Source: Bacillota bacterium (GTDB lineage: Bacteria; Bacillota; Sulfobacillia; Sulfobacillales; Sulfobacillaceae). From it: a stretch of DNA of 45,863 bases. The position numbers were made by a program, and so were the translations under genes. This document shows positions 1 through 45,863 of this stretch, piece by piece. The DNA lies in contig JAMCVM010000216.1 in the NCBI GenBank assembly GCA_023475835.1, positions 1 through 45,863 on the forward strand, in the 5' to 3' direction. Position 1 is the stretch's first letter; each line of letters starts with the position of its first letter. The notes below the pieces were generated by a model. The model ran no database searches. It had not been told where the DNA came from and saw nothing but the letters and a program-made list of their open reading frames with translations.

Positions 1-145
1 GCACTTTGCTATGCTCTCAAAGCATAGACCATTGGACCTCACGACCACTACCGGCTCGAACATTTCCCATTCCGACGCCAAAGCTCAATAGACGCAATTG
101 CAAGACAAATACTTTGACGGGACCTTGGGTCGGCACCCAGTAGAA

Positions 146-175
146 TTGACAGGATTGGTTTGAATATCCTAAGAT
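146..175 (+). promoter_or_regulatory. Probable sigma-A promoter for remA
   Basis: A perfect -35 hexamer TTGACA at 146-151 is followed after 18 bases by TAAGAT at 170-175. The predicted transcription start near 182 gives a leader of about 55 bases before the remA TTG codon. This is the only strong promoter-like pair seen before the first gene, so it may drive the whole remA-rpoZ-coaBC-priA run. The call rests on consensus match only. Confidence 0.55.
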
Positions 176-235
176 GAAGGCAGACTGAAAAACTGAAGAC
201 ATAAGTGACTGCTGGGTTTTATAGGGGGACGAGCG

Positions 236-544
236 TTGGATATCAAATTGGTCAATATCGGCTTCGGTAATATTGTATCGGCTCATCGCATCGTGGCCAT
301 TGTGAGCCCAGATTCTGCACCGATTAAGCGAATTATAACCGAAGCGCGTGATCGTGGGGTGTTGATTGATGCGACCTACGGTCGACGGACCCGGGCAGTC
401 ATCATTACCGACAGCGACCATGTGATTTTGTCAGCGGTCCAACCGGAAACAGTGGCCAATCGGCTGACAAGCCGTGACACACCGCAGGTAGAAGTTGACT
501 CCGATGACGATGATGATGACGGGGTTGAGGAAGACGGAAATTAA
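236..544 (+). CDS. remA: RemA/DUF370-family regulator of extracellular matrix genes
   Basis: RemA is a small DNA-binding regulator that activates biofilm-matrix and osmoprotection genes in Bacillus. The protein matches the family almost throughout: KLVNIGFGN near the N-terminus, then [25 protein letters not shown] and [14 protein letters not shown]. It starts at TTG 236, seven bases after an AGGGGGAC ribosome site. At 102 residues it is longer than the usual ~85-90 because of a very acidic C-terminal tail (six consecutive Asp in a run of Asp/Glu). In Bacillus remA is followed by gmk; here rpoZ follows after only 11 bases and no gmk is seen. DNA targets in this organism are unknown. Confidence 0.93.
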
Positions 545-555
545 GGGGTACGCAT

Positions 556-768
556 ATGGCGAGAGAACGTTTTGGACTAGAACAAATGCGTCAGCAAACC
601 GAGAGCAAGTATGCATTAGTGGTGGCTGCAGCCAAACGGGGTCGGTCGATTATGGATGGAGCGCCGCCGGTGCATAGTGGGTTGGCCGTAAAACCGGTGA
701 CCATTGCATTGGAAGAATTGGAGTCGGGGGCGATTACGATCTTAGTTCCGTCCATCGGCATCAAGTAA
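556..768 (+). CDS. rpoZ: DNA-directed RNA polymerase omega subunit
   Basis: The omega subunit binds the beta-prime subunit and helps RNA polymerase assembly. The 70-residue protein carries the family features: an N-terminal segment ending in SKYALVVAAAKRGRSI, then a loop and KPVTIALEELESGAI, the usual omega core. ATG 556 follows AAGGGG by about seven bases. It lies between remA and coaBC, as in other Firmicutes except for the missing gmk, and coaBC starts five bases after its stop, so the two are probably co-translated. Confidence 0.92.
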   Translation: MARERFGLEQMRQQTESKYALVVAAAKRGRSIMDGAPPVHSGLAVKPVTIALEELESGAITILVPSIGIK

Positions 769-772
769 AAAT

Positions 773-1957
773 ATGCGGCTGGTGCTCGGGGTCAGTGGTG
801 GGATTGCTGCGTACAAGGCGGCTTATTTAACGAGTCGCTTGGTGCAACAAGGTTACGATGTGCAAGTGATCATGAGTCAGGCGGCGACGGAATTTGTTCA
901 GCCCCTGACGTTTTCTGCGCTTACTCAGCGGCCGGTGGGCCTTTTTTCGCAGGCGGATCCGGTCGGCCCAATGAGTCACGTGGCTCTGGCTCATTGGGCC
1001 GACGCCTTGTTGTACGCTCCGGTGACCGCTAATCTCTTGTCGCGCTTGGCCGTCGGTCGTGGGGATGACCTGCTGAGTTTAGTGTATCTGGGATTTTCGG
1101 GCCCGCGGTTGTTTGCACCCGCAATGGAGCCTGAGATGTGGAGCCATCCTGCCGTGGTCCGAAATGTCAAGCAGTTGACCCTAGACGGGGTGCAGTGGGT
1201 GGGCCCTAATTACGGTCGGATGGCCTCGGGGTTTCACGGCCAAGGTCGCCTAGCCGAGCCCGACGAAATCATCGATGCCTTGGTCGGCCTTAATACACCC
1301 AAAGACTTGCTGGGGAGGCGCGTGCTGATTACCGCTGGCGCGACTTATGAATACTTCGACCCGGTTCGACTTTTGACCAATCCCTCCACTGGGACCATGG
1401 GTCTGACGTTGGCGCGGCACGCGCTCAGGCGCGGAGCCACAGTGGATTTGGTGGTCGGGCCTACGGTCAAGAGCCTAGGTCGAGGGCTGGATCAGGCTAG
1501 GCTTAAACGTGTGGTGAGTGCCGACGACATGCTCCAGGCGTGTCTTTCATGGCTACCCCAGGCAGATTTTGTTGTCGCGGCAGCGGCGGTGTCTGACTTC
1601 AAGCCCAAGGTGGTGTTGAGCGACAAGGCCCACAAAGAGGATATCGCGCTCACTTGGCAGATGGAACGGACTGCCGATATCGTCAGCGAATTGGTCAGAA
1701 AAAAACGCCGCGGGACTCGGATTATTGGCTTTGCCGCGGAAACGGACAGGTTGGTGGAATCAGGTCAGCGAAAACTGCGAGACAAAGGTCTCGATTGGAT
1801 AGTGGCCAACGCCGTGGGGGCGGAGCAGGGCTTTGCCGATTTCCCTTATCGAGCAACGATTCTCGGACAAGGTGGCGTCGAAGAAATTGTGGAAGGGAAG
1901 GAAGCTACCGCCCAAGCGATATTAAATCGCCTGGCTAAGGTCGATATTGAGGGATAA
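773..1957 (+). CDS. coaBC: Bifunctional phosphopantothenoylcysteine decarboxylase/synthetase
   Basis: CoaBC joins cysteine to 4'-phosphopantothenate (CoaB, CTP-dependent) and decarboxylates the product (CoaC, FMN-dependent) in coenzyme A synthesis. Residues 1 to about 175 form the flavoprotein CoaC domain: GVSGGIAAYK, the active-site His in SHVALAHWAD (His69) and APVTANLL. The rest is CoaB, with NPSTGTMG and AAAVSDFKPK. The 394-residue length is normal. Two usually invariant CoaC residues differ: the PxMNxxMW motif reads PAMEPEMW (Glu119 for Asn), and the substrate-clamp Cys of the ACG motif is Ser152 (MASGFHG). In characterised enzymes these are catalytic residues, so the decarboxylase half may work differently or be impaired. 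It lies five bases after rpoZ, and the priA start follows closely. Confidence 0.92.
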   Translation: MRLVLGVSGGIAAYKAAYLTSRLVQQGYDVQVIMSQAATEFVQPLTFSALTQRPVGLFSQADPVGPMSHVALAHWADALLYAPVTANLLSRLAVGRGDDLLSLVYLGFSGPRLFAPAMEPEMWSHPAVVRNVKQLTLDGVQWVGPNYGRMASGFHGQGRLAEPDEIIDALVGLNTPKDLLGRRVLITAGATYEYFDPVRLLTNPSTGTMGLTLARHALRRGATVDLVVGPTVKSLGRGLDQARLKRVVSADDMLQACLSWLPQADFVVAAAAVSDFKPKVVLSDKAHKEDIALTWQMERTADIVSELVRKKRRGTRIIGFAAETDRLVESGQRKLRDKGLDWIVANAVGAEQGFADFPYRATILGQGGVEEIVEGKEATAQAILNRLAKVDIEG

Positions 1958-1964
1958 GGTGGGT

Positions 1965-4121
1965 ATGGAAAAGGTCGTGGATGTAGCCATCGAACGGGCG
2001 GTCGGCGGCTTGGATCAGTTATGGACCTACCTGCCCGGGCCCTTAAGTGAGTATGAGTTAAGCGTAGGCTATCGGGTGCTGGTGCCTTTAGGTCGCGGTT
2101 CGGCTACCGGCATCGTGTTGGGGCAGAGGCCACGCGATGAGAACGACAGGCCCACGCTTAAGTCGATTCGCTCAGTGTTAGACGAAGAGCCGGTGTTAAC
2201 CGTGGCTTTGGCTGAACTGGCGCTGTGGATGACTTCTCGCTATCGATGTTATATTGGGCAAACGGTTCGGGCGATGATTCCTCCCGGAATACGCTCGGGT
2301 ATTGCTGGCAGGGATCATCATCCGGTGCGTTGGCAGGTAGCGAGCCCCAACCCTCCGCCGAAAAGAGCGCGTCGTCAACGCGAACTCTTCGAGTGGTTAA
2401 TGACTCATGGCCCGTGCACCCAAGCCGAAGTGTTGGCAGCGTCATCGGGGGGCGAAGCCTCTTGGCGCGCGCTGAGAAAGTCGGGAGCGGTAGTCGCGGT
2501 AGAGCGGCCGCCGTGGACGGCATTGTTTCCCGGTCCGACACTGAATCCGGAGCAGTCTCAGGCAGTAGAGCGCTTGGCGGACGGCCAAGGTGTCTGGTTG
2601 TTAGAAGGTGTTACCGGTTCGGGAAAGACCGAAGTCTATCTGGATGCGATTTCGGCTCAATTAGAGCAGGGACGACAAGCCTTGGTCATGGTGCCGGAGA
2701 TCGCGCTCACGCCGCAAACCGTAGCTCGATTTCGGGAGCGGTTTGGGGAACGGGTGGGGGTGTGGCATTCTGGGCTCTCTGCAGGCGAACGCGTCGGCAC
2801 CTGGCAGCGAGTTCGTCGAGGCGACTTTCCGGTGGTGGTGGGGGTCAGGTCTGCTGTATTTTTGCCTTTTCCCCGATTGGGCCTGATGGTCCTCGACGAA
2901 GAACACGAGACGACCTATAAACAAGATGAACATCCTCGCTATCATGCCCGCGAGGTAGCTGAGAAGCGCGCGCAACTCGAAGGAGCGCAGGTCGTTTTAG
3001 GCAGTGCCACCCCGGCTTTAGAAACGGCTTTTCGCGCCCGTCAAGGGGAGATTGGATGGATTCGCTTGACCCGTCGCGCTATGGCCCGTGAGCTGCCTCA
3101 GATCTCGGTGGTGGATATGCGCGAGGAACTCCGCCAGGGAAACCATGAAATGTTCAGCCAGAAATTGATGGAGGCACTCACGAAGACGCTCGAGCGCCAG
3201 GAACAAATCATTTTGTTTTTGAATCGCCGAGGCTATGCGACCTATATCTTTTGCCGGGATTGCGGCAAGGCACTTTCTTGCCCCCATTGCGAAGTCACCC
3301 TAACCTATCACCAAGAGACGAATCGGCTCAGTTGTCATTATTGTTTTTTTGAGGGGTCGCCCCCGCCCGCCTGTCCTCAGTGCGGCAGCCATAGGATTCG
3401 GTATTTTGGGGCTGGCACCGAGCGCGTAGTGGAAGCGGTGCAGCGCCTTTGGCCCCAAGCTAGAGTGCTGCGAGCGGACCGTGACAGCTTGACCCGTCGC
3501 GAGAGCCATGAGAAGCTGTGGAGAACCTTCTCCAATCATGGTGCAGATATCTTGGTGGGCACTCAGATGATTGCTAAGGGGATGGATTGGCCTAAGGTGA
3601 CGCTGGTGGGTATTTTGGCGGCGGATGTCGCCCTCAATTTCCCTGACTTTCGCAGCAGCGAGCGCACCTTTCAACTTCTGGTACAAGCCTCTGGCCGAGC
3701 CGGACGAGGAGCGAGTCCCGGCCAGGTGGTGGTGCAAACGTACAATCCGGAACATTACGCGGTTCACCATGCGCTCACCGCCGACTTTGATGCATTTTTA
3801 AACGAAGAGATCCAGTTTCGGCAGATGGCGGGCTATCCGCCTTTCACGCAATTATGGCTGTTAGAGATGCGCTCTAATCTGCGTCTAGAAGCAGAGAAGA
3901 TGGCCGAGGCAGCCGCCCAGAGCGCCAGAGACTTGCGTCTGGACGGCGTCGAAATTCTAGGACCGGCACCGGCACCAATTGCCAAAGTGCGCGAGCAGTA
4001 TCGATTCCATATCTTGATTAAGGCAAAGCCGGATGCCGACGAGAAATTAGAAAGGCTCGCCGGTGCGCTCCGGACCCAACCTGAGGTGCAGATTACCATT
4101 GATCCTTACTTTATGCTCTAA
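1965..4121 (+). CDS. priA: Primosomal replication restart helicase PriA
   Basis: PriA recognises stalled forks and reloads the replisome. An N-terminal DNA-binding domain is followed by the helicase core: Walker A GVTGSGKT near residue 217, DEEH near 311, and later QMIAKGMDWPKVTLVGI and QASGRAGRG. Between the two helicase lobes (about 430-485) lies the zinc-binding insertion with paired cysteines (CRDCG, CPHC, CHYC, CPQCG). ATG 1965 is chosen over an in-frame TTG at 1947 because a GAGGGATAAGGTGGG Shine-Dalgarno region precedes it. At 718 residues the length is normal. The gene begins eight bases after coaBC. In Bacillus def follows priA; here 177 bases without def separate it from fmt. Confidence 0.95.
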   Translation: MEKVVDVAIERAVGGLDQLWTYLPGPLSEYELSVGYRVLVPLGRGSATGIVLGQRPRDENDRPTLKSIRSVLDEEPVLTVALAELALWMTSRYRCYIGQTVRAMIPPGIRSGIAGRDHHPVRWQVASPNPPPKRARRQRELFEWLMTHGPCTQAEVLAASSGGEASWRALRKSGAVVAVERPPWTALFPGPTLNPEQSQAVERLADGQGVWLLEGVTGSGKTEVYLDAISAQLEQGRQALVMVPEIALTPQTVARFRERFGERVGVWHSGLSAGERVGTWQRVRRGDFPVVVGVRSAVFLPFPRLGLMVLDEEHETTYKQDEHPRYHAREVAEKRAQLEGAQVVLGSATPALETAFRARQGEIGWIRLTRRAMARELPQISVVDMREELRQGNHEMFSQKLMEALTKTLERQEQIILFLNRRGYATYIFCRDCGKALSCPHCEVTLTYHQETNRLSCHYCFFEGSPPPACPQCGSHRIRYFGAGTERVVEAVQRLWPQARVLRADRDSLTRRESHEKLWRTFSNHGADILVGTQMIAKGMDWPKVTLVGILAADVALNFPDFRSSERTFQLLVQASGRAGRGASPGQVVVQTYNPEHYAVHHALTADFDAFLNEEIQFRQMAGYPPFTQLWLLEMRSNLRLEAEKMAEAAAQSARDLRLDGVEILGPAPAPIAKVREQYRFHILIKAKPDADEKLERLAGALRTQPEVQITIDPYFML

Positions 4122-4298
4122 CGGATGAGGAGAAGAAGAGGACTGGCAAGCATTGAACGGGGGGGACCATACCGTGGGGCAAAGGCGCATCCGGGATAGG
4201 GTTTTTGTCCCCATGCAATCAGAGCGCTGAGTCATTGCTCGGGTAGCACCGGAAAATAGGCTGGGACCGGGAAAATGAATACAAAAAGGGGGAACGGT

Positions 4299-5207
4299 AT
4301 GCGAGTGTTGTTCATGGGGACGCCAGAATACGCGGTCTCTGTGTTGGAGGCATTGCGCACGCTGGTGGCGGACGAGTCGATTCGGGTGGTGAGCCAGCCG
4401 GATCGCGCCCAAGGCAGACATCGTAAAATTCAGCCGTCGGTGGTCTCGACCTATGCGTTAGCGCACGGCCTCGCTCTCGACCGTCCTCAACAGTTGAGCC
4501 TGTTGAAAGCCGAGTGGACCCATTTTGCGCCGGATCTGGTGCTTACGGCAGCCTATGGGCGAATTTTACCGGCGTGGCTGTTGGCCTTGCCGCGGCGGGC
4601 GCTTAATCTGCACGCGTCGCTATTGCCCCGGTGGAGGGGACCCAACCCGATTGCCTGGGCGATTTATGCCGGCGACCGCGAGACCGGGATCAGCTTGATG
4701 GAGATGGCCCGTGGAATCGACACTGGGCCGGTGCTGGAGCAACAAAAAATGGCTGTCGAACCTGAGGACACGTTATCGACCTTGAGTGCACGCCTAGGGG
4801 CTCTGGCGGGTCAAGTGCTGGTCCAAGCCTGGAGCGATATTCTCGTAAAACGGGCAGAGCTGCAAAGCGAGACTTTAGCCACCTATGCGCCGAAGTTCCC
4901 GCCCCTTATGGCCAAATTGGACTTTACTCAACCGGCCGCCCTCGAAGCTCGGCGCATTCGCAGCATGACCGATAGCCCGGGGGCTTATACTACGTGGAAT
5001 GGACTGAGAATCCGGGTGGCCCCGGCCGAACTCCTGCCCGGGGTGATGGCGCCGGGACAAATTGTCCCTAAAGGAGATGCATGGCAGGTGGGATGTGGCA
5101 AAGATACTTTGGTGTTGACCCGGATTCAACCGGAAGGCAAAACTTGGATGACGCCGGCAGCGTTTAGCCGAGGATTGAAGACCGAGCACCCGGTGCGCTT
5201 GTCGTGA
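4299..5207 (+). CDS. fmt: Methionyl-tRNA formyltransferase
   Basis: Fmt formylates initiator Met-tRNA using 10-formyltetrahydrofolate. The N-terminus MRVLFMGTPEYAVSVLEAL is typical. The catalytic block NLHASLLPRWRGPNPIAWAI contains Asn103 and His105, and MARGIDTGPVL carries the catalytic Asp. The C-terminal part is the tRNA-binding OB-like domain. ATG 4299 is preferred to ATG 4275 because AAGGGGGAA precedes it and the protein then begins exactly at the conserved start. The normal partner deformylase gene def is not in the 4122-4298 gap, so it must be elsewhere if present. The stop overlaps the GTG start of rsmB. Confidence 0.95.
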   Translation: MRVLFMGTPEYAVSVLEALRTLVADESIRVVSQPDRAQGRHRKIQPSVVSTYALAHGLALDRPQQLSLLKAEWTHFAPDLVLTAAYGRILPAWLLALPRRALNLHASLLPRWRGPNPIAWAIYAGDRETGISLMEMARGIDTGPVLEQQKMAVEPEDTLSTLSARLGALAGQVLVQAWSDILVKRAELQSETLATYAPKFPPLMAKLDFTQPAALEARRIRSMTDSPGAYTTWNGLRIRVAPAELLPGVMAPGQIVPKGDAWQVGCGKDTLVLTRIQPEGKTWMTPAAFSRGLKTEHPVRLS

Positions 5208-6517
5208 ACGCTGCAGGCCCGGCCAGGGTGGAAGCATTTGCTGTGTTGCGCTTAGTCGCCAAGGGACATCCGATCAACGAAGCCATGGCGGAGCGAGGGT
5301 TGGCGGCCAAGCTCTCGACCCGCGATCGTCAATTGGTGACCCAAATTGCTTACGGGGTGCTGCGCCATCGGCGCTATTTAGATGCTTGGATTGCGCCGTT
5401 GGCGCATGGCAAGCTGGATGCCGAGGTGCAAGATCTTTTGCGCATGGCTTTTTTTCAGATGAAATTTTTAGATCGCGTTCCGGATTATGCCATCGTCCAT
5501 GCAGCCGTCGAACTCACCAAGGAGATTAAGCCCAAAGCTTCAGGACTGGTTAATGCGGTCTTGCGTCGAGGCCTGGGCCATCCGCCAGAGAATCTGCCCT
5601 TGGCGGTTCAATACTCGCATCCAGATTGGTTGGTGGATCGATGGAGCAAACGCTACGGGCGCGAGCTCGAAACCATTCTGGCTGAAGACAACCAAGTGCC
5701 GCCTTTAACCTTGCGCGTCAACACCCAAAAGACCGATACGGAGGCGGTCATGGCGGCGTTGGCCGCGCAAGGCATCGAAGCGCAGTGCTCGCAGTATTTA
5801 CCCGAGGCCATTCGCGTGCGGGGCTCGTTGTGGTTAGAAGATTTCGAGCCCTATCGTCGAGGCGAGATCAGTGTACAGGACGAAAGCGGGATGTTGGTGG
5901 CTTGGTCGATGCCGGCACCCATGGGCCCGGCCGTGGTATTAGATATGGCTGCAGGATTAGGAGGAAAGTCGACCCACTTTCTCGAGCGCTGGCCAGAGGT
6001 GACAGTCGTCGCTGTGGATAAGTCGGCGATTCGCCTTCGAGGATTGGAACGAAACGCGAAACGTCTCGGCCTAAATGGGCGCCTCGAAGCGGTGCATGAT
6101 GATGCCCGTCATTTTGTCGAGACCCGTCAAGGCTTTTATCAGCGCATTATTTTGGACGCGCCTTGTTCGGGCTTGGGAGTGCTCCGCCGACGAGTGGACG
6201 GACGCTGGTCCAAGCATCCGGACGATCTCATAGGCCTTCGGACTTTGCAGCGAGAATTGATCGAATCCGCGTGGCAGGCGCTCGCGCCTGGTGGGATCTT
6301 GGTCTATAGCACCTGTTCGGTGGAGCCGGAGGAGACCCAAGAGCAAATAGCCTGGACCGAGGAGACCCAGCCGGGCGTAAAGCGGATGAATTTGGCCGAG
6401 AATTTGCCGACATCGGCCTTGAGTTCGGCGGTCAAAGACCAGATGCTGTCGATTCTTCCCGGGCAGTTTGGCATGGATGGGTTTTTCATTGCCCAGTTGA
6501 TGAAAGTGAAGGCTTAG
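5204..6517 (+). CDS. rsmB: 16S rRNA (cytosine-967-C5)-methyltransferase
   Basis: RsmB methylates C967 of 16S rRNA with S-adenosylmethionine. An N-terminal NusB-like RNA-binding domain (about 1-140) precedes a Rossmann methyltransferase domain. The two conserved cysteines of m5C methyltransferases are visible: Cys321 in DAPCSGLGVLRR (nucleophile motif region) and Cys371 in YSTCSVEPEE. The SAM loop is VLDMAAGLGGKSTH. GTG 5204 overlaps the fmt stop in a GTGA arrangement with no clear Shine-Dalgarno site, suggesting translational coupling. The 437-residue length is normal. Confidence 0.94.
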   Translation: MNAAGPARVEAFAVLRLVAKGHPINEAMAERGLAAKLSTRDRQLVTQIAYGVLRHRRYLDAWIAPLAHGKLDAEVQDLLRMAFFQMKFLDRVPDYAIVHAAVELTKEIKPKASGLVNAVLRRGLGHPPENLPLAVQYSHPDWLVDRWSKRYGRELETILAEDNQVPPLTLRVNTQKTDTEAVMAALAAQGIEAQCSQYLPEAIRVRGSLWLEDFEPYRRGEISVQDESGMLVAWSMPAPMGPAVVLDMAAGLGGKSTHFLERWPEVTVVAVDKSAIRLRGLERNAKRLGLNGRLEAVHDDARHFVETRQGFYQRIILDAPCSGLGVLRRRVDGRWSKHPDDLIGLRTLQRELIESAWQALAPGGILVYSTCSVEPEETQEQIAWTEETQPGVKRMNLAENLPTSALSSAVKDQMLSILPGQFGMDGFFIAQLMKVKA

Positions 6518-6587
6518 AGGCTCGCGCTGACGCTAGTTGGAGCGGAGAAAGCCACGGAGACCGGGCAGGAGGAGGGAGGCGATTAGG

Positions 6588-7703
6588 ATGCAAAGAGCGC
6601 TGGACGATGCCAAGGTGCCGCTGTCTTGGATGCCTGAGCAATGGCAGCAGGTGATGGTGGATCTCGGGCAACCGCGCTATCGCGGACAGCAAGGGTTTGA
6701 ATGGATTTGGCAGCACGCGGTGGACGATTATGACCAAATTTTGGTCTGGCCGAAAACATTGCGTCAACTGATGCAGCAACGCTATCCGTTTCAACGTCTG
6801 CGGTCCGAGACGGTGCAAGAGGCCGCCGATACGACGACTAAAATCTTATTTAGGTTGGCCGATCAACAGCGGGTCGAAACGGTAGTGTTACCCCATGCCT
6901 ACGGCACTTCGATTTGCGTGTCATCGCAGGTGGGGTGCAATCTTGGATGCACATTTTGCGCCTCGGGATTGCTCGGACGGACACGGAATCTTAACGCTGG
7001 AGAAATCTTGGATCAAGTGGTGATGGCCAGTCGGCTAATGCCGGCGTCGATGCCGCCCATTAGTCGCGTTGACTTGATGGGCATTGGCGAGCCGCTCGAC
7101 AATTATCAAGAAGTGGTGCGCTTTATCCGCTTGATTCACCAGCCCCAAGGACTCAATCTCGGCTATCGTCATATCACGCTGTCGACCAGTGGACTGGTTC
7201 CCGCGATTTATCGCCTGGCCGATGAAGACCTTCCGGTGACCTTAGCCGTTTCGTTACACGCACCCAATAATGCGCTTCGCAGTCGATTGATGCCGATAAA
7301 TCGGGCCTATCCTTTGGAGAAGCTCATGCCCGCGGCACGTCACTACAGTGAACAGACCGGCCGCCGGGTGACCTTCGAATACGCGATGCTAAGAGATGTG
7401 AATGACAGCTTGGAGACCGCCAGGGAATTGGCCGATCTCCTCGCCGGGTGGTCGTGCCATGTGAATCTGATTCCTTGGAATCCGGTACCCGAAGAACCAT
7501 TTCAACCGTCTCCGATGATGCGCGTCCGATCATTCCGTGATATAGTTCAACAAAATGCAATATCTTGTACGATACGCAAAGAGCTGGGTCAAGAAATCGA
7601 CGCTGCTTGCGGCCAGTTGCGCCATCGTGAGGAGGCGGATCATCGTTCTGAAGGCATTCGGCAGTTCGCACCAGGGATTAGTGAAAATGGAGAACCAGGA
7701 TAG
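6588..7703 (+). CDS. rlmN: 23S rRNA (adenine-2503-C2)/tRNA methyltransferase, radical SAM
   Basis: RlmN methylates C2 of A2503 in 23S rRNA and A37 of some tRNAs. The radical-SAM cluster motif is CNLGCTFC (Cys117, Cys121, Cys124). The methyl-carrying Cys327 sits in SCTIRKELGQEIDAACGQL, the characteristic RlmN C-terminal signature. ATG 6588 follows AGGAGGGAGG by about eight bases; an in-frame ATG further upstream lacks such a site. The protein is 371 residues. A tail of about 20 polar residues after CGQL overlaps the start of the phosphatase gene, so translation of the two is linked. Confidence 0.94.
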   Translation: MQRALDDAKVPLSWMPEQWQQVMVDLGQPRYRGQQGFEWIWQHAVDDYDQILVWPKTLRQLMQQRYPFQRLRSETVQEAADTTTKILFRLADQQRVETVVLPHAYGTSICVSSQVGCNLGCTFCASGLLGRTRNLNAGEILDQVVMASRLMPASMPPISRVDLMGIGEPLDNYQEVVRFIRLIHQPQGLNLGYRHITLSTSGLVPAIYRLADEDLPVTLAVSLHAPNNALRSRLMPINRAYPLEKLMPAARHYSEQTGRRVTFEYAMLRDVNDSLETARELADLLAGWSCHVNLIPWNPVPEEPFQPSPMMRVRSFRDIVQQNAISCTIRKELGQEIDAACGQLRHREEADHRSEGIRQFAPGISENGEPG

Positions 7704-8367
7704 TTGGATCGCCCATCCTCTTCGGGACGGAGGACTGCTGGTGGCCGTGGCCGATGGCATCGGTGGCGCTCCAGGGGGGCGGCAGGCGAGTCAACTGGCG
7801 ATTTCCGCGATTGCTCAGGGGATTACTGCGGGGGCTGACTGGTCCCAATTATCGACTTTGATGCATCAGGCAAATCGACAGGTTTATGATGAAGGTAGGC
7901 ATCGCCCCGACCTGTTCGGGATGGGGACGACCTTGACGACGGCAATTTTTTGGGAAAATCGCGTGTATGTGGCGCACGTTGGCGATTCGCGCGCCTACCG
8001 ACTGACTCGGCACGGCATGGACCAATGCACCGAAGATCATTCCGTGGCCGCCGAAATGGAACGGGTGGGCAGCTTGAGCCGCGATGAGGCTGCCCGCCAT
8101 CCTCAACGCCATGTGTTGACGCGGGCGATTGGACCATTCGAAAGCATTCGCGTGGACAGTCAGATCTTGCCTTGGTCTCCGCTTGACCGTTTGCTGTTGT
8201 GCACCGACGGATTATATAATGCGCTGGACGACAGCCGGATTTTCGAAATTTGTCAACGCTTGCAAGGGCAGGCAGCGGTAGATGGCTTGCTTCAAGCAGC
8301 ATTGATGGCCGGAGGGCCGGACAATGTGACGGTAGTCTTGGTGGAATCCGGTATGGGGTTGGTGTAG
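7627..8367 (+). CDS. prpC: PP2C-family Ser/Thr protein phosphatase, partner of PASTA kinase
   Basis: PrpC/Stp removes phosphate from targets of the adjacent PASTA kinase using two metal ions. PP2C motifs appear in order: NQDSW, ADGIGGAPGG, GMGTTLTTAIF, VGDSRAYRL, EDHSVAAEME, LLCTDGLYNALDD and DNVTVVLV. The aspartates that bind metal are all present. The start is uncertain: GTG 7627 is given, but the best Shine-Dalgarno site (GAGGAGG, 7629-7635) lies after it and points to non-ATG codons around 7645-7648, where the family's normal N-terminus (KAFGSSHQGLV) begins. It overlaps rlmN, and the kinase gene begins three bases after its stop. Confidence 0.9.
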   Translation: MRRRIIVLKAFGSSHQGLVKMENQDSWIAHPLRDGGLLVAVADGIGGAPGGRQASQLAISAIAQGITAGADWSQLSTLMHQANRQVYDEGRHRPDLFGMGTTLTTAIFWENRVYVAHVGDSRAYRLTRHGMDQCTEDHSVAAEMERVGSLSRDEAARHPQRHVLTRAIGPFESIRVDSQILPWSPLDRLLLCTDGLYNALDDSRIFEICQRLQGQAAVDGLLQAALMAGGPDNVTVVLVESGMGLV

Positions 8368-8369
8368 TC

Positions 8370-10319
8370 ATGGTGGGAAAAATTCTGGGAAGCCGTTACG
8401 AGGTTTTGGACCGCATTGGTACCGGCGGGATGTCCTTGGTCTACCGCGCGCGTGATTTGACCTTAAATCGCATCGTGGCCGTTAAAATTTTGAAACAGCA
8501 GTGGGCCGAGGATCGCGATGTCGTGAGCCGATTCGACCAGGAAGCGCGTTCGGCCGCGTCGTTGACCAACCTGCATGTGGTCCAGGTGTTCGATGTGGGC
8601 CGAGAAGAGCCGGATGTGCATTATATTGTGATGGAACTCATCATCGGCCAGACGCTGCGCACCAAGTTGGATGCGAACCCGGTGCTGTCAGTGCGAGAAG
8701 CCCTCAGTATCGGCGAACAGGTGGCGGATGCCCTAGATGCGGCTCATGCCAAGAAGTTGGTCCATCGCGACATTAAACCGCAAAATATCTTGATTGCAGA
8801 AGACAAGACGGTGAAGGTGACCGATTTTGGCATCGCCTATGCGACCACGTCCGGCACCTTAGTTAATACCCGATCGTTTTTGGGGACTGTACAATATCTC
8901 AGCCCTGAACAAGCCCGCGGGAAATTGGTCAGCGCGCAGTCAGATTTGTATTCGTTAGGTGTCGTATTATTTGAAATGTTGACGGGGCGGCTTCCGTTCG
9001 AAGGTGACAGCGCGATTGGGGTGGCATTGAAGCATCTCCAAGATCAAGCACCGGATGTGCGCACCATCCGCCCGACCTTGTCCGAAGGGGTCAGTCGAGT
9101 GGTAGCGCGGGCGCTAGCCAAAGATCCAGCGGAGCGCTATCAGAGCGCGGCTGCCATGCGCTCTGATATGTTGCGCATCTTAGATCCCGATGCTGATTTG
9201 CCTCCGGTTGCGCCGGCGGTTGAGCCCCTGCCACCGCGAGGGGAATTGCCGTCGCGGACCAAGACGAAAGAGGAGCACAAAGTGAACCCGAAACGGGTGT
9301 GGTTGATTGTCGGTGGAGTGGCCGTGGTGGTGATTGGGCTCGGCATCTTCGCCTTTTATCATTGGCTTGAGACGCCCACAGTGGCTGTCCCTAATGTGCG
9401 CGGGTCCAAACTAGCGGCAGCACGAAGACAACTCAAAGCGAAGGGGCTTCTGGTGCAGTTGGCTGGGTATTCGCATTCGGATCAACCAGAGGGCCAGGTG
9501 TTGGGGGAAACTCCGCAGCCGGGGACGCCGGTGAAGGCGGGTCAAACCGTGGAATTGGTCATCTCGTCGGGCCCAGTCAAGGTAACCCTGCCCAACTTTA
9601 AAGGGCAAACTCTGGTCGTAGTTGAGGAGGATTTGCGCGCCTTGGACCTCAAGTGGAGGGTTAAGCGCATCGCGTCCGCGAAACCGACAGGCCTGGTGTT
9701 AAGTCAGGTGCCGTTGGCCCATCACCAAATTCCACGGACGACGACGGTGGCGCTGACCGTCTCCAAAGGGCCGACGATTCCGACGTTGATGCCGAATTTG
9801 ATTGGTATGACACCGTCGGAGGCGGCCACTGCGGTGGCCAAAGACAACTTAGATATGGGCACCCCAGTCGCAACCTATAGTTTGGAACCGGATGGCACGA
9901 TTGTGGACCAGTCTCCCAAACCCTATCAACCGATCCGGGGAGTGAGTCAGGTGACCGTGGATGAATCGGATGGTCCGAGTCCAGAAAGTGCGCATTTGAG
10001 CAAATCGGAAACTCCGGTGCCATTTACCATTCCGAAGTCGGCCGCCAAGCACACCTTGTTCGAAGCGGTGGTGACTGACACGGCGGGCAACAAAGAGTTC
10101 TTCTATCAGCTAGTCGATCCCGGCATGCAGGTCAGCGTACCGGCGGCCTGGTATGGGGCCAGCGCCCAAGTCACCTTTTACCTCAATGGCAGCCAAGATG
10201 GTCCGCCTTTGCCTTTGACGGCTCCGCCCGGCGGAAATTTTCCCAACCCGGGAGTGAGTAGCAACCAAACCAGCAACGCGACCAACGGTGTCGGGAATCA
10301 AGTGGGCAATGCGCCATAG
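8370..10319 (+). CDS. prkC: PASTA-domain Ser/Thr protein kinase (PrkC/StkP type)
   Basis: This membrane kinase senses muropeptides or cell-wall state and controls growth, division and germination in Firmicutes. Residues 1 to about 275 form a Hanks kinase: glycine loop GTGGMS, VAVKIL lysine, HRDIKPQN near 132, DFG near 152 and an activation loop GTVQYLSPEQ. A single membrane helix lies near 310-332 (WLIVGGVAVVVIGLGIF). Three PASTA repeats follow (about 336-400, 406-465, 472-531). About 115 further residues are not PASTA: a possible beta-rich segment, then a Pro/Asn/Thr/Gly-rich tail. ATG 8370 lies three bases after prpC with only a weak ribosome site, so coupling is likely. The protein is 649 residues. 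Confidence 0.94.
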   Translation: MVGKILGSRYEVLDRIGTGGMSLVYRARDLTLNRIVAVKILKQQWAEDRDVVSRFDQEARSAASLTNLHVVQVFDVGREEPDVHYIVMELIIGQTLRTKLDANPVLSVREALSIGEQVADALDAAHAKKLVHRDIKPQNILIAEDKTVKVTDFGIAYATTSGTLVNTRSFLGTVQYLSPEQARGKLVSAQSDLYSLGVVLFEMLTGRLPFEGDSAIGVALKHLQDQAPDVRTIRPTLSEGVSRVVARALAKDPAERYQSAAAMRSDMLRILDPDADLPPVAPAVEPLPPRGELPSRTKTKEEHKVNPKRVWLIVGGVAVVVIGLGIFAFYHWLETPTVAVPNVRGSKLAAARRQLKAKGLLVQLAGYSHSDQPEGQVLGETPQPGTPVKAGQTVELVISSGPVKVTLPNFKGQTLVVVEEDLRALDLKWRVKRIASAKPTGLVLSQVPLAHHQIPRTTTVALTVSKGPTIPTLMPNLIGMTPSEAATAVAKDNLDMGTPVATYSLEPDGTIVDQSPKPYQPIRGVSQVTVDESDGPSPESAHLSKSETPVPFTIPKSAAKHTLFEAVVTDTAGNKEFFYQLVDPGMQVSVPAAWYGASAQVTFYLNGSQDGPPLPLTAPPGGNFPNPGVSSNQTSNATNGVGNQVGNAP

Positions 10320-10349
10320 CCGTGCGCTGGTGGCTTCAAGGAGGAGAAA

Positions 10350-11207
10350 ATGACCGGCCTGGTGGTGGGTCTAGAGGCCAACCGCCCTACGGTTCTAGCC
10401 GACGATGGTACGCGGTATCTGTGTTACCTGAGGGGCCGCATTCATCGCGATCTCGGCCGGATTATGGTCGGCGATCGGGTGAGTCTGAATCCTACCGATC
10501 CCGGAGAGGCTATCATTACCGACGTCGACACCCGCAAGAACACGTTATTGCGGCCTCCGGTGGCGAATGTGGCCGGAACTTTTGTGGTCTTTACGGTGAC
10601 CGAGCCCAGGGGTAACCGGGAGCTGCTGGACAAGCGATTAGTCCTAGCCGACTTGTCGCACATGGAGGCCGAAGTGGTGCTGAACAAAGTAGACCTGAGT
10701 TCGGCCGAGGAAGTGGAGGCCATACGTGACATTTATCGCAAGGCGGGCTACGCCGTCTGGCCGGTCTCTTCCAGCACCAAAGAAGGCTTAGAGGCGATGG
10801 TGAGCGCCCCGCGACAGGGAGTTTGGGTGTTGGTGGGAGAAAGCGGGGTGGGGAAATCTACGCTGCTGGCAGCAGCGATTCCCGAAGCGATTGCGGCTAC
10901 CGGGGGGCTAAGTCGGATTGGACGAGGCAAAGAAACCACGCGTCGAGTAGGACTTTGGCGACTGAGGAACTTTTGGCTGGCTGACGCGCCAGGGTATACT
11001 TCGCTGAAAGTGCAGGTGAACGATGCCCGTGACATTTTACGGGCGTTTCCCGAGTTTGCGTTATACGATTGTCGGTATGCAAATTGTCGCCATCTGAAAG
11101 AACCGGGGTGCGGAGTCCTAGCGGCCGTCGCTTCGGGAATATTGGACAGCGGACGCTATCGCCATTACGTGGCGATTTTGGACAACTGGGTGACGCCGCG
11201 TGCCTAA
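10350..11207 (+). CDS. rsgA: Small-subunit ribosome biogenesis GTPase RsgA
   Basis: RsgA (CpgA/YjeQ) is a circularly permuted GTPase that checks late 30S maturation. An N-terminal OB fold is followed by G motifs in permuted order: G4 NKVDL, then G1 GESGVGKST, then G3 DAPGYTS. The C-terminal zinc knuckle is CRYANCRHLKEPGC. ATG 10350 directly follows a strong GGAGGAGAAA site. At 285 residues it is normal length. Its place after the kinase and before rpe is conserved in Firmicutes. Confidence 0.95.
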   Translation: MTGLVVGLEANRPTVLADDGTRYLCYLRGRIHRDLGRIMVGDRVSLNPTDPGEAIITDVDTRKNTLLRPPVANVAGTFVVFTVTEPRGNRELLDKRLVLADLSHMEAEVVLNKVDLSSAEEVEAIRDIYRKAGYAVWPVSSSTKEGLEAMVSAPRQGVWVLVGESGVGKSTLLAAAIPEAIAATGGLSRIGRGKETTRRVGLWRLRNFWLADAPGYTSLKVQVNDARDILRAFPEFALYDCRYANCRHLKEPGCGVLAAVASGILDSGRYRHYVAILDNWVTPRA

Positions 11208-11232
11208 CCCAGAACGGACAAGGAGGAGTTTT

Positions 11233-11883
11233 GTGGGACCCACGATTCGGATTGCGCCCAGCCTCTTGGCGGCGGATTTCAGTTACTTGGCGGGATCGGT
11301 GGCCCAGGTGGCAAAAGACGCCGACTGGATACATTTGGATATTATGGATGGCCGTTTTGTGCCAAATATTACTATGGGCCCATTGGTGGTCGAAGCGGTG
11401 CGAAAGACGACTGACTTGCCACTTGACGTGCATATGATGATTGTGGAACCCGAACGCTATCTGGAGGCGTTTCGTTTGGCGGGGGCCGATAGTCTTACCG
11501 TACATTATGAAGCGTGTCCGCATTTAGAACGGGTGATTGCGGAGATTCACGAAACCGGAGCCTTGGCAGGGGTGGCGCTAAACCCAGCTACGCGGGTCGA
11601 CGCGTTGGCCGATATTTGGGATGAACTCGATCTGGTGTTAGTGATGAGCGTCAATCCCGGATTTGGCGGGCAAGCATTTTGGCCGCATGCGGTGGCCAAG
11701 GTGGCTCAAGCGAAGGCGCTTAGAGGGGATAGTGATCGCCCTTTGATCCAGGTGGACGGAGGCATCAATCAACAAACGGCTCAGCTGATGAAGCAAGCCG
11801 GAGCCGATGTCTTAGTCGCGGGAACGGCCGTCTTTGCTGCCGACGACCCGGGGCTCGCTATTCGTCAACTGCGGGAGAGCTAA
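11233..11883 (+). CDS. rpe: Ribulose-phosphate 3-epimerase
   Basis: Rpe interconverts ribulose 5-phosphate and xylulose 5-phosphate in the pentose phosphate pathway. It is a TIM barrel with IAPSLLAADF at the start, the metal-binding HLDIMDGRFVPNITMG, the DVHMMI histidine, MSVNPGFGGQ and the phosphate-binding VDGGI and AGTAVF loops. GTG 11233 is chosen because AAGGAGGAG lies just before it; an in-frame ATG at 11200 lies in rsgA without a site. The length is 216 residues. Downstream, thiN would be expected in Bacillus but is absent; 204 bases lead to spoVM. Confidence 0.94.
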   Translation: MGPTIRIAPSLLAADFSYLAGSVAQVAKDADWIHLDIMDGRFVPNITMGPLVVEAVRKTTDLPLDVHMMIVEPERYLEAFRLAGADSLTVHYEACPHLERVIAEIHETGALAGVALNPATRVDALADIWDELDLVLVMSVNPGFGGQAFWPHAVAKVAQAKALRGDSDRPLIQVDGGINQQTAQLMKQAGADVLVAGTAVFAADDPGLAIRQLRES

Positions 11884-12087
11884 GCCACGGCACCTTTTGT
11901 CTGGGCCTTTCGTATGATGAGACGGATTCGGTCCGAGGTGGCGGCGACGGCAAGCGGTCTTGTCGGCGTAGGCTTGTAGGGTGGCGCGGGCGGGGCGATC
12001 CGAGCTCAGATCCCTGCTGGATGGGCTCCATGCTAAAACAGCGGGAGAGTTTTTAGGCCAAAGTCACGAGGAAAGGGGAAATCGGCG

Positions 12088-12174
12088 ATGCGAGTGCAGG
12101 TGGTCAAGGTTCCGCGCGTGGTCGGAAGATTTTTGCAGATTTTCGTAGCGATTTGGGCTCGCGACAAAAAATAG
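12088..12174 (+). CDS. spoVM: SpoVM-like stage V sporulation peptide (28 residues)
   Basis: SpoVM is a tiny amphipathic helix that binds the convex surface of the forespore membrane and anchors SpoIVA during spore coat assembly. This ORF encodes 28 residues (Bacillus SpoVM has 26). It shows the family pattern: a short hydrophobic N-terminus, Lys7, the helix-breaking Pro9 that is essential in B. subtilis, an amphipathic stretch with FLQIFVAIW, and a charged end (ARDKK). A GAGGAAAGGGG site lies about eight bases before ATG 12088. Position between rpe and rpmB is the conserved spoVM locus. Its stop is seven bases before hslO. Too short for normal gene finders; the call combines pattern and synteny. 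Confidence 0.8.
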   Translation: MRVQVVKVPRVVGRFLQIFVAIWARDKK

Positions 12175-12181
12175 GGATGAG

Positions 12182-13057
12182 GTGAGTGGCATCGATTACC
12201 GGATACGAGCGACAGCGGCAGCGGGGACCTTACGAGCAATGGCCACTCTGACCACGCTCAGTGCTCGGTGCGCGCAAGAGGCGCATCGGGCAGGTCCGCT
12301 GGCTGCCGCTGCCATGGGGCGGGCGATGAGTGCGGTTGCCCTCTTGGCGACCGACCGCGCCCCTGAGGGGCGCCTTGTGGTCGAGTTGGACGGAGGCGGC
12401 CCAATCGGCCGGGTGAGCGCAGAAAGCCGAGGTCAGTTCTTGCGCGCCCGAGTCGATCATCCTGAGTTGGAACTATGTTTAAGGCCTGATGGCAAGCTGG
12501 CAGTGGGACAAGCCATTGGTCACGATGGCTTCTTTCGGGTACGGCGTGAGGATGAGGATGGACAGTTTTGGGAAAGTCGCACCGCGCTGGTGTCGGGCGA
12601 AGTGGGCGAAGATTTGATGCAGTACTATCTAGAATCCGAACAAGTAGCCTCGGCGGTAGGGGTGGGTGTGTTGGTGGGTACCAATGGCTTGGTGGCGGCA
12701 TCGGGAGGCTTGGTGGTGCAGGCATTGCCCGGCAGCGAAGGCAGAACCGATGCCGTAGCCGAACGATTTCAGTCCTTGGCCCGCCTGAGTCATCTGCTGG
12801 CCGAAGGTCAGAGTTTGGAGGATTTACTGCGATCGGTCTTGCCTGAGCCTATCCGTTTTTTCGAAAAAGAGCCTCTCGTCTTTCGCTGTCAATGCAGCCG
12901 GGAGCGGAGCGAAGAGATATTGATGAGCTTGCCCAACGAGGACCTTTCCGCACTTATCATGGAAGGAGGCGCCGAGGTGACTTGCAACTACTGCCGGGCC
13001 CGTTACCAATTTTCTCGTCGGGACGTAGAAGCTTGGATGCAATCGAGAGCACGGTAG
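12182..13057 (+). CDS. hslO: Redox-regulated chaperonin Hsp33
   Basis: Hsp33 is a cytosolic holdase activated by oxidation of a zinc-bound cysteine cluster. The C-terminal redox switch has the correct spacing: Cys236 and Cys238 (CQC), then Cys268 and Cys271 (CNYC). The N-terminal domain has the family features (AAAMGRAMSAVALLA, GRLVVELDGGGPIG). GTG 12182 follows GGGATGAGGT and lies seven bases after spoVM, suggesting a shared transcript. In Bacillus hslO lies elsewhere, near coaX, so this location is unusual. At 291 residues the length is normal. Confidence 0.94.
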   Translation: MSGIDYRIRATAAAGTLRAMATLTTLSARCAQEAHRAGPLAAAAMGRAMSAVALLATDRAPEGRLVVELDGGGPIGRVSAESRGQFLRARVDHPELELCLRPDGKLAVGQAIGHDGFFRVRREDEDGQFWESRTALVSGEVGEDLMQYYLESEQVASAVGVGVLVGTNGLVAASGGLVVQALPGSEGRTDAVAERFQSLARLSHLLAEGQSLEDLLRSVLPEPIRFFEKEPLVFRCQCSRERSEEILMSLPNEDLSALIMEGGAEVTCNYCRARYQFSRRDVEAWMQSRAR

Positions 13058-13247
13058 TCTATTCCATCAGCGGATTCGGCGCCGGGGCGATCGGGCCGAA
13101 GGTGGCTTGGAAGGCGAATGGCGGCGCTACATCCAGAAAGAGGCAAGGACGGTGGGGCAGGCCACTCGGGTACTTGGTGGCCGTTGTCATGGGGAGTGGC
13201 TTTCGACGATTACGCCTCGCGGCGAGTCCGATCGGGGCCCCGCCGCA

Positions 13248-13288
13248 TTAAAAGAAGTGCCGCCTCGTCTGTCGTCGAATGACGGCAC
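13248..13288 (-). terminator. Rho-independent terminator of rpmB (possibly bidirectional)
   Basis: On the minus strand, about 30 bases after the rpmB stop, a stem GTGCCG/CGGCAC (arms 13283-13288 and 13257-13262) is followed by the T-rich run TTCTTTT. The loop is long (about 20 bases) but contains a secondary GTC/GAC pairing. It sits between convergent hslO and rpmB, where a terminator is expected. The interval 13058-13247 holds no gene I can support. Confidence 0.5.
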
Positions 13289-13317
13289 CAAAGGGGCACT
13301 CAAAGGTTTGCCAATGC

Positions 13318-13509
13318 TTAAATCGCTCGGTCGACTTTGCCCGATCGCAAACAACGCGTACAGACATACATTCTTTTTGTCCGGCCATTGACCCGTACTC
13401 GCACATGTTGGATATTGGGTCGCCATACTCTTCGCGTCTTATGGTGCGAATGGCTGACATTATTGCCGTAGACTGTATGCTTGTCACATACTTCACATCG
13501 AAATGCCAC
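13318..13509 (-). CDS. rpmB: 50S ribosomal protein L28
   Basis: L28 is a small ribosomal protein. The 63-residue product has the L28 layout: CEVCDK near the N-terminus, [18 protein letters not shown], and a C-terminal [10 protein letters not shown]. The four cysteines (CxxC...CxxC) mark the zinc-binding form. The start is GTG 13509, with GGGGAGG about nine bases upstream. It runs against its neighbours, as at the Bacillus spoVM-rpmB-yloU locus, and has its own promoter and terminator. Confidence 0.95.
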
Positions 13510-13545
13510 TGCTTGAAACCTCCCCGATTGCTCGCATACCTGAGT

Positions 13546-13574
13546 ATGTTACCATAGGAACACAGTACAGGCAA
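13546..13574 (-). promoter_or_regulatory. rpmB: Probable sigma-A promoter for rpmB
   Basis: Read on the minus strand, TTGCCT (13574-13569) and TAACAT (13551-13546) are separated by exactly 17 bases, and transcription would start near 13539, about 30 bases before the rpmB GTG. The match is good for a vegetative promoter. It overlaps the region where an asp23 promoter would also have to lie on the other strand. Confidence 0.5.
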
Positions 13575-13593
13575 GGTGGGAGACGGGATTGAA

Positions 13594-13944
13594 ATGATGA
13601 AGGCAACGGACTTAGGAACACTGAAGGTCCATGACGAAGTGATCATTGCTTTGGTCGAAGAAGCGGTTTTGGCCACTCCGGGGGTTGCGCACATGATCTC
13701 GCGGGGGGTGCGCGACGAATTAAACCAATGGCTAAAAAAAGATGGCTATGGGCGTGGGGTGACTGTTACAGCGGAGCCTCCAGGGTTCAGCATTGATCTG
13801 TTTATTGCCGTCTATTATGGTGAGCGATTGCCGGAACTGGGCCGGCGGATAGTGGACCGGGTCTATCAGGCAGTGAAGGCGGCGATTGAGGTCGGACCGA
13901 GCAATATTACCGTGCACATTGAGGGGCTCGAGACGCTTGAGTGA
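13594..13944 (+). CDS. Asp23/Gls24 (DUF322) family envelope stress protein
   Basis: Asp23-family proteins are small membrane-associated proteins; the copy next to fakA (YloU in Bacillus) is conserved but of unclear role. The 116-residue product shows GTLKVHDEVIIALVEEAVLATPGV, then VTAEPPGFSIDLFIAVYYGERLPELGRRIVDRV and the C-terminal VGPSNITVHIEGL, all typical. ATG 13594 is chosen; AAGGTGGGAG lies about 11 bases upstream, and a GTG at 13576 falls inside that site. It overlaps the proposed TTG start of fakA by eight bases. Confidence 0.9.
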   Translation: MMKATDLGTLKVHDEVIIALVEEAVLATPGVAHMISRGVRDELNQWLKKDGYGRGVTVTAEPPGFSIDLFIAVYYGERLPELGRRIVDRVYQAVKAAIEVGPSNITVHIEGLETLE

Positions 13945-15349
13945 TGCCAGAGACCGGGCTCTGACCGGTGCCGAAGTGAAGCGGTGGCTCGGACGGGCAC
14001 GCGACCGAATCAGCCAACACGCGACGGAAATCGATCGGATTAATGTCTTCCCGGTGCCCGATGCAGACACTGGCCACAATGTTTTGGCGACGTTGGCCGG
14101 CGCTCTCAAGGCGCTTCAGGAGGTCGGCGAGTTGGGAACTGGAGCCGTCTGGCAGGCGGCAGCGGAAGGGGCGATGGTGGCGGCTCGGGGCAATTCGGGG
14201 ATGATTGTCGCCGAGTTGCTGGCGGGATTGGCCCGCTCCGGTCCAGCAATTGACCCTTGGAGCGCGCGCGACCTGGCTCAAGGCCTGCGCCTGAGCGCCG
14301 ATCAGGCGAGGCTGGCGGTGTACCAAGCCAAAGAGGGGACAATTCTCACCGTCGCTTCGGAATCAGCCGAGGCCGCTCGGGGAGAGACGTTGGCCGACGT
14401 TTTGGCCAGTGCGGTCTCCGGGGCTCGACAGGCCCTGGAGCGGACCACCGAACAGATGGCAGCACTGAAAGAAGCGGGCGTGGTGGATGCGGGCGGCGCG
14501 AGTTGGCTTGGGATTTTGGAGGCGTTCTACGAAGAAGCCAGCGGCATCATCGTGCCTCACCATCACTTGAAGGAGGGCACCATCGCCAGCGTTTGTTCGA
14601 ATCCTGACCCGATCCGTTTCCGTTACGACCTCGAATTGTTGGTCGATAGGTTTCAGCAGGGAAAGGGAGCATTGGATGCGTGGGATGCGCCATTGGAACA
14701 GGATTTAGCCAACTTGGGTGATTCCCTAATTTTTCTTGCCGCTGCGCCGTATCGCAAAATTCACGTCCATTCGGATCGCCCCGATGCGATCTTGAGTCGG
14801 GTCCTCGCTTACGGCACGGTGATTCATTGCGAAGTGTGGGACATGCAGAGTCAGAGTGAGCATCGGCTCCACGGCACGGGCCCTCGTCCGGTGGTCGTGA
14901 TTCCCGAAGCCATGGACGGTTGGCATGATGAATGGGCCGATTGGGTCGAACCGCACCACCATCAGGCCCAAGACCGGGCGGGAGTATTTTGGATTAAGCC
15001 CCAGGTGCCGCTAGTCGAAGCGCTTGCGGTGAGTAACTTCGGCGAGTTGTATCATCTGTTAAGTTTTTACGATTTTAGCCAGAAGTGGGAGGACAATCGG
15101 GAGCGGATTGCGAAAATGCATCAAACATGGATTTCTATGGCACCGACCCAGCCGAGCGGAGTCGGTCCAGGTCCCGGTCCCCGCTTAGCGGACCAGATTC
15201 GGGTATGGGCGGATGGGCGCATTGTCACGGTGTATTTGAGTACACACTTAGCGGCGGAGGAGGATTCAGCGTGGGAGGAAGCTCTCGACGCAGCGGTGGT
15301 CAGGGTGAAACTTCCCGTGGACCAGCCCGTGCAAATCGTAGCCGAGTAG
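13937..15349 (+). CDS. fakA: Fatty acid kinase FakA (DhaL-domain, YloV family)
   Basis: FakA phosphorylates exogenous fatty acids bound to FakB for phospholipid synthesis. The N-terminal DhaL domain has the ATP/metal motif INVFPVPDADTGHNVLATL (the Asp pair and Asn are kept; the usual G and T are A and H), ARGNSGMI and EGTILTV. A middle DegV-like/FakA2 region follows (RYDLELLVD, HVHSDRPDAIL). The TTG at 13937 is preferred because GAGGGG precedes it by ten bases and it gives the normal N-terminus; a longer ATG start would lie deep inside asp23. At about 470 residues it is shorter than many homologues (about 550). recG begins within its last 79 bases. Confidence 0.9.
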   Translation: MSDARDRALTGAEVKRWLGRARDRISQHATEIDRINVFPVPDADTGHNVLATLAGALKALQEVGELGTGAVWQAAAEGAMVAARGNSGMIVAELLAGLARSGPAIDPWSARDLAQGLRLSADQARLAVYQAKEGTILTVASESAEAARGETLADVLASAVSGARQALERTTEQMAALKEAGVVDAGGASWLGILEAFYEEASGIIVPHHHLKEGTIASVCSNPDPIRFRYDLELLVDRFQQGKGALDAWDAPLEQDLANLGDSLIFLAAAPYRKIHVHSDRPDAILSRVLAYGTVIHCEVWDMQSQSEHRLHGTGPRPVVVIPEAMDGWHDEWADWVEPHHHQAQDRAGVFWIKPQVPLVEALAVSNFGELYHLLSFYDFSQKWEDNRERIAKMHQTWISMAPTQPSGVGPGPGPRLADQIRVWADGRIVTVYLSTHLAAEEDSAWEEALDAAVVRVKLPVDQPVQIVAE

Positions 15350-17403
15350 ACGAAGAGGAGCGTTGGCATCGCCCGATCACGTCGGTGAGCGGAATAGGGC
15401 CTAAACGGGCCGAAGCTCTAGCTAAACTCGGGGTGAACCAATTGGGCGATTTGGTGGAACTGTGGCCGCGAAGGCACCGCGATCGAACCAGGACCACGCC
15501 CATCCGCGACCTGATTGAAGGGGGAACGTATACCATCGTCGGGCGTGTTCGCCAAGCTAGCTTCAATCAGGGCACGGGCAAACGCCCAACCTTAAGAGTG
15601 CTGCTGGACGATGGCAGCGGGACGATCTCGTTGATCTTTTTTAATGCCGGTTGGCTGGCTAAGAAGATCCAGCCCGGCAACCGTTTGGCGGCTAGCGGTA
15701 CGGTCGAACGGTTTGGCCGGGGGCTGACCATGTCGCATCCTGATATTGAGCACTTAGCCGAGGAGCAAATGCCTGAACTCGGTCTCATTCCCATCTATCC
15801 GCTGACTGCCGAAATCAGTCAGCGCTGGATGTCGGATTTGATGAAGCGCGAGTTGCCCACACTTCTGCCGGAGGCGACCGAACCGTTGCCGGAGTCGGTC
15901 CGAAGCCAATATTCCTTGCCGGAACGGACTTGGGCGCTTCGTCATCAGCATTTTCCGGAGAACGGGGACCAATTGGAAGCATCCCGTCGGCGTTTGGTGT
16001 TTGATGAGTTTTTTCGGATTGGCCTCGCGGTCCATTGGCTTTCGGGACGCACGCAAGAGGCCAGCGGATGGATCCAAAGGCCTGACGGGGTGTTGGCTCA
16101 AAAGTTCGTGGCGAGTCTGCCGTTTCAAATGACGGCCGGCCAAAAGACAGCGTGGAGTGAAATTGCCGAAGATCTGGCCCAACCACGGCCGATGGCGCGA
16201 TTGTTGCAAGGCGATGTGGGTAGTGGAAAAACCGTAGTGGCTGTTTTGTCGCTGCTGGCCGCCGTCGATGGCGGCCACCAAGCTGCGTTTATGGCACCTA
16301 CCGAACTGTTGTGCGAACAGCACTATCAAGTCTTGGTCCGCTACCTGGAGCCTGTCGGAGTCCGGGTGGGTTTGCTGACCGGCCAGACGGGCTCTCGGCA
16401 GAATTTGCGCCGCGATCTCGAACGGCATCAAATTGATGTCGCCGTGGGCACGCAGGCGCTCTTGTCGGATCAGGTCGCTTTCGATGACTTAAGTGTCGTA
16501 GTGGTGGATGAACAGCATCGGTTTGGTGTTCGTCAACGGGCTCGGTTATCTGGTAAAGCACAAGCGCCTGATGTTTTGGTGATGACGGCCACGCCGATTC
16601 CCCGCACCATGGCCTTAACGGTATTTGGCGATTTAGAGGTGTCTCAAATCCACGGGTCGCCGCCGGGCCGTTCGCCGATTACCACCATCCATCTGCCCTA
16701 TCGTGAACGCAAACAAGCCTACCAGGCAGTGCTGAAGGCGGTACGAGCCGGCGGGAGAGCGTACGTGGTATGCCCGTTGGTGAATGAGAATCCCGAACTT
16801 GAGCTCCACGGGGCGGTGGAATTGGCAGAAGGCATGAAAAGCATGGGGGGATGGCAGGTCGGCTTGGTGCATGGGCAGCTGACTATGGAGGAAAAGACCC
16901 AGGTCATGCAGGCCTTCCGAGAGGGTACGGTGAACGTGTTGGTGGCGACCAGCATCATCGAGGTGGGAGTCGATGTGCCCGAGGCCACCGTCATCGTTAT
17001 TGAGAACGCGGAGAGATTTGGCATTGCCCAATTGCATCAATTGCGCGGGCGAGTTGGCCGCGGGACCGAACCCTCCACCTGCTTTTTGCTGTCGGATCCG
17101 CGTACAGAAGAGGGCAAAGAACGGCTGAAGGCGTTAGTGGAACACCAAGATGGATTGACTTTGGCCGAGCTGGATTTGGCGATTCGAGGTCCTGGAGAAG
17201 TTTTGGGATTGCGTCAACACGGGGTGAGCGGCTTTCAACTGGCACGTCCGCTGACCGACCTGGCAATTTTAGAGGAAGCGCGACGAGCGGCACGGCGGCT
17301 CTTGGCGGAAGATCCCGAGCTGTTAGATCCCAAACACCAAGCTTTGAAGCTCTGGATGTTGGATGCGATTGAAGAAAATGCCGTGCAACAAGTGCTGAGC
17401 TAA
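15271..17403 (+). CDS. recG: ATP-dependent DNA helicase RecG
   Basis: RecG reverses stalled forks and branch-migrates Holliday junctions. The wedge/OB region is followed by the helicase core: Walker A GDVGSGKT near 314, DEQHRFG near 413, TATPIPRT near 439, VHGQLTMEEK and RGRVGRGTEPS. GTG 15271 has a strong GGCGGAGGAGG site eight bases upstream and gives 710 residues; the first ~25 are Ser/Gly/Arg-rich and may be a variable extension. This start overlaps the end of fakA by 79 bases in another frame. The usual next genes in Bacillus (fapR, plsX) are not found; synteny breaks after the following acetyltransferase. Confidence 0.95.
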   Translation: MGGSSRRSGGQGETSRGPARANRSRVDEEERWHRPITSVSGIGPKRAEALAKLGVNQLGDLVELWPRRHRDRTRTTPIRDLIEGGTYTIVGRVRQASFNQGTGKRPTLRVLLDDGSGTISLIFFNAGWLAKKIQPGNRLAASGTVERFGRGLTMSHPDIEHLAEEQMPELGLIPIYPLTAEISQRWMSDLMKRELPTLLPEATEPLPESVRSQYSLPERTWALRHQHFPENGDQLEASRRRLVFDEFFRIGLAVHWLSGRTQEASGWIQRPDGVLAQKFVASLPFQMTAGQKTAWSEIAEDLAQPRPMARLLQGDVGSGKTVVAVLSLLAAVDGGHQAAFMAPTELLCEQHYQVLVRYLEPVGVRVGLLTGQTGSRQNLRRDLERHQIDVAVGTQALLSDQVAFDDLSVVVVDEQHRFGVRQRARLSGKAQAPDVLVMTATPIPRTMALTVFGDLEVSQIHGSPPGRSPITTIHLPYRERKQAYQAVLKAVRAGGRAYVVCPLVNENPELELHGAVELAEGMKSMGGWQVGLVHGQLTMEEKTQVMQAFREGTVNVLVATSIIEVGVDVPEATVIVIENAERFGIAQLHQLRGRVGRGTEPSTCFLLSDPRTEEGKERLKALVEHQDGLTLAELDLAIRGPGEVLGLRQHGVSGFQLARPLTDLAILEEARRAARRLLAEDPELLDPKHQALKLWMLDAIEENAVQQVLS

Positions 17404-17437
17404 CTCGAAAATGGTGGGATGGTCGGGGAGGAATTCC

Positions 17438-17989
17438 ATGTTTAGCCTGCGCGTCGACGATGAGAGCGAATTGATTTTGGTGACTACGGCCGATGCCGAC
17501 GCCTTATTCGCGGTGGTGCGGCAATCGCGGGGCTACCTTAAACGATGGCTGGGGTGGGTGGAAAATCTGACAGTGGATGGATACCGGGACTTTCTCCGCC
17601 AGGGTGTTGTCCGATTCGGCGAGGGATTAGGCTTTTATGCCGCTATCCGCCGCGACCAACAGTGGGTGGGTGCCATAGAGCTAAGGATCGATAGTGCCAA
17701 TCTATCCGCATCACTCGGCTATTGGCTGGCAGAAGCCTCGCAGGGTCAAGGCCTCATGACCCGCGCGGCAAGGACGGTGACGCGCTTGGCATTTACGGAA
17801 TACGGCTTAAATCGTCTGGAAATACGCGTGGCGGACGAAAACCGACCGAGTATGGCCGTCGCCGAGCGCCTCGGGTTTCGCCTAGAAGGTGTGCTCCATC
17901 AAGGTGAATGGGTCAATGATCGATTTCACAATGTGCTGTGCTATGGCCTCCTCGCTGCGGAGTGGAGGGATATTGAAGCCGGACGCTGA
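17438..17989 (+). CDS. GNAT N-acetyltransferase, RimJ/RimL-YdaF type
   Basis: The 183-residue protein is a RimL-like GNAT enzyme that would acetylate a protein N-terminus or a small substrate with acetyl-CoA. Typical features are WVENLTVDGYRDF, SLGYWLAEASQGQGLMTRAA (acetyl-CoA binding loop), GLNRLEIRVADENRPSMAVAERLGF and the C-terminal LEGVLHQGEWVNDRFHNVLCYGLL. ATG 17438 follows GGGGAGGAATTCC. It starts 34 bases after recG and probably shares its transcript. The substrate cannot be assigned from sequence. Confidence 0.88.
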   Translation: MFSLRVDDESELILVTTADADALFAVVRQSRGYLKRWLGWVENLTVDGYRDFLRQGVVRFGEGLGFYAAIRRDQQWVGAIELRIDSANLSASLGYWLAEASQGQGLMTRAARTVTRLAFTEYGLNRLEIRVADENRPSMAVAERLGFRLEGVLHQGEWVNDRFHNVLCYGLLAAEWRDIEAGR

Positions 17990-18232
17990 GCGATGATGAC
18001 GCCGTTTCGACAGGGCGTGTAGAGAGCGCCTTAGAGACCTGGTGCATAAGTCCCAAAACACCGGATCGAAAACCCTGAAACCCGCGGGGTTGTGAGCGCT
18101 GAAAGATGATTTTTCGGGTTTCGCACCAAGCCCCTTAGACCGTAGGGCCACGCGAACGCAACCGAAGCCGATAGCAAGGAACCGTATACATGCGGTTAAC
18201 CCGGCTTTTTTGAAGAAAGCAGCGTAAAAATG

Positions 18233-18255
18233 GGCACTTTTTTAAAAAAAGTGCC
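18233..18255. repeat. Perfect palindrome GGCAC(T6)/(A7)GTGCC, terminator-like
   Basis: The arms 18233-18243 and 18245-18255 are exact inverted complements: GGCAC followed by six T, then A-rich and GTGCC. It lies about 245 bases after the GNAT gene in otherwise gene-free sequence. The almost absent loop makes it an unusual intrinsic terminator; a cruciform, protein site or IS end is equally possible. The 17990-18232 stretch shows no gene. Confidence 0.4.
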
Positions 18256-19247
18256 GTTGTGGGGCATTTCCCTCTGAACGCCAACGCCCATTTAGGCTAT
18301 CATCGGGCTTATGGACGGACATCAGGGGCGCTAAGGGCAACCGAATCGGCCACGGCTAATGCGGGAGGGACTTCAAGCGGGTGCGTCGGTATTCGGATCG
18401 CGCTGCATTGGATGCTCGGCTGGGGGTCTTGTAACGGAAGTCTTGTGAAGTCTCGCTTTTTGGCCGCTGAAGCCTCGATTGACGTGACCGTTTTGAACCC
18501 CATCTCTTTTCAGCCCTGGCCGAATGGATGGGCAGGTTGTCTCTGGGCATTCATTCGGCCAGTCCTAGCCTGAAAGGCTGTATCTCATGGAAACGTTGCT
18601 TTCATTGACGATTTCCCGAACGGTCCGAACGTCCAGTGGATACGATCAGGATGGTGGTAGGGATCTTGAGTCTTGGTAAGTATTTAGGTATTCCCATCGC
18701 AACGGTTGGGCTCCGGTCAGCGGTACGAATTTTGGCTCTTGCGCATCGACTGATGTTGGTGCCGACTGGTAGGTCACTTTGGTAGCACACGGAGGCTTCC
18801 GTTCGGTGTGGTGCTGGAACGCATTGGTTCGGCCTTGGATATATACTGCCCGCGGGTCGAATTTAATGGTTTGATACCAAGGCTGTGCGTGTCTCAGCAC
18901 CTTGCTGCATAATGGTTTTCCACCACGATGGCATTCTTCCAAAAACCGCAAACTATGACCCGCGCGCAGTATACACCCTTCCAATGTTTCTTTAAGCCAA
19001 GACTCCTTAAACAAACAAGAACCCGGTGTGTGGGCGTCCATCAGTCGCTGCGCAAGAGCCCGAAATTTTCGGTATGTTCCGCGTGGCAAAGGGCACCGTC
19101 GATTAGGGATGGGGTCGGCCCTCCCTAATCGGCGGTGTTGGGTGGGACTGCGCTATGGCTTTAACGGTCAATTAGGTGCATGATGGACGTCGGTCATATA
19201 GTGTCAGAAGCTGGCTCTCTCGACGAAATCTCTGTGGAGGGGTTTGG
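18256..19247. other. Gene-poor stretch with no recognised product
   Basis: Nearly 1 kb without a gene I can support. One open frame on the minus strand (18646-19089, 147 codons) has segments such as HAQPWYQTIKFDPRAVYIQG that read like protein, but I recognise no family and see no good ribosome site. Together with the IS debris that follows it is most simply decayed mobile DNA. No tRNA, CRISPR or clear repeats were seen. Confidence 0.4.
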
Positions 19248-19763
19248 ATGGGCCGATGGGTCGACAAATTAAATGCGCTGGGACTGGGCTTCGTGTTAAG
19301 CGGCGCTACGGGGTATTGCTTGGCTTTGTTTGGTGTTGGACGTTTGGTGGGAGGGCTCATGCTCGTGGGGGTGTTCATCACCTGGGGCACCCTTTCGGTC
19401 TGGGTTCATCCGTTGCCAGGTCATCGCTGGTTTGTGGCGATTTCTTCCGAGTCTAAGCCTTCGGGGTTCTCTCCGGCAATCCGCCGGATTCTTCGTGTGG
19501 GCAGTGTGGCTGAACTGTGCGCTTATCGAGATACGGTGTTCAATGCTGCTCAGGTGTGGGGTCGCTGGAATAAGAGAAACGTCCAATGGACCAGTGTCGT
19601 CGCGTTAGCGGTGGTTTTCAATGTGAGCAGTATCATCAAGGGAAAAGTGCCATTCACCGACATGAATTCGTTGATCGTGGCTGGTTTCGGTGTGCTTTTG
19701 CAGTTTTTCAGTGAACTTTGGTTGTTCCGTCGAATTCAGTACGTACGCGAAACAGTGGCATAA
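19248..19763 (+). CDS. Uncharacterised integral membrane protein
   Basis: I do not recognise the family. The 171-residue protein has a short N-terminal charged segment (MGRWVDKLNA), then two hydrophobic segments (about 10-30 and 33-55), a cytosolic-like middle region of about 60 residues with charged and aromatic residues, and two more hydrophobic segments (about 117-133 and 145-163). ATG 19248 follows GTGGAGGGG by six bases, a good site, so it is probably a real gene rather than debris. It stands alone: gene-free DNA lies before it, and a dead IS1595 copy abuts its 3' end about 30 bases after the stop. No function can be given. Confidence 0.65.
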   Translation: MGRWVDKLNALGLGFVLSGATGYCLALFGVGRLVGGLMLVGVFITWGTLSVWVHPLPGHRWFVAISSESKPSGFSPAIRRILRVGSVAELCAYRDTVFNAAQVWGRWNKRNVQWTSVVALAVVFNVSSIIKGKVPFTDMNSLIVAGFGVLLQFFSELWLFRRIQYVRETVA

Positions 19764-19792
19764 TTAAACTACTATCAAACCGAACTGGTGAG

Positions 19793-20251
19793 AAGATGCG
19801 TTGAGATCACGACTCAAGGTCACTCGATGGTCCGCGGGATGGGCTTTGGCCCCCGCGGCATCGACCGCGGCTCCATCGCTCCACCAGAATCCCCACCACC
19901 ACCGGATCTTGGTCGGTTCCCGGTCCTTGTTTCCCTGGGCCATCCTTGGACGACGCCCAGGACTTTGACTCTTGCGGCCAACAGAGGTATCGTCGCGTTT
20001 TACCAACCCCGCTAACTGAACCTTGGGATTGCGATCGGCCATCGCGCGTTGAATGTGATGATGCATACCCCAGGCCGTGGCGTCCTGCAAGCGGCGTTCT
20101 CGGCTGAAGACTAGCGCCGATTTCCCACCCTTATCCATGGCCAGGAACAACATCGCGAGAAGCCCGATCCGCAAAGCCACTTTGGTATGCTGAAACATGG
20201 TGCCGACAGTCAGAGATGCTTGACGACCACAAGTGTTGTATTCATACAAAG
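19793..20251 (-). pseudogene. IS1595-family transposase remnant, copy 1
   Basis: On the minus strand this segment encodes the zinc-ribbon end and start of the catalytic region of an IS1595 (ISXO2-like) transposase: CGRQASLTVGTMFQHTK, then AMDKGGKSALVFSRERRLQDATAWGMHHHIQRAM and a degraded DETYVGGK-like segment. It is nearly identical to copy 2 at 26.6 kb but lacks about 109 internal bases, and it shares with copy 2 a reading-frame shift near ACCAAGATCCGG. The N-terminal start and C-terminal third are missing. No terminal inverted repeats are visible at either edge. The element cannot encode an active enzyme. Confidence 0.8.
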
Positions 20252-20482
20252 GCAGGGTTCGGCCGATCCGTTGCACGGTGTACGATACTGGCCGCAGGTC
20301 GAAGTTTTCATTTTACAAGAACGACCTACTGGTTGGGACCCTTATTTAGCAGGGTGTGGGGACGAACAAGGCTTTGGTCGCAAACCGGGACATTTGATCC
20401 GCGTGCAGTATGCTTGGTCCCCTGACACTTGGAACACACAAATCCCTTCGGCCACCCTTGGATTATCAAATGCGCCGTAAAA

Positions 20483-20503
20483 CCCCTAGCTTTAGCTATG
20501 GGG
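20483..20503. repeat. Hairpin resembling an IS200/IS605-type end
   Basis: The 21-base hairpin pairs CCCC with GGGG and TAGC with GCTA around a TTTA loop, with a single unpaired T. The surrounding text (AAAAC before, ATATAAGG after) resembles the subterminal hairpins that Y1 transposases of IS200/IS605 elements recognise. No TnpA or TnpB frame is recognisable next to it, so it would be an orphan end. It lies between two other IS remnants. Confidence 0.35.
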
Positions 20504-20589
20504 ATATAAGGCGCTCGCCGTCAAGCGAAGGGTTGTCGTCTCCGAGAAGCTCCGGCCTTGCTTGCGCCAGTGGCGAAGCCCATCCCTCG

Positions 20590-21219
20590 ACTCTGAAAGC
20601 CGCCCGGGTCTTGACCGGCGACAAGGGGTACGACCGTCGGTCCCTGGTCACTGAACTTTGGGAGACCAACCGGATGAAACCCGTCATCGATAGCCGGACT
20701 CTGTGGAAGGATGGGGAGATTCGCCATGGGCTACCAGGCCAGGCCAACGTCACGTACGACTATAAGGGGTCGTCGCATGGGATGACCCAGCCACGGGGAT
20801 CCACCGGACGATGGCCAACGGGGGCGTCGAACAAGATTGGTCGACGCCCAAAAAGGTGTGTCCGGTGGACGTCTCGGGGGGCGTCTTCGAAGGTGCTGAG
20901 GAGTGCCCCGTCAAGCATCCGCTTCGGATAAAGTGAGACACCGATCGCCGGATTTTCACGCCGATCGACCCGGCGAGCTACCGGTGGCAGTCAGGACTAT
21001 CAAGCTCGCACTGCGGTGGAACGAGTTAATCGCTGGCTAGAAGTGTCCTTGGGATTCGAATTGCATACGATTCGGGGCCTCAAGAAAATGCGGTGGCGAT
21101 GTGGGTGGGCCCTGGTGGTTATGTTGGTTATGGCGCTAACTTTCTCCTCCATAACCGAAGACCTATTCGCATTCAAACCGGCGTCCGAGATGTTGAAGCG
21201 TTCGTCGAATATTGAGTAG
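20590..21219 (+). pseudogene. IS4-type DDE transposase remnant
   Basis: The C-terminal half of a DDE transposase is readable over at least two frames. The first part has LTGDKGYDRRSLVTELW (second catalytic Asp region) and VTYDYKG; after a frame change comes RTAVERVNRWL (catalytic Glu region) and FELHTIRGLKKMRWRCG, ending in hydrophobic residues. The N-terminal half with the first Asp is missing. Frame breaks lie near 20800-21000. Its 3' end overlaps the end of the opposing ISAs1 fragment, so one element probably inserted into or recombined with the other. Confidence 0.75.
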
Positions 21220-21726
21220 CTTCATCCGTCGGATCAAGCCGTTGGTGGCATTGCGCGGCGTTGCTCTGACTTGCGGACCGCATTTGGTTCGGACTTGGGG
21301 CCGGTCTTCATCATAAGCCATGGGCCGGACGTAATGCAGGCGGATTTCAATTCCCCAGTGCCCTCGCACATGCCTCCCGATCCGTTTAGTCGAGTCCTTT
21401 TTCGGGGGTGATGGTCGGGGGCTATAGTCGTCCAACTCGACGGCCGCGATCACTTCGTACAACGGGGGGTGATTCATTTTGACTTCACTGATGTGGTCAG
21501 CCTGTTTGTCTTCGACAAGAAACCGCGCGGTCTCGGTTTGGGTATGGAGGGCATCGATGGTCCCGACATTGCCGACAATGTCCAAGGGATCGAGCAAATC
21601 TTTAATCATGGGGATCTCATTGGTGTCAAGTCCCAAGTTATTTGATCGTAGAAGTCTCGCTTTACGTGACCGTCCCATCCTGAACGGACGATACAACGCC
21701 ACGTTTGCTCCGTTCCAAGAAGTCAT
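21163..21726 (-). pseudogene. ISAs1-family transposase remnant
   Basis: The minus-strand frame matches the ISAs1 transposase core: TNEIPMIKDLLDPLDIVGN, TIDALHTQTETARFLVEDKQAD, then HVRGHWGIEIRLHYVR, YDEDRPQVRTKCGPQV and RNATNGLIRRMKLLNI. The segment between VELDD and HVRGHWGIE is much shorter than in intact members, and the N-terminal DGK-type region is absent, so it is an internally deleted, truncated copy. It runs towards the IS4-type remnant and overlaps its end. Confidence 0.8.
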
Positions 21727-22136
21727 TATGGACTGTTTAGAACACGCCCCGACGCGGCATAAAGCTCAACTAGATAGTGTCCTGACGTTAAACGTTCAGC
21801 TGGTCAAGTCAGCTGTCTAAACCGTCCATGGTACCCCGCGAGGCGTAGAGATCCGAGGTGACTTGCGCCTTAAACGTCGGAGTAGGGGTGTTCATCGCGC
21901 ATCTCCATGGCAACACGTAAGGGCCTTTCAGATTGTCTGAATGACTGGGTCTACTATGCATTGGTTGAGTCCCGTTCCCCAAACACACGGATAGCGACTA
22001 TCCACGCGACCTCAGTATTCCATTAAGGTTACGATCGAGACCTTTGGTCCCTACGATTAGGCCCTTACGGACCTAGCAAATAATTATGTCAAAACCGAAA
22101 CTTAATGATAATTGAGAAAGGAGAGTGACATATTCC
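21727..22136. other. Intergenic leader region of the 2-oxoacid oxidoreductase operon
   Basis: No gene is seen in these 410 bases. Two inverted 11-base arms occur at 21916-21926 (CGTAAGGGCCT) and 22059-22069 (AGGCCCTTACG). They could be a remnant of mobile DNA or a long-range regulatory element before the operon. The A+T-rich end (22071-22124) probably holds the operon promoter, but no clear -35/-10 pair was found; TGATAAT near 22105 is a possible -10. An AAAGGAGA ribosome site is at 22117-22124. Confidence 0.4.
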
Positions 22137-23879
22137 ATGGATGGCTCCACTGTGGGTTGGAAGGATGCCTGTGATGGTTTTCGAGCTTCGGCAAGTCACG
22201 GGTCCGACGCTATTGTAGAGTCTCGATTTGAAGATTTGAAACCTCCTTTAGACCCTGGTAGAGCGCCTTACGAAGCGGAGAGGTGCTTATATTGCGGCGG
22301 GAATGGCGCTCCCGCGCCGTGCACGGCGGCCTGTCCAGCCTCCGTCGATGTGCCGGCTTTTATCCGCTCCATTGCCAAGGGGCAGTTGGCTCGGGCCGCG
22401 GAGATTATCCTTCGGGACAATCCATTAGGAGGGTCCTGTGGTCGTGTTTGCCCCACGGAAGAGTTATGCGAAGGCGCTTGCGTTCTCGTATCACAATCCA
22501 GGCGGCCAGTGCATATTGGACGTTTGCAGCGCTACGCGACCGATGCCGGTTTCTTCAGCGAGGGAATAGAGGCTTCCTCGGTGGCCGTTCTCCGAACTTC
22601 GGGACTTAAAGTTGCCGTGATAGGGGCCGGCCCAGCTGGAATGGCGTGCGCTAGTCAATTGGCTACATGGGGCTACAAAGTGACGGTTTATGATTCGCGT
22701 CCCGAGCCTGGCGGCTTAATTCGATTTGCGATTGCGCCATATCGTTTGGTCCAGTCGCCCTTGACAGAGGAAATGCAACGCATCCAGCGTTTAGGAGTGA
22801 AATTTCACTTCAACCACCCCATTTTAGGCCCGGACGCGGTTCGAAGCTTGGAGGGTGCAGCCGACGCCGTTTTTTTGGGCGTGGGATTAGGAGAAGACCT
22901 GGTCGTGCACTACCCCGGGGATGACCTCCCCGGAGTGTGGGAGTCGTTAACATTCATCGAACGCCTGAAGACCGGCCGCTCCCCTGCCGTGGGGCACCGC
23001 GTAGCCGTCATTGGGGGAGGAAACACCGCGATTGACGTCGCCCGTGAATCTCTCCGTCTCGGTGCTGAAGAAGTCACCATAGTTTATCGCCGTACCAAGG
23101 AAGAGATGCCAGCCTATCACCAGGAGGTGACCGACGCTGAACGAGAAGGTGTGAGATTCCTGTGGCTTGCTGCGCCCGTACGGTTCATCGGAGAAACACG
23201 GCTAGAGTCCATCCAATGTCAACATATGCGGCTTGGCAATGAGGACGAATCGGGCCGACGGAAACCAGAACCTGTTTTGGGAAGCGAGTTTATGTTACCC
23301 GTCGACACCGTGATTCGAGCGATGGGACAACGTCATCGTACTGAATGGCACGATTGGATCTCAGACCTAAACCTCACACACGGTTTGATTGAGGTGAATC
23401 CCCAAACCCTTCAAACGTCCAATGCCAAATATTTTGCGGGGGGAGATGCCGTTAATGGTGGAGCCACAGTGGTGGATGCGGTTGCGATGGGAAAGGCGGC
23501 TGCACGAGGGATCCGCGCATATTTGCAGCCGAACAAGGTGGAAATCCCCCAATTCAATTCCTACGTAGCGTCAGAGTCCAACGAATTGGCGGATCAGATG
23601 GTGTACCACCAGGGAAAGGCCACCCTCTCGGTCGACCGGGATTGGTGTAAGGGGTGCAATATCTGCGTGGAGGATTGTCCCGCGCACATTCTGGCATTGG
23701 ATTATAACGAAAAGGTGTATGTAACCGACATGACACGTTGTATCCTCTGCGGAATTTGTGCAGTCCGTTGTCCTGATTTCGTAATTTCAGTCGCGACCGG
23801 AGATGAAGAAATCAGGAAGTTCAGCCCAGTGACTATGAACTCAGGAGGAAGTCAATATGCGGCTAGTCCAAGGGAATGA
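22137..23879 (+). CDS. GltD/PreT-like NAD(P)H oxidoreductase with C-terminal 2[4Fe-4S] ferredoxin domain
   Basis: This 580-residue flavoprotein would pass electrons between NAD(P)H and the 2-oxoacid oxidoreductase subunits encoded next to it. Domains in order: N-terminal iron-sulfur region with CLYCGG, CTAACP and CGRVCPTEELCEGAC (about 50-115); an FAD-binding fold (GAGPAGMACA, about 162; GGLIRFAI); an NAD(P)-binding fold (GGGNTAIDVARE, about 291); and a ferredoxin domain (CKGCNICVEDCP and CILCGICAVRCP, about 503-545). It resembles the glutamate synthase small subunit, but no large subunit gltB is present. The ferredoxin part looks like a KorD/PorD delta subunit fused to it. ATG 22137 is used; GTG 22125 sits on the ribosome site. 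It overlaps the next gene by 23 bases. Confidence 0.85.
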   Translation: MDGSTVGWKDACDGFRASASHGSDAIVESRFEDLKPPLDPGRAPYEAERCLYCGGNGAPAPCTAACPASVDVPAFIRSIAKGQLARAAEIILRDNPLGGSCGRVCPTEELCEGACVLVSQSRRPVHIGRLQRYATDAGFFSEGIEASSVAVLRTSGLKVAVIGAGPAGMACASQLATWGYKVTVYDSRPEPGGLIRFAIAPYRLVQSPLTEEMQRIQRLGVKFHFNHPILGPDAVRSLEGAADAVFLGVGLGEDLVVHYPGDDLPGVWESLTFIERLKTGRSPAVGHRVAVIGGGNTAIDVARESLRLGAEEVTIVYRRTKEEMPAYHQEVTDAEREGVRFLWLAAPVRFIGETRLESIQCQHMRLGNEDESGRRKPEPVLGSEFMLPVDTVIRAMGQRHRTEWHDWISDLNLTHGLIEVNPQTLQTSNAKYFAGGDAVNGGATVVDAVAMGKAAARGIRAYLQPNKVEIPQFNSYVASESNELADQMVYHQGKATLSVDRDWCKGCNICVEDCPAHILALDYNEKVYVTDMTRCILCGICAVRCPDFVISVATGDEEIRKFSPVTMNSGGSQYAASPRE

Positions 23880-24999
23880 AGCAGTCGTTTTGGGGGCGTT
23901 AGCCGCCGGCTGCAATTTTTATGCTGGATATCCGATTACGCCGGCCACAGAGATTATGGAACAAATGGCTCGGATGCTTCCCGGACGGGGTGGAGTATTT
24001 ATTCAAATGGAGGATGAATTGGCCGCCTTGGGGGCGGTGATTGGAGCCACTTGGGGTGGTATGCGGGCTATGACTGCGACGTCAGGGCCCGGATTTTCGT
24101 TAATGCAAGAGCACATTGGCTATGCCGCGATGACACAAACACCCTGCGTCGTGGTCGACTCACAACGGATTGGCCCTTCAACGGGACAACCGACCATGCC
24201 AGCGCAGGGTGATGTCATGCAGGCTCGCTGGGGTTCCCATGGCGATCGACCTGCGATTGTGGTGACCGCATCATCGGTCAAGGACGTCTATGACATGACC
24301 CAACAAAGCTTTACTTGGGCTTTTACCTATCGGTTACCCGTCGTCTTGCTTTTGGATGCCGTATTGTCTCACATGCGTGAAAACATCGAGTTGCCTGCTG
24401 TCTCTCCGCCGTCTCTCCCTACTTCCGCTGACTCCGCCGACTCCGAGGACCCTTATAAGCCGTTTGGGAACCATCCCTTTGTTCCTTTTAGTGCAAACAC
24501 GCGGACGATAGTCAGTGGGTTAGCACACGATGAAACTGGGAACACGCGCGGGGCGGTCGGGCCAGCCAGTGAGCAAATTCTTCGTGATTCGCTTTCTCAT
24601 CTAGACGAAGACTATCAAAAGATAACTCGGCATCGGAATTATAGGCTCGAGGATGCGCAATGGCTCATCATCAGTTATGGCATCACAGCGCGAGCGGCAC
24701 GGGCCGCTGTCGACATATTGCGCGAAAGTGGCGTACGAGCGGGCCTTTTGGAACTTATGACACTGTGGCCTTTTCCAGAACTTATCGTCAAGTCCATAGC
24801 CCGACATGTCCAAGGAATTCTTTTACCTGAATTAAATTTGGGGCAACTGGTTTTGCCTCTTAGGGCCGCGGTGGGAGGACTTTGCCCCGTCGCCGGATTG
24901 GGAAGAGCCGATGGCGAACTGTTTACTCCCGAAGCCATCGCACAAGCCATGATATCGCATAGTCGCAAGATCGAAAGGAGGGTGTCGCATCATGCCTAA
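23857..24999 (+). CDS. korA: 2-oxoacid:ferredoxin oxidoreductase alpha subunit
   Basis: This subunit holds the pyrimidine domain that, with the beta subunit, oxidatively decarboxylates a 2-oxoacid to an acyl-CoA. Family signatures are QGNEAVVLGALAAGCNFYAG followed by YPITPATEIMEQMA, EDELAALGAVIGATWGG, TSGPGFSLM and STGQPTMPAQGDVMQARWGSHGD. At 380 residues it is the stand-alone alpha form, with gamma encoded separately. ATG 23857 has AGGAGGAAG eight bases upstream, inside the previous gene. The sequence fits the KorA/VorA group, so 2-oxoglutarate or a branched-chain oxoacid is more likely than pyruvate, but the substrate is not certain. Confidence 0.88.
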   Translation: MRLVQGNEAVVLGALAAGCNFYAGYPITPATEIMEQMARMLPGRGGVFIQMEDELAALGAVIGATWGGMRAMTATSGPGFSLMQEHIGYAAMTQTPCVVVDSQRIGPSTGQPTMPAQGDVMQARWGSHGDRPAIVVTASSVKDVYDMTQQSFTWAFTYRLPVVLLLDAVLSHMRENIELPAVSPPSLPTSADSADSEDPYKPFGNHPFVPFSANTRTIVSGLAHDETGNTRGAVGPASEQILRDSLSHLDEDYQKITRHRNYRLEDAQWLIISYGITARAARAAVDILRESGVRAGLLELMTLWPFPELIVKSIARHVQGILLPELNLGQLVLPLRAAVGGLCPVAGLGRADGELFTPEAIAQAMISHSRKIERRVSHHA

Positions 25000-25825
25000 C
25001 GTTGGAAACGATTTACATCCATACCTACGGCATCAGATGATGCCTACGGTTTGGTGTCCCGGATGCGGACACGGCAACATTGCACGGGCCATTGCTACTT
25101 CTTTGGAACGTCTCGAACTGGATTTGGGGCACGTGGTAGTGCTGGGTGGCATCGGCTGTTCAGGTCGCACCCCCTTTTATTTTAACACCAACGCCATGCA
25201 TACCACACACGGGCGAGTTCTGGCCTTCGCTACCGGACTGAAGCTGGCCAATCCATCGCTCACAGTGATTGTGGCCATGGGTGACGGGGATGCCTTAGCG
25301 ATTGGAGCAGGTCACTTTATTCACGCAGCACGGAGGAATATTGATTTGACGGTTGTTTTGTACAACAATAGCATATACGGTATGACCGGTGGCCAACAGG
25401 CACCGACCACACCTCGTTCGTTTCGGTCCACTACATCGCCCTTTGGCGGTATCGAACCCGCCTTCGACGCAGTCGACCTAGCGTTAGCTGCAGGGGCGAC
25501 GTACGTGGCAAGAACAACCACCTTTGACTTTGCTGAAATGCCCGAATATATTTCGGGCGGTATTCGTCATCCAGGATTCGCGATGATAGAAATTTTAAGT
25601 CAGTGCCCGACGTACTTTGGAAGACTCAACCAATTAGGCGATGCGCCCGAGATGATTGAGTATCAACGCAATCACACGGTGATGGCGGGTGACGAGAGTC
25701 AGATCGGCCGTGACGACTTGTTGGGCAATCTTCCTGTCGGGATATTCCGCCAGGAAATTCGTCCCGAGTATACCCATCAATATGCCGAACTTAGCCAAGC
25801 ACAGGGGGGAGATTACCGTGCATAA
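24992..25825 (+). CDS. korB: 2-oxoacid:ferredoxin oxidoreductase beta subunit (thiamine diphosphate)
   Basis: The beta subunit binds thiamine diphosphate and an iron-sulfur cluster. CPGCGHGN near residue 23 is the conserved cysteine motif. MGDGDALAIGAGHFIHAARRN followed by LYNNSIYGMTGGQ is the thiamine diphosphate/Mg motif (GDGD...NN...YGMTGGQ). The end (SQCPTYFGR, YQRNHTV) is typical of KorB. ATG 24992 overlaps korA by eight bases and has AAAGGAGGG upstream. At 277 residues it has normal length. Expression is almost certainly coupled within the four-gene operon. Confidence 0.9.
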   Translation: MPNVGNDLHPYLRHQMMPTVWCPGCGHGNIARAIATSLERLELDLGHVVVLGGIGCSGRTPFYFNTNAMHTTHGRVLAFATGLKLANPSLTVIVAMGDGDALAIGAGHFIHAARRNIDLTVVLYNNSIYGMTGGQQAPTTPRSFRSTTSPFGGIEPAFDAVDLALAAGATYVARTTTFDFAEMPEYISGGIRHPGFAMIEILSQCPTYFGRLNQLGDAPEMIEYQRNHTVMAGDESQIGRDDLLGNLPVGIFRQEIRPEYTHQYAELSQAQGGDYRA

Positions 25826-26378
25826 AGCCGTTCAAACCCCAGACCGTTTGGGTATACGCTTAACTGGACGGGGGGGACAGGGTATTATCCTTTCGGGCGT
25901 GATTATCGCTCAAGCCGCCATGTACGATGGGCGGTTTGTAGTGCATACGCAAAGTTACGGGCCCGAAGCCCGTCTCGGGGCGTCGAAATCCGAAGTGATG
26001 ATCTCTCGTTGGGAAATCGCTTTCCCTGAAGTGGTGTTGGCTGACATTCTGTTGTGCTTGTCACTCGACGCCTATCTCAAGTACGGTTCACAGGTGGCTT
26101 CCAATTCGCTGTCTGTCATTGACGACTTGATTGGTATCACGGCGCCGGCACCGGGCCAAGTGATCTTGCCTTTAAGACGCACAGCTCGGGACTTAGGAAA
26201 CGAGTTGAGCGCAAACATCGTAGGTCTTGGCGCATTGGTTGCAATTACCGAACTCGTGGAAGTCCATCATGTTCAGCAAGCCATTAAAGAACGGGTAAAG
26301 CCGGAGTTTTCTGAGGTCAACCTGAAGGCATTTACGCGAGGACTGGAGCTCGGGGAACAATGGCATGCTTCTGCATGA
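25818..26378 (+). CDS. korC: 2-oxoacid:ferredoxin oxidoreductase gamma subunit
   Basis: The gamma subunit completes the complex and helps bind CoA. The signature GRGGQGIILSGVIIAQAA near the N-terminus, then TQSYGPEARLGASKSEVMIS and ANIVGLGALVAI are diagnostic. GTG 25818 follows AGGGGGGAG by about seven bases and overlaps the korB stop by eight bases; a longer frame back to 25689 lies wholly inside korB. The length is 186 residues. It is the last gene of the operon; no clear terminator follows before the IS remnant. Confidence 0.9.
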   Translation: MHKAVQTPDRLGIRLTGRGGQGIILSGVIIAQAAMYDGRFVVHTQSYGPEARLGASKSEVMISRWEIAFPEVVLADILLCLSLDAYLKYGSQVASNSLSVIDDLIGITAPAPGQVILPLRRTARDLGNELSANIVGLGALVAITELVEVHHVQQAIKERVKPEFSEVNLKAFTRGLELGEQWHASA

Positions 26379-26545
26379 ATTGGTCGATGTTGCATTTTGG
26401 TGGGGATTGCAGTTTTTGGGGGAGTTGCTCCGATAATTGAGGTGGAAGTTCGTGGCCCAGTCAAATAGGTAGGGTTCGCTATTCCCGGAAGCGATGTAAG
26501 TCATGTAAATTTTTGGTATACAAATAGAGAGACGGTTCGAGTGAT

Positions 26546-27356
26546 CCGGTCGTCGTCGACGAATTTGCCTTGTATGAATGCAGCAGGTGTGGTCGTCAAG
26601 CATCTCTGACTGTCGGCACCATGTTTCAGCATACCAAAGTGGCTTTGCGGATCGGGCTTCTCGCGATGTTGTTCCTGGCCATGGATAAGGGTGGGAAATC
26701 GGCGCTAGTCTTCAGCCGAGAACGCCGCTTGCAGGACGCCACGGCCTGGGGTATGCATCATCACATTCAACGCGCGATGGCCGATCGCAATCCCAAGGTT
26801 CAGTTAGCGGGGTTGGTAAAACGCGACGATGCCTCTGTTGGCCGCAAGAGTCAAAGTCCTGGGCGTCGTCCAAGGATGGCCCAGGGAAATAAGGACCGGG
26901 AACCGACCAAGATCCGGTGGGGGTGGGGATCAGGGTGAACGAACAGGGACATCCGCCGCATGCATTGTTGGAAGTTGTGGCGAATTTCAAGCAAGAAACG
27001 GTGCTAGAAGTCCTCAAACGGCGCATGGATCAGGCAGGGGTCTGGTGGAGCGATGCATCCGCGGTCGATGCCGCGGGGGCCACAGCTCATCCCGCGGATC
27101 ATCGAGTGACCTTGAGTCGTGATCTCAACGCATCTTAAGTGTTTCATTGGATGAATACGCTCATTAGTCTCGCGACAACCGTTATCGATGGCACCTATCA
27201 CGGGCGCGGACGACCCTCGGAAGTCCCCGACGGCAACGGTGTTTGGAAGCGTTGACGGATCGATTTAATCGTCGGTACCTGGGAACCCGGGTCGCCGACC
27301 GCTTACGGATGGCGTGTGTGACGCGTCCACCGCATTCGTACGCCAGATCGTGCGAC
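26546..27356 (+). pseudogene. IS1595-family transposase remnant, copy 2
   Basis: The longer of two copies, here on the plus strand. Readable parts: VVVDEFALYECSRCGRQASLTVGTMF and the AMDKGGKSALVFSRERRL segment in one frame; GVGIRVNEQGHPPHALLEVVANFKQETV and a DDE-like region after a frame shift near 26910; then DGTYHG and LTDRFNRRYLGTRVADRL near the end, again in shifted frames. The first zinc-ribbon half is missing and stops interrupt the rest. It is inverted relative to copy 1 and lies directly after the 2-oxoacid oxidoreductase operon. The stretch 26379-26545 holds nothing else recognised. Confidence 0.8.
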
Positions 27357-27883
27357 AAAGCCGTTGCCGGTGAGGCCACCGAAATCGCCTATTCAGGATA
27401 AAATGAGGTTCGCAAGGTCGTCATGCTTGGAGATGAGGGGCTTATGGTCTCCTTTTGCGTCTTCCAAACCACTGGACCACCGAATTGCCTGCGGCCTGTC
27501 CCTCGTACGACGCTTCGGCCGATCTCATCACCTCCTGAATCCTAGTGGTATGACACGTCGTACCAACGTCCCACGCAAAATCAGTCGGATCGGCGCATTG
27601 GCTTAAAGGGCATACGCTTCCGTAAAGAAAGCGGGGGGAGACTCATCCCTACAACCTGACTGATCTGAGGGTGCATGTCCGTGGAGCCTCACCGGGAGGA
27701 GGCGAACCCCGGATGTTGCGGAATATTCTGGTAAATAGCCGGCCGTTCGTGTGGCTATGGTGTGTTTTTTACCCCTCAAAAGGCTCGGAGAGAAGGCGGT
27801 CACCTTCGTTCCGGCGATGTCGGACCGCACGCCACCCCGTTGCTCTGGACCGGACCAGATGCCGTGGAGCCCCTCTACGAAGC
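27357..27883. other. Gene-free stretch after IS1595 copy 2
   Basis: I see no supportable gene. Short open frames on both strands lack ribosome sites and family motifs. A plus-strand segment near 27640-27900 (GASPGGGEPRMLRNILVNSR) might be transposase debris but no family can be named. Confidence 0.4.
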
Positions 27884-28486
27884 TTATTTTCCGTTGCGGA
27901 TATCGTCTAGAGTCTCAAGAGCATAGACAATTTCACTGAACGAGGCAGCGCAGGCTGCCCCGATGGGAGATTGCACCGAAAATCCAGGCCTGACCGGATC
28001 GGTGCCACCTAAAGCAAAATAACGGACCAGGTTCCACCATTGACCATCAAGAGAGTAGTGAAAGGCAAATGTCTTGCCGACTTTTGAGACTCGTAAATAA
28101 ACCGAATTTCCTTCGATGGCGGTGGAGTTGCAATCGTCGGAGGTGCCTCGAGTAACGACCGAGACAATGGTCGGTTGACCCTGAGCAGAGTATTCGAAGC
28201 ACAGCTTGGCCCACAGGTCGTCGGTAACCTGGATGTGGAGCGTGCCGGCATCGTACTTCTCTTGGAAATGGACCGTTACTTTCGCACGGAGCAAGAAGTC
28301 TTGGCTCATCGGTTCGAACAACGCACATGGGGCATTCCGTTTGATCGACAACCCAGACGGATCCAAGAACCAATCTTCGGCGGGGCCTGAGACCATCGTA
28401 AGGGCAGCCGAACCTGTCTCCCATGACTGGGGACGATTTTTCCAAGAGAGCTCGCGGTCTAAAAGGTCAATACGAAATCGTTCCAA
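27884..28486 (-). CDS. DUF1349 family protein (concanavalin-like lectin/glucanase fold)
   Basis: The 200-residue protein matches the DUF1349 layout: an early SAALTMVSGPAEDWFLDPSG, then APCALFEPMSQDFLLRAKVTVHFQEKYDAGTLHIQVTDDLWAKLCFEYSAQ-type strands, and a final EGNSVYLRVSKVGKTFAFHYSLDGQWWNLVRYFALG. This fold often binds carbohydrate; the enzymatic role is unknown. The start is TTG 28486, nine bases after a perfect AGGAGG (28496-28501); an in-frame ATG at 28504 overlaps that site. The gene appears intact although surrounded by debris. It is the only complete minus-strand gene in this zone. Confidence 0.8.
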   Translation of the reverse strand: MERFRIDLLDRELSWKNRPQSWETGSAALTMVSGPAEDWFLDPSGLSIKRNAPCALFEPMSQDFLLRAKVTVHFQEKYDAGTLHIQVTDDLWAKLCFEYSAQGQPTIVSVVTRGTSDDCNSTAIEGNSVYLRVSKVGKTFAFHYSLDGQWWNLVRYFALGGTDPVRPGFSVQSPIGAACAASFSEIVYALETLDDIRNGK

Positions 28487-29336
28487 ATTTCTATGCCTCC
28501 TCATCGAAGTCACTGAACGGACCGGCCACCGAAAGCTGGCCGGAGATGGCAGGGCGGCGAGCCGCATACCTTTCGCCCAGCCCCACGGTTAAGACTGGCT
28601 AAAGTGTATGGAAGGAGCGGAGGGTTGTCAATCCGACGGCGAGGGTTTAGACGAGGCCGATAGAACGAACCGACCCGGTGTTCCGCGCTCCACGGCATCA
28701 CAGGAATCGATATCGTACCGACTTTCTGCGAAGAGATCAGTTCCTGCCATGCTAGCTCGGCTCATCTGGTCCAAAGATGCTGCCAGGCAGAATCTATCGG
28801 AACGCAAGATTTTTGCAAGTGTTGCAGAGGCTCATGGGAGTCGAGAATGCCATACATCCTGTATGCCATCTATATATTCGCCACCAAAGAATTGAAACGT
28901 ACTCCTTGATCAAGAGGGCTATGGCACTCAAACCTGATCGGTGCCAGTATCAGATCGTTAATGCCGAGTATATCAATCCCCAACGCCAAAGGCCATATCG
29001 AAGAGAGTGCGTAAGCACCAGAAAATCATCCGGTGCGTCCACCACTGCCGGAGCCAGGGTCTTGCGAATGGGCCGTCAGCCCCTGCGAGGTTTCGTCGAT
29101 GGTGGCCTGCGAACCGTAAGGCTGTTGGCTCAACTCGCGACATTTCGTCCTAGTGTGCGCCCGGTGACGGCGCACAGGGCATTGGGACGCCGAACAAGCC
29201 ACCGCCGGAGCAGGTCGTGGCTGAAGAACGAAGGCGTCCTTTAATCCCCGTCTGAATCTGGTTGATGACCGCCTTTAAAGAAACGGTTTTAACTCGACGG
29301 GGCGATGAAACGAGGGTTCTTAGGCGGCATGACGTA
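28487..29336. other. Region upstream of the trp promoter, no recognised gene
   Basis: About 850 bases without a supportable gene. A plus-strand frame at 28777-29244 (155 codons, Arg-rich at its end) has no recognisable domain and is probably transposase debris or chance. The minus-strand DUF1349 gene promoter should lie just after 28501. Confidence 0.4.
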
Positions 29337-29365
29337 TTGACAATCAGAAAAAACGGCAGTAAACT
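29337..29365 (+). promoter_or_regulatory. Sigma-A promoter of the trp operon
   Basis: TTGACA (29337-29342) and TAAACT (29360-29365) are separated by exactly 17 bases. Transcription would start near 29372, just before the T-box leader. It is the best promoter in the window together with the one at 36150. Confidence 0.75.
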
Positions 29366-29371
29366 CAGGGA

Positions 29372-29669
29372 TATAGCAACCTATGGGTTGTAGTCATCGG
29401 CAATGACCGGGAAGAGTACTTAGGTGAACGTCGTTCGAGAGAGCCTCCTTATCGGTGCAAGGGGGGCACGTCACAACCTAACGAATGGGCCCGTGAGCTT
29501 CCAACCGAAAAGTGAGTAGGCTTGGACGGATTCTTCCACCGTTAACCGGGAAGACGATATCGGAGTCGGATGATTGACATCCCGTATCGGCTAAGTGAGA
29601 CCGTTTCGGTCTAATCAGGGTGGCACCGCGGAGATACCTTCGTCCCCAATGGGAGAAGGTCTATTTTTT
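29372..29669 (+). promoter_or_regulatory. T-box leader with UGG (tryptophan) specifier
   Basis: Uncharged tRNA-Trp should bind this leader and prevent termination, turning on trp genes when tryptophan is scarce. The T-box motif AGGGTGGCACCGCG is at 29617-29630. In stem I, CCGGG (29407-29411) pairs with CCCG (29490-29493), and TTAGGT (29420-29425) with ACCTAA (29476-29481). The specifier loop between them has the 5' AGTA (29415-29418) and the 3' GAA followed by TGG (29486-29488) and a purine. Further conserved pieces are AGAG and GGTGCAA in the distal arm and CCGTTA before the antiterminator. The specifier matches the operon's product. Confidence 0.92.
29636..29669 (+). terminator. T-box regulated attenuator of the trp operon
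   Basis: ACCTTC (29636-29641) pairs with GAAGGT (29655-29660), extended by TCCC/GGGA, and is followed by CTATTTTTT. It overlaps the T-box antiterminator region as expected. trpE starts 15 bases later. Confidence 0.85.
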
Positions 29670-29683
29670 GCGGGAGGCGCCTT

Positions 29684-31123
29684 ATGGATCGAGAACAGGG
29701 ACTGCGGCTATGGCAGGGAGACAGTCCTCACCTGGCTCTAGTCAAACGATTTAATATTGATCAGCTTACCCCGATTTCTGCATTTCTTCGCTTGCGCTCC
29801 TTAGGATCTCGCGCCCTCCTGGAAAGTGTTGAAGGGGACCTGAAGATTGCCCGTTATTCGTTCATCGGGGTTGGGACTAAGGCCGTGCTTTATCATCGCG
29901 ACGGTCAAGCCGTGGTCGAAGGCCCTCAAATCTCCCTGACCGGAGACGATCCAGTGCCTCTTTTGCGCAAGGTCAATGAAGTCTTTAAGGTCGCCGTGCC
30001 CGACGACGAAGAATTGCCCTACACCGGAGGGGCTCTGGGGTACTTTGGCTATGACTGGGTCCGGCGCTTGGAACACTTGCCGAACCACCACGAACATCCG
30101 GGGCCCGATTGGGAGTGGTTTTGGCCGGAAACGGTGGTGGCGTTTGATCATCATCGCCATTGTCTAACCCTTATTGTCGAGGCAGCACAAAACCGCCTGG
30201 AGGACGCTCGAGAACGCATGCAAGCCGTAGAACAGGCGCTGTCGCGTCCATTTGGCTGGCAGGCGCCCGAAGTCGTGCGCACCGCTCCCGTCGTTTCCAA
30301 TTTGGATCAGGGCAGATATCACGCGATGGTGGCTCGAGCCAAACAATACATTCGTGATGGCGACATTTTTCAAGTGGTGCTGTCGCAAAAGTTGTCTAGC
30401 CAGGTGGCCGGCGATCCCTTCAACTTATATCGCAAGCTCCGGTTGGTGAATCCTTCGCCGTACTTATTCTATTTTGAAGGGGCATCTAAAACTCTGGTGG
30501 GTGCGTCGCCAGAAGCGCTGATTCGTGTAACCCAAGGTGTGGTGGCTAATCGCCCGATTGCTGGCACGCGGCGCCGGGGCATCAATGCGGCCGAAGACGA
30601 AGCGTTGTGGCAGGATTTGATCCAAGATCCTAAGGAACTATCCGAACACACGATGTTGGTGGATTTAGCCCGAAACGATTTAGGCCGGGTTAGCCAGTAT
30701 GGCAGTGTTGGCGTCACCGAATTGATGGTTCGCGAGTCTTATTCCCACGTGATGCATATTGCCTCGGAGGTCCAAGGTCAGCTTCGACCAGAATACGACG
30801 CCTTGGATGCCCTGGCAGCCAGCTTTCCCGCCGGGACCTTAAGTGGGGCGCCCAAGATTCGCGCCATGGAGATTATCGAAGAACTGGAAGTCGAGGCTCG
30901 CGGAGCCTATGGCGGCGTGGTGGGATATCTGTCCCATCGCGGAGACCTCGATGCCTGCATTGCGATTCGCACGCTGGAGGTAACTTGCGACGGGCAGGTG
31001 ACGGTCCAGGCCGGTGGCGGGGTGGTGGCTGATTCCGATCCTGAGGCCGAGCGTCGAGAGTCCTTTAATAAGGCGGCCGCTCCGCTTTCGGTCTTGGAAC
31101 CCGATGAGGAGGACTGGTTATGA
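29684..31123 (+). CDS. trpE: Anthranilate synthase component I
   Basis: TrpE converts chorismate to anthranilate with ammonia supplied by TrpG. The feedback-site motif LLESVEGDLKIARYSFIG is near residue 45. The chorismate-binding catalytic part has DGDIFQVVLSQ, ASPEALIRV, RPIAGTRRRG, HTMLVDLARNDLGRV, FPAGTLSGAPKIRAMEIIEELE and GAYGGVVGY. The length, 479 residues, is normal. ATG 29684 follows GGGAGG. Its TGA overlaps the trpG start (ATGA), giving equal expression of the two subunits. Regulation is by the upstream T-box. Confidence 0.96.
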   Translation: MDREQGLRLWQGDSPHLALVKRFNIDQLTPISAFLRLRSLGSRALLESVEGDLKIARYSFIGVGTKAVLYHRDGQAVVEGPQISLTGDDPVPLLRKVNEVFKVAVPDDEELPYTGGALGYFGYDWVRRLEHLPNHHEHPGPDWEWFWPETVVAFDHHRHCLTLIVEAAQNRLEDARERMQAVEQALSRPFGWQAPEVVRTAPVVSNLDQGRYHAMVARAKQYIRDGDIFQVVLSQKLSSQVAGDPFNLYRKLRLVNPSPYLFYFEGASKTLVGASPEALIRVTQGVVANRPIAGTRRRGINAAEDEALWQDLIQDPKELSEHTMLVDLARNDLGRVSQYGSVGVTELMVRESYSHVMHIASEVQGQLRPEYDALDALAASFPAGTLSGAPKIRAMEIIEELEVEARGAYGGVVGYLSHRGDLDACIAIRTLEVTCDGQVTVQAGGGVVADSDPEAERRESFNKAAAPLSVLEPDEEDWL

Positions 31124-31728
31124 TATTGATGATTGATAACTACGACTCATTTACCTACAACCTGGTTCAATATCTCGGTATCTTGGGAGAGACCTTGACC
31201 GTCGTCCGCAATGATGAAATGGACATTGAGAGCTTGGCCGCTCTTCGGCCGGATCGGGTGGTGATCTCACCGGGCCCCGGTCGTCCCAAAGACGCGGGAG
31301 TGATTGTTCCCTTGATTCGTCAAATGGCACCTAAGGTGCCTATTCTAGGCGTGTGTTTGGGCCACCAAGCAATTGCCGAGGCCTTTGGTGGGCAAGTGGT
31401 GCCGGCGGTGCGCTTGATGCATGGCAAAGCCGATCAGGTATATCATAGAGGTCGCGGAAGCGTGCTCTTTGATCACATTGCGGACGGATTTTCGGCGGGG
31501 CGTTATCATTCTTTAGCCGTAGCCTTAGCGCCTGAACTTCCGCTTGAGGTCTTGGCAGAATCTGATGATGGAACCATTATGGCTATATGCCATCGGGAGT
31601 ATCCAACCTATGGGATTCAATTTCATCCGGAGTCCATCTTGACCCCCGATGGCATGCAACTTTTGCGAAATTTTCTCAGAATACCACCGCTGGTCGGAGC
31701 GACAGGCGATCTAGGAGGCGCACTGTGA
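31120..31728 (+). CDS. trpG: Anthranilate synthase component II (glutamine amidotransferase)
   Basis: TrpG releases ammonia from glutamine for TrpE; in many Firmicutes it also serves 4-amino-4-deoxychorismate synthase. Class I amidotransferase triad: Cys in GVCLGHQAI, and His/Glu in YGIQFHPES. The N-terminus ILMIDNYDSFTYNLVQYL and the SPGPGRPKDAG loop are typical. At 202 residues it is slightly longer than usual, with a short Gly-rich end. It overlaps trpE by four bases and trpD by four bases. Confidence 0.95.
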   Translation: MILMIDNYDSFTYNLVQYLGILGETLTVVRNDEMDIESLAALRPDRVVISPGPGRPKDAGVIVPLIRQMAPKVPILGVCLGHQAIAEAFGGQVVPAVRLMHGKADQVYHRGRGSVLFDHIADGFSAGRYHSLAVALAPELPLEVLAESDDGTIMAICHREYPTYGIQFHPESILTPDGMQLLRNFLRIPPLVGATGDLGGAL

Positions 31729-32756
31729 GCAGTGTGATAGCAGAGACATTGGCGCGCTTGGCCGATGGCGAGCACCTGAGTGCGGCCGCCGCGGAGCAGG
31801 TGATGGACGCGGTGATGGCCGGAGAGGCCTCGCCGGCTCAAATTGGAGCCATCCTGATGGCGCTTCGCCTCCGAGGGGAGTCGGCCGAAGAAATTTCTGG
31901 ATTTGCGCGGTCCATGCGCAATCATGCCCTGTCGGTGCTCATCCCCCGCCGTCCGGTCGTGGATACCTGCGGCACCGGCGGCGATGGATCGCACAGTTTC
32001 AATATTTCGACCGCCGCCGCCTTGGTGGCCGCTGGGGCCGGAGCGACCGTGATTAAGCATGGCAACCGGGGAGCGAGTTCGAAGAGCGGCAGTGCCGACT
32101 TGTTGGAGGCGCTCGGCATTCAACTCAATCCAACGCGGCAGACGTGGACTCAAATGGTTAAAGAGACGGGATTTGGGTTTGTGTTTGCTCAAAGCGTGCA
32201 TACAGCGATGCGTCATGCCGGCCCAGTACGGAAGGAACTGGGAATTCGCACCGTCTTTAACTTGCTCGGCCCGTTAACTAATCCGGCATCGCCCGAGTAC
32301 CAAGTGATCGGCGTGTTTGACGCTGACCGCATTGCTCTGATGGCGGAGGCATTGGTGCAATTACAGGTAGACCGCGCTCTCGTCGTTCATGGTGACGGGT
32401 TGGATGAGGTCACGCTTTCCGGAGTGACGGACTATGCTTTGGTCGATGGCGGAGCGATTGTGCATGGACAGTGGACACCCGATAGTTTTGGCTTGCCGTG
32501 GTATCCCAAAGCGGCCATCCGGGGAGGAGAGCCTGCGTTTAATGCCGAGATTTGCCTGGGAATTGTAGCAAATGAGGCTAGCGCGTACTCGGATGTGGTG
32601 CTTGCCAATGCCTCCGTGGCTCTGTTGGCCGCGCGTATGGTCGCCGATCCCAAAGAAGGGGTGCGCTTGGCCCGTGACGCCATCACCAGTGGACGGACGG
32701 CTAAGGTTTTGAAGCAATTGCAAGAAATGTCGGAGATCACTCAAAGTGGGTCATGA
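31725..32756 (+). CDS. trpD: Anthranilate phosphoribosyltransferase
   Basis: TrpD transfers phosphoribosyl from PRPP to anthranilate. Motifs: DTCGTGGDGSHSFNIST (PRPP/anthranilate loop), KHGNRGASSKSGSADLLEALG and the FNLLGPLTNP segment. GTG 31725 overlaps the trpG stop (GTGA) and has TAGGAGG seven bases upstream; the longer frame back to 31587 lies in trpG. The protein has 343 residues, a normal length. It is followed by a 42-base gap, the largest within the operon. Confidence 0.95.
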   Translation: MSSVIAETLARLADGEHLSAAAAEQVMDAVMAGEASPAQIGAILMALRLRGESAEEISGFARSMRNHALSVLIPRRPVVDTCGTGGDGSHSFNISTAAALVAAGAGATVIKHGNRGASSKSGSADLLEALGIQLNPTRQTWTQMVKETGFGFVFAQSVHTAMRHAGPVRKELGIRTVFNLLGPLTNPASPEYQVIGVFDADRIALMAEALVQLQVDRALVVHGDGLDEVTLSGVTDYALVDGGAIVHGQWTPDSFGLPWYPKAAIRGGEPAFNAEICLGIVANEASAYSDVVLANASVALLAARMVADPKEGVRLARDAITSGRTAKVLKQLQEMSEITQSGS

Positions 32757-32798
32757 CCGCGGTGCCTGTCATGACCTCTGGAGTTAGGGGGTGGATGG

Positions 32799-33560
32799 AT
32801 GTTTTTAGAAGATATCGTCGCCGCGGTGGATCGTCGAGCCCAGCAGTGGAGGCTAGAGGAAGATAGCATTCGCAACCAGGCGGCAGGCGCGCCGGCACCG
32901 CGATCGCTGGTGCAGGCTTTGACGGCGGCTTTTCCGGTGGGTGTCATCGCCGAGTGCAAACATCGCTCGCCATCCAAGGGATGGCTAACTGAGGCATACG
33001 ATCCGGTGGCCCAAGCCAAGCGCTATCAATCCGTAGGGGCGTCAGCGCTCTCGGTGTTAACCGAACCGGAGTATTTTGCGGGGTCGATGGATCATCTGGC
33101 GGCGGTGCGCAAAGAGGTTACGCTTCCGGTGTTATGTAAGGATTTTGTACGCCATCCCATCCAAATCTGGCAAGCTCGAAGCCATGGCGCCGATGCGGTA
33201 CTGCTCATTGTGCGAATCGTACCGGACCGAGAGAGGTTGCAAGCATTGAAAGATCTTATTGAGGAGTTGGGGATGGAGGCGCTCATCGAAGTCCATTCCG
33301 AGGCTGAACTCGAGACCGCGCTGTCATTAAATCCGCGCTTGGTTGGGGTCAATAATCGGGATTTAGACAGCTTTGAAACGACGTTGGAATTCTCTAGACA
33401 GATGGCGGAAAAAATCCCCAAAGCCATCACCGCGATCAGCGAAAGTGGAATTCAAAACGCGGAAGACATTATACACCTGAATGGGCTGGGCTATCGTGCG
33501 GTCTTGGTTGGTGAGGCCTTAATGCGTGGAAGGCCAATTTTCGAGGATCTTAGATCATGA
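32799..33560 (+). CDS. trpC: Indole-3-glycerol phosphate synthase
   Basis: TrpC closes the indole ring from carboxyphenylamino-deoxyribulose phosphate. TIM-barrel motifs: IAECKHRSPSKGWL (catalytic Lys), SVLTEPEYFAGS, LCKDFVRHPIQIWQARSHGADAVLLI, GVNNRDLDSFE, and AISESGIQ then AVLVGEALMRG. The N-terminal lid helix is present (MFLEDIVAAVDRRAQQW). ATG 32799 follows GGGGGTGG. At 253 residues the length is normal. It overlaps trpF by four bases. Confidence 0.95.
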   Translation: MFLEDIVAAVDRRAQQWRLEEDSIRNQAAGAPAPRSLVQALTAAFPVGVIAECKHRSPSKGWLTEAYDPVAQAKRYQSVGASALSVLTEPEYFAGSMDHLAAVRKEVTLPVLCKDFVRHPIQIWQARSHGADAVLLIVRIVPDRERLQALKDLIEELGMEALIEVHSEAELETALSLNPRLVGVNNRDLDSFETTLEFSRQMAEKIPKAITAISESGIQNAEDIIHLNGLGYRAVLVGEALMRGRPIFEDLRS

Positions 33561-34129
33561 CCCCACCGGCAGTCAAAATTTGCGGCATTGGCTTGGCGGA
33601 AACTGCGGAGATTGCGTTTGAAGCCGGAGCCGACTATCTGGGTCTGGTGTTTGCCCCGAGTCCGCGTCAAGTCAATCCGGAGCAGGCCAAAGAGATTGTT
33701 CGGGCGGTGCCGGGGCGCTATATCGGGGTCTTTCGAAACATGACGGACCTGGATTATGCCGCCCAGGTGGCCGAGACAGTGGGCATTTTTGGAATCCAAT
33801 GCCATGGATGTTCGCCGGCCGGGTGGGTGGCCTGGGCCAAGACCCGGGGTCTTATGGCCGTAGCTACGGACCTCAGAGTAGCCGACGCCGATGTCTGGTT
33901 ATTAGACGGGCCTCGCTCGGGATCAGGCATTTCCTGGGAATGGGAGTTGCCTAATGACCACCGGCCATACTGGATTGCCGGTGGTTTGAGGCCAGACAAC
34001 GTGCGTCAGGTCGTTGAGCGCCTCAGCCCGGCGGGAGTGGATGTCTCTAGTGGAGTGGAAACCGATGGTCAAAAAGATCCGATACGCATCGTTAGATTTA
34101 TCAAGGAGGCGAAGGCATGGCCACGATGA
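33557..34129 (+). CDS. trpF: Phosphoribosylanthranilate isomerase
   Basis: TrpF performs the Amadori isomerisation before TrpC. The catalytic Cys is in [10 protein letters not shown] and the catalytic Asp in [20 protein letters not shown] and DVSSGVE form the phosphate-binding loops. The usual LQLHG reads IQCHG here. At 190 residues it is slightly short. ATG 33557 overlaps the trpC stop by four bases, and its end overlaps trpB by 13 bases. Confidence 0.92.
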
Positions 34130-35322
34130 AACGGGTTCCTGACCGTTCAGGCCGGTTTGGGCCGTTCGGTGGGCGATATGTGCCTGAGACCCTGATTCCC
34201 GCGGTTGACGAACTGGAGGCGGCATATCGCCAATGGCGGGGGGATGCGGGATTTAAGGCGGAATTAAAGGAGTATTTGGCTAATTACGTGGGGCGGCCGA
34301 CGCCGTTGAGACGAGCCGACCGAATGAGCGAGGCTCTAGGTTTTGAGGTCTATCTGAAACGGGAGGATCTTAATCACACTGGAGCCCACAAGATTAACAA
34401 CACGATTGGACAGGTGCTCTTGGCCAAGAGGATGCAAAAGCGTCGCATCATTGCCGAGACCGGAGCCGGCCAACATGGAGTGGCCACAGCTACCGCTGCC
34501 AGCTTGTTTGGCCTTGACGCCGAAATTTTCATGGGCGAAGAAGATGTGCGCCGGCAGGCACTGAACGTTTATCGAATGAAAATCTTGGGAGCTCGAGTGA
34601 TTCCGGTCACAAGTGGAACCCGAACCTTAAAGGACGCGACCAACGAGGCCATTCGTGATTGGGTGACCAACGTGCGCACTACCTTTTACGTCATTGGATC
34701 GGTGGTCGGCCCTCATCCCTATCCGATGATGGTGCGGGATTTTCAAGCGGTGATTGGGCAAGAGGCTCGAAGACAGGTCATCAAGGCTAGCGGATCTCTG
34801 CCCACGCATATTGTTGCCTGCGTCGGTGGCGGGTCCAACGGGATGGGAATCTTTTATCCCTTTCGTAATGATCCGGTCAAATTGGTGGGAATCGAAGCGG
34901 CCGGCCTAGGTTTGGAGAGCGGCCACCATGCTGCCAGTATCGCCGTGGGGGAGGTGGGCGTGCTGCATGGCGCGATGAGCTATTTGCTGCAAGATGAAGA
35001 TGGTCAAATTCAGCCTGCTCATTCTATATCGGCGGGTCTTGACTATCCCGGGGTGGGTCCAGAACACGCCTATCTGCACAAAAGTGGACGCGCAGATTAC
35101 TATGCGGTGACCGATGACGAAGCGTTAGCGGCGTTTCATCAGTTGGCTCGATGGGAAGGCATCATTCCCGCATTGGAAAGCGCCCATGCCGTTGCTTGGG
35201 TAATTCGCGAACAAGCGTCGTTAAAACAACAGGGCGCCCGGGTGTTGATTAATATTTCAGGTCGCGGCGACAAAGATGTCGATACCGTGTTTGCCCTGGA
35301 GCAAGGAGACCAAGGCCAATGA
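34117..35322 (+). CDS. trpB: Tryptophan synthase beta chain
   Basis: TrpB joins indole and serine using pyridoxal phosphate. The PLP lysine is in [18 protein letters not shown]. Further motifs are [31 protein letters not shown] (phosphate loop), [16 protein letters not shown] and [12 protein letters not shown] 34117 has AAGGAGG seven bases upstream and lies inside the end of trpF. At 401 residues it is a TrpB1-type chain, which works as a complex with TrpA. Confidence 0.96.
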
Positions 35323-36122
35323 GCGAACGATCAGGTAGCGAAGCCATTCAAGCCGCGTTTATGGCCGCCAAGGCGTCCGATCGGGCGGCGTTGATCCCCT
35401 TTTTCACGGCCGGATTTCCCACCCTGGGGGTGCTGCCGGACTTGGTGAAGGCGGCGGAGGACGGTGGAGCGGACATCATCGAAATTGGCATACCGTTTTC
35501 GGATCCTCTGGCCGATGGCCCCGTGCTGCAGCAAGCCGCTAGCGAGGCACTAGCGCAAGGCACCCGGGTGCAGGCTATCTTGGATCTGTTGGGCCAACTG
35601 CCAACCGGAATTCCCCGAGTCTTTTTGACCTATGTCAATCCGGTACTGCGGCGGGGATATGTTCCGTTTGCGGCCGAGGCCAGGGAAGCCGGCATGGCCG
35701 GGGCGATTGTGCCCGACCTGCCTTGGACCGAATCCTCCGAACTGGCGCGAGCGTTTCAACACCAAGGCTTGGCTCTCATTCCCTTGGTTGCGCCAACGTC
35801 CACGGACAAGCACATGCGCGCGCTGAAGTCCGCCCACGGGTTTGTTTATGCGGTGTCGGTGACCGGGGTGACGGGCGCTCGACAAGGCATCGACGGCGGG
35901 GTGGAGGCGATGGTCGCCAGAATTCGACAGGCGGTGGATCTTCCAGTGGCAATAGGATTTGGCATCTCCACGCCAGAACAGGCACGGCGACTCGGTCACG
36001 TGGCTGATGGGGTGATTGTAGGCAGCGCCTTGACCCAGGCCCTAATGGCCAAACGGGCCAATCCTGCTCAAGCCGTCTACGATTTCTTGCATCCCATGCG
36101 TTTGGCGTTAGATTCAAGGTAA
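35319..36122 (+). CDS. trpA: Tryptophan synthase alpha chain
   Basis: TrpA splits indole-3-glycerol phosphate and passes indole to TrpB. Catalytic Glu is in [17 protein letters not shown] and Asp in IVPDLPW. Phosphate-binding loops are [22 protein letters not shown] and GVIVGSAL. At 267 residues it is normal. ATG 35319 overlaps trpB by four bases. It is the last gene of the trp operon; no clear terminator was found before the next promoter at 36150, so some read-through into the aro genes is possible. Confidence 0.95.
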
Positions 36123-36149
36123 GGCGCTGAGAAATTTTCTTGAAAGGCC

Positions 36150-36178
36150 TTGACACTCTCTCACGCTCCGTGTAACAT
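36150..36178 (+). promoter_or_regulatory. Sigma-A promoter of the aro operon
   Basis: TTGACA (36150-36155) and TAACAT (36173-36178) are separated by 17 bases, 28 bases after the trpA stop. Transcription would start near 36185. The layout copies that of the trp promoter and T-box. Confidence 0.75.
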
Positions 36179-36184
36179 GCGGTT

Positions 36185-36475
36185 CAATCGAATAACCCAA
36201 AAAGCGATGACCGGGAAGGCGTCGGATGACAAGAGGCGAAGAGAAGCGGCGGATGGTGCGAGCCGTGCCTTGTCTCCAGACCGTACCCCCGGGAGTGCGC
36301 GTTGAACCTCGTGCAAGTCGAGCAGTAGACAAGACGGTGCTTCCCGTTACGGAAGACAGCCTGGCCTTATGGCCAGGACTGGCTAAGTGGTCGACCCGAG
36401 GTCGGCCAGTAGGGTGGTACCGCGGAGTGAAGGCCTTCGTCCCTAAAGGGGCGGGAGGCCTTCGTTTGATCTTTT
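36185..36475 (+). promoter_or_regulatory. T-box leader of the aro operon, probable UAC (tyrosine) specifier
   Basis: The T-box motif AGGGTGGTACCGCG lies at 36411-36424. Stem I starts with the same ATGACCGGGAAG as the trp leader. CGGG (36212-36215) can pair with CCCG (36288-36291) and GACAAG (36228-36233) with CTTGTC (36269-36274). Aligning the two leaders puts TAC (36284-36286) exactly where the trp leader has TGG. The base after TAC is C instead of the normal purine, and the AGTA/GAA loop bases are not conserved, so the specifier is less certain. Tyr would fit the downstream tyrA. The AGAG and GGTGCGAG distal-arm motifs and CCGTTA are present. Confidence 0.85.
36429..36475 (+). terminator. 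T-box regulated attenuator of the aro operon
   Basis: GAAGGCCT (36429-36436) pairs with AGGCCTTC (36456-36463), with CCC/GGG inside, followed by GTTTGATCTTTT. The strong 8-bp outer stem makes a clear terminator that competes with the T-box antiterminator. Confidence 0.82.
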
Positions 36476-36515
36476 CGCACGAACCCATATCAAGAGAAGG
36501 CAGGAGGAACGAGCT

Positions 36516-37526
36516 ATGATTGTCGTAATGCGCCATGATGCCGAGCAACAACAAATTGAGGCGATTCGCCACCGATTGATTGATGAGGGCTTTCAGGTGC
36601 ACTTGTCTCAGGGTGTGGAACGAACCATCATCGGAGTCATAGGAGAGAACACGGAAAGGGTGTTTGCGGTGTCGTCCATGGCAGGAGTTGAACAGGTGGT
36701 TCCAGTGCACCGTCCCTACAAGTTGGTGAGTCGCGAGTTTCATCCCGATGACAGCATTATTAATATTGGCAAGGTGCCGGTAGGGGGCAAACGGGTCATT
36801 GTCATGGCCGGGCCCTGTGCGGTGGAATCTCACGATCAGGTGATGCAGGCGGCCGAGGTCGTTCAGCAGTTGGGTTTGTCCGTCTTGCGGGGGGGGGCCT
36901 ACAAGCCTAGGACGTCGCCGTACAGCTTTCAAGGAATGCGCGTGGAAGGGCTGAAAATCTTGGCCGAAGCGCGAGACCGCTATGGGCTGATGATTATCAC
37001 CGAAGCGGTGGATCATGAAAGTTTGCAGCAAGTGGTGGAGTGGGCAGATGTGGTGCAGATCGGGGCCCGTAACATGCAAAATTATGAATTGTTGAAGGCG
37101 GTGGGACAGACCGATAAACCCGTATTACTGAAACGTGGGTTTGCCTCGACCATCGATGAGTGGCTGCAAGCCGCAGAATACATTGTGGCTCACGGCAATC
37201 CGAACGTGATCTTGTGCGAGCGTGGGATTCGCACCTATGAGTCCAAGACTCGAAACACCCTCGACTTGAGCGCGATTCCGGTGATTAAGGACTTGTCTCA
37301 CTTGCCGGTGGTGATTGATCCTTCCCACTCGACTGGGCATTGGAACTGGGTAGCGCCGATGGCCCGGGCGGCAGTGGCCGCTGGCGCGGATGGATTGATT
37401 ATTGAAGCTCATCCCAATCCGGCGGAAGCGCTGTCGGACGGACCTCAAAGTTTGAGTCTGCCTCACTTGGCGGAATTGGTGCATTCCTTGAGGGCGTTGG
37501 CCGAAGTGGTGGGACGGACTCTATAA
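36516..37526 (+). CDS. aroF: DAHP synthase, type I-beta with N-terminal ferredoxin-like domain
   Basis: 3-Deoxy-7-phosphoheptulonate synthase condenses phosphoenolpyruvate and erythrose 4-phosphate, the first step to chorismate. Residues 1-70 form a small ferredoxin-like regulatory domain as in the Thermotoga enzyme. The barrel follows: MAGPCAVES, LRGGAYKPRTSPYSFQG, GARNMQNYELL, LLKRG, CERGIRTYE, and VIDPSHSTGHW. The N-terminal domain in relatives mediates Tyr/Phe inhibition. ATG 36516 follows AGGAGGAA by seven bases. At 336 residues the length fits. Its TAA overlaps the tyrA ATG. Confidence 0.95.
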   Translation: MIVVMRHDAEQQQIEAIRHRLIDEGFQVHLSQGVERTIIGVIGENTERVFAVSSMAGVEQVVPVHRPYKLVSREFHPDDSIINIGKVPVGGKRVIVMAGPCAVESHDQVMQAAEVVQQLGLSVLRGGAYKPRTSPYSFQGMRVEGLKILAEARDRYGLMIITEAVDHESLQQVVEWADVVQIGARNMQNYELLKAVGQTDKPVLLKRGFASTIDEWLQAAEYIVAHGNPNVILCERGIRTYESKTRNTLDLSAIPVIKDLSHLPVVIDPSHSTGHWNWVAPMARAAVAAGADGLIIEAHPNPAEALSDGPQSLSLPHLAELVHSLRALAEVVGRTL

Positions 37527-38386
37527 TGAGCCATCGTCCGTCCATCGGCATCATCGGCCTCGGGTTAATCGGCGGCTCGGCGGCTAAGGCGTTCGCCCAA
37601 GCGGGATTGTCGGTGTATGGCTATGATTTAGACGTGATGACGATTAAACGAGCCTATGCCGAGTCCGTGGTGGTCAATGCTGGGGCGGACTGGAGAGAAT
37701 GGGCGGAGGGGGTCGACTGGGTCTTGATGGCTCCTCCGCTGGCCCAGGTCAATTCTTGGCTGACCCAATGGACGAGCCATGTTCAGCGCGCTCAACTGAT
37801 CATTGACGTGAGTTCGGTCAAAAAAGGCGTGCTCCCGACCTTGTCGGCGCTGCCGCCGCGCTTTACTCCGATTTGTCTCCATCCCATGGCGGGGAGCGAA
37901 CTCACCGGCTATCCGGCGTCGACGCCCGACTTATTCCGCGGTCATGTGTGCGCGGTGGTTTCGGTGCCGAACCGAGAATCGGCCCCGGAACCGGTCATTG
38001 CCGAAATTCTTCAGTGGCTTGGCATGCATGCCTACCCCATTGCCGGCTTGGCTCATGATCAAGTCGCAGCGTTGGTCAGTCACCTGCCATATCTAGTCTC
38101 TGCGGCTTTACTGGTGACGGCTGAACGCGTAGGTCCGCCGTTGGCCGACTGGCCGCAAATGGCGGGCCCGGGATTCTTGGACACAAGCCGGGTAGGCAGT
38201 TCGAGTCCAATGCTTTGGAATGAGATTTTGAGCGAGAACCGGGAGGCAGTGCTTCGGGTCCTGGAAGTATATTCGGAGGTCGTCAGCGCGTGGGTGGGCG
38301 ACCTGAAGAGTGCACGACCGCCCGAAGGACTCAAGAGGGCGCAAGCCATTCGCAGCCGGGTAGAGGAGGGTAAACCATGGAATTGA
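37526..38386 (+). CDS. tyrA: Prephenate dehydrogenase
   Basis: TyrA oxidatively decarboxylates prephenate to 4-hydroxyphenylpyruvate in tyrosine synthesis. NAD-binding motif GIIGLGLIGGSAAKAF is at the N-terminus. HPMAGSELTGYPAS carries the catalytic His and substrate residues, and HLPYLVSAAL and SRVGSSSPMLWNEIL are typical of the C-terminal dimer domain. At 286 residues it lacks the C-terminal ACT domain of Bacillus TyrA, so direct Tyr inhibition through ACT is not expected. It overlaps aroF by one base and aroA by ten bases. Confidence 0.94.
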   Translation: MSHRPSIGIIGLGLIGGSAAKAFAQAGLSVYGYDLDVMTIKRAYAESVVVNAGADWREWAEGVDWVLMAPPLAQVNSWLTQWTSHVQRAQLIIDVSSVKKGVLPTLSALPPRFTPICLHPMAGSELTGYPASTPDLFRGHVCAVVSVPNRESAPEPVIAEILQWLGMHAYPIAGLAHDQVAALVSHLPYLVSAALLVTAERVGPPLADWPQMAGPGFLDTSRVGSSSPMLWNEILSENREAVLRVLEVYSEVVSAWVGDLKSARPPEGLKRAQAIRSRVEEGKPWN

Positions 38387-39675
38387 ATCCTATCGCCAAA
38401 CCGGTGGACCGTCGGATGCGCCTTCCTGGCGACAAGTCGGTGACCCATCGGGCGATTTTGTTTTCGACCTTGACCACGGGTGTCGGCGAAATTCATGGAT
38501 GGTTGTCAGCGGCTGACACTGAAGCCAGTTTGCGAGTCGCTCAGGCCTTTGGATCAACCATCCGAGAACAGACTTCGGAGCGGCTGGTGCTGGTAGGTGG
38601 CGGGGGGGCCAGCCGCTGGCAGGAGCCTGTCTGCCCGATCGATTGTGCCAATTCCGGAACCACTACGAGGCTTTCGGTGGGCTTGGCCACCGGAGCCAAA
38701 GATCAACTCACCATTTTCTATGGAGATGCCTCATTGAGCCGGCGGCCGATGGGGCGGGTGGCGGATCCGTTGACGGAGTTGGGTGCGGCCATTTGGACGC
38801 GGAAGGGAGGGCAGGCTCCCATTGCCGTACGCGGCGGAGGAGTGCGTGGAGGGACCGTTCACATGGCGGTTGCTTCGGCTCAGGTGAAGTCCAGCCTGCT
38901 CTTGGCTGGCCTTAATGCCACGGCTCCCTTGACTGTGGTCGAATCGATCGCGACTCGAGACCATAGTGAACGGATGCTGATGGCGTTGGGCGCAAAGGTC
39001 GATACGGTGGAAGAACAGCGGGGGTTTCGCATTACTATCGAACCGCATCCCGAACCATTCAATGCCATGGATGTGCGCGTGCCCGGCGACCCTTCCTCGG
39101 GGGCATTTTGGGCAGCCTTGGCAGCTTTGGTGCCTGGCTCTCGCTTAATGTTGGAAGCGGTAAGTTTGAACCCAGGGCGCCTAGGCTTTTATCAAGTGCT
39201 GTCTACCATGGGGGCGAAGGTTCGCTTTGATGAACGCGGAAGAGATCCTGAACCGTGGGGGGATATAGAGATTTCGTCTAGTCCGCTCACGGGAATGGAT
39301 ATTCCACCGGCTCTGGTGCCGTCGATGATCGATGAGTTGCCGTTGGTAGCTCTTTTAGCATCTCAGGCGGCGGGAGTGAGTAGTGTGAGAGGCGCCGAAG
39401 AACTGCGGGTGAAGGAAAGTGATCGCATTCAGACCACAGTCGAGGGATTGTCTCGAATGGGTGCTCTGATTGAAGAATTGCCGGATGGATTTCGCGTCCA
39501 AGGGAGATCGCCTCTTCGCGGCGCTCGAGTCCAGTCGCATGCGGACCATCGGATTGCTATGATGCTGACGGTGGCGTCGGCTATTGCCGACGGACCGACC
39601 ACTCTAGAAGGTGGCGAAGCCGTGGCTATTAGCTATCCGGCCTTCTTCGACACCTACCGGAGTTTCGTTGCATGA
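38377..39675 (+). CDS. aroA: 3-Phosphoshikimate 1-carboxyvinyltransferase (EPSP synthase)
   Basis: AroA makes 5-enolpyruvylshikimate 3-phosphate, the last but one step to chorismate. Motifs: LPGDKSVTHRAILFSTL, NSGTTTRLSVGLATG, GDASLSRRPMGRV, SAQVKSSLLLAGL, ELPLVALLAS, LRVKESDRI and HADHRIAM. The NSGTT form groups it with Gram-positive (Bacillus-like) enzymes. ATG 38377 follows GAGGAGGG. The 432-residue length is normal. The following kinase gene starts 10 bases after its stop. Confidence 0.95.
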   Translation: MELNPIAKPVDRRMRLPGDKSVTHRAILFSTLTTGVGEIHGWLSAADTEASLRVAQAFGSTIREQTSERLVLVGGGGASRWQEPVCPIDCANSGTTTRLSVGLATGAKDQLTIFYGDASLSRRPMGRVADPLTELGAAIWTRKGGQAPIAVRGGGVRGGTVHMAVASAQVKSSLLLAGLNATAPLTVVESIATRDHSERMLMALGAKVDTVEEQRGFRITIEPHPEPFNAMDVRVPGDPSSGAFWAALAALVPGSRLMLEAVSLNPGRLGFYQVLSTMGAKVRFDERGRDPEPWGDIEISSSPLTGMDIPPALVPSMIDELPLVALLASQAAGVSSVRGAEELRVKESDRIQTTVEGLSRMGALIEELPDGFRVQGRSPLRGARVQSHADHRIAMMLTVASAIADGPTTLEGGEAVAISYPAFFDTYRSFVA

Positions 39676-39685
39676 GAGCGGCGAA

Positions 39686-40615
39686 ATGAATCGGGACCAC
39701 ACACCGGTTTTCGTGGGTATTGATGGCGGCGGATCTTCGACTCGATTATTGATCATCGACGAAGAAGGTCGAACGCTCAAAGCGGTGCGGTCCGGTCCCG
39801 CTAATCCCCTGGTGGTAGGATGGGATCGGGCTTACGCATCATTGGACGAGGTAGCGCAGTCATGGGATCAACTCGGTTGGACTGTGGTCGGATTGGTGGC
39901 TGGATTGGCTGGATCGGACCGTGCCGAAGTCCGAGCTAAATGGTTGCAGTATTTTGACAAATGGTCGGTTGAAAAATTTTGGCTAACCGGAGACTACCGA
40001 ATTGCTTGGGCTGCACTGAACCATGGTCAACCGGGGATGATCGTGATCGTAGGCACAGGCGCTATTGTGTACGCCGAAAGTCAGGACCAAGCAGTGCGTC
40101 GAGGTGGCTACGGATGGAAATTTGGGGATTTGGGTTCAGGGATTTGGCTGGGCACTGAGGCTTGCAAGGCGGCATTAGCCCAGTGGGAAGGTGCGGGAGA
40201 AAAGAGCGCTCTGACGCCAATGGTGTCCAAGCAATTGCGGGTCACCAACCCGGTTGAATTGTTGGAATACTGGTATGGACCGCGCTTTGACCCGCGATCG
40301 GCGGCGGATTTGGCCAAAGACGTGGTGCAGTTGGCTGAATTCGATGCCGTCGCCCATGGAATTGTTACGCGAGCCGCTCGGGGTTTAACTAGGCTCATGC
40401 TAAGCGCACTCGAGCCACTCGATTGGAACTACGATCCGGTGGGTGTGACAGGAGGATTGGCCCACGCTCTAAAACCGTGGCTGGAACGTGAATGGTGGAG
40501 TTGTGGACGCCTTGAGCCGCTCAGCGCGGTTCGTCTCGAACCGGTGAGCGGGGCCGCTATTTTGGCGAAGTTGTGGACGGAACAAGAGAGGAAGGCAGAC
40601 GGTGGGACAGATTGA
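39686..40615 (+). CDS. BadF/BadG-family N-acetylglucosamine kinase
   Basis: Proteins of this ASKHA family phosphorylate N-acetylglucosamine (or N-acetylmuramic acid) with ATP. Motifs: VFVGIDGGGSSTRLLIID (phosphate 1), GPANPLVVG, GDYRIAWAALN, IVGTGAIVYA, GYGWKFGDLGSGIWLG and VTGGLA. The length is 309 residues. The ATG at 39686 is preferred; a TTG at 39668 overlaps the aroA stop. It overlaps nagA by 14 bases, which supports amino-sugar use, probably recycled from cell wall. Why it follows aroA is not clear from sequence. Confidence 0.88.
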   Translation: MNRDHTPVFVGIDGGGSSTRLLIIDEEGRTLKAVRSGPANPLVVGWDRAYASLDEVAQSWDQLGWTVVGLVAGLAGSDRAEVRAKWLQYFDKWSVEKFWLTGDYRIAWAALNHGQPGMIVIVGTGAIVYAESQDQAVRRGGYGWKFGDLGSGIWLGTEACKAALAQWEGAGEKSALTPMVSKQLRVTNPVELLEYWYGPRFDPRSAADLAKDVVQLAEFDAVAHGIVTRAARGLTRLMLSALEPLDWNYDPVGVTGGLAHALKPWLEREWWSCGRLEPLSAVRLEPVSGAAILAKLWTEQERKADGGTD

Positions 40616-41723
40616 AGGACAAATTTGGGACAGTGCCCGGGCTGAGTTTGTAGGAGGGGTGCTGAGTTGGAATCCAGAAGGGATCATCGATGCGGTGCGC
40701 ACAGCACCAAGCAGCGAGGCGCTTTTTGTTGTCCCTGGGTTCGTGGATTTGCATGTGCATGGTTCGGGTGGAAGGGATGTCATGGATGCTAGCCCCGAGG
40801 CCTTGACCACGATTGCGGTGCAGTTGGCACGCTACGGAGTGACCGGGTTTTTAGCTACGACTTTAACTGCGACGGCACAAGATTTAGCTCGAGCGGTGGA
40901 TGCGGTTGCGGCCTACAAAGAATCGGACCAGGGCGCTTGCATTTTAGGGATGCATTTGGAAGGTCCCTTTATCGACCCCGAACACCGCGGGGCCCAGCCT
41001 CAAGAGCGAATTCGGTCGATGGATCAGCGAGAAATGCAAGATTTGCTGGGTCGCGCCAATGGCTCTATCCGGCTGATGACCATGGCACCGGACATGCCGG
41101 GCGGTCTGGAGGGGATTTCGTGGTTGGTCGAACAAGGCGTACGGATCAACATTGGCCATACTGGGGCGACGTTGGAGGTGGCTGACGAGGCGATAGACCG
41201 GGGGGCGGATGGCGTGACCCACTTATTCAATGCCATGCCGGCCCTGCATCATCGAAGCCCGGGACCGGTCGGCCTGGCGCTTTCCGATCCCAGAGTGTTT
41301 GTCGAAATTATCGCCGACGGCGTTCATATCCATCCTCGGGTGGTGAAGATGGCGTTTGCTGCCGCTCAGGGACGAATGGTGGCGATTACCGACGGAATCT
41401 CGGCGGTGGGCTTGCCACCGGGGAAACACCACTTGGGTGAACTGACCGTGGAGGTGGATGAAGTGGCCGTGCGCCTCCCTGCGGGAACCCTAGCCGGGAG
41501 CAAACTGACGCTGGATCAAGCGTATCGCAATTTAGTCAGTTGGGGAATCGATGAGGCGGTGGTAATTCAGAGTTTGACCGAAACTCCATGGCAGCGCATA
41601 GGAATGAAGGGGCACGGTCGACTGATTGCAGGGCTGTCCGCGGACTTCGTGGTGATGAACCGAGACCGCCGGGTCCTTCAAACCGTGCGTCGAGGACGAC
41701 CCATTTATACTGCTCCGGCGTAA
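40602..41723 (+). CDS. nagA: N-acetylglucosamine-6-phosphate deacetylase
   Basis: NagA removes acetate from GlcNAc-6-phosphate, the product of the preceding kinase, to give glucosamine-6-phosphate. Amidohydrolase motifs: VPGFVDLHVHGSGGRDVMD (metal-binding HxH), MHLEGPFIDPEHRGAQ (Glu ligand), INIGHTGAT, THLFNAMPALHHRSPG, IADGVHIHP and the catalytic Asp in ITDGISAVGL. The length, 373 residues, is normal. The start is GTG 40602, with GAGAGGAAGG upstream. No nagB follows; the operon ends at an IS fragment. Confidence 0.94.
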   Translation: MGQIEGQIWDSARAEFVGGVLSWNPEGIIDAVRTAPSSEALFVVPGFVDLHVHGSGGRDVMDASPEALTTIAVQLARYGVTGFLATTLTATAQDLARAVDAVAAYKESDQGACILGMHLEGPFIDPEHRGAQPQERIRSMDQREMQDLLGRANGSIRLMTMAPDMPGGLEGISWLVEQGVRINIGHTGATLEVADEAIDRGADGVTHLFNAMPALHHRSPGPVGLALSDPRVFVEIIADGVHIHPRVVKMAFAAAQGRMVAITDGISAVGLPPGKHHLGELTVEVDEVAVRLPAGTLAGSKLTLDQAYRNLVSWGIDEAVVIQSLTETPWQRIGMKGHGRLIAGLSADFVVMNRDRRVLQTVRRGRPIYTAPA

Positions 41724-41736
41724 TCCCTGCCGTGGG

Positions 41737-42040
41737 CAACCCGGCGGATCGGGCAATGGCTTAGAAGAGGCGTCGATCGCGAGCACGCGAAAGCCGCGAA
41801 ACAGACGAAATTCCTCGTCGTCGTCATAGCGATTCAAAAACGCCGTATTCCATTCGGGAAACGCTTCGGGACGAATTTTTGGCCGCGCTTCGCCAAAGGA
41901 CGGTTTCGTATCCGTGGTTGCGTCGGCTTAAAATAGCGACAACCGCTCCCGAAACTGCTTCCATTCGATTGGAGCGGAGTGGTTCGTCGGGCACAATGTA
42001 AAATCAGGGACATGACCCCGACGAACCCGACCGTGCGGTC
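41737..42040 (-). pseudogene. IS4-family transposase fragment
   Basis: Minus-strand frame reads FGEARPKIRPEAFPEWNTAF then RLFRGFRVLAIDASSKPLP, matching the segment around the first catalytic Asp of IS4-family transposases (usually RGYRLLAVDGS). An in-frame stop near 41930 separates it from an upstream WKQFRERLSLF segment. The rest of the enzyme is missing; the fragment ends 14 bases after nagA. The interval 42041-42148 holds nothing recognised. Confidence 0.7.
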
Positions 42041-42148
42041 GCGGGTAAAATCTTTCAGACGTTTTTTGGATCGGTCCCGAAATCGCCAGTTCTGTCAGGT
42101 GTAACCGACGGCATGGATATGCGCCAACGCTAGACTGGACATTATAGC

Positions 42149-42156
42149 TGCCTCTA
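42149..42156. repeat. Left target-site duplication of the MITE (TGCCTCTA)
   Basis: Identical to 42395-42402 on the other side of the element. Confidence 0.85.
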
Positions 42157-42394
42157 GGCTCTTACGCACTTTCTGTTATTACTAATTGACTAAAAAATGA
42201 TTAAACAGAGATCTTATGGGCATTCCCTGCTATTTACGGCCGGAACCTCGGGAAATACGCATAACATATCCACCATGTCTGGACTGTTTGACGAGTTTCC
42301 ATCATTCTTTCGAAGAAATAATCGCAAACCCTTACTATTAGGTTGCTGCATTGTTACGACGTCGACTCTTAATAACAAAAAGTGCGTAAGAGCC
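42157..42394. mobile_element. 238-bp MITE with ~25-bp terminal inverted repeats
   Basis: The left end reads GGCTCTTACGCACTTT and continues to 42181; the right end (42370-42394) is its inverse complement with one mismatch. Both sides are flanked by the same 8 bases, TGCCTCTA (42149-42156 and 42395-42402), a perfect target-site duplication. The inside is A+T-rich compared with the neighbourhood and encodes at most a 68-codon frame without known domains. GGCTCTT ends and 8-bp duplications are typical of the ISL3 family, so this is probably an ISL3-derived non-autonomous element. Confidence 0.88.
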
Positions 42395-42402
42395 TGCCTC
42401 TA
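42395..42402. repeat. Right target-site duplication of the MITE (TGCCTCTA)
   Basis: Identical to 42149-42156. The following stretch 42403-42800 contains no gene I can support. Confidence 0.85.
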
Positions 42403-42800
42403 GCGTCAGAATACTGGAAGGTGGCCCGAAGGAACAGCTGTTTTACCGGCGATACGCGCTGAACCGCCGAGATCCGGGGCCGCCAACATCATCAAACGTT
42501 AGCGCTAGCGAACAAGCAATTGATTGGACAATCCTCAACCTGAAAACATTGCGATCCACCCTACACCCTTATCTGGGTCGGAGAGCACACTCAGTGCTTA
42601 CTCGAACCGTTCTTGCCGAGTGGTACCGCTCGACACCCAACGAAAGCAACCGTACTACGTCAAATGCGTCTTGGTTCATAAGGAACTCGGGGGCGTATGC
42701 GCATCAGGAGTTTTTCTCTTGGGGTCATGAGGACTGGTTTGATTGCGACGGCTCCGTCCTGATCTTCTATACTACACCAAAGAGAAAGGGGGACCTCAGC

Positions 42801-43193
42801 ATGAGTGTTCCGGCCGACGAAGTGTACCAGGTCATCGAGCAGTTGTCGTCGTGTGATCGAAAGACAGTGTACGACCTGGCCCAATTCCTTCTCGCCCGCC
42901 ATCAGACCGCGGGCAAGGCCTGGAGCGACATCGAGACACAAGAACCGGATTTCGAACCATTGAGCCCGGAGCAAGCTGATCAGTTGCGGGACCCCAAGTT
43001 TGTATCCTGGATCCAGACAGGCACTATGGCGTATGAGGTTCGCATTAGACGGTCTGCGCTCAATTACCTCAACAAATTAGAGGTGAACCCATCGGCGTCT
43101 CGAGGCTGCCATCGAGGGGCTTGCGGAAGTTCCGCCTGCGGGAGACATTCGCCCACTGGCAGGGCAGGCCGGTGCGTATCGGTTGCGGGTTAG
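42801..43193 (+). CDS. Antitoxin-like protein running on into the toxin N-terminus
   Basis: ATG 42801 follows AAAGGGGGACCTCAGC. The first ~75 residues (MSVPADEVYQVIEQLSS, then FLLARHQ, and an acidic DIETQEPDFEPLSPEQADQL) look like a small type II antitoxin: a helical N-terminal part and an acidic linker. No stop separates it from MAYEVRIRRSALNYLNKL, the start of the RelE-type toxin at 43026, so the two are read as one 130-residue chain that then enters a wrong frame (SRGCHRGACG). Normal modules have two separate overlapping genes; the fusion and frameshift suggest a decayed module. Confidence 0.6.
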   Translation: MSVPADEVYQVIEQLSSCDRKTVYDLAQFLLARHQTAGKAWSDIETQEPDFEPLSPEQADQLRDPKFVSWIQTGTMAYEVRIRRSALNYLNKLEVNPSASRGCHRGACGSSACGRHSPTGRAGRCVSVAG

Positions 43194-43281
43194 TGGGTGT
43201 CGCCTGCGCTTCCACATCGACCGCCTGGAGGAAGTTATCTTCGTGGATGCTATCGGCTCACGAGGCGACATCTACAAATAG
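43026..43281 (+). pseudogene. RelE/ParE-type toxin, frameshifted
   Basis: The toxin begins MAYEVRIRRSALNYLNKL in the antitoxin frame. After a one-base shift near 43090-43096 the rest is intact in another frame: RLEAAIEGLAEVPPAGDIRP, LAGQAGAYRLRVSGCRLRF and EEVIFVDAIGSRGDIYK before a stop at 43279-43281. This is the normal RelE/ParE fold end, which in active members acts on ribosome-bound mRNA or gyrase. As read, no complete toxin is made. Confidence 0.8.
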
Positions 43282-43819
43282 ACGCCTCGTGGCAAGAGCG
43301 CGCCGAGGGGTTTAGGCCGTCTGGGCGGCTTGTACCGTTTGACGTGCAAAGACCATCGAATGGCCAGACTGGATTCTGGCAATAGTTCATGGGATGAATC
43401 CGAGATTATTGAGAGCGAGTGTACATTACGGATTCGGCGCGATCTGCCGTGGCTTCTTCGGTAATACCATCAGGGGCCAACACCGTGCTCACGGAGTTTC
43501 CGGGAACTATTACAACGGAAGATGCCGACCCTGGAGCCCTCGCCTAGCCTGCGGGGCACCCCTTAGAGCCGGTCTCGCATATCGGCCCCCCTCCCGAAGG
43601 TTTCGCCTCCCAAGTGGAGGCCGACCGAGTACGGCCTTCTCGTGGTGAGTTTTGCTCCTGGATCATCCCGGATCCGTGACTGCGAGGTCTGGATGACCCT
43701 GCTCCGAGTCACCGCCCAAATGTCCTCACCTGATTTGTGATCGACCTCGGCTTCACCCAATATGTACGTTCCATCATGTGCCCGATATTGCCCTCACCTG
43801 CGACAACAACATCACGTTT
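43282..43819. other. Gene-free stretch after the toxin remnant
   Basis: Short frames exist on both strands, for example minus 43563-43760, but none has a family I recognise or a good ribosome site. No repeats or RNA genes were seen. Base composition becomes more A+T-rich towards the end, where the phosphorylase group begins. Confidence 0.4.
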
Positions 43820-44062
43820 TCACGTGCCAACGTAAACTTCGACATAATAGTCCGTTAGATAATACTTGAAGTCCATGTCGCCTTTGGGGATATGGGGTTC
43901 CTCAAGTAACTCTCCGTAGGCGGCTTCTATACCTATCTCACCATTTGCGATGTTTTCACCAACCCATTGGCTTAGCCCTTTGCAAGGGTTTTTTACCGGT
44001 TTGCACATGAGATGTCGATCCATACGCGTGTTGTAAACCATAAGGACGTCATACCCTTGCAT
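43820..44062 (-). pseudogene. Truncated Nudix hydrolase with degenerate Nudix box
   Basis: The frame starts MQGYDVLMVYNTRMDRHLMC at ATG 44062, seven bases after GGGGGC, like Nudix 8-oxo-dGTP-type phosphatases. The Nudix box region GEIGIEAAYGELLEEPHI keeps the Glu residues but has Gly for the essential Arg of REUxEE and His for the Gly near its end; the first Gly is also changed. The protein stops after YYLTDYYVEVYVG, about half the normal length. With these changes and the truncation it is probably inactive. It follows the phosphorylase gene on the same strand. Confidence 0.6.
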
Positions 44063-44156
44063 CTTCTTGCCCCCAACGGTTTGCTCATAGTTAAACTCTT
44101 CTGACCGCCTCTGCAACAGGGAAGCTCCGTATATTTGAGAGCAAGACACCATAATA

Positions 44157-44933
44157 TCAGGGATTAGATACCGCCAAACAGGACTCTGCAGCGATCCAAA
44201 ATAAATTTTCTCTGATGGAGGTTGGCTTGGTCCAGTCACGTGAATCCCATTTTTCAGAGCTCAAATCATCTCCTCCATACAACAATTGAGCGAAGACTAC
44301 ATCTCGGAACTGGGCTACGGCATAGAAGGCAGCACATTCCATGTCTACAGCAAGACAGCCTTCTGACTTGCGTAACCGTATCTTTTCTGGAGTAGAGCGG
44401 TAAAAGGCGTCCGTTGTCCATGTCTTTGAAACAATATAAGGAACATCATGGGCTGCAAGAACCCTTTCGATTGCCTCTACCCCGACTGAACTGGCTTCTA
44501 CCTCGCGGCTTGGCTCCAAATAGTGATAGGATGTGCCTTCATCTCGAACCGCGAATTTCGGAATGATAATATGCCCTACTTGAATGTTGCGGTCCAAAAT
44601 CCCAGCTCCACCGCATGCGATAAATGTATTGCATCCTAAGGCGATGACCTTTTCCAAATTTTTTGCCGCGCTGGGTGCACCGAGGCCAGGATGGAAAAGC
44701 CCCACCTTACGTTCATCAACGTCGACTTCATAAACCGGAGTCTTCCCCGATTCAGCAACCAGTTCGGTAAGCACTCGGGCTCGGCCGCCACTAACCAGCT
44801 TGTCGATCACATCATTGAAAAAACACACGACGCAATGTTCGGGAATTTCAATTCGAGCAAGGTGGTCAGGCGCGTTGATTAACGCTTCTCGGCTGGAGTC
44901 GAATTCTAAAATGGGATAGTCCCTTTGTAACAT
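44157..44933 (-). CDS. Nucleoside phosphorylase (uridine/purine phosphorylase family)
   Basis: Enzymes of this PNP/UDP superfamily split nucleosides with phosphate into base and ribose 1-phosphate. The 258-residue protein shows GLFHPGLGAPSAAKNLEK, CGGAGILDRNIQVGHIIIP, the aromatic EGTSYHYLEP loop, SKTWTTDAFYRSTPEK and the ribose-binding AVDMECAAFYAVAQFR. The VDMECAA motif is nearly universal in the family. ATG 44933 follows AAAGGGG on the minus strand. The length is normal and the frame intact. It resembles COG2820 uridine phosphorylases most, but substrate preference is not certain. A+T content is higher than in the aro region, so it may be acquired. Confidence 0.88.
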   Translation of the reverse strand: MLQRDYPILEFDSSREALINAPDHLARIEIPEHCVVCFFNDVIDKLVSGGRARVLTELVAESGKTPVYEVDVDERKVGLFHPGLGAPSAAKNLEKVIALGCNTFIACGGAGILDRNIQVGHIIIPKFAVRDEGTSYHYLEPSREVEASSVGVEAIERVLAAHDVPYIVSKTWTTDAFYRSTPEKIRLRKSEGCLAVDMECAAFYAVAQFRDVVFAQLLYGGDDLSSEKWDSRDWTKPTSIRENLFWIAAESCLAVSNP

Positions 44934-45016
44934 ACGAATCCCCTTTCACTTAGCCTTGTGGTTGTTAGAAACTTTCTCCGAATCGGTCACATTAACCACC
45001 CGATAGCTACACAACG

Positions 45017-45428
45017 CTAGTCCAGGTCTTGCCGCAGCACCATGCTTTGGCTTGGCTGAAGCCGGAAGTTTTCGTATAATCGATGAGCGACTTCCGTTGT
45101 CAATGCAAGTCGACTTAATTGGTTAGTAATCGGATGATCCAGGACATATTCCATCTGCCACGTACGATACGCAGGATGTATAATGACATCGGACATCCAC
45201 CCGAATACCGCTTGGTCTGTTGTAACCCGTGCGAATCCTACCATGTTCCGGTGGGTATACATCCCGAACACGATGGAGTTCTTGATACTTTCTTCGATTG
45301 GCGTGTCTGGAGCGGTTTACCGCCCAATATGCATCCCCCAAAAACTCATAGACGGTATCTCTATCAACTTGGTCTAAGGCCGCACCGATAGTAAATTGAT
45401 TACGAATCCATTCCACTCGTCCTGCCAC
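45017..45428 (-). pseudogene. GNAT acetyltransferase, frameshifted
   Basis: Two overlapping minus-strand frames together make one GNAT protein. The first (from ATG 45428) reads WIRNQFTIGAALDQVDRDTVYEFLGDAYWAVNRS; after a shift near 45315-45325 the second reads IEESIKNSIVFGMYTHRNMVGFARVTTDQAVFGWMSDVIIHPAYR and ends near LALTTEVAHRLYENFRL. The acetyl-CoA loop (normally YRGKGLGKWL) is altered to YRTWQMEYVL, with a likely small deletion. It resembles single-domain GNAT proteins of the YitI/ElaA-like type. It is probably non-functional. Confidence 0.75.
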
Positions 45429-45863
45429 TCCGTTCTGCTTCGTGCGATGAGTTACTTGACCTGAGATTGCATACTCCTGCCCGTGAACGTCACCTCGGAA
45501 TCTGATGACATTCTAACAAACTATCTCCGAACGCGGCATATCCCCGATCATCACCGGAGATGCCCGTAGAGAGGAAGAGTCAGGAAGCTTTCCCTCGACG
45601 AATGGGTTCTGCCGACTTCGTCGTGGGAAAGCGCGATCCATCGTGCTTATTGCCTTGGACGCACGCGTCATTAGCCACGACAAAGGCCAAATCCCGAGAC
45701 GTAACGGCTCCGCGTGCGGCCGTGTGTTGAGGCCCACCCGGATTGGCAGGTCACGAACACCGCTATCGACTAGGCAAGCCCCCCCGATCGACGTGCTCCA
45801 CCGCCCAGCTGGAAAACGCCTCCAAGACGCTCCGATCCCGAATGTCTGTTCACACACCACGTG
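45429..45863. other. Window end without recognised gene
   Basis: A 115-codon minus-strand frame spans 45513-45860 but its sequence resembles no family I know and has no ribosome site. It may be a decayed transposase that continues beyond the window. No RNA genes or repeats were seen. Confidence 0.35.

Follow-up and report, generated by a model that had tools for sequence, protein, structure and literature searches.

Predicted NADP(H)-linked 2-oxoacid oxidoreductase operon with a ferredoxin domain fused to a PreT/DPD-type flavoprotein in a Sulfobacillaceae bacterium

Introduction

2-Oxoacid oxidoreductases of the OFOR type as a rule depend on a free ferredoxin or flavodoxin. NAD-linked members have been characterised: phenylglyoxylate:NAD+ oxidoreductase (PMC5109826) is an OFOR that reduces a nicotinamide directly. 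Its subunits are PadEFGHI. In Helicobacter pylori, the POR-FldA-FqrB system couples 2-oxoacid oxidation reversibly to NADPH (PMC7084853). A modular arrangement related to the one considered here is found in DsrL (PMC7596348), which acts in dissimilatory sulfur metabolism as an NAD(P)H:acceptor oxidoreductase. The present analysis concerns a 45,863-nucleotide stretch of DNA from a Sulfobacillaceae bacterium, referred to as the window, in which a flavoprotein-ferredoxin gene leads korA, korB and korC. The locus would encode a KorABC enzyme with a flavoprotein-ferredoxin as its predicted NADP(H) port. In the open-access papers searched, no report was found of a KOR from bacteria that is built in this way and linked to NADP(H).

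Operon organization and subunit identity

Pfam searches and reading of the open reading frames place four plus-strand genes at 22137-26378, encoding the flavoprotein-ferredoxin (P1), KorA, KorB and KorC (Table 1). A preliminary description of this DNA had claimed a four-gene unit with a fused first gene overlapping korA; the unit is present as claimed, based on the Pfam matches, the open reading frames, the conserved residues and the recurrence of the arrangement in 21 other loci. The overlaps are 23 bp between P1 and korA and 8 bp between korA and korB. ATG 22137 is in line with the starts of P1 homologues and is favoured as the start codon over GTG 22125, from which the protein would be read as 584 aa. 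In one homologue (L113), a long N-terminal extension was judged to be an upstream shadow frame. The start of korC is probably GTG 25818, within the 3' end of korB, and a purine-rich stretch, AGGGGGGAGA, precedes this codon.

Table 1. Positions of the operon genes and flanking features in the window
Feature	Position	Strand	Basis
P1, PreT/GltD-type flavoprotein with KorD-like 2[4Fe-4S] domain	22137..23879	+	Pfam, alignment, ligand table, structure model, fold matches, OorD match
korA, 2-oxoacid:acceptor oxidoreductase alpha subunit, YPITP TPP motif	23857..24999	+	Pfam, NCBIfam, solved relatives
korB, beta subunit, TPP site, one [4Fe-4S]	24992..25825	+	TPP_enzyme_C; alignment to 8ys5_C
korC, gamma subunit	25818..26378	+	POR domain; homologue starts; sequence
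Degenerate insertion-sequence copy, left flank, inverted relative to right copy	19793..20249	-	Inverted repeats 97% and 95%; many copies in the same genome
Degenerate insertion-sequence copy, right flank	26570..27136	+	Inverted repeats 97% and 95%; many copies in the same genome
Island of about 9.5 kb bearing the operon	18184..27688		Missing at the same site in sister genome G491

All the parts of a KorABC-type enzyme are found. The alpha subunit has POR_N (E 1.4e-65) and domain II (PFOR_II) by Pfam, with 1yd7, 8ys5_A and 6n2n as its solved relatives. KorB, a TPP_enzyme_C protein by Pfam, can be aligned to 8ys5_C, a beta subunit of the OorB type, conserved Cys included, and KorC is assigned to the POR domain by Pfam. 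The 2[4Fe-4S] delta module is supplied by P1, in which Pfam recognizes Fer4_20 at residues 34-141, Pyr_redox_2 at 162-456 and a 2[4Fe-4S] ferredoxin at about 502-555. Residues 501-570 match OorD (8ys5_D) of the solved 2-oxoglutarate:acceptor oxidoreductase, so the C-terminal domain corresponds to a delta subunit, as such enzymes normally have, joined here to a reductase.

KorA passes the cut-off of the NCBIfam model PRK08659 (459.9 vs 411), which stands for 2-oxoacids with the substrate unspecified. The 2-oxoglutarate-specific models PRK09627 and PRK09628 score below cut-off, which leaves room for pyruvate or a branched-chain oxoacid as the substrate. 2-Oxoglutarate appears to be the likeliest one.

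Family assignment and cluster ligands of the flavoprotein

In an alignment of nine fused homologues, the eight N-terminal Cys, the eight C-terminal Cys, the glycine motifs for FAD and NADP and a YRR motif are all invariant. YRR has been taken as a sign of NADP preference in DsrL-2 (PMC7596348); it is also frequent among the remaining flavoprotein rows that were read. The ligand table shows that the first distal-cluster Cys is retained in P1 as C54. The proximal cluster has Glu117 as a ligand in NfnB, and DsrL has Glu there too (PMC7596348). The equivalent position in P1, residue 135, is Gln. The same residue occupies this position in pig DPD (IGGLQQF) and in every Kor-linked, in-class Por-linked and PreT row, and Glu is found in every other row read, including the NfnB-type and GltD rows.

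In the flavoprotein tree, the in-class OFOR-linked proteins form one clade of 26 (20 Kor-linked and 6 Por-linked) with support 100/100, and its nearest neighbours are PreT proteins encoded beside preA (DHO_dh). The earlier label "GltD-like" is thus appropriate for the superfamily but not for the nearest kin, which by both tree and Gln ligand is PreT/DPD-like. No PreA (DHO_dh) partner was found at the Kor operon by Pfam and reading of the locus; such a partner is present beside the sister PreT copies. It had also been stated that the locus is not a glutamate synthase, as no gltB is near, and this is borne out. The genome that carries the window has two GltD-family proteins beside gltB (gltB identified by Pfam for one of them), both on other contigs, and the GOGAT GltD lies far off in the tree; P1 as the small subunit of GOGAT was rejected on these grounds. 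Membership in DsrL was likewise rejected, given the absence of dsrA, the wrong cluster ligands and the OFOR gene context. Among 15 genomes, of carriers and their relatives, none had a dsrA match above the cut-off, and the genome of the window gave no match whatever. Most matches in plasmid records bear the name NAD(P)-dependent oxidoreductase; every match is of <43% identity and covers the flavoprotein part only.

A first structure model of P1, built from 9 alignment rows, was poor (pLDDT 58.7), and a second model from 55 rows was confident (pLDDT 87.1). The predicted fold matches NfnL, GltD and DPD about equally, so the fold alone cannot pick the family. This bears on flavin-based electron bifurcation, which had been raised as a possibility and in which the FAD would split electrons from NADPH, some going to an acceptor of high potential and the others to the ferredoxin domain, whose potential is low. 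The modelled fold is that of the bifurcating subunit NfnB/NfnL (Z 44.6, 2.9 Å, 439 aligned), but it is nearly identical to the non-bifurcating GltD and DPD as well, and Gln135 follows PreT/DPD, the NfnB-type and GltD rows having Glu. P1 has one FAD domain, the four-gene unit holds no NfnS-, Etf- or Hdr-type partner, and no NfnS (FNR-like) gene was found among the conserved neighbours either. We therefore regard bifurcation as extremely improbable, and this part of the preliminary description is not upheld.

Conservation of gene order and fusion state

KorA homologues were surveyed in 154 genomes of the class. Two sets can be told apart, a close one of 58-81% identity and a distant one of ≤51%, the latter with a few short partial matches at 55-57%. 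All 22 examined KorA rows of ≥58% identity, that is, the window and 21 other loci, have the order flavoprotein-ferredoxin-korA-korB-korC; two of the close-set loci end inside the flavoprotein at a contig end. No such flavoprotein was seen at the distant-set KorA loci that were read in the same class. In the KorA tree, the 22 flavoprotein-linked rows lie in a single clade with support 100. The recurrence in 21 other loci excludes chance as the origin of the arrangement. The gene order is not unique to one genome, and nothing points to a distant partner for the flavoprotein.

The flavoprotein and the ferredoxin are fused in families f1 and f170 and are encoded by adjacent separate genes in f9, f141 and f161, where the ferredoxin is a separate protein of 84-99 aa. 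Since the KorA of f170 (fused) groups with those of f141 and f161 (split), the fusion state has changed at least two times. The split loci would suit a flavoprotein that acts as a stand-alone NADPH:ferredoxin reductase and merely shares the operon, with KorABC working on soluble ferredoxin. Such a role is decidedly unlikely, however, because in two families the flavoprotein carries the substitute for KorD, the ferredoxin domain, in its own chain and because the flavoprotein accompanies KorA throughout the sampled clade. The sequences argue strongly that flavoprotein, ferredoxin and KorABC would function together.

In six genomes, a related flavoprotein stands at the head of a PorC-PorA-PorB set of its own. 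One of the six is the sister genome G491, in which pntB lies on the same contig as this set. Fused flavoprotein-ferredoxins with pyruvate-type OFOR genes also occur in Chloroflexi (L167) and Actinobacteria (L168); these proteins lie elsewhere in the tree and have the Glu ligand. OFOR-adjacent genes of such a kind were seen, and excluded, by the authors of the DsrL study (PMC7596348). The Por set within the class and the unrelated Chloroflexi and Actinobacteria cases suggest that the flavoprotein module may have been recruited more than once. It should be mentioned that the genome collection was scanned by peptide patterns from the window protein and that remote phyla are under-sampled.

Genomic setting of the operon

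In G491, whose trpE is 99% identical to that of the genome under study, contig C285 joins the matches of window positions 15953-18183 and 27689-28868 directly, leaving out the island listed in Table 1. The right-flank insertion-sequence copy has no Pfam match. GC3 of the four operon genes is 0.53-0.55 vs 0.57-0.64 for the flanking genes. The insertion-sequence relics and this composition favour gain of the island here over its loss in G491. An IS-flanked island of deviating composition that is missing in a sister genome could be recent mobile cargo with little function; but the four frames are intact, every cofactor residue is kept, and the window KorA is the sole OFOR alpha subunit found in its genome, which makes this explanation very improbable.

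Partner genes and co-occurring enzymes

Of the 21 other loci, 12 have the proton-translocating transhydrogenase genes pntAA-pntAB-pntB (Pfam) next to the operon. In f1 they follow the operon, on its downstream side, and in f9, f161 and a single f141 genome they lie upstream of it. This varying placement between families speaks for functional linkage rather than inherited order. PntB was not found in the genome of the window (a draft of 246 contigs, 96.6% complete). In three f1 loci, a gene of the isocitrate/isopropylmalate dehydrogenase family is divergent from the operon, and a pyruvate-type OFOR is directly downstream in four f141/f161 loci.

OGDH E1 (SucA, TIGR00239) is present in 19 of 22 carriers of the operon and in 36 of 132 other genomes of the class (Fisher p 2e-7, a statistic that ignores phylogeny, by which the association is confounded). 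Replacement of OGDH by the operon was rejected in view of this positive association; with OGDH E1 in so many carriers, the operon is no simple OGDH replacement.

Proposed electron path and direction of catalysis

The preliminary description had proposed direct coupling of 2-oxoacid chemistry to NAD(P)H. This proposal is well supported by the synteny, by the repeated change of fusion state, by co-inheritance in the clade and by the linkage to Pnt. We consider it probable that the operon encodes an NADP(H)-linked, CoA-acylating KorABC-type oxidoreductase, most likely for 2-oxoglutarate, with KorD/OorD fused to a PreT/DPD-type flavoprotein and operating in the oxidative direction. Gene content, motifs, synteny, fusion or split state, co-inheritance and Pnt linkage are observations; that the chains form one complex is what we infer, and so are the route of the electrons, the use of NADP rather than NAD, the substrate and the direction.

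In the proposed mechanism, KorAB would decarboxylate the 2-oxoacid on TPP with CoA. Electrons would travel singly from the [4Fe-4S] cluster of KorB through the fused 2[4Fe-4S] domain and then the N-terminal pair of [4Fe-4S] clusters to FAD, from which NADP+ would be reduced by hydride transfer. The net reaction would be 2-oxoacid + CoA + NADP+ -> acyl-CoA + CO2 + NADPH. The 2-oxoacid couple is near -500 mV and the NADP+/NADPH couple near -320 mV. Oxidation is downhill by these textbook potentials, so the oxidative direction is preferred.

The same complex may work reductively. NADPH, held in a highly reduced state by the proton-driven PntAB, would then power the carboxylation of an acyl-CoA such as succinyl-CoA, yielding the 2-oxoacid with no need for free ferredoxin. 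Consistent with this are the pntAB genes adjoining the operon on either side in most families, OGDH, which already serves the oxidative direction in 19/22 carriers, and the sister set, which pairs the same kind of flavoprotein with a pyruvate-type OFOR and in G491 shares its contig with pntB. The reaction would, however, be uphill by about 100-180 mV per electron on textbook potentials unless NADPH/NADP+ and CO2 are very high, and we consider it unlikely. Taken further, the enzyme would be a 2-oxoglutarate synthase that needs no ferredoxin and is powered by the proton gradient, PntAB using the gradient to keep NADPH highly reduced and electrons passing from NADPH through the fused flavoprotein-ferredoxin to KorABC; this is in our estimate quite unlikely. 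If true, OGDH-containing bacteria would gain a CO2-fixing reverse step.

Besides the 2-oxoglutarate-specific models that score below cut-off, other observations count against the oxidative reading. The presence of OGDH E1 in most carriers leaves a second 2-oxoglutarate oxidase unexplained, and the missing PntB in the genome of the window counts against the oxidative and the reductive direction alike. A clade with a predicted built-in NADP(H) port, linkage to a transhydrogenase and OGDH alongside makes the running direction a testable question. At stake is whether these cells swap the proton gradient for carboxylation or for NADPH.

Comparison with known systems

Compared to OorDABC/KorDABC (8ys5, 6n2n), the locus has like alpha, beta and gamma subunits and a like 2[4Fe-4S] delta module. 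The difference is that the delta module is here fused to an FAD/NADP flavoprotein, and no separate ferredoxin or flavodoxin acceptor would be expected. PreT/DPD proteins are the nearest neighbours of P1 in the tree and share the Gln ligand position. DPD passes electrons from NADPH via FAD and its N-terminal clusters to a C-terminal 2[4Fe-4S] domain, and the path proposed for P1 runs through like centres. In place of an FMN site, KorB would be the acceptor site here, and PreA is lacking.

DsrL has the same order of modules, an N-terminal 2[4Fe-4S] part, FAD with embedded NAD(P) domain, a linker and a C-terminal 2[4Fe-4S] part, and the YRR motif is common to DsrL-2 and P1. The two differ in their ligands, with Ser/Thr at the first distal position and Glu at the proximal cluster of DsrL and Cys and Gln, respectively, in P1. 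They also differ in context: adjacency to OFOR genes sets a gene apart from DsrL, and P1 adjoins korABC in a genome in which dsrA was not found.

The models for PadE, PadG and PadI (NF045762, NF045764 and NF045766) score far below cut-off at the operon. PadEFGHI differs from the Kor operon in its substrate and in its NAD specificity, those of the Kor enzyme being predicted. In POR-FldA-FqrB, the flavodoxin and the reductase are separate soluble proteins, whereas at this locus the ferredoxin domain is fused to the reductase.

Genomic context of the Kor operon

The Kor operon lies in a 9.5-kb island flanked by IS elements, and the same site in the sister genome G491 (L196) is without the island. 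This empty site contains the sequence of the DUF1349 protein. Several degenerate transposase-like fragments were also seen around the island. Elsewhere in the window, the halves of a short ORF resemble, by eye, an antitoxin and then the start of a RelE-like toxin; we take it to be a candidate, possibly, for a toxin-antitoxin pair with a frameshift.

Coordinates of the features discussed
Feature	Location	Strand	Remark
IS-flanked island	window 18184-27688		
DUF1349 protein	window 27884-28567	-	adjoins right edge of island
Short ORF	window 42549-43193		
Fused flavoprotein-ferredoxin with adjoining pyruvate-type OFOR genes	L167 7397-11808		Chloroflexi
Fused flavoprotein-ferredoxin with adjoining pyruvate-type OFOR genes	L168 7632-12318		Actinobacteria

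Related arrangements

The pntAB genes adjoin the Kor operon in most carriers. PntB was not found in the draft genome of the window (G000), which could reflect a gap in the draft. At four loci (L112, L113, L114, L115) a second, pyruvate-type OFOR directly follows the Kor operon and might share its flavoprotein. A PreT-like flavoprotein with PorC-PorA-PorB represents a second arrangement in the same class (L169-L174, from G446, G494, G369, G491, G487 and G512); the G491 contig that carries this set also carries pntB. Outside the class, the fused flavoprotein-ferredoxins of L167 and L168 have Glu, not Gln, at the proximal-cluster position and, as aligned, residues other than Cys at distal ligand positions one and two. 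Their association with pyruvate-type OFOR genes is apparently a separate recruitment.
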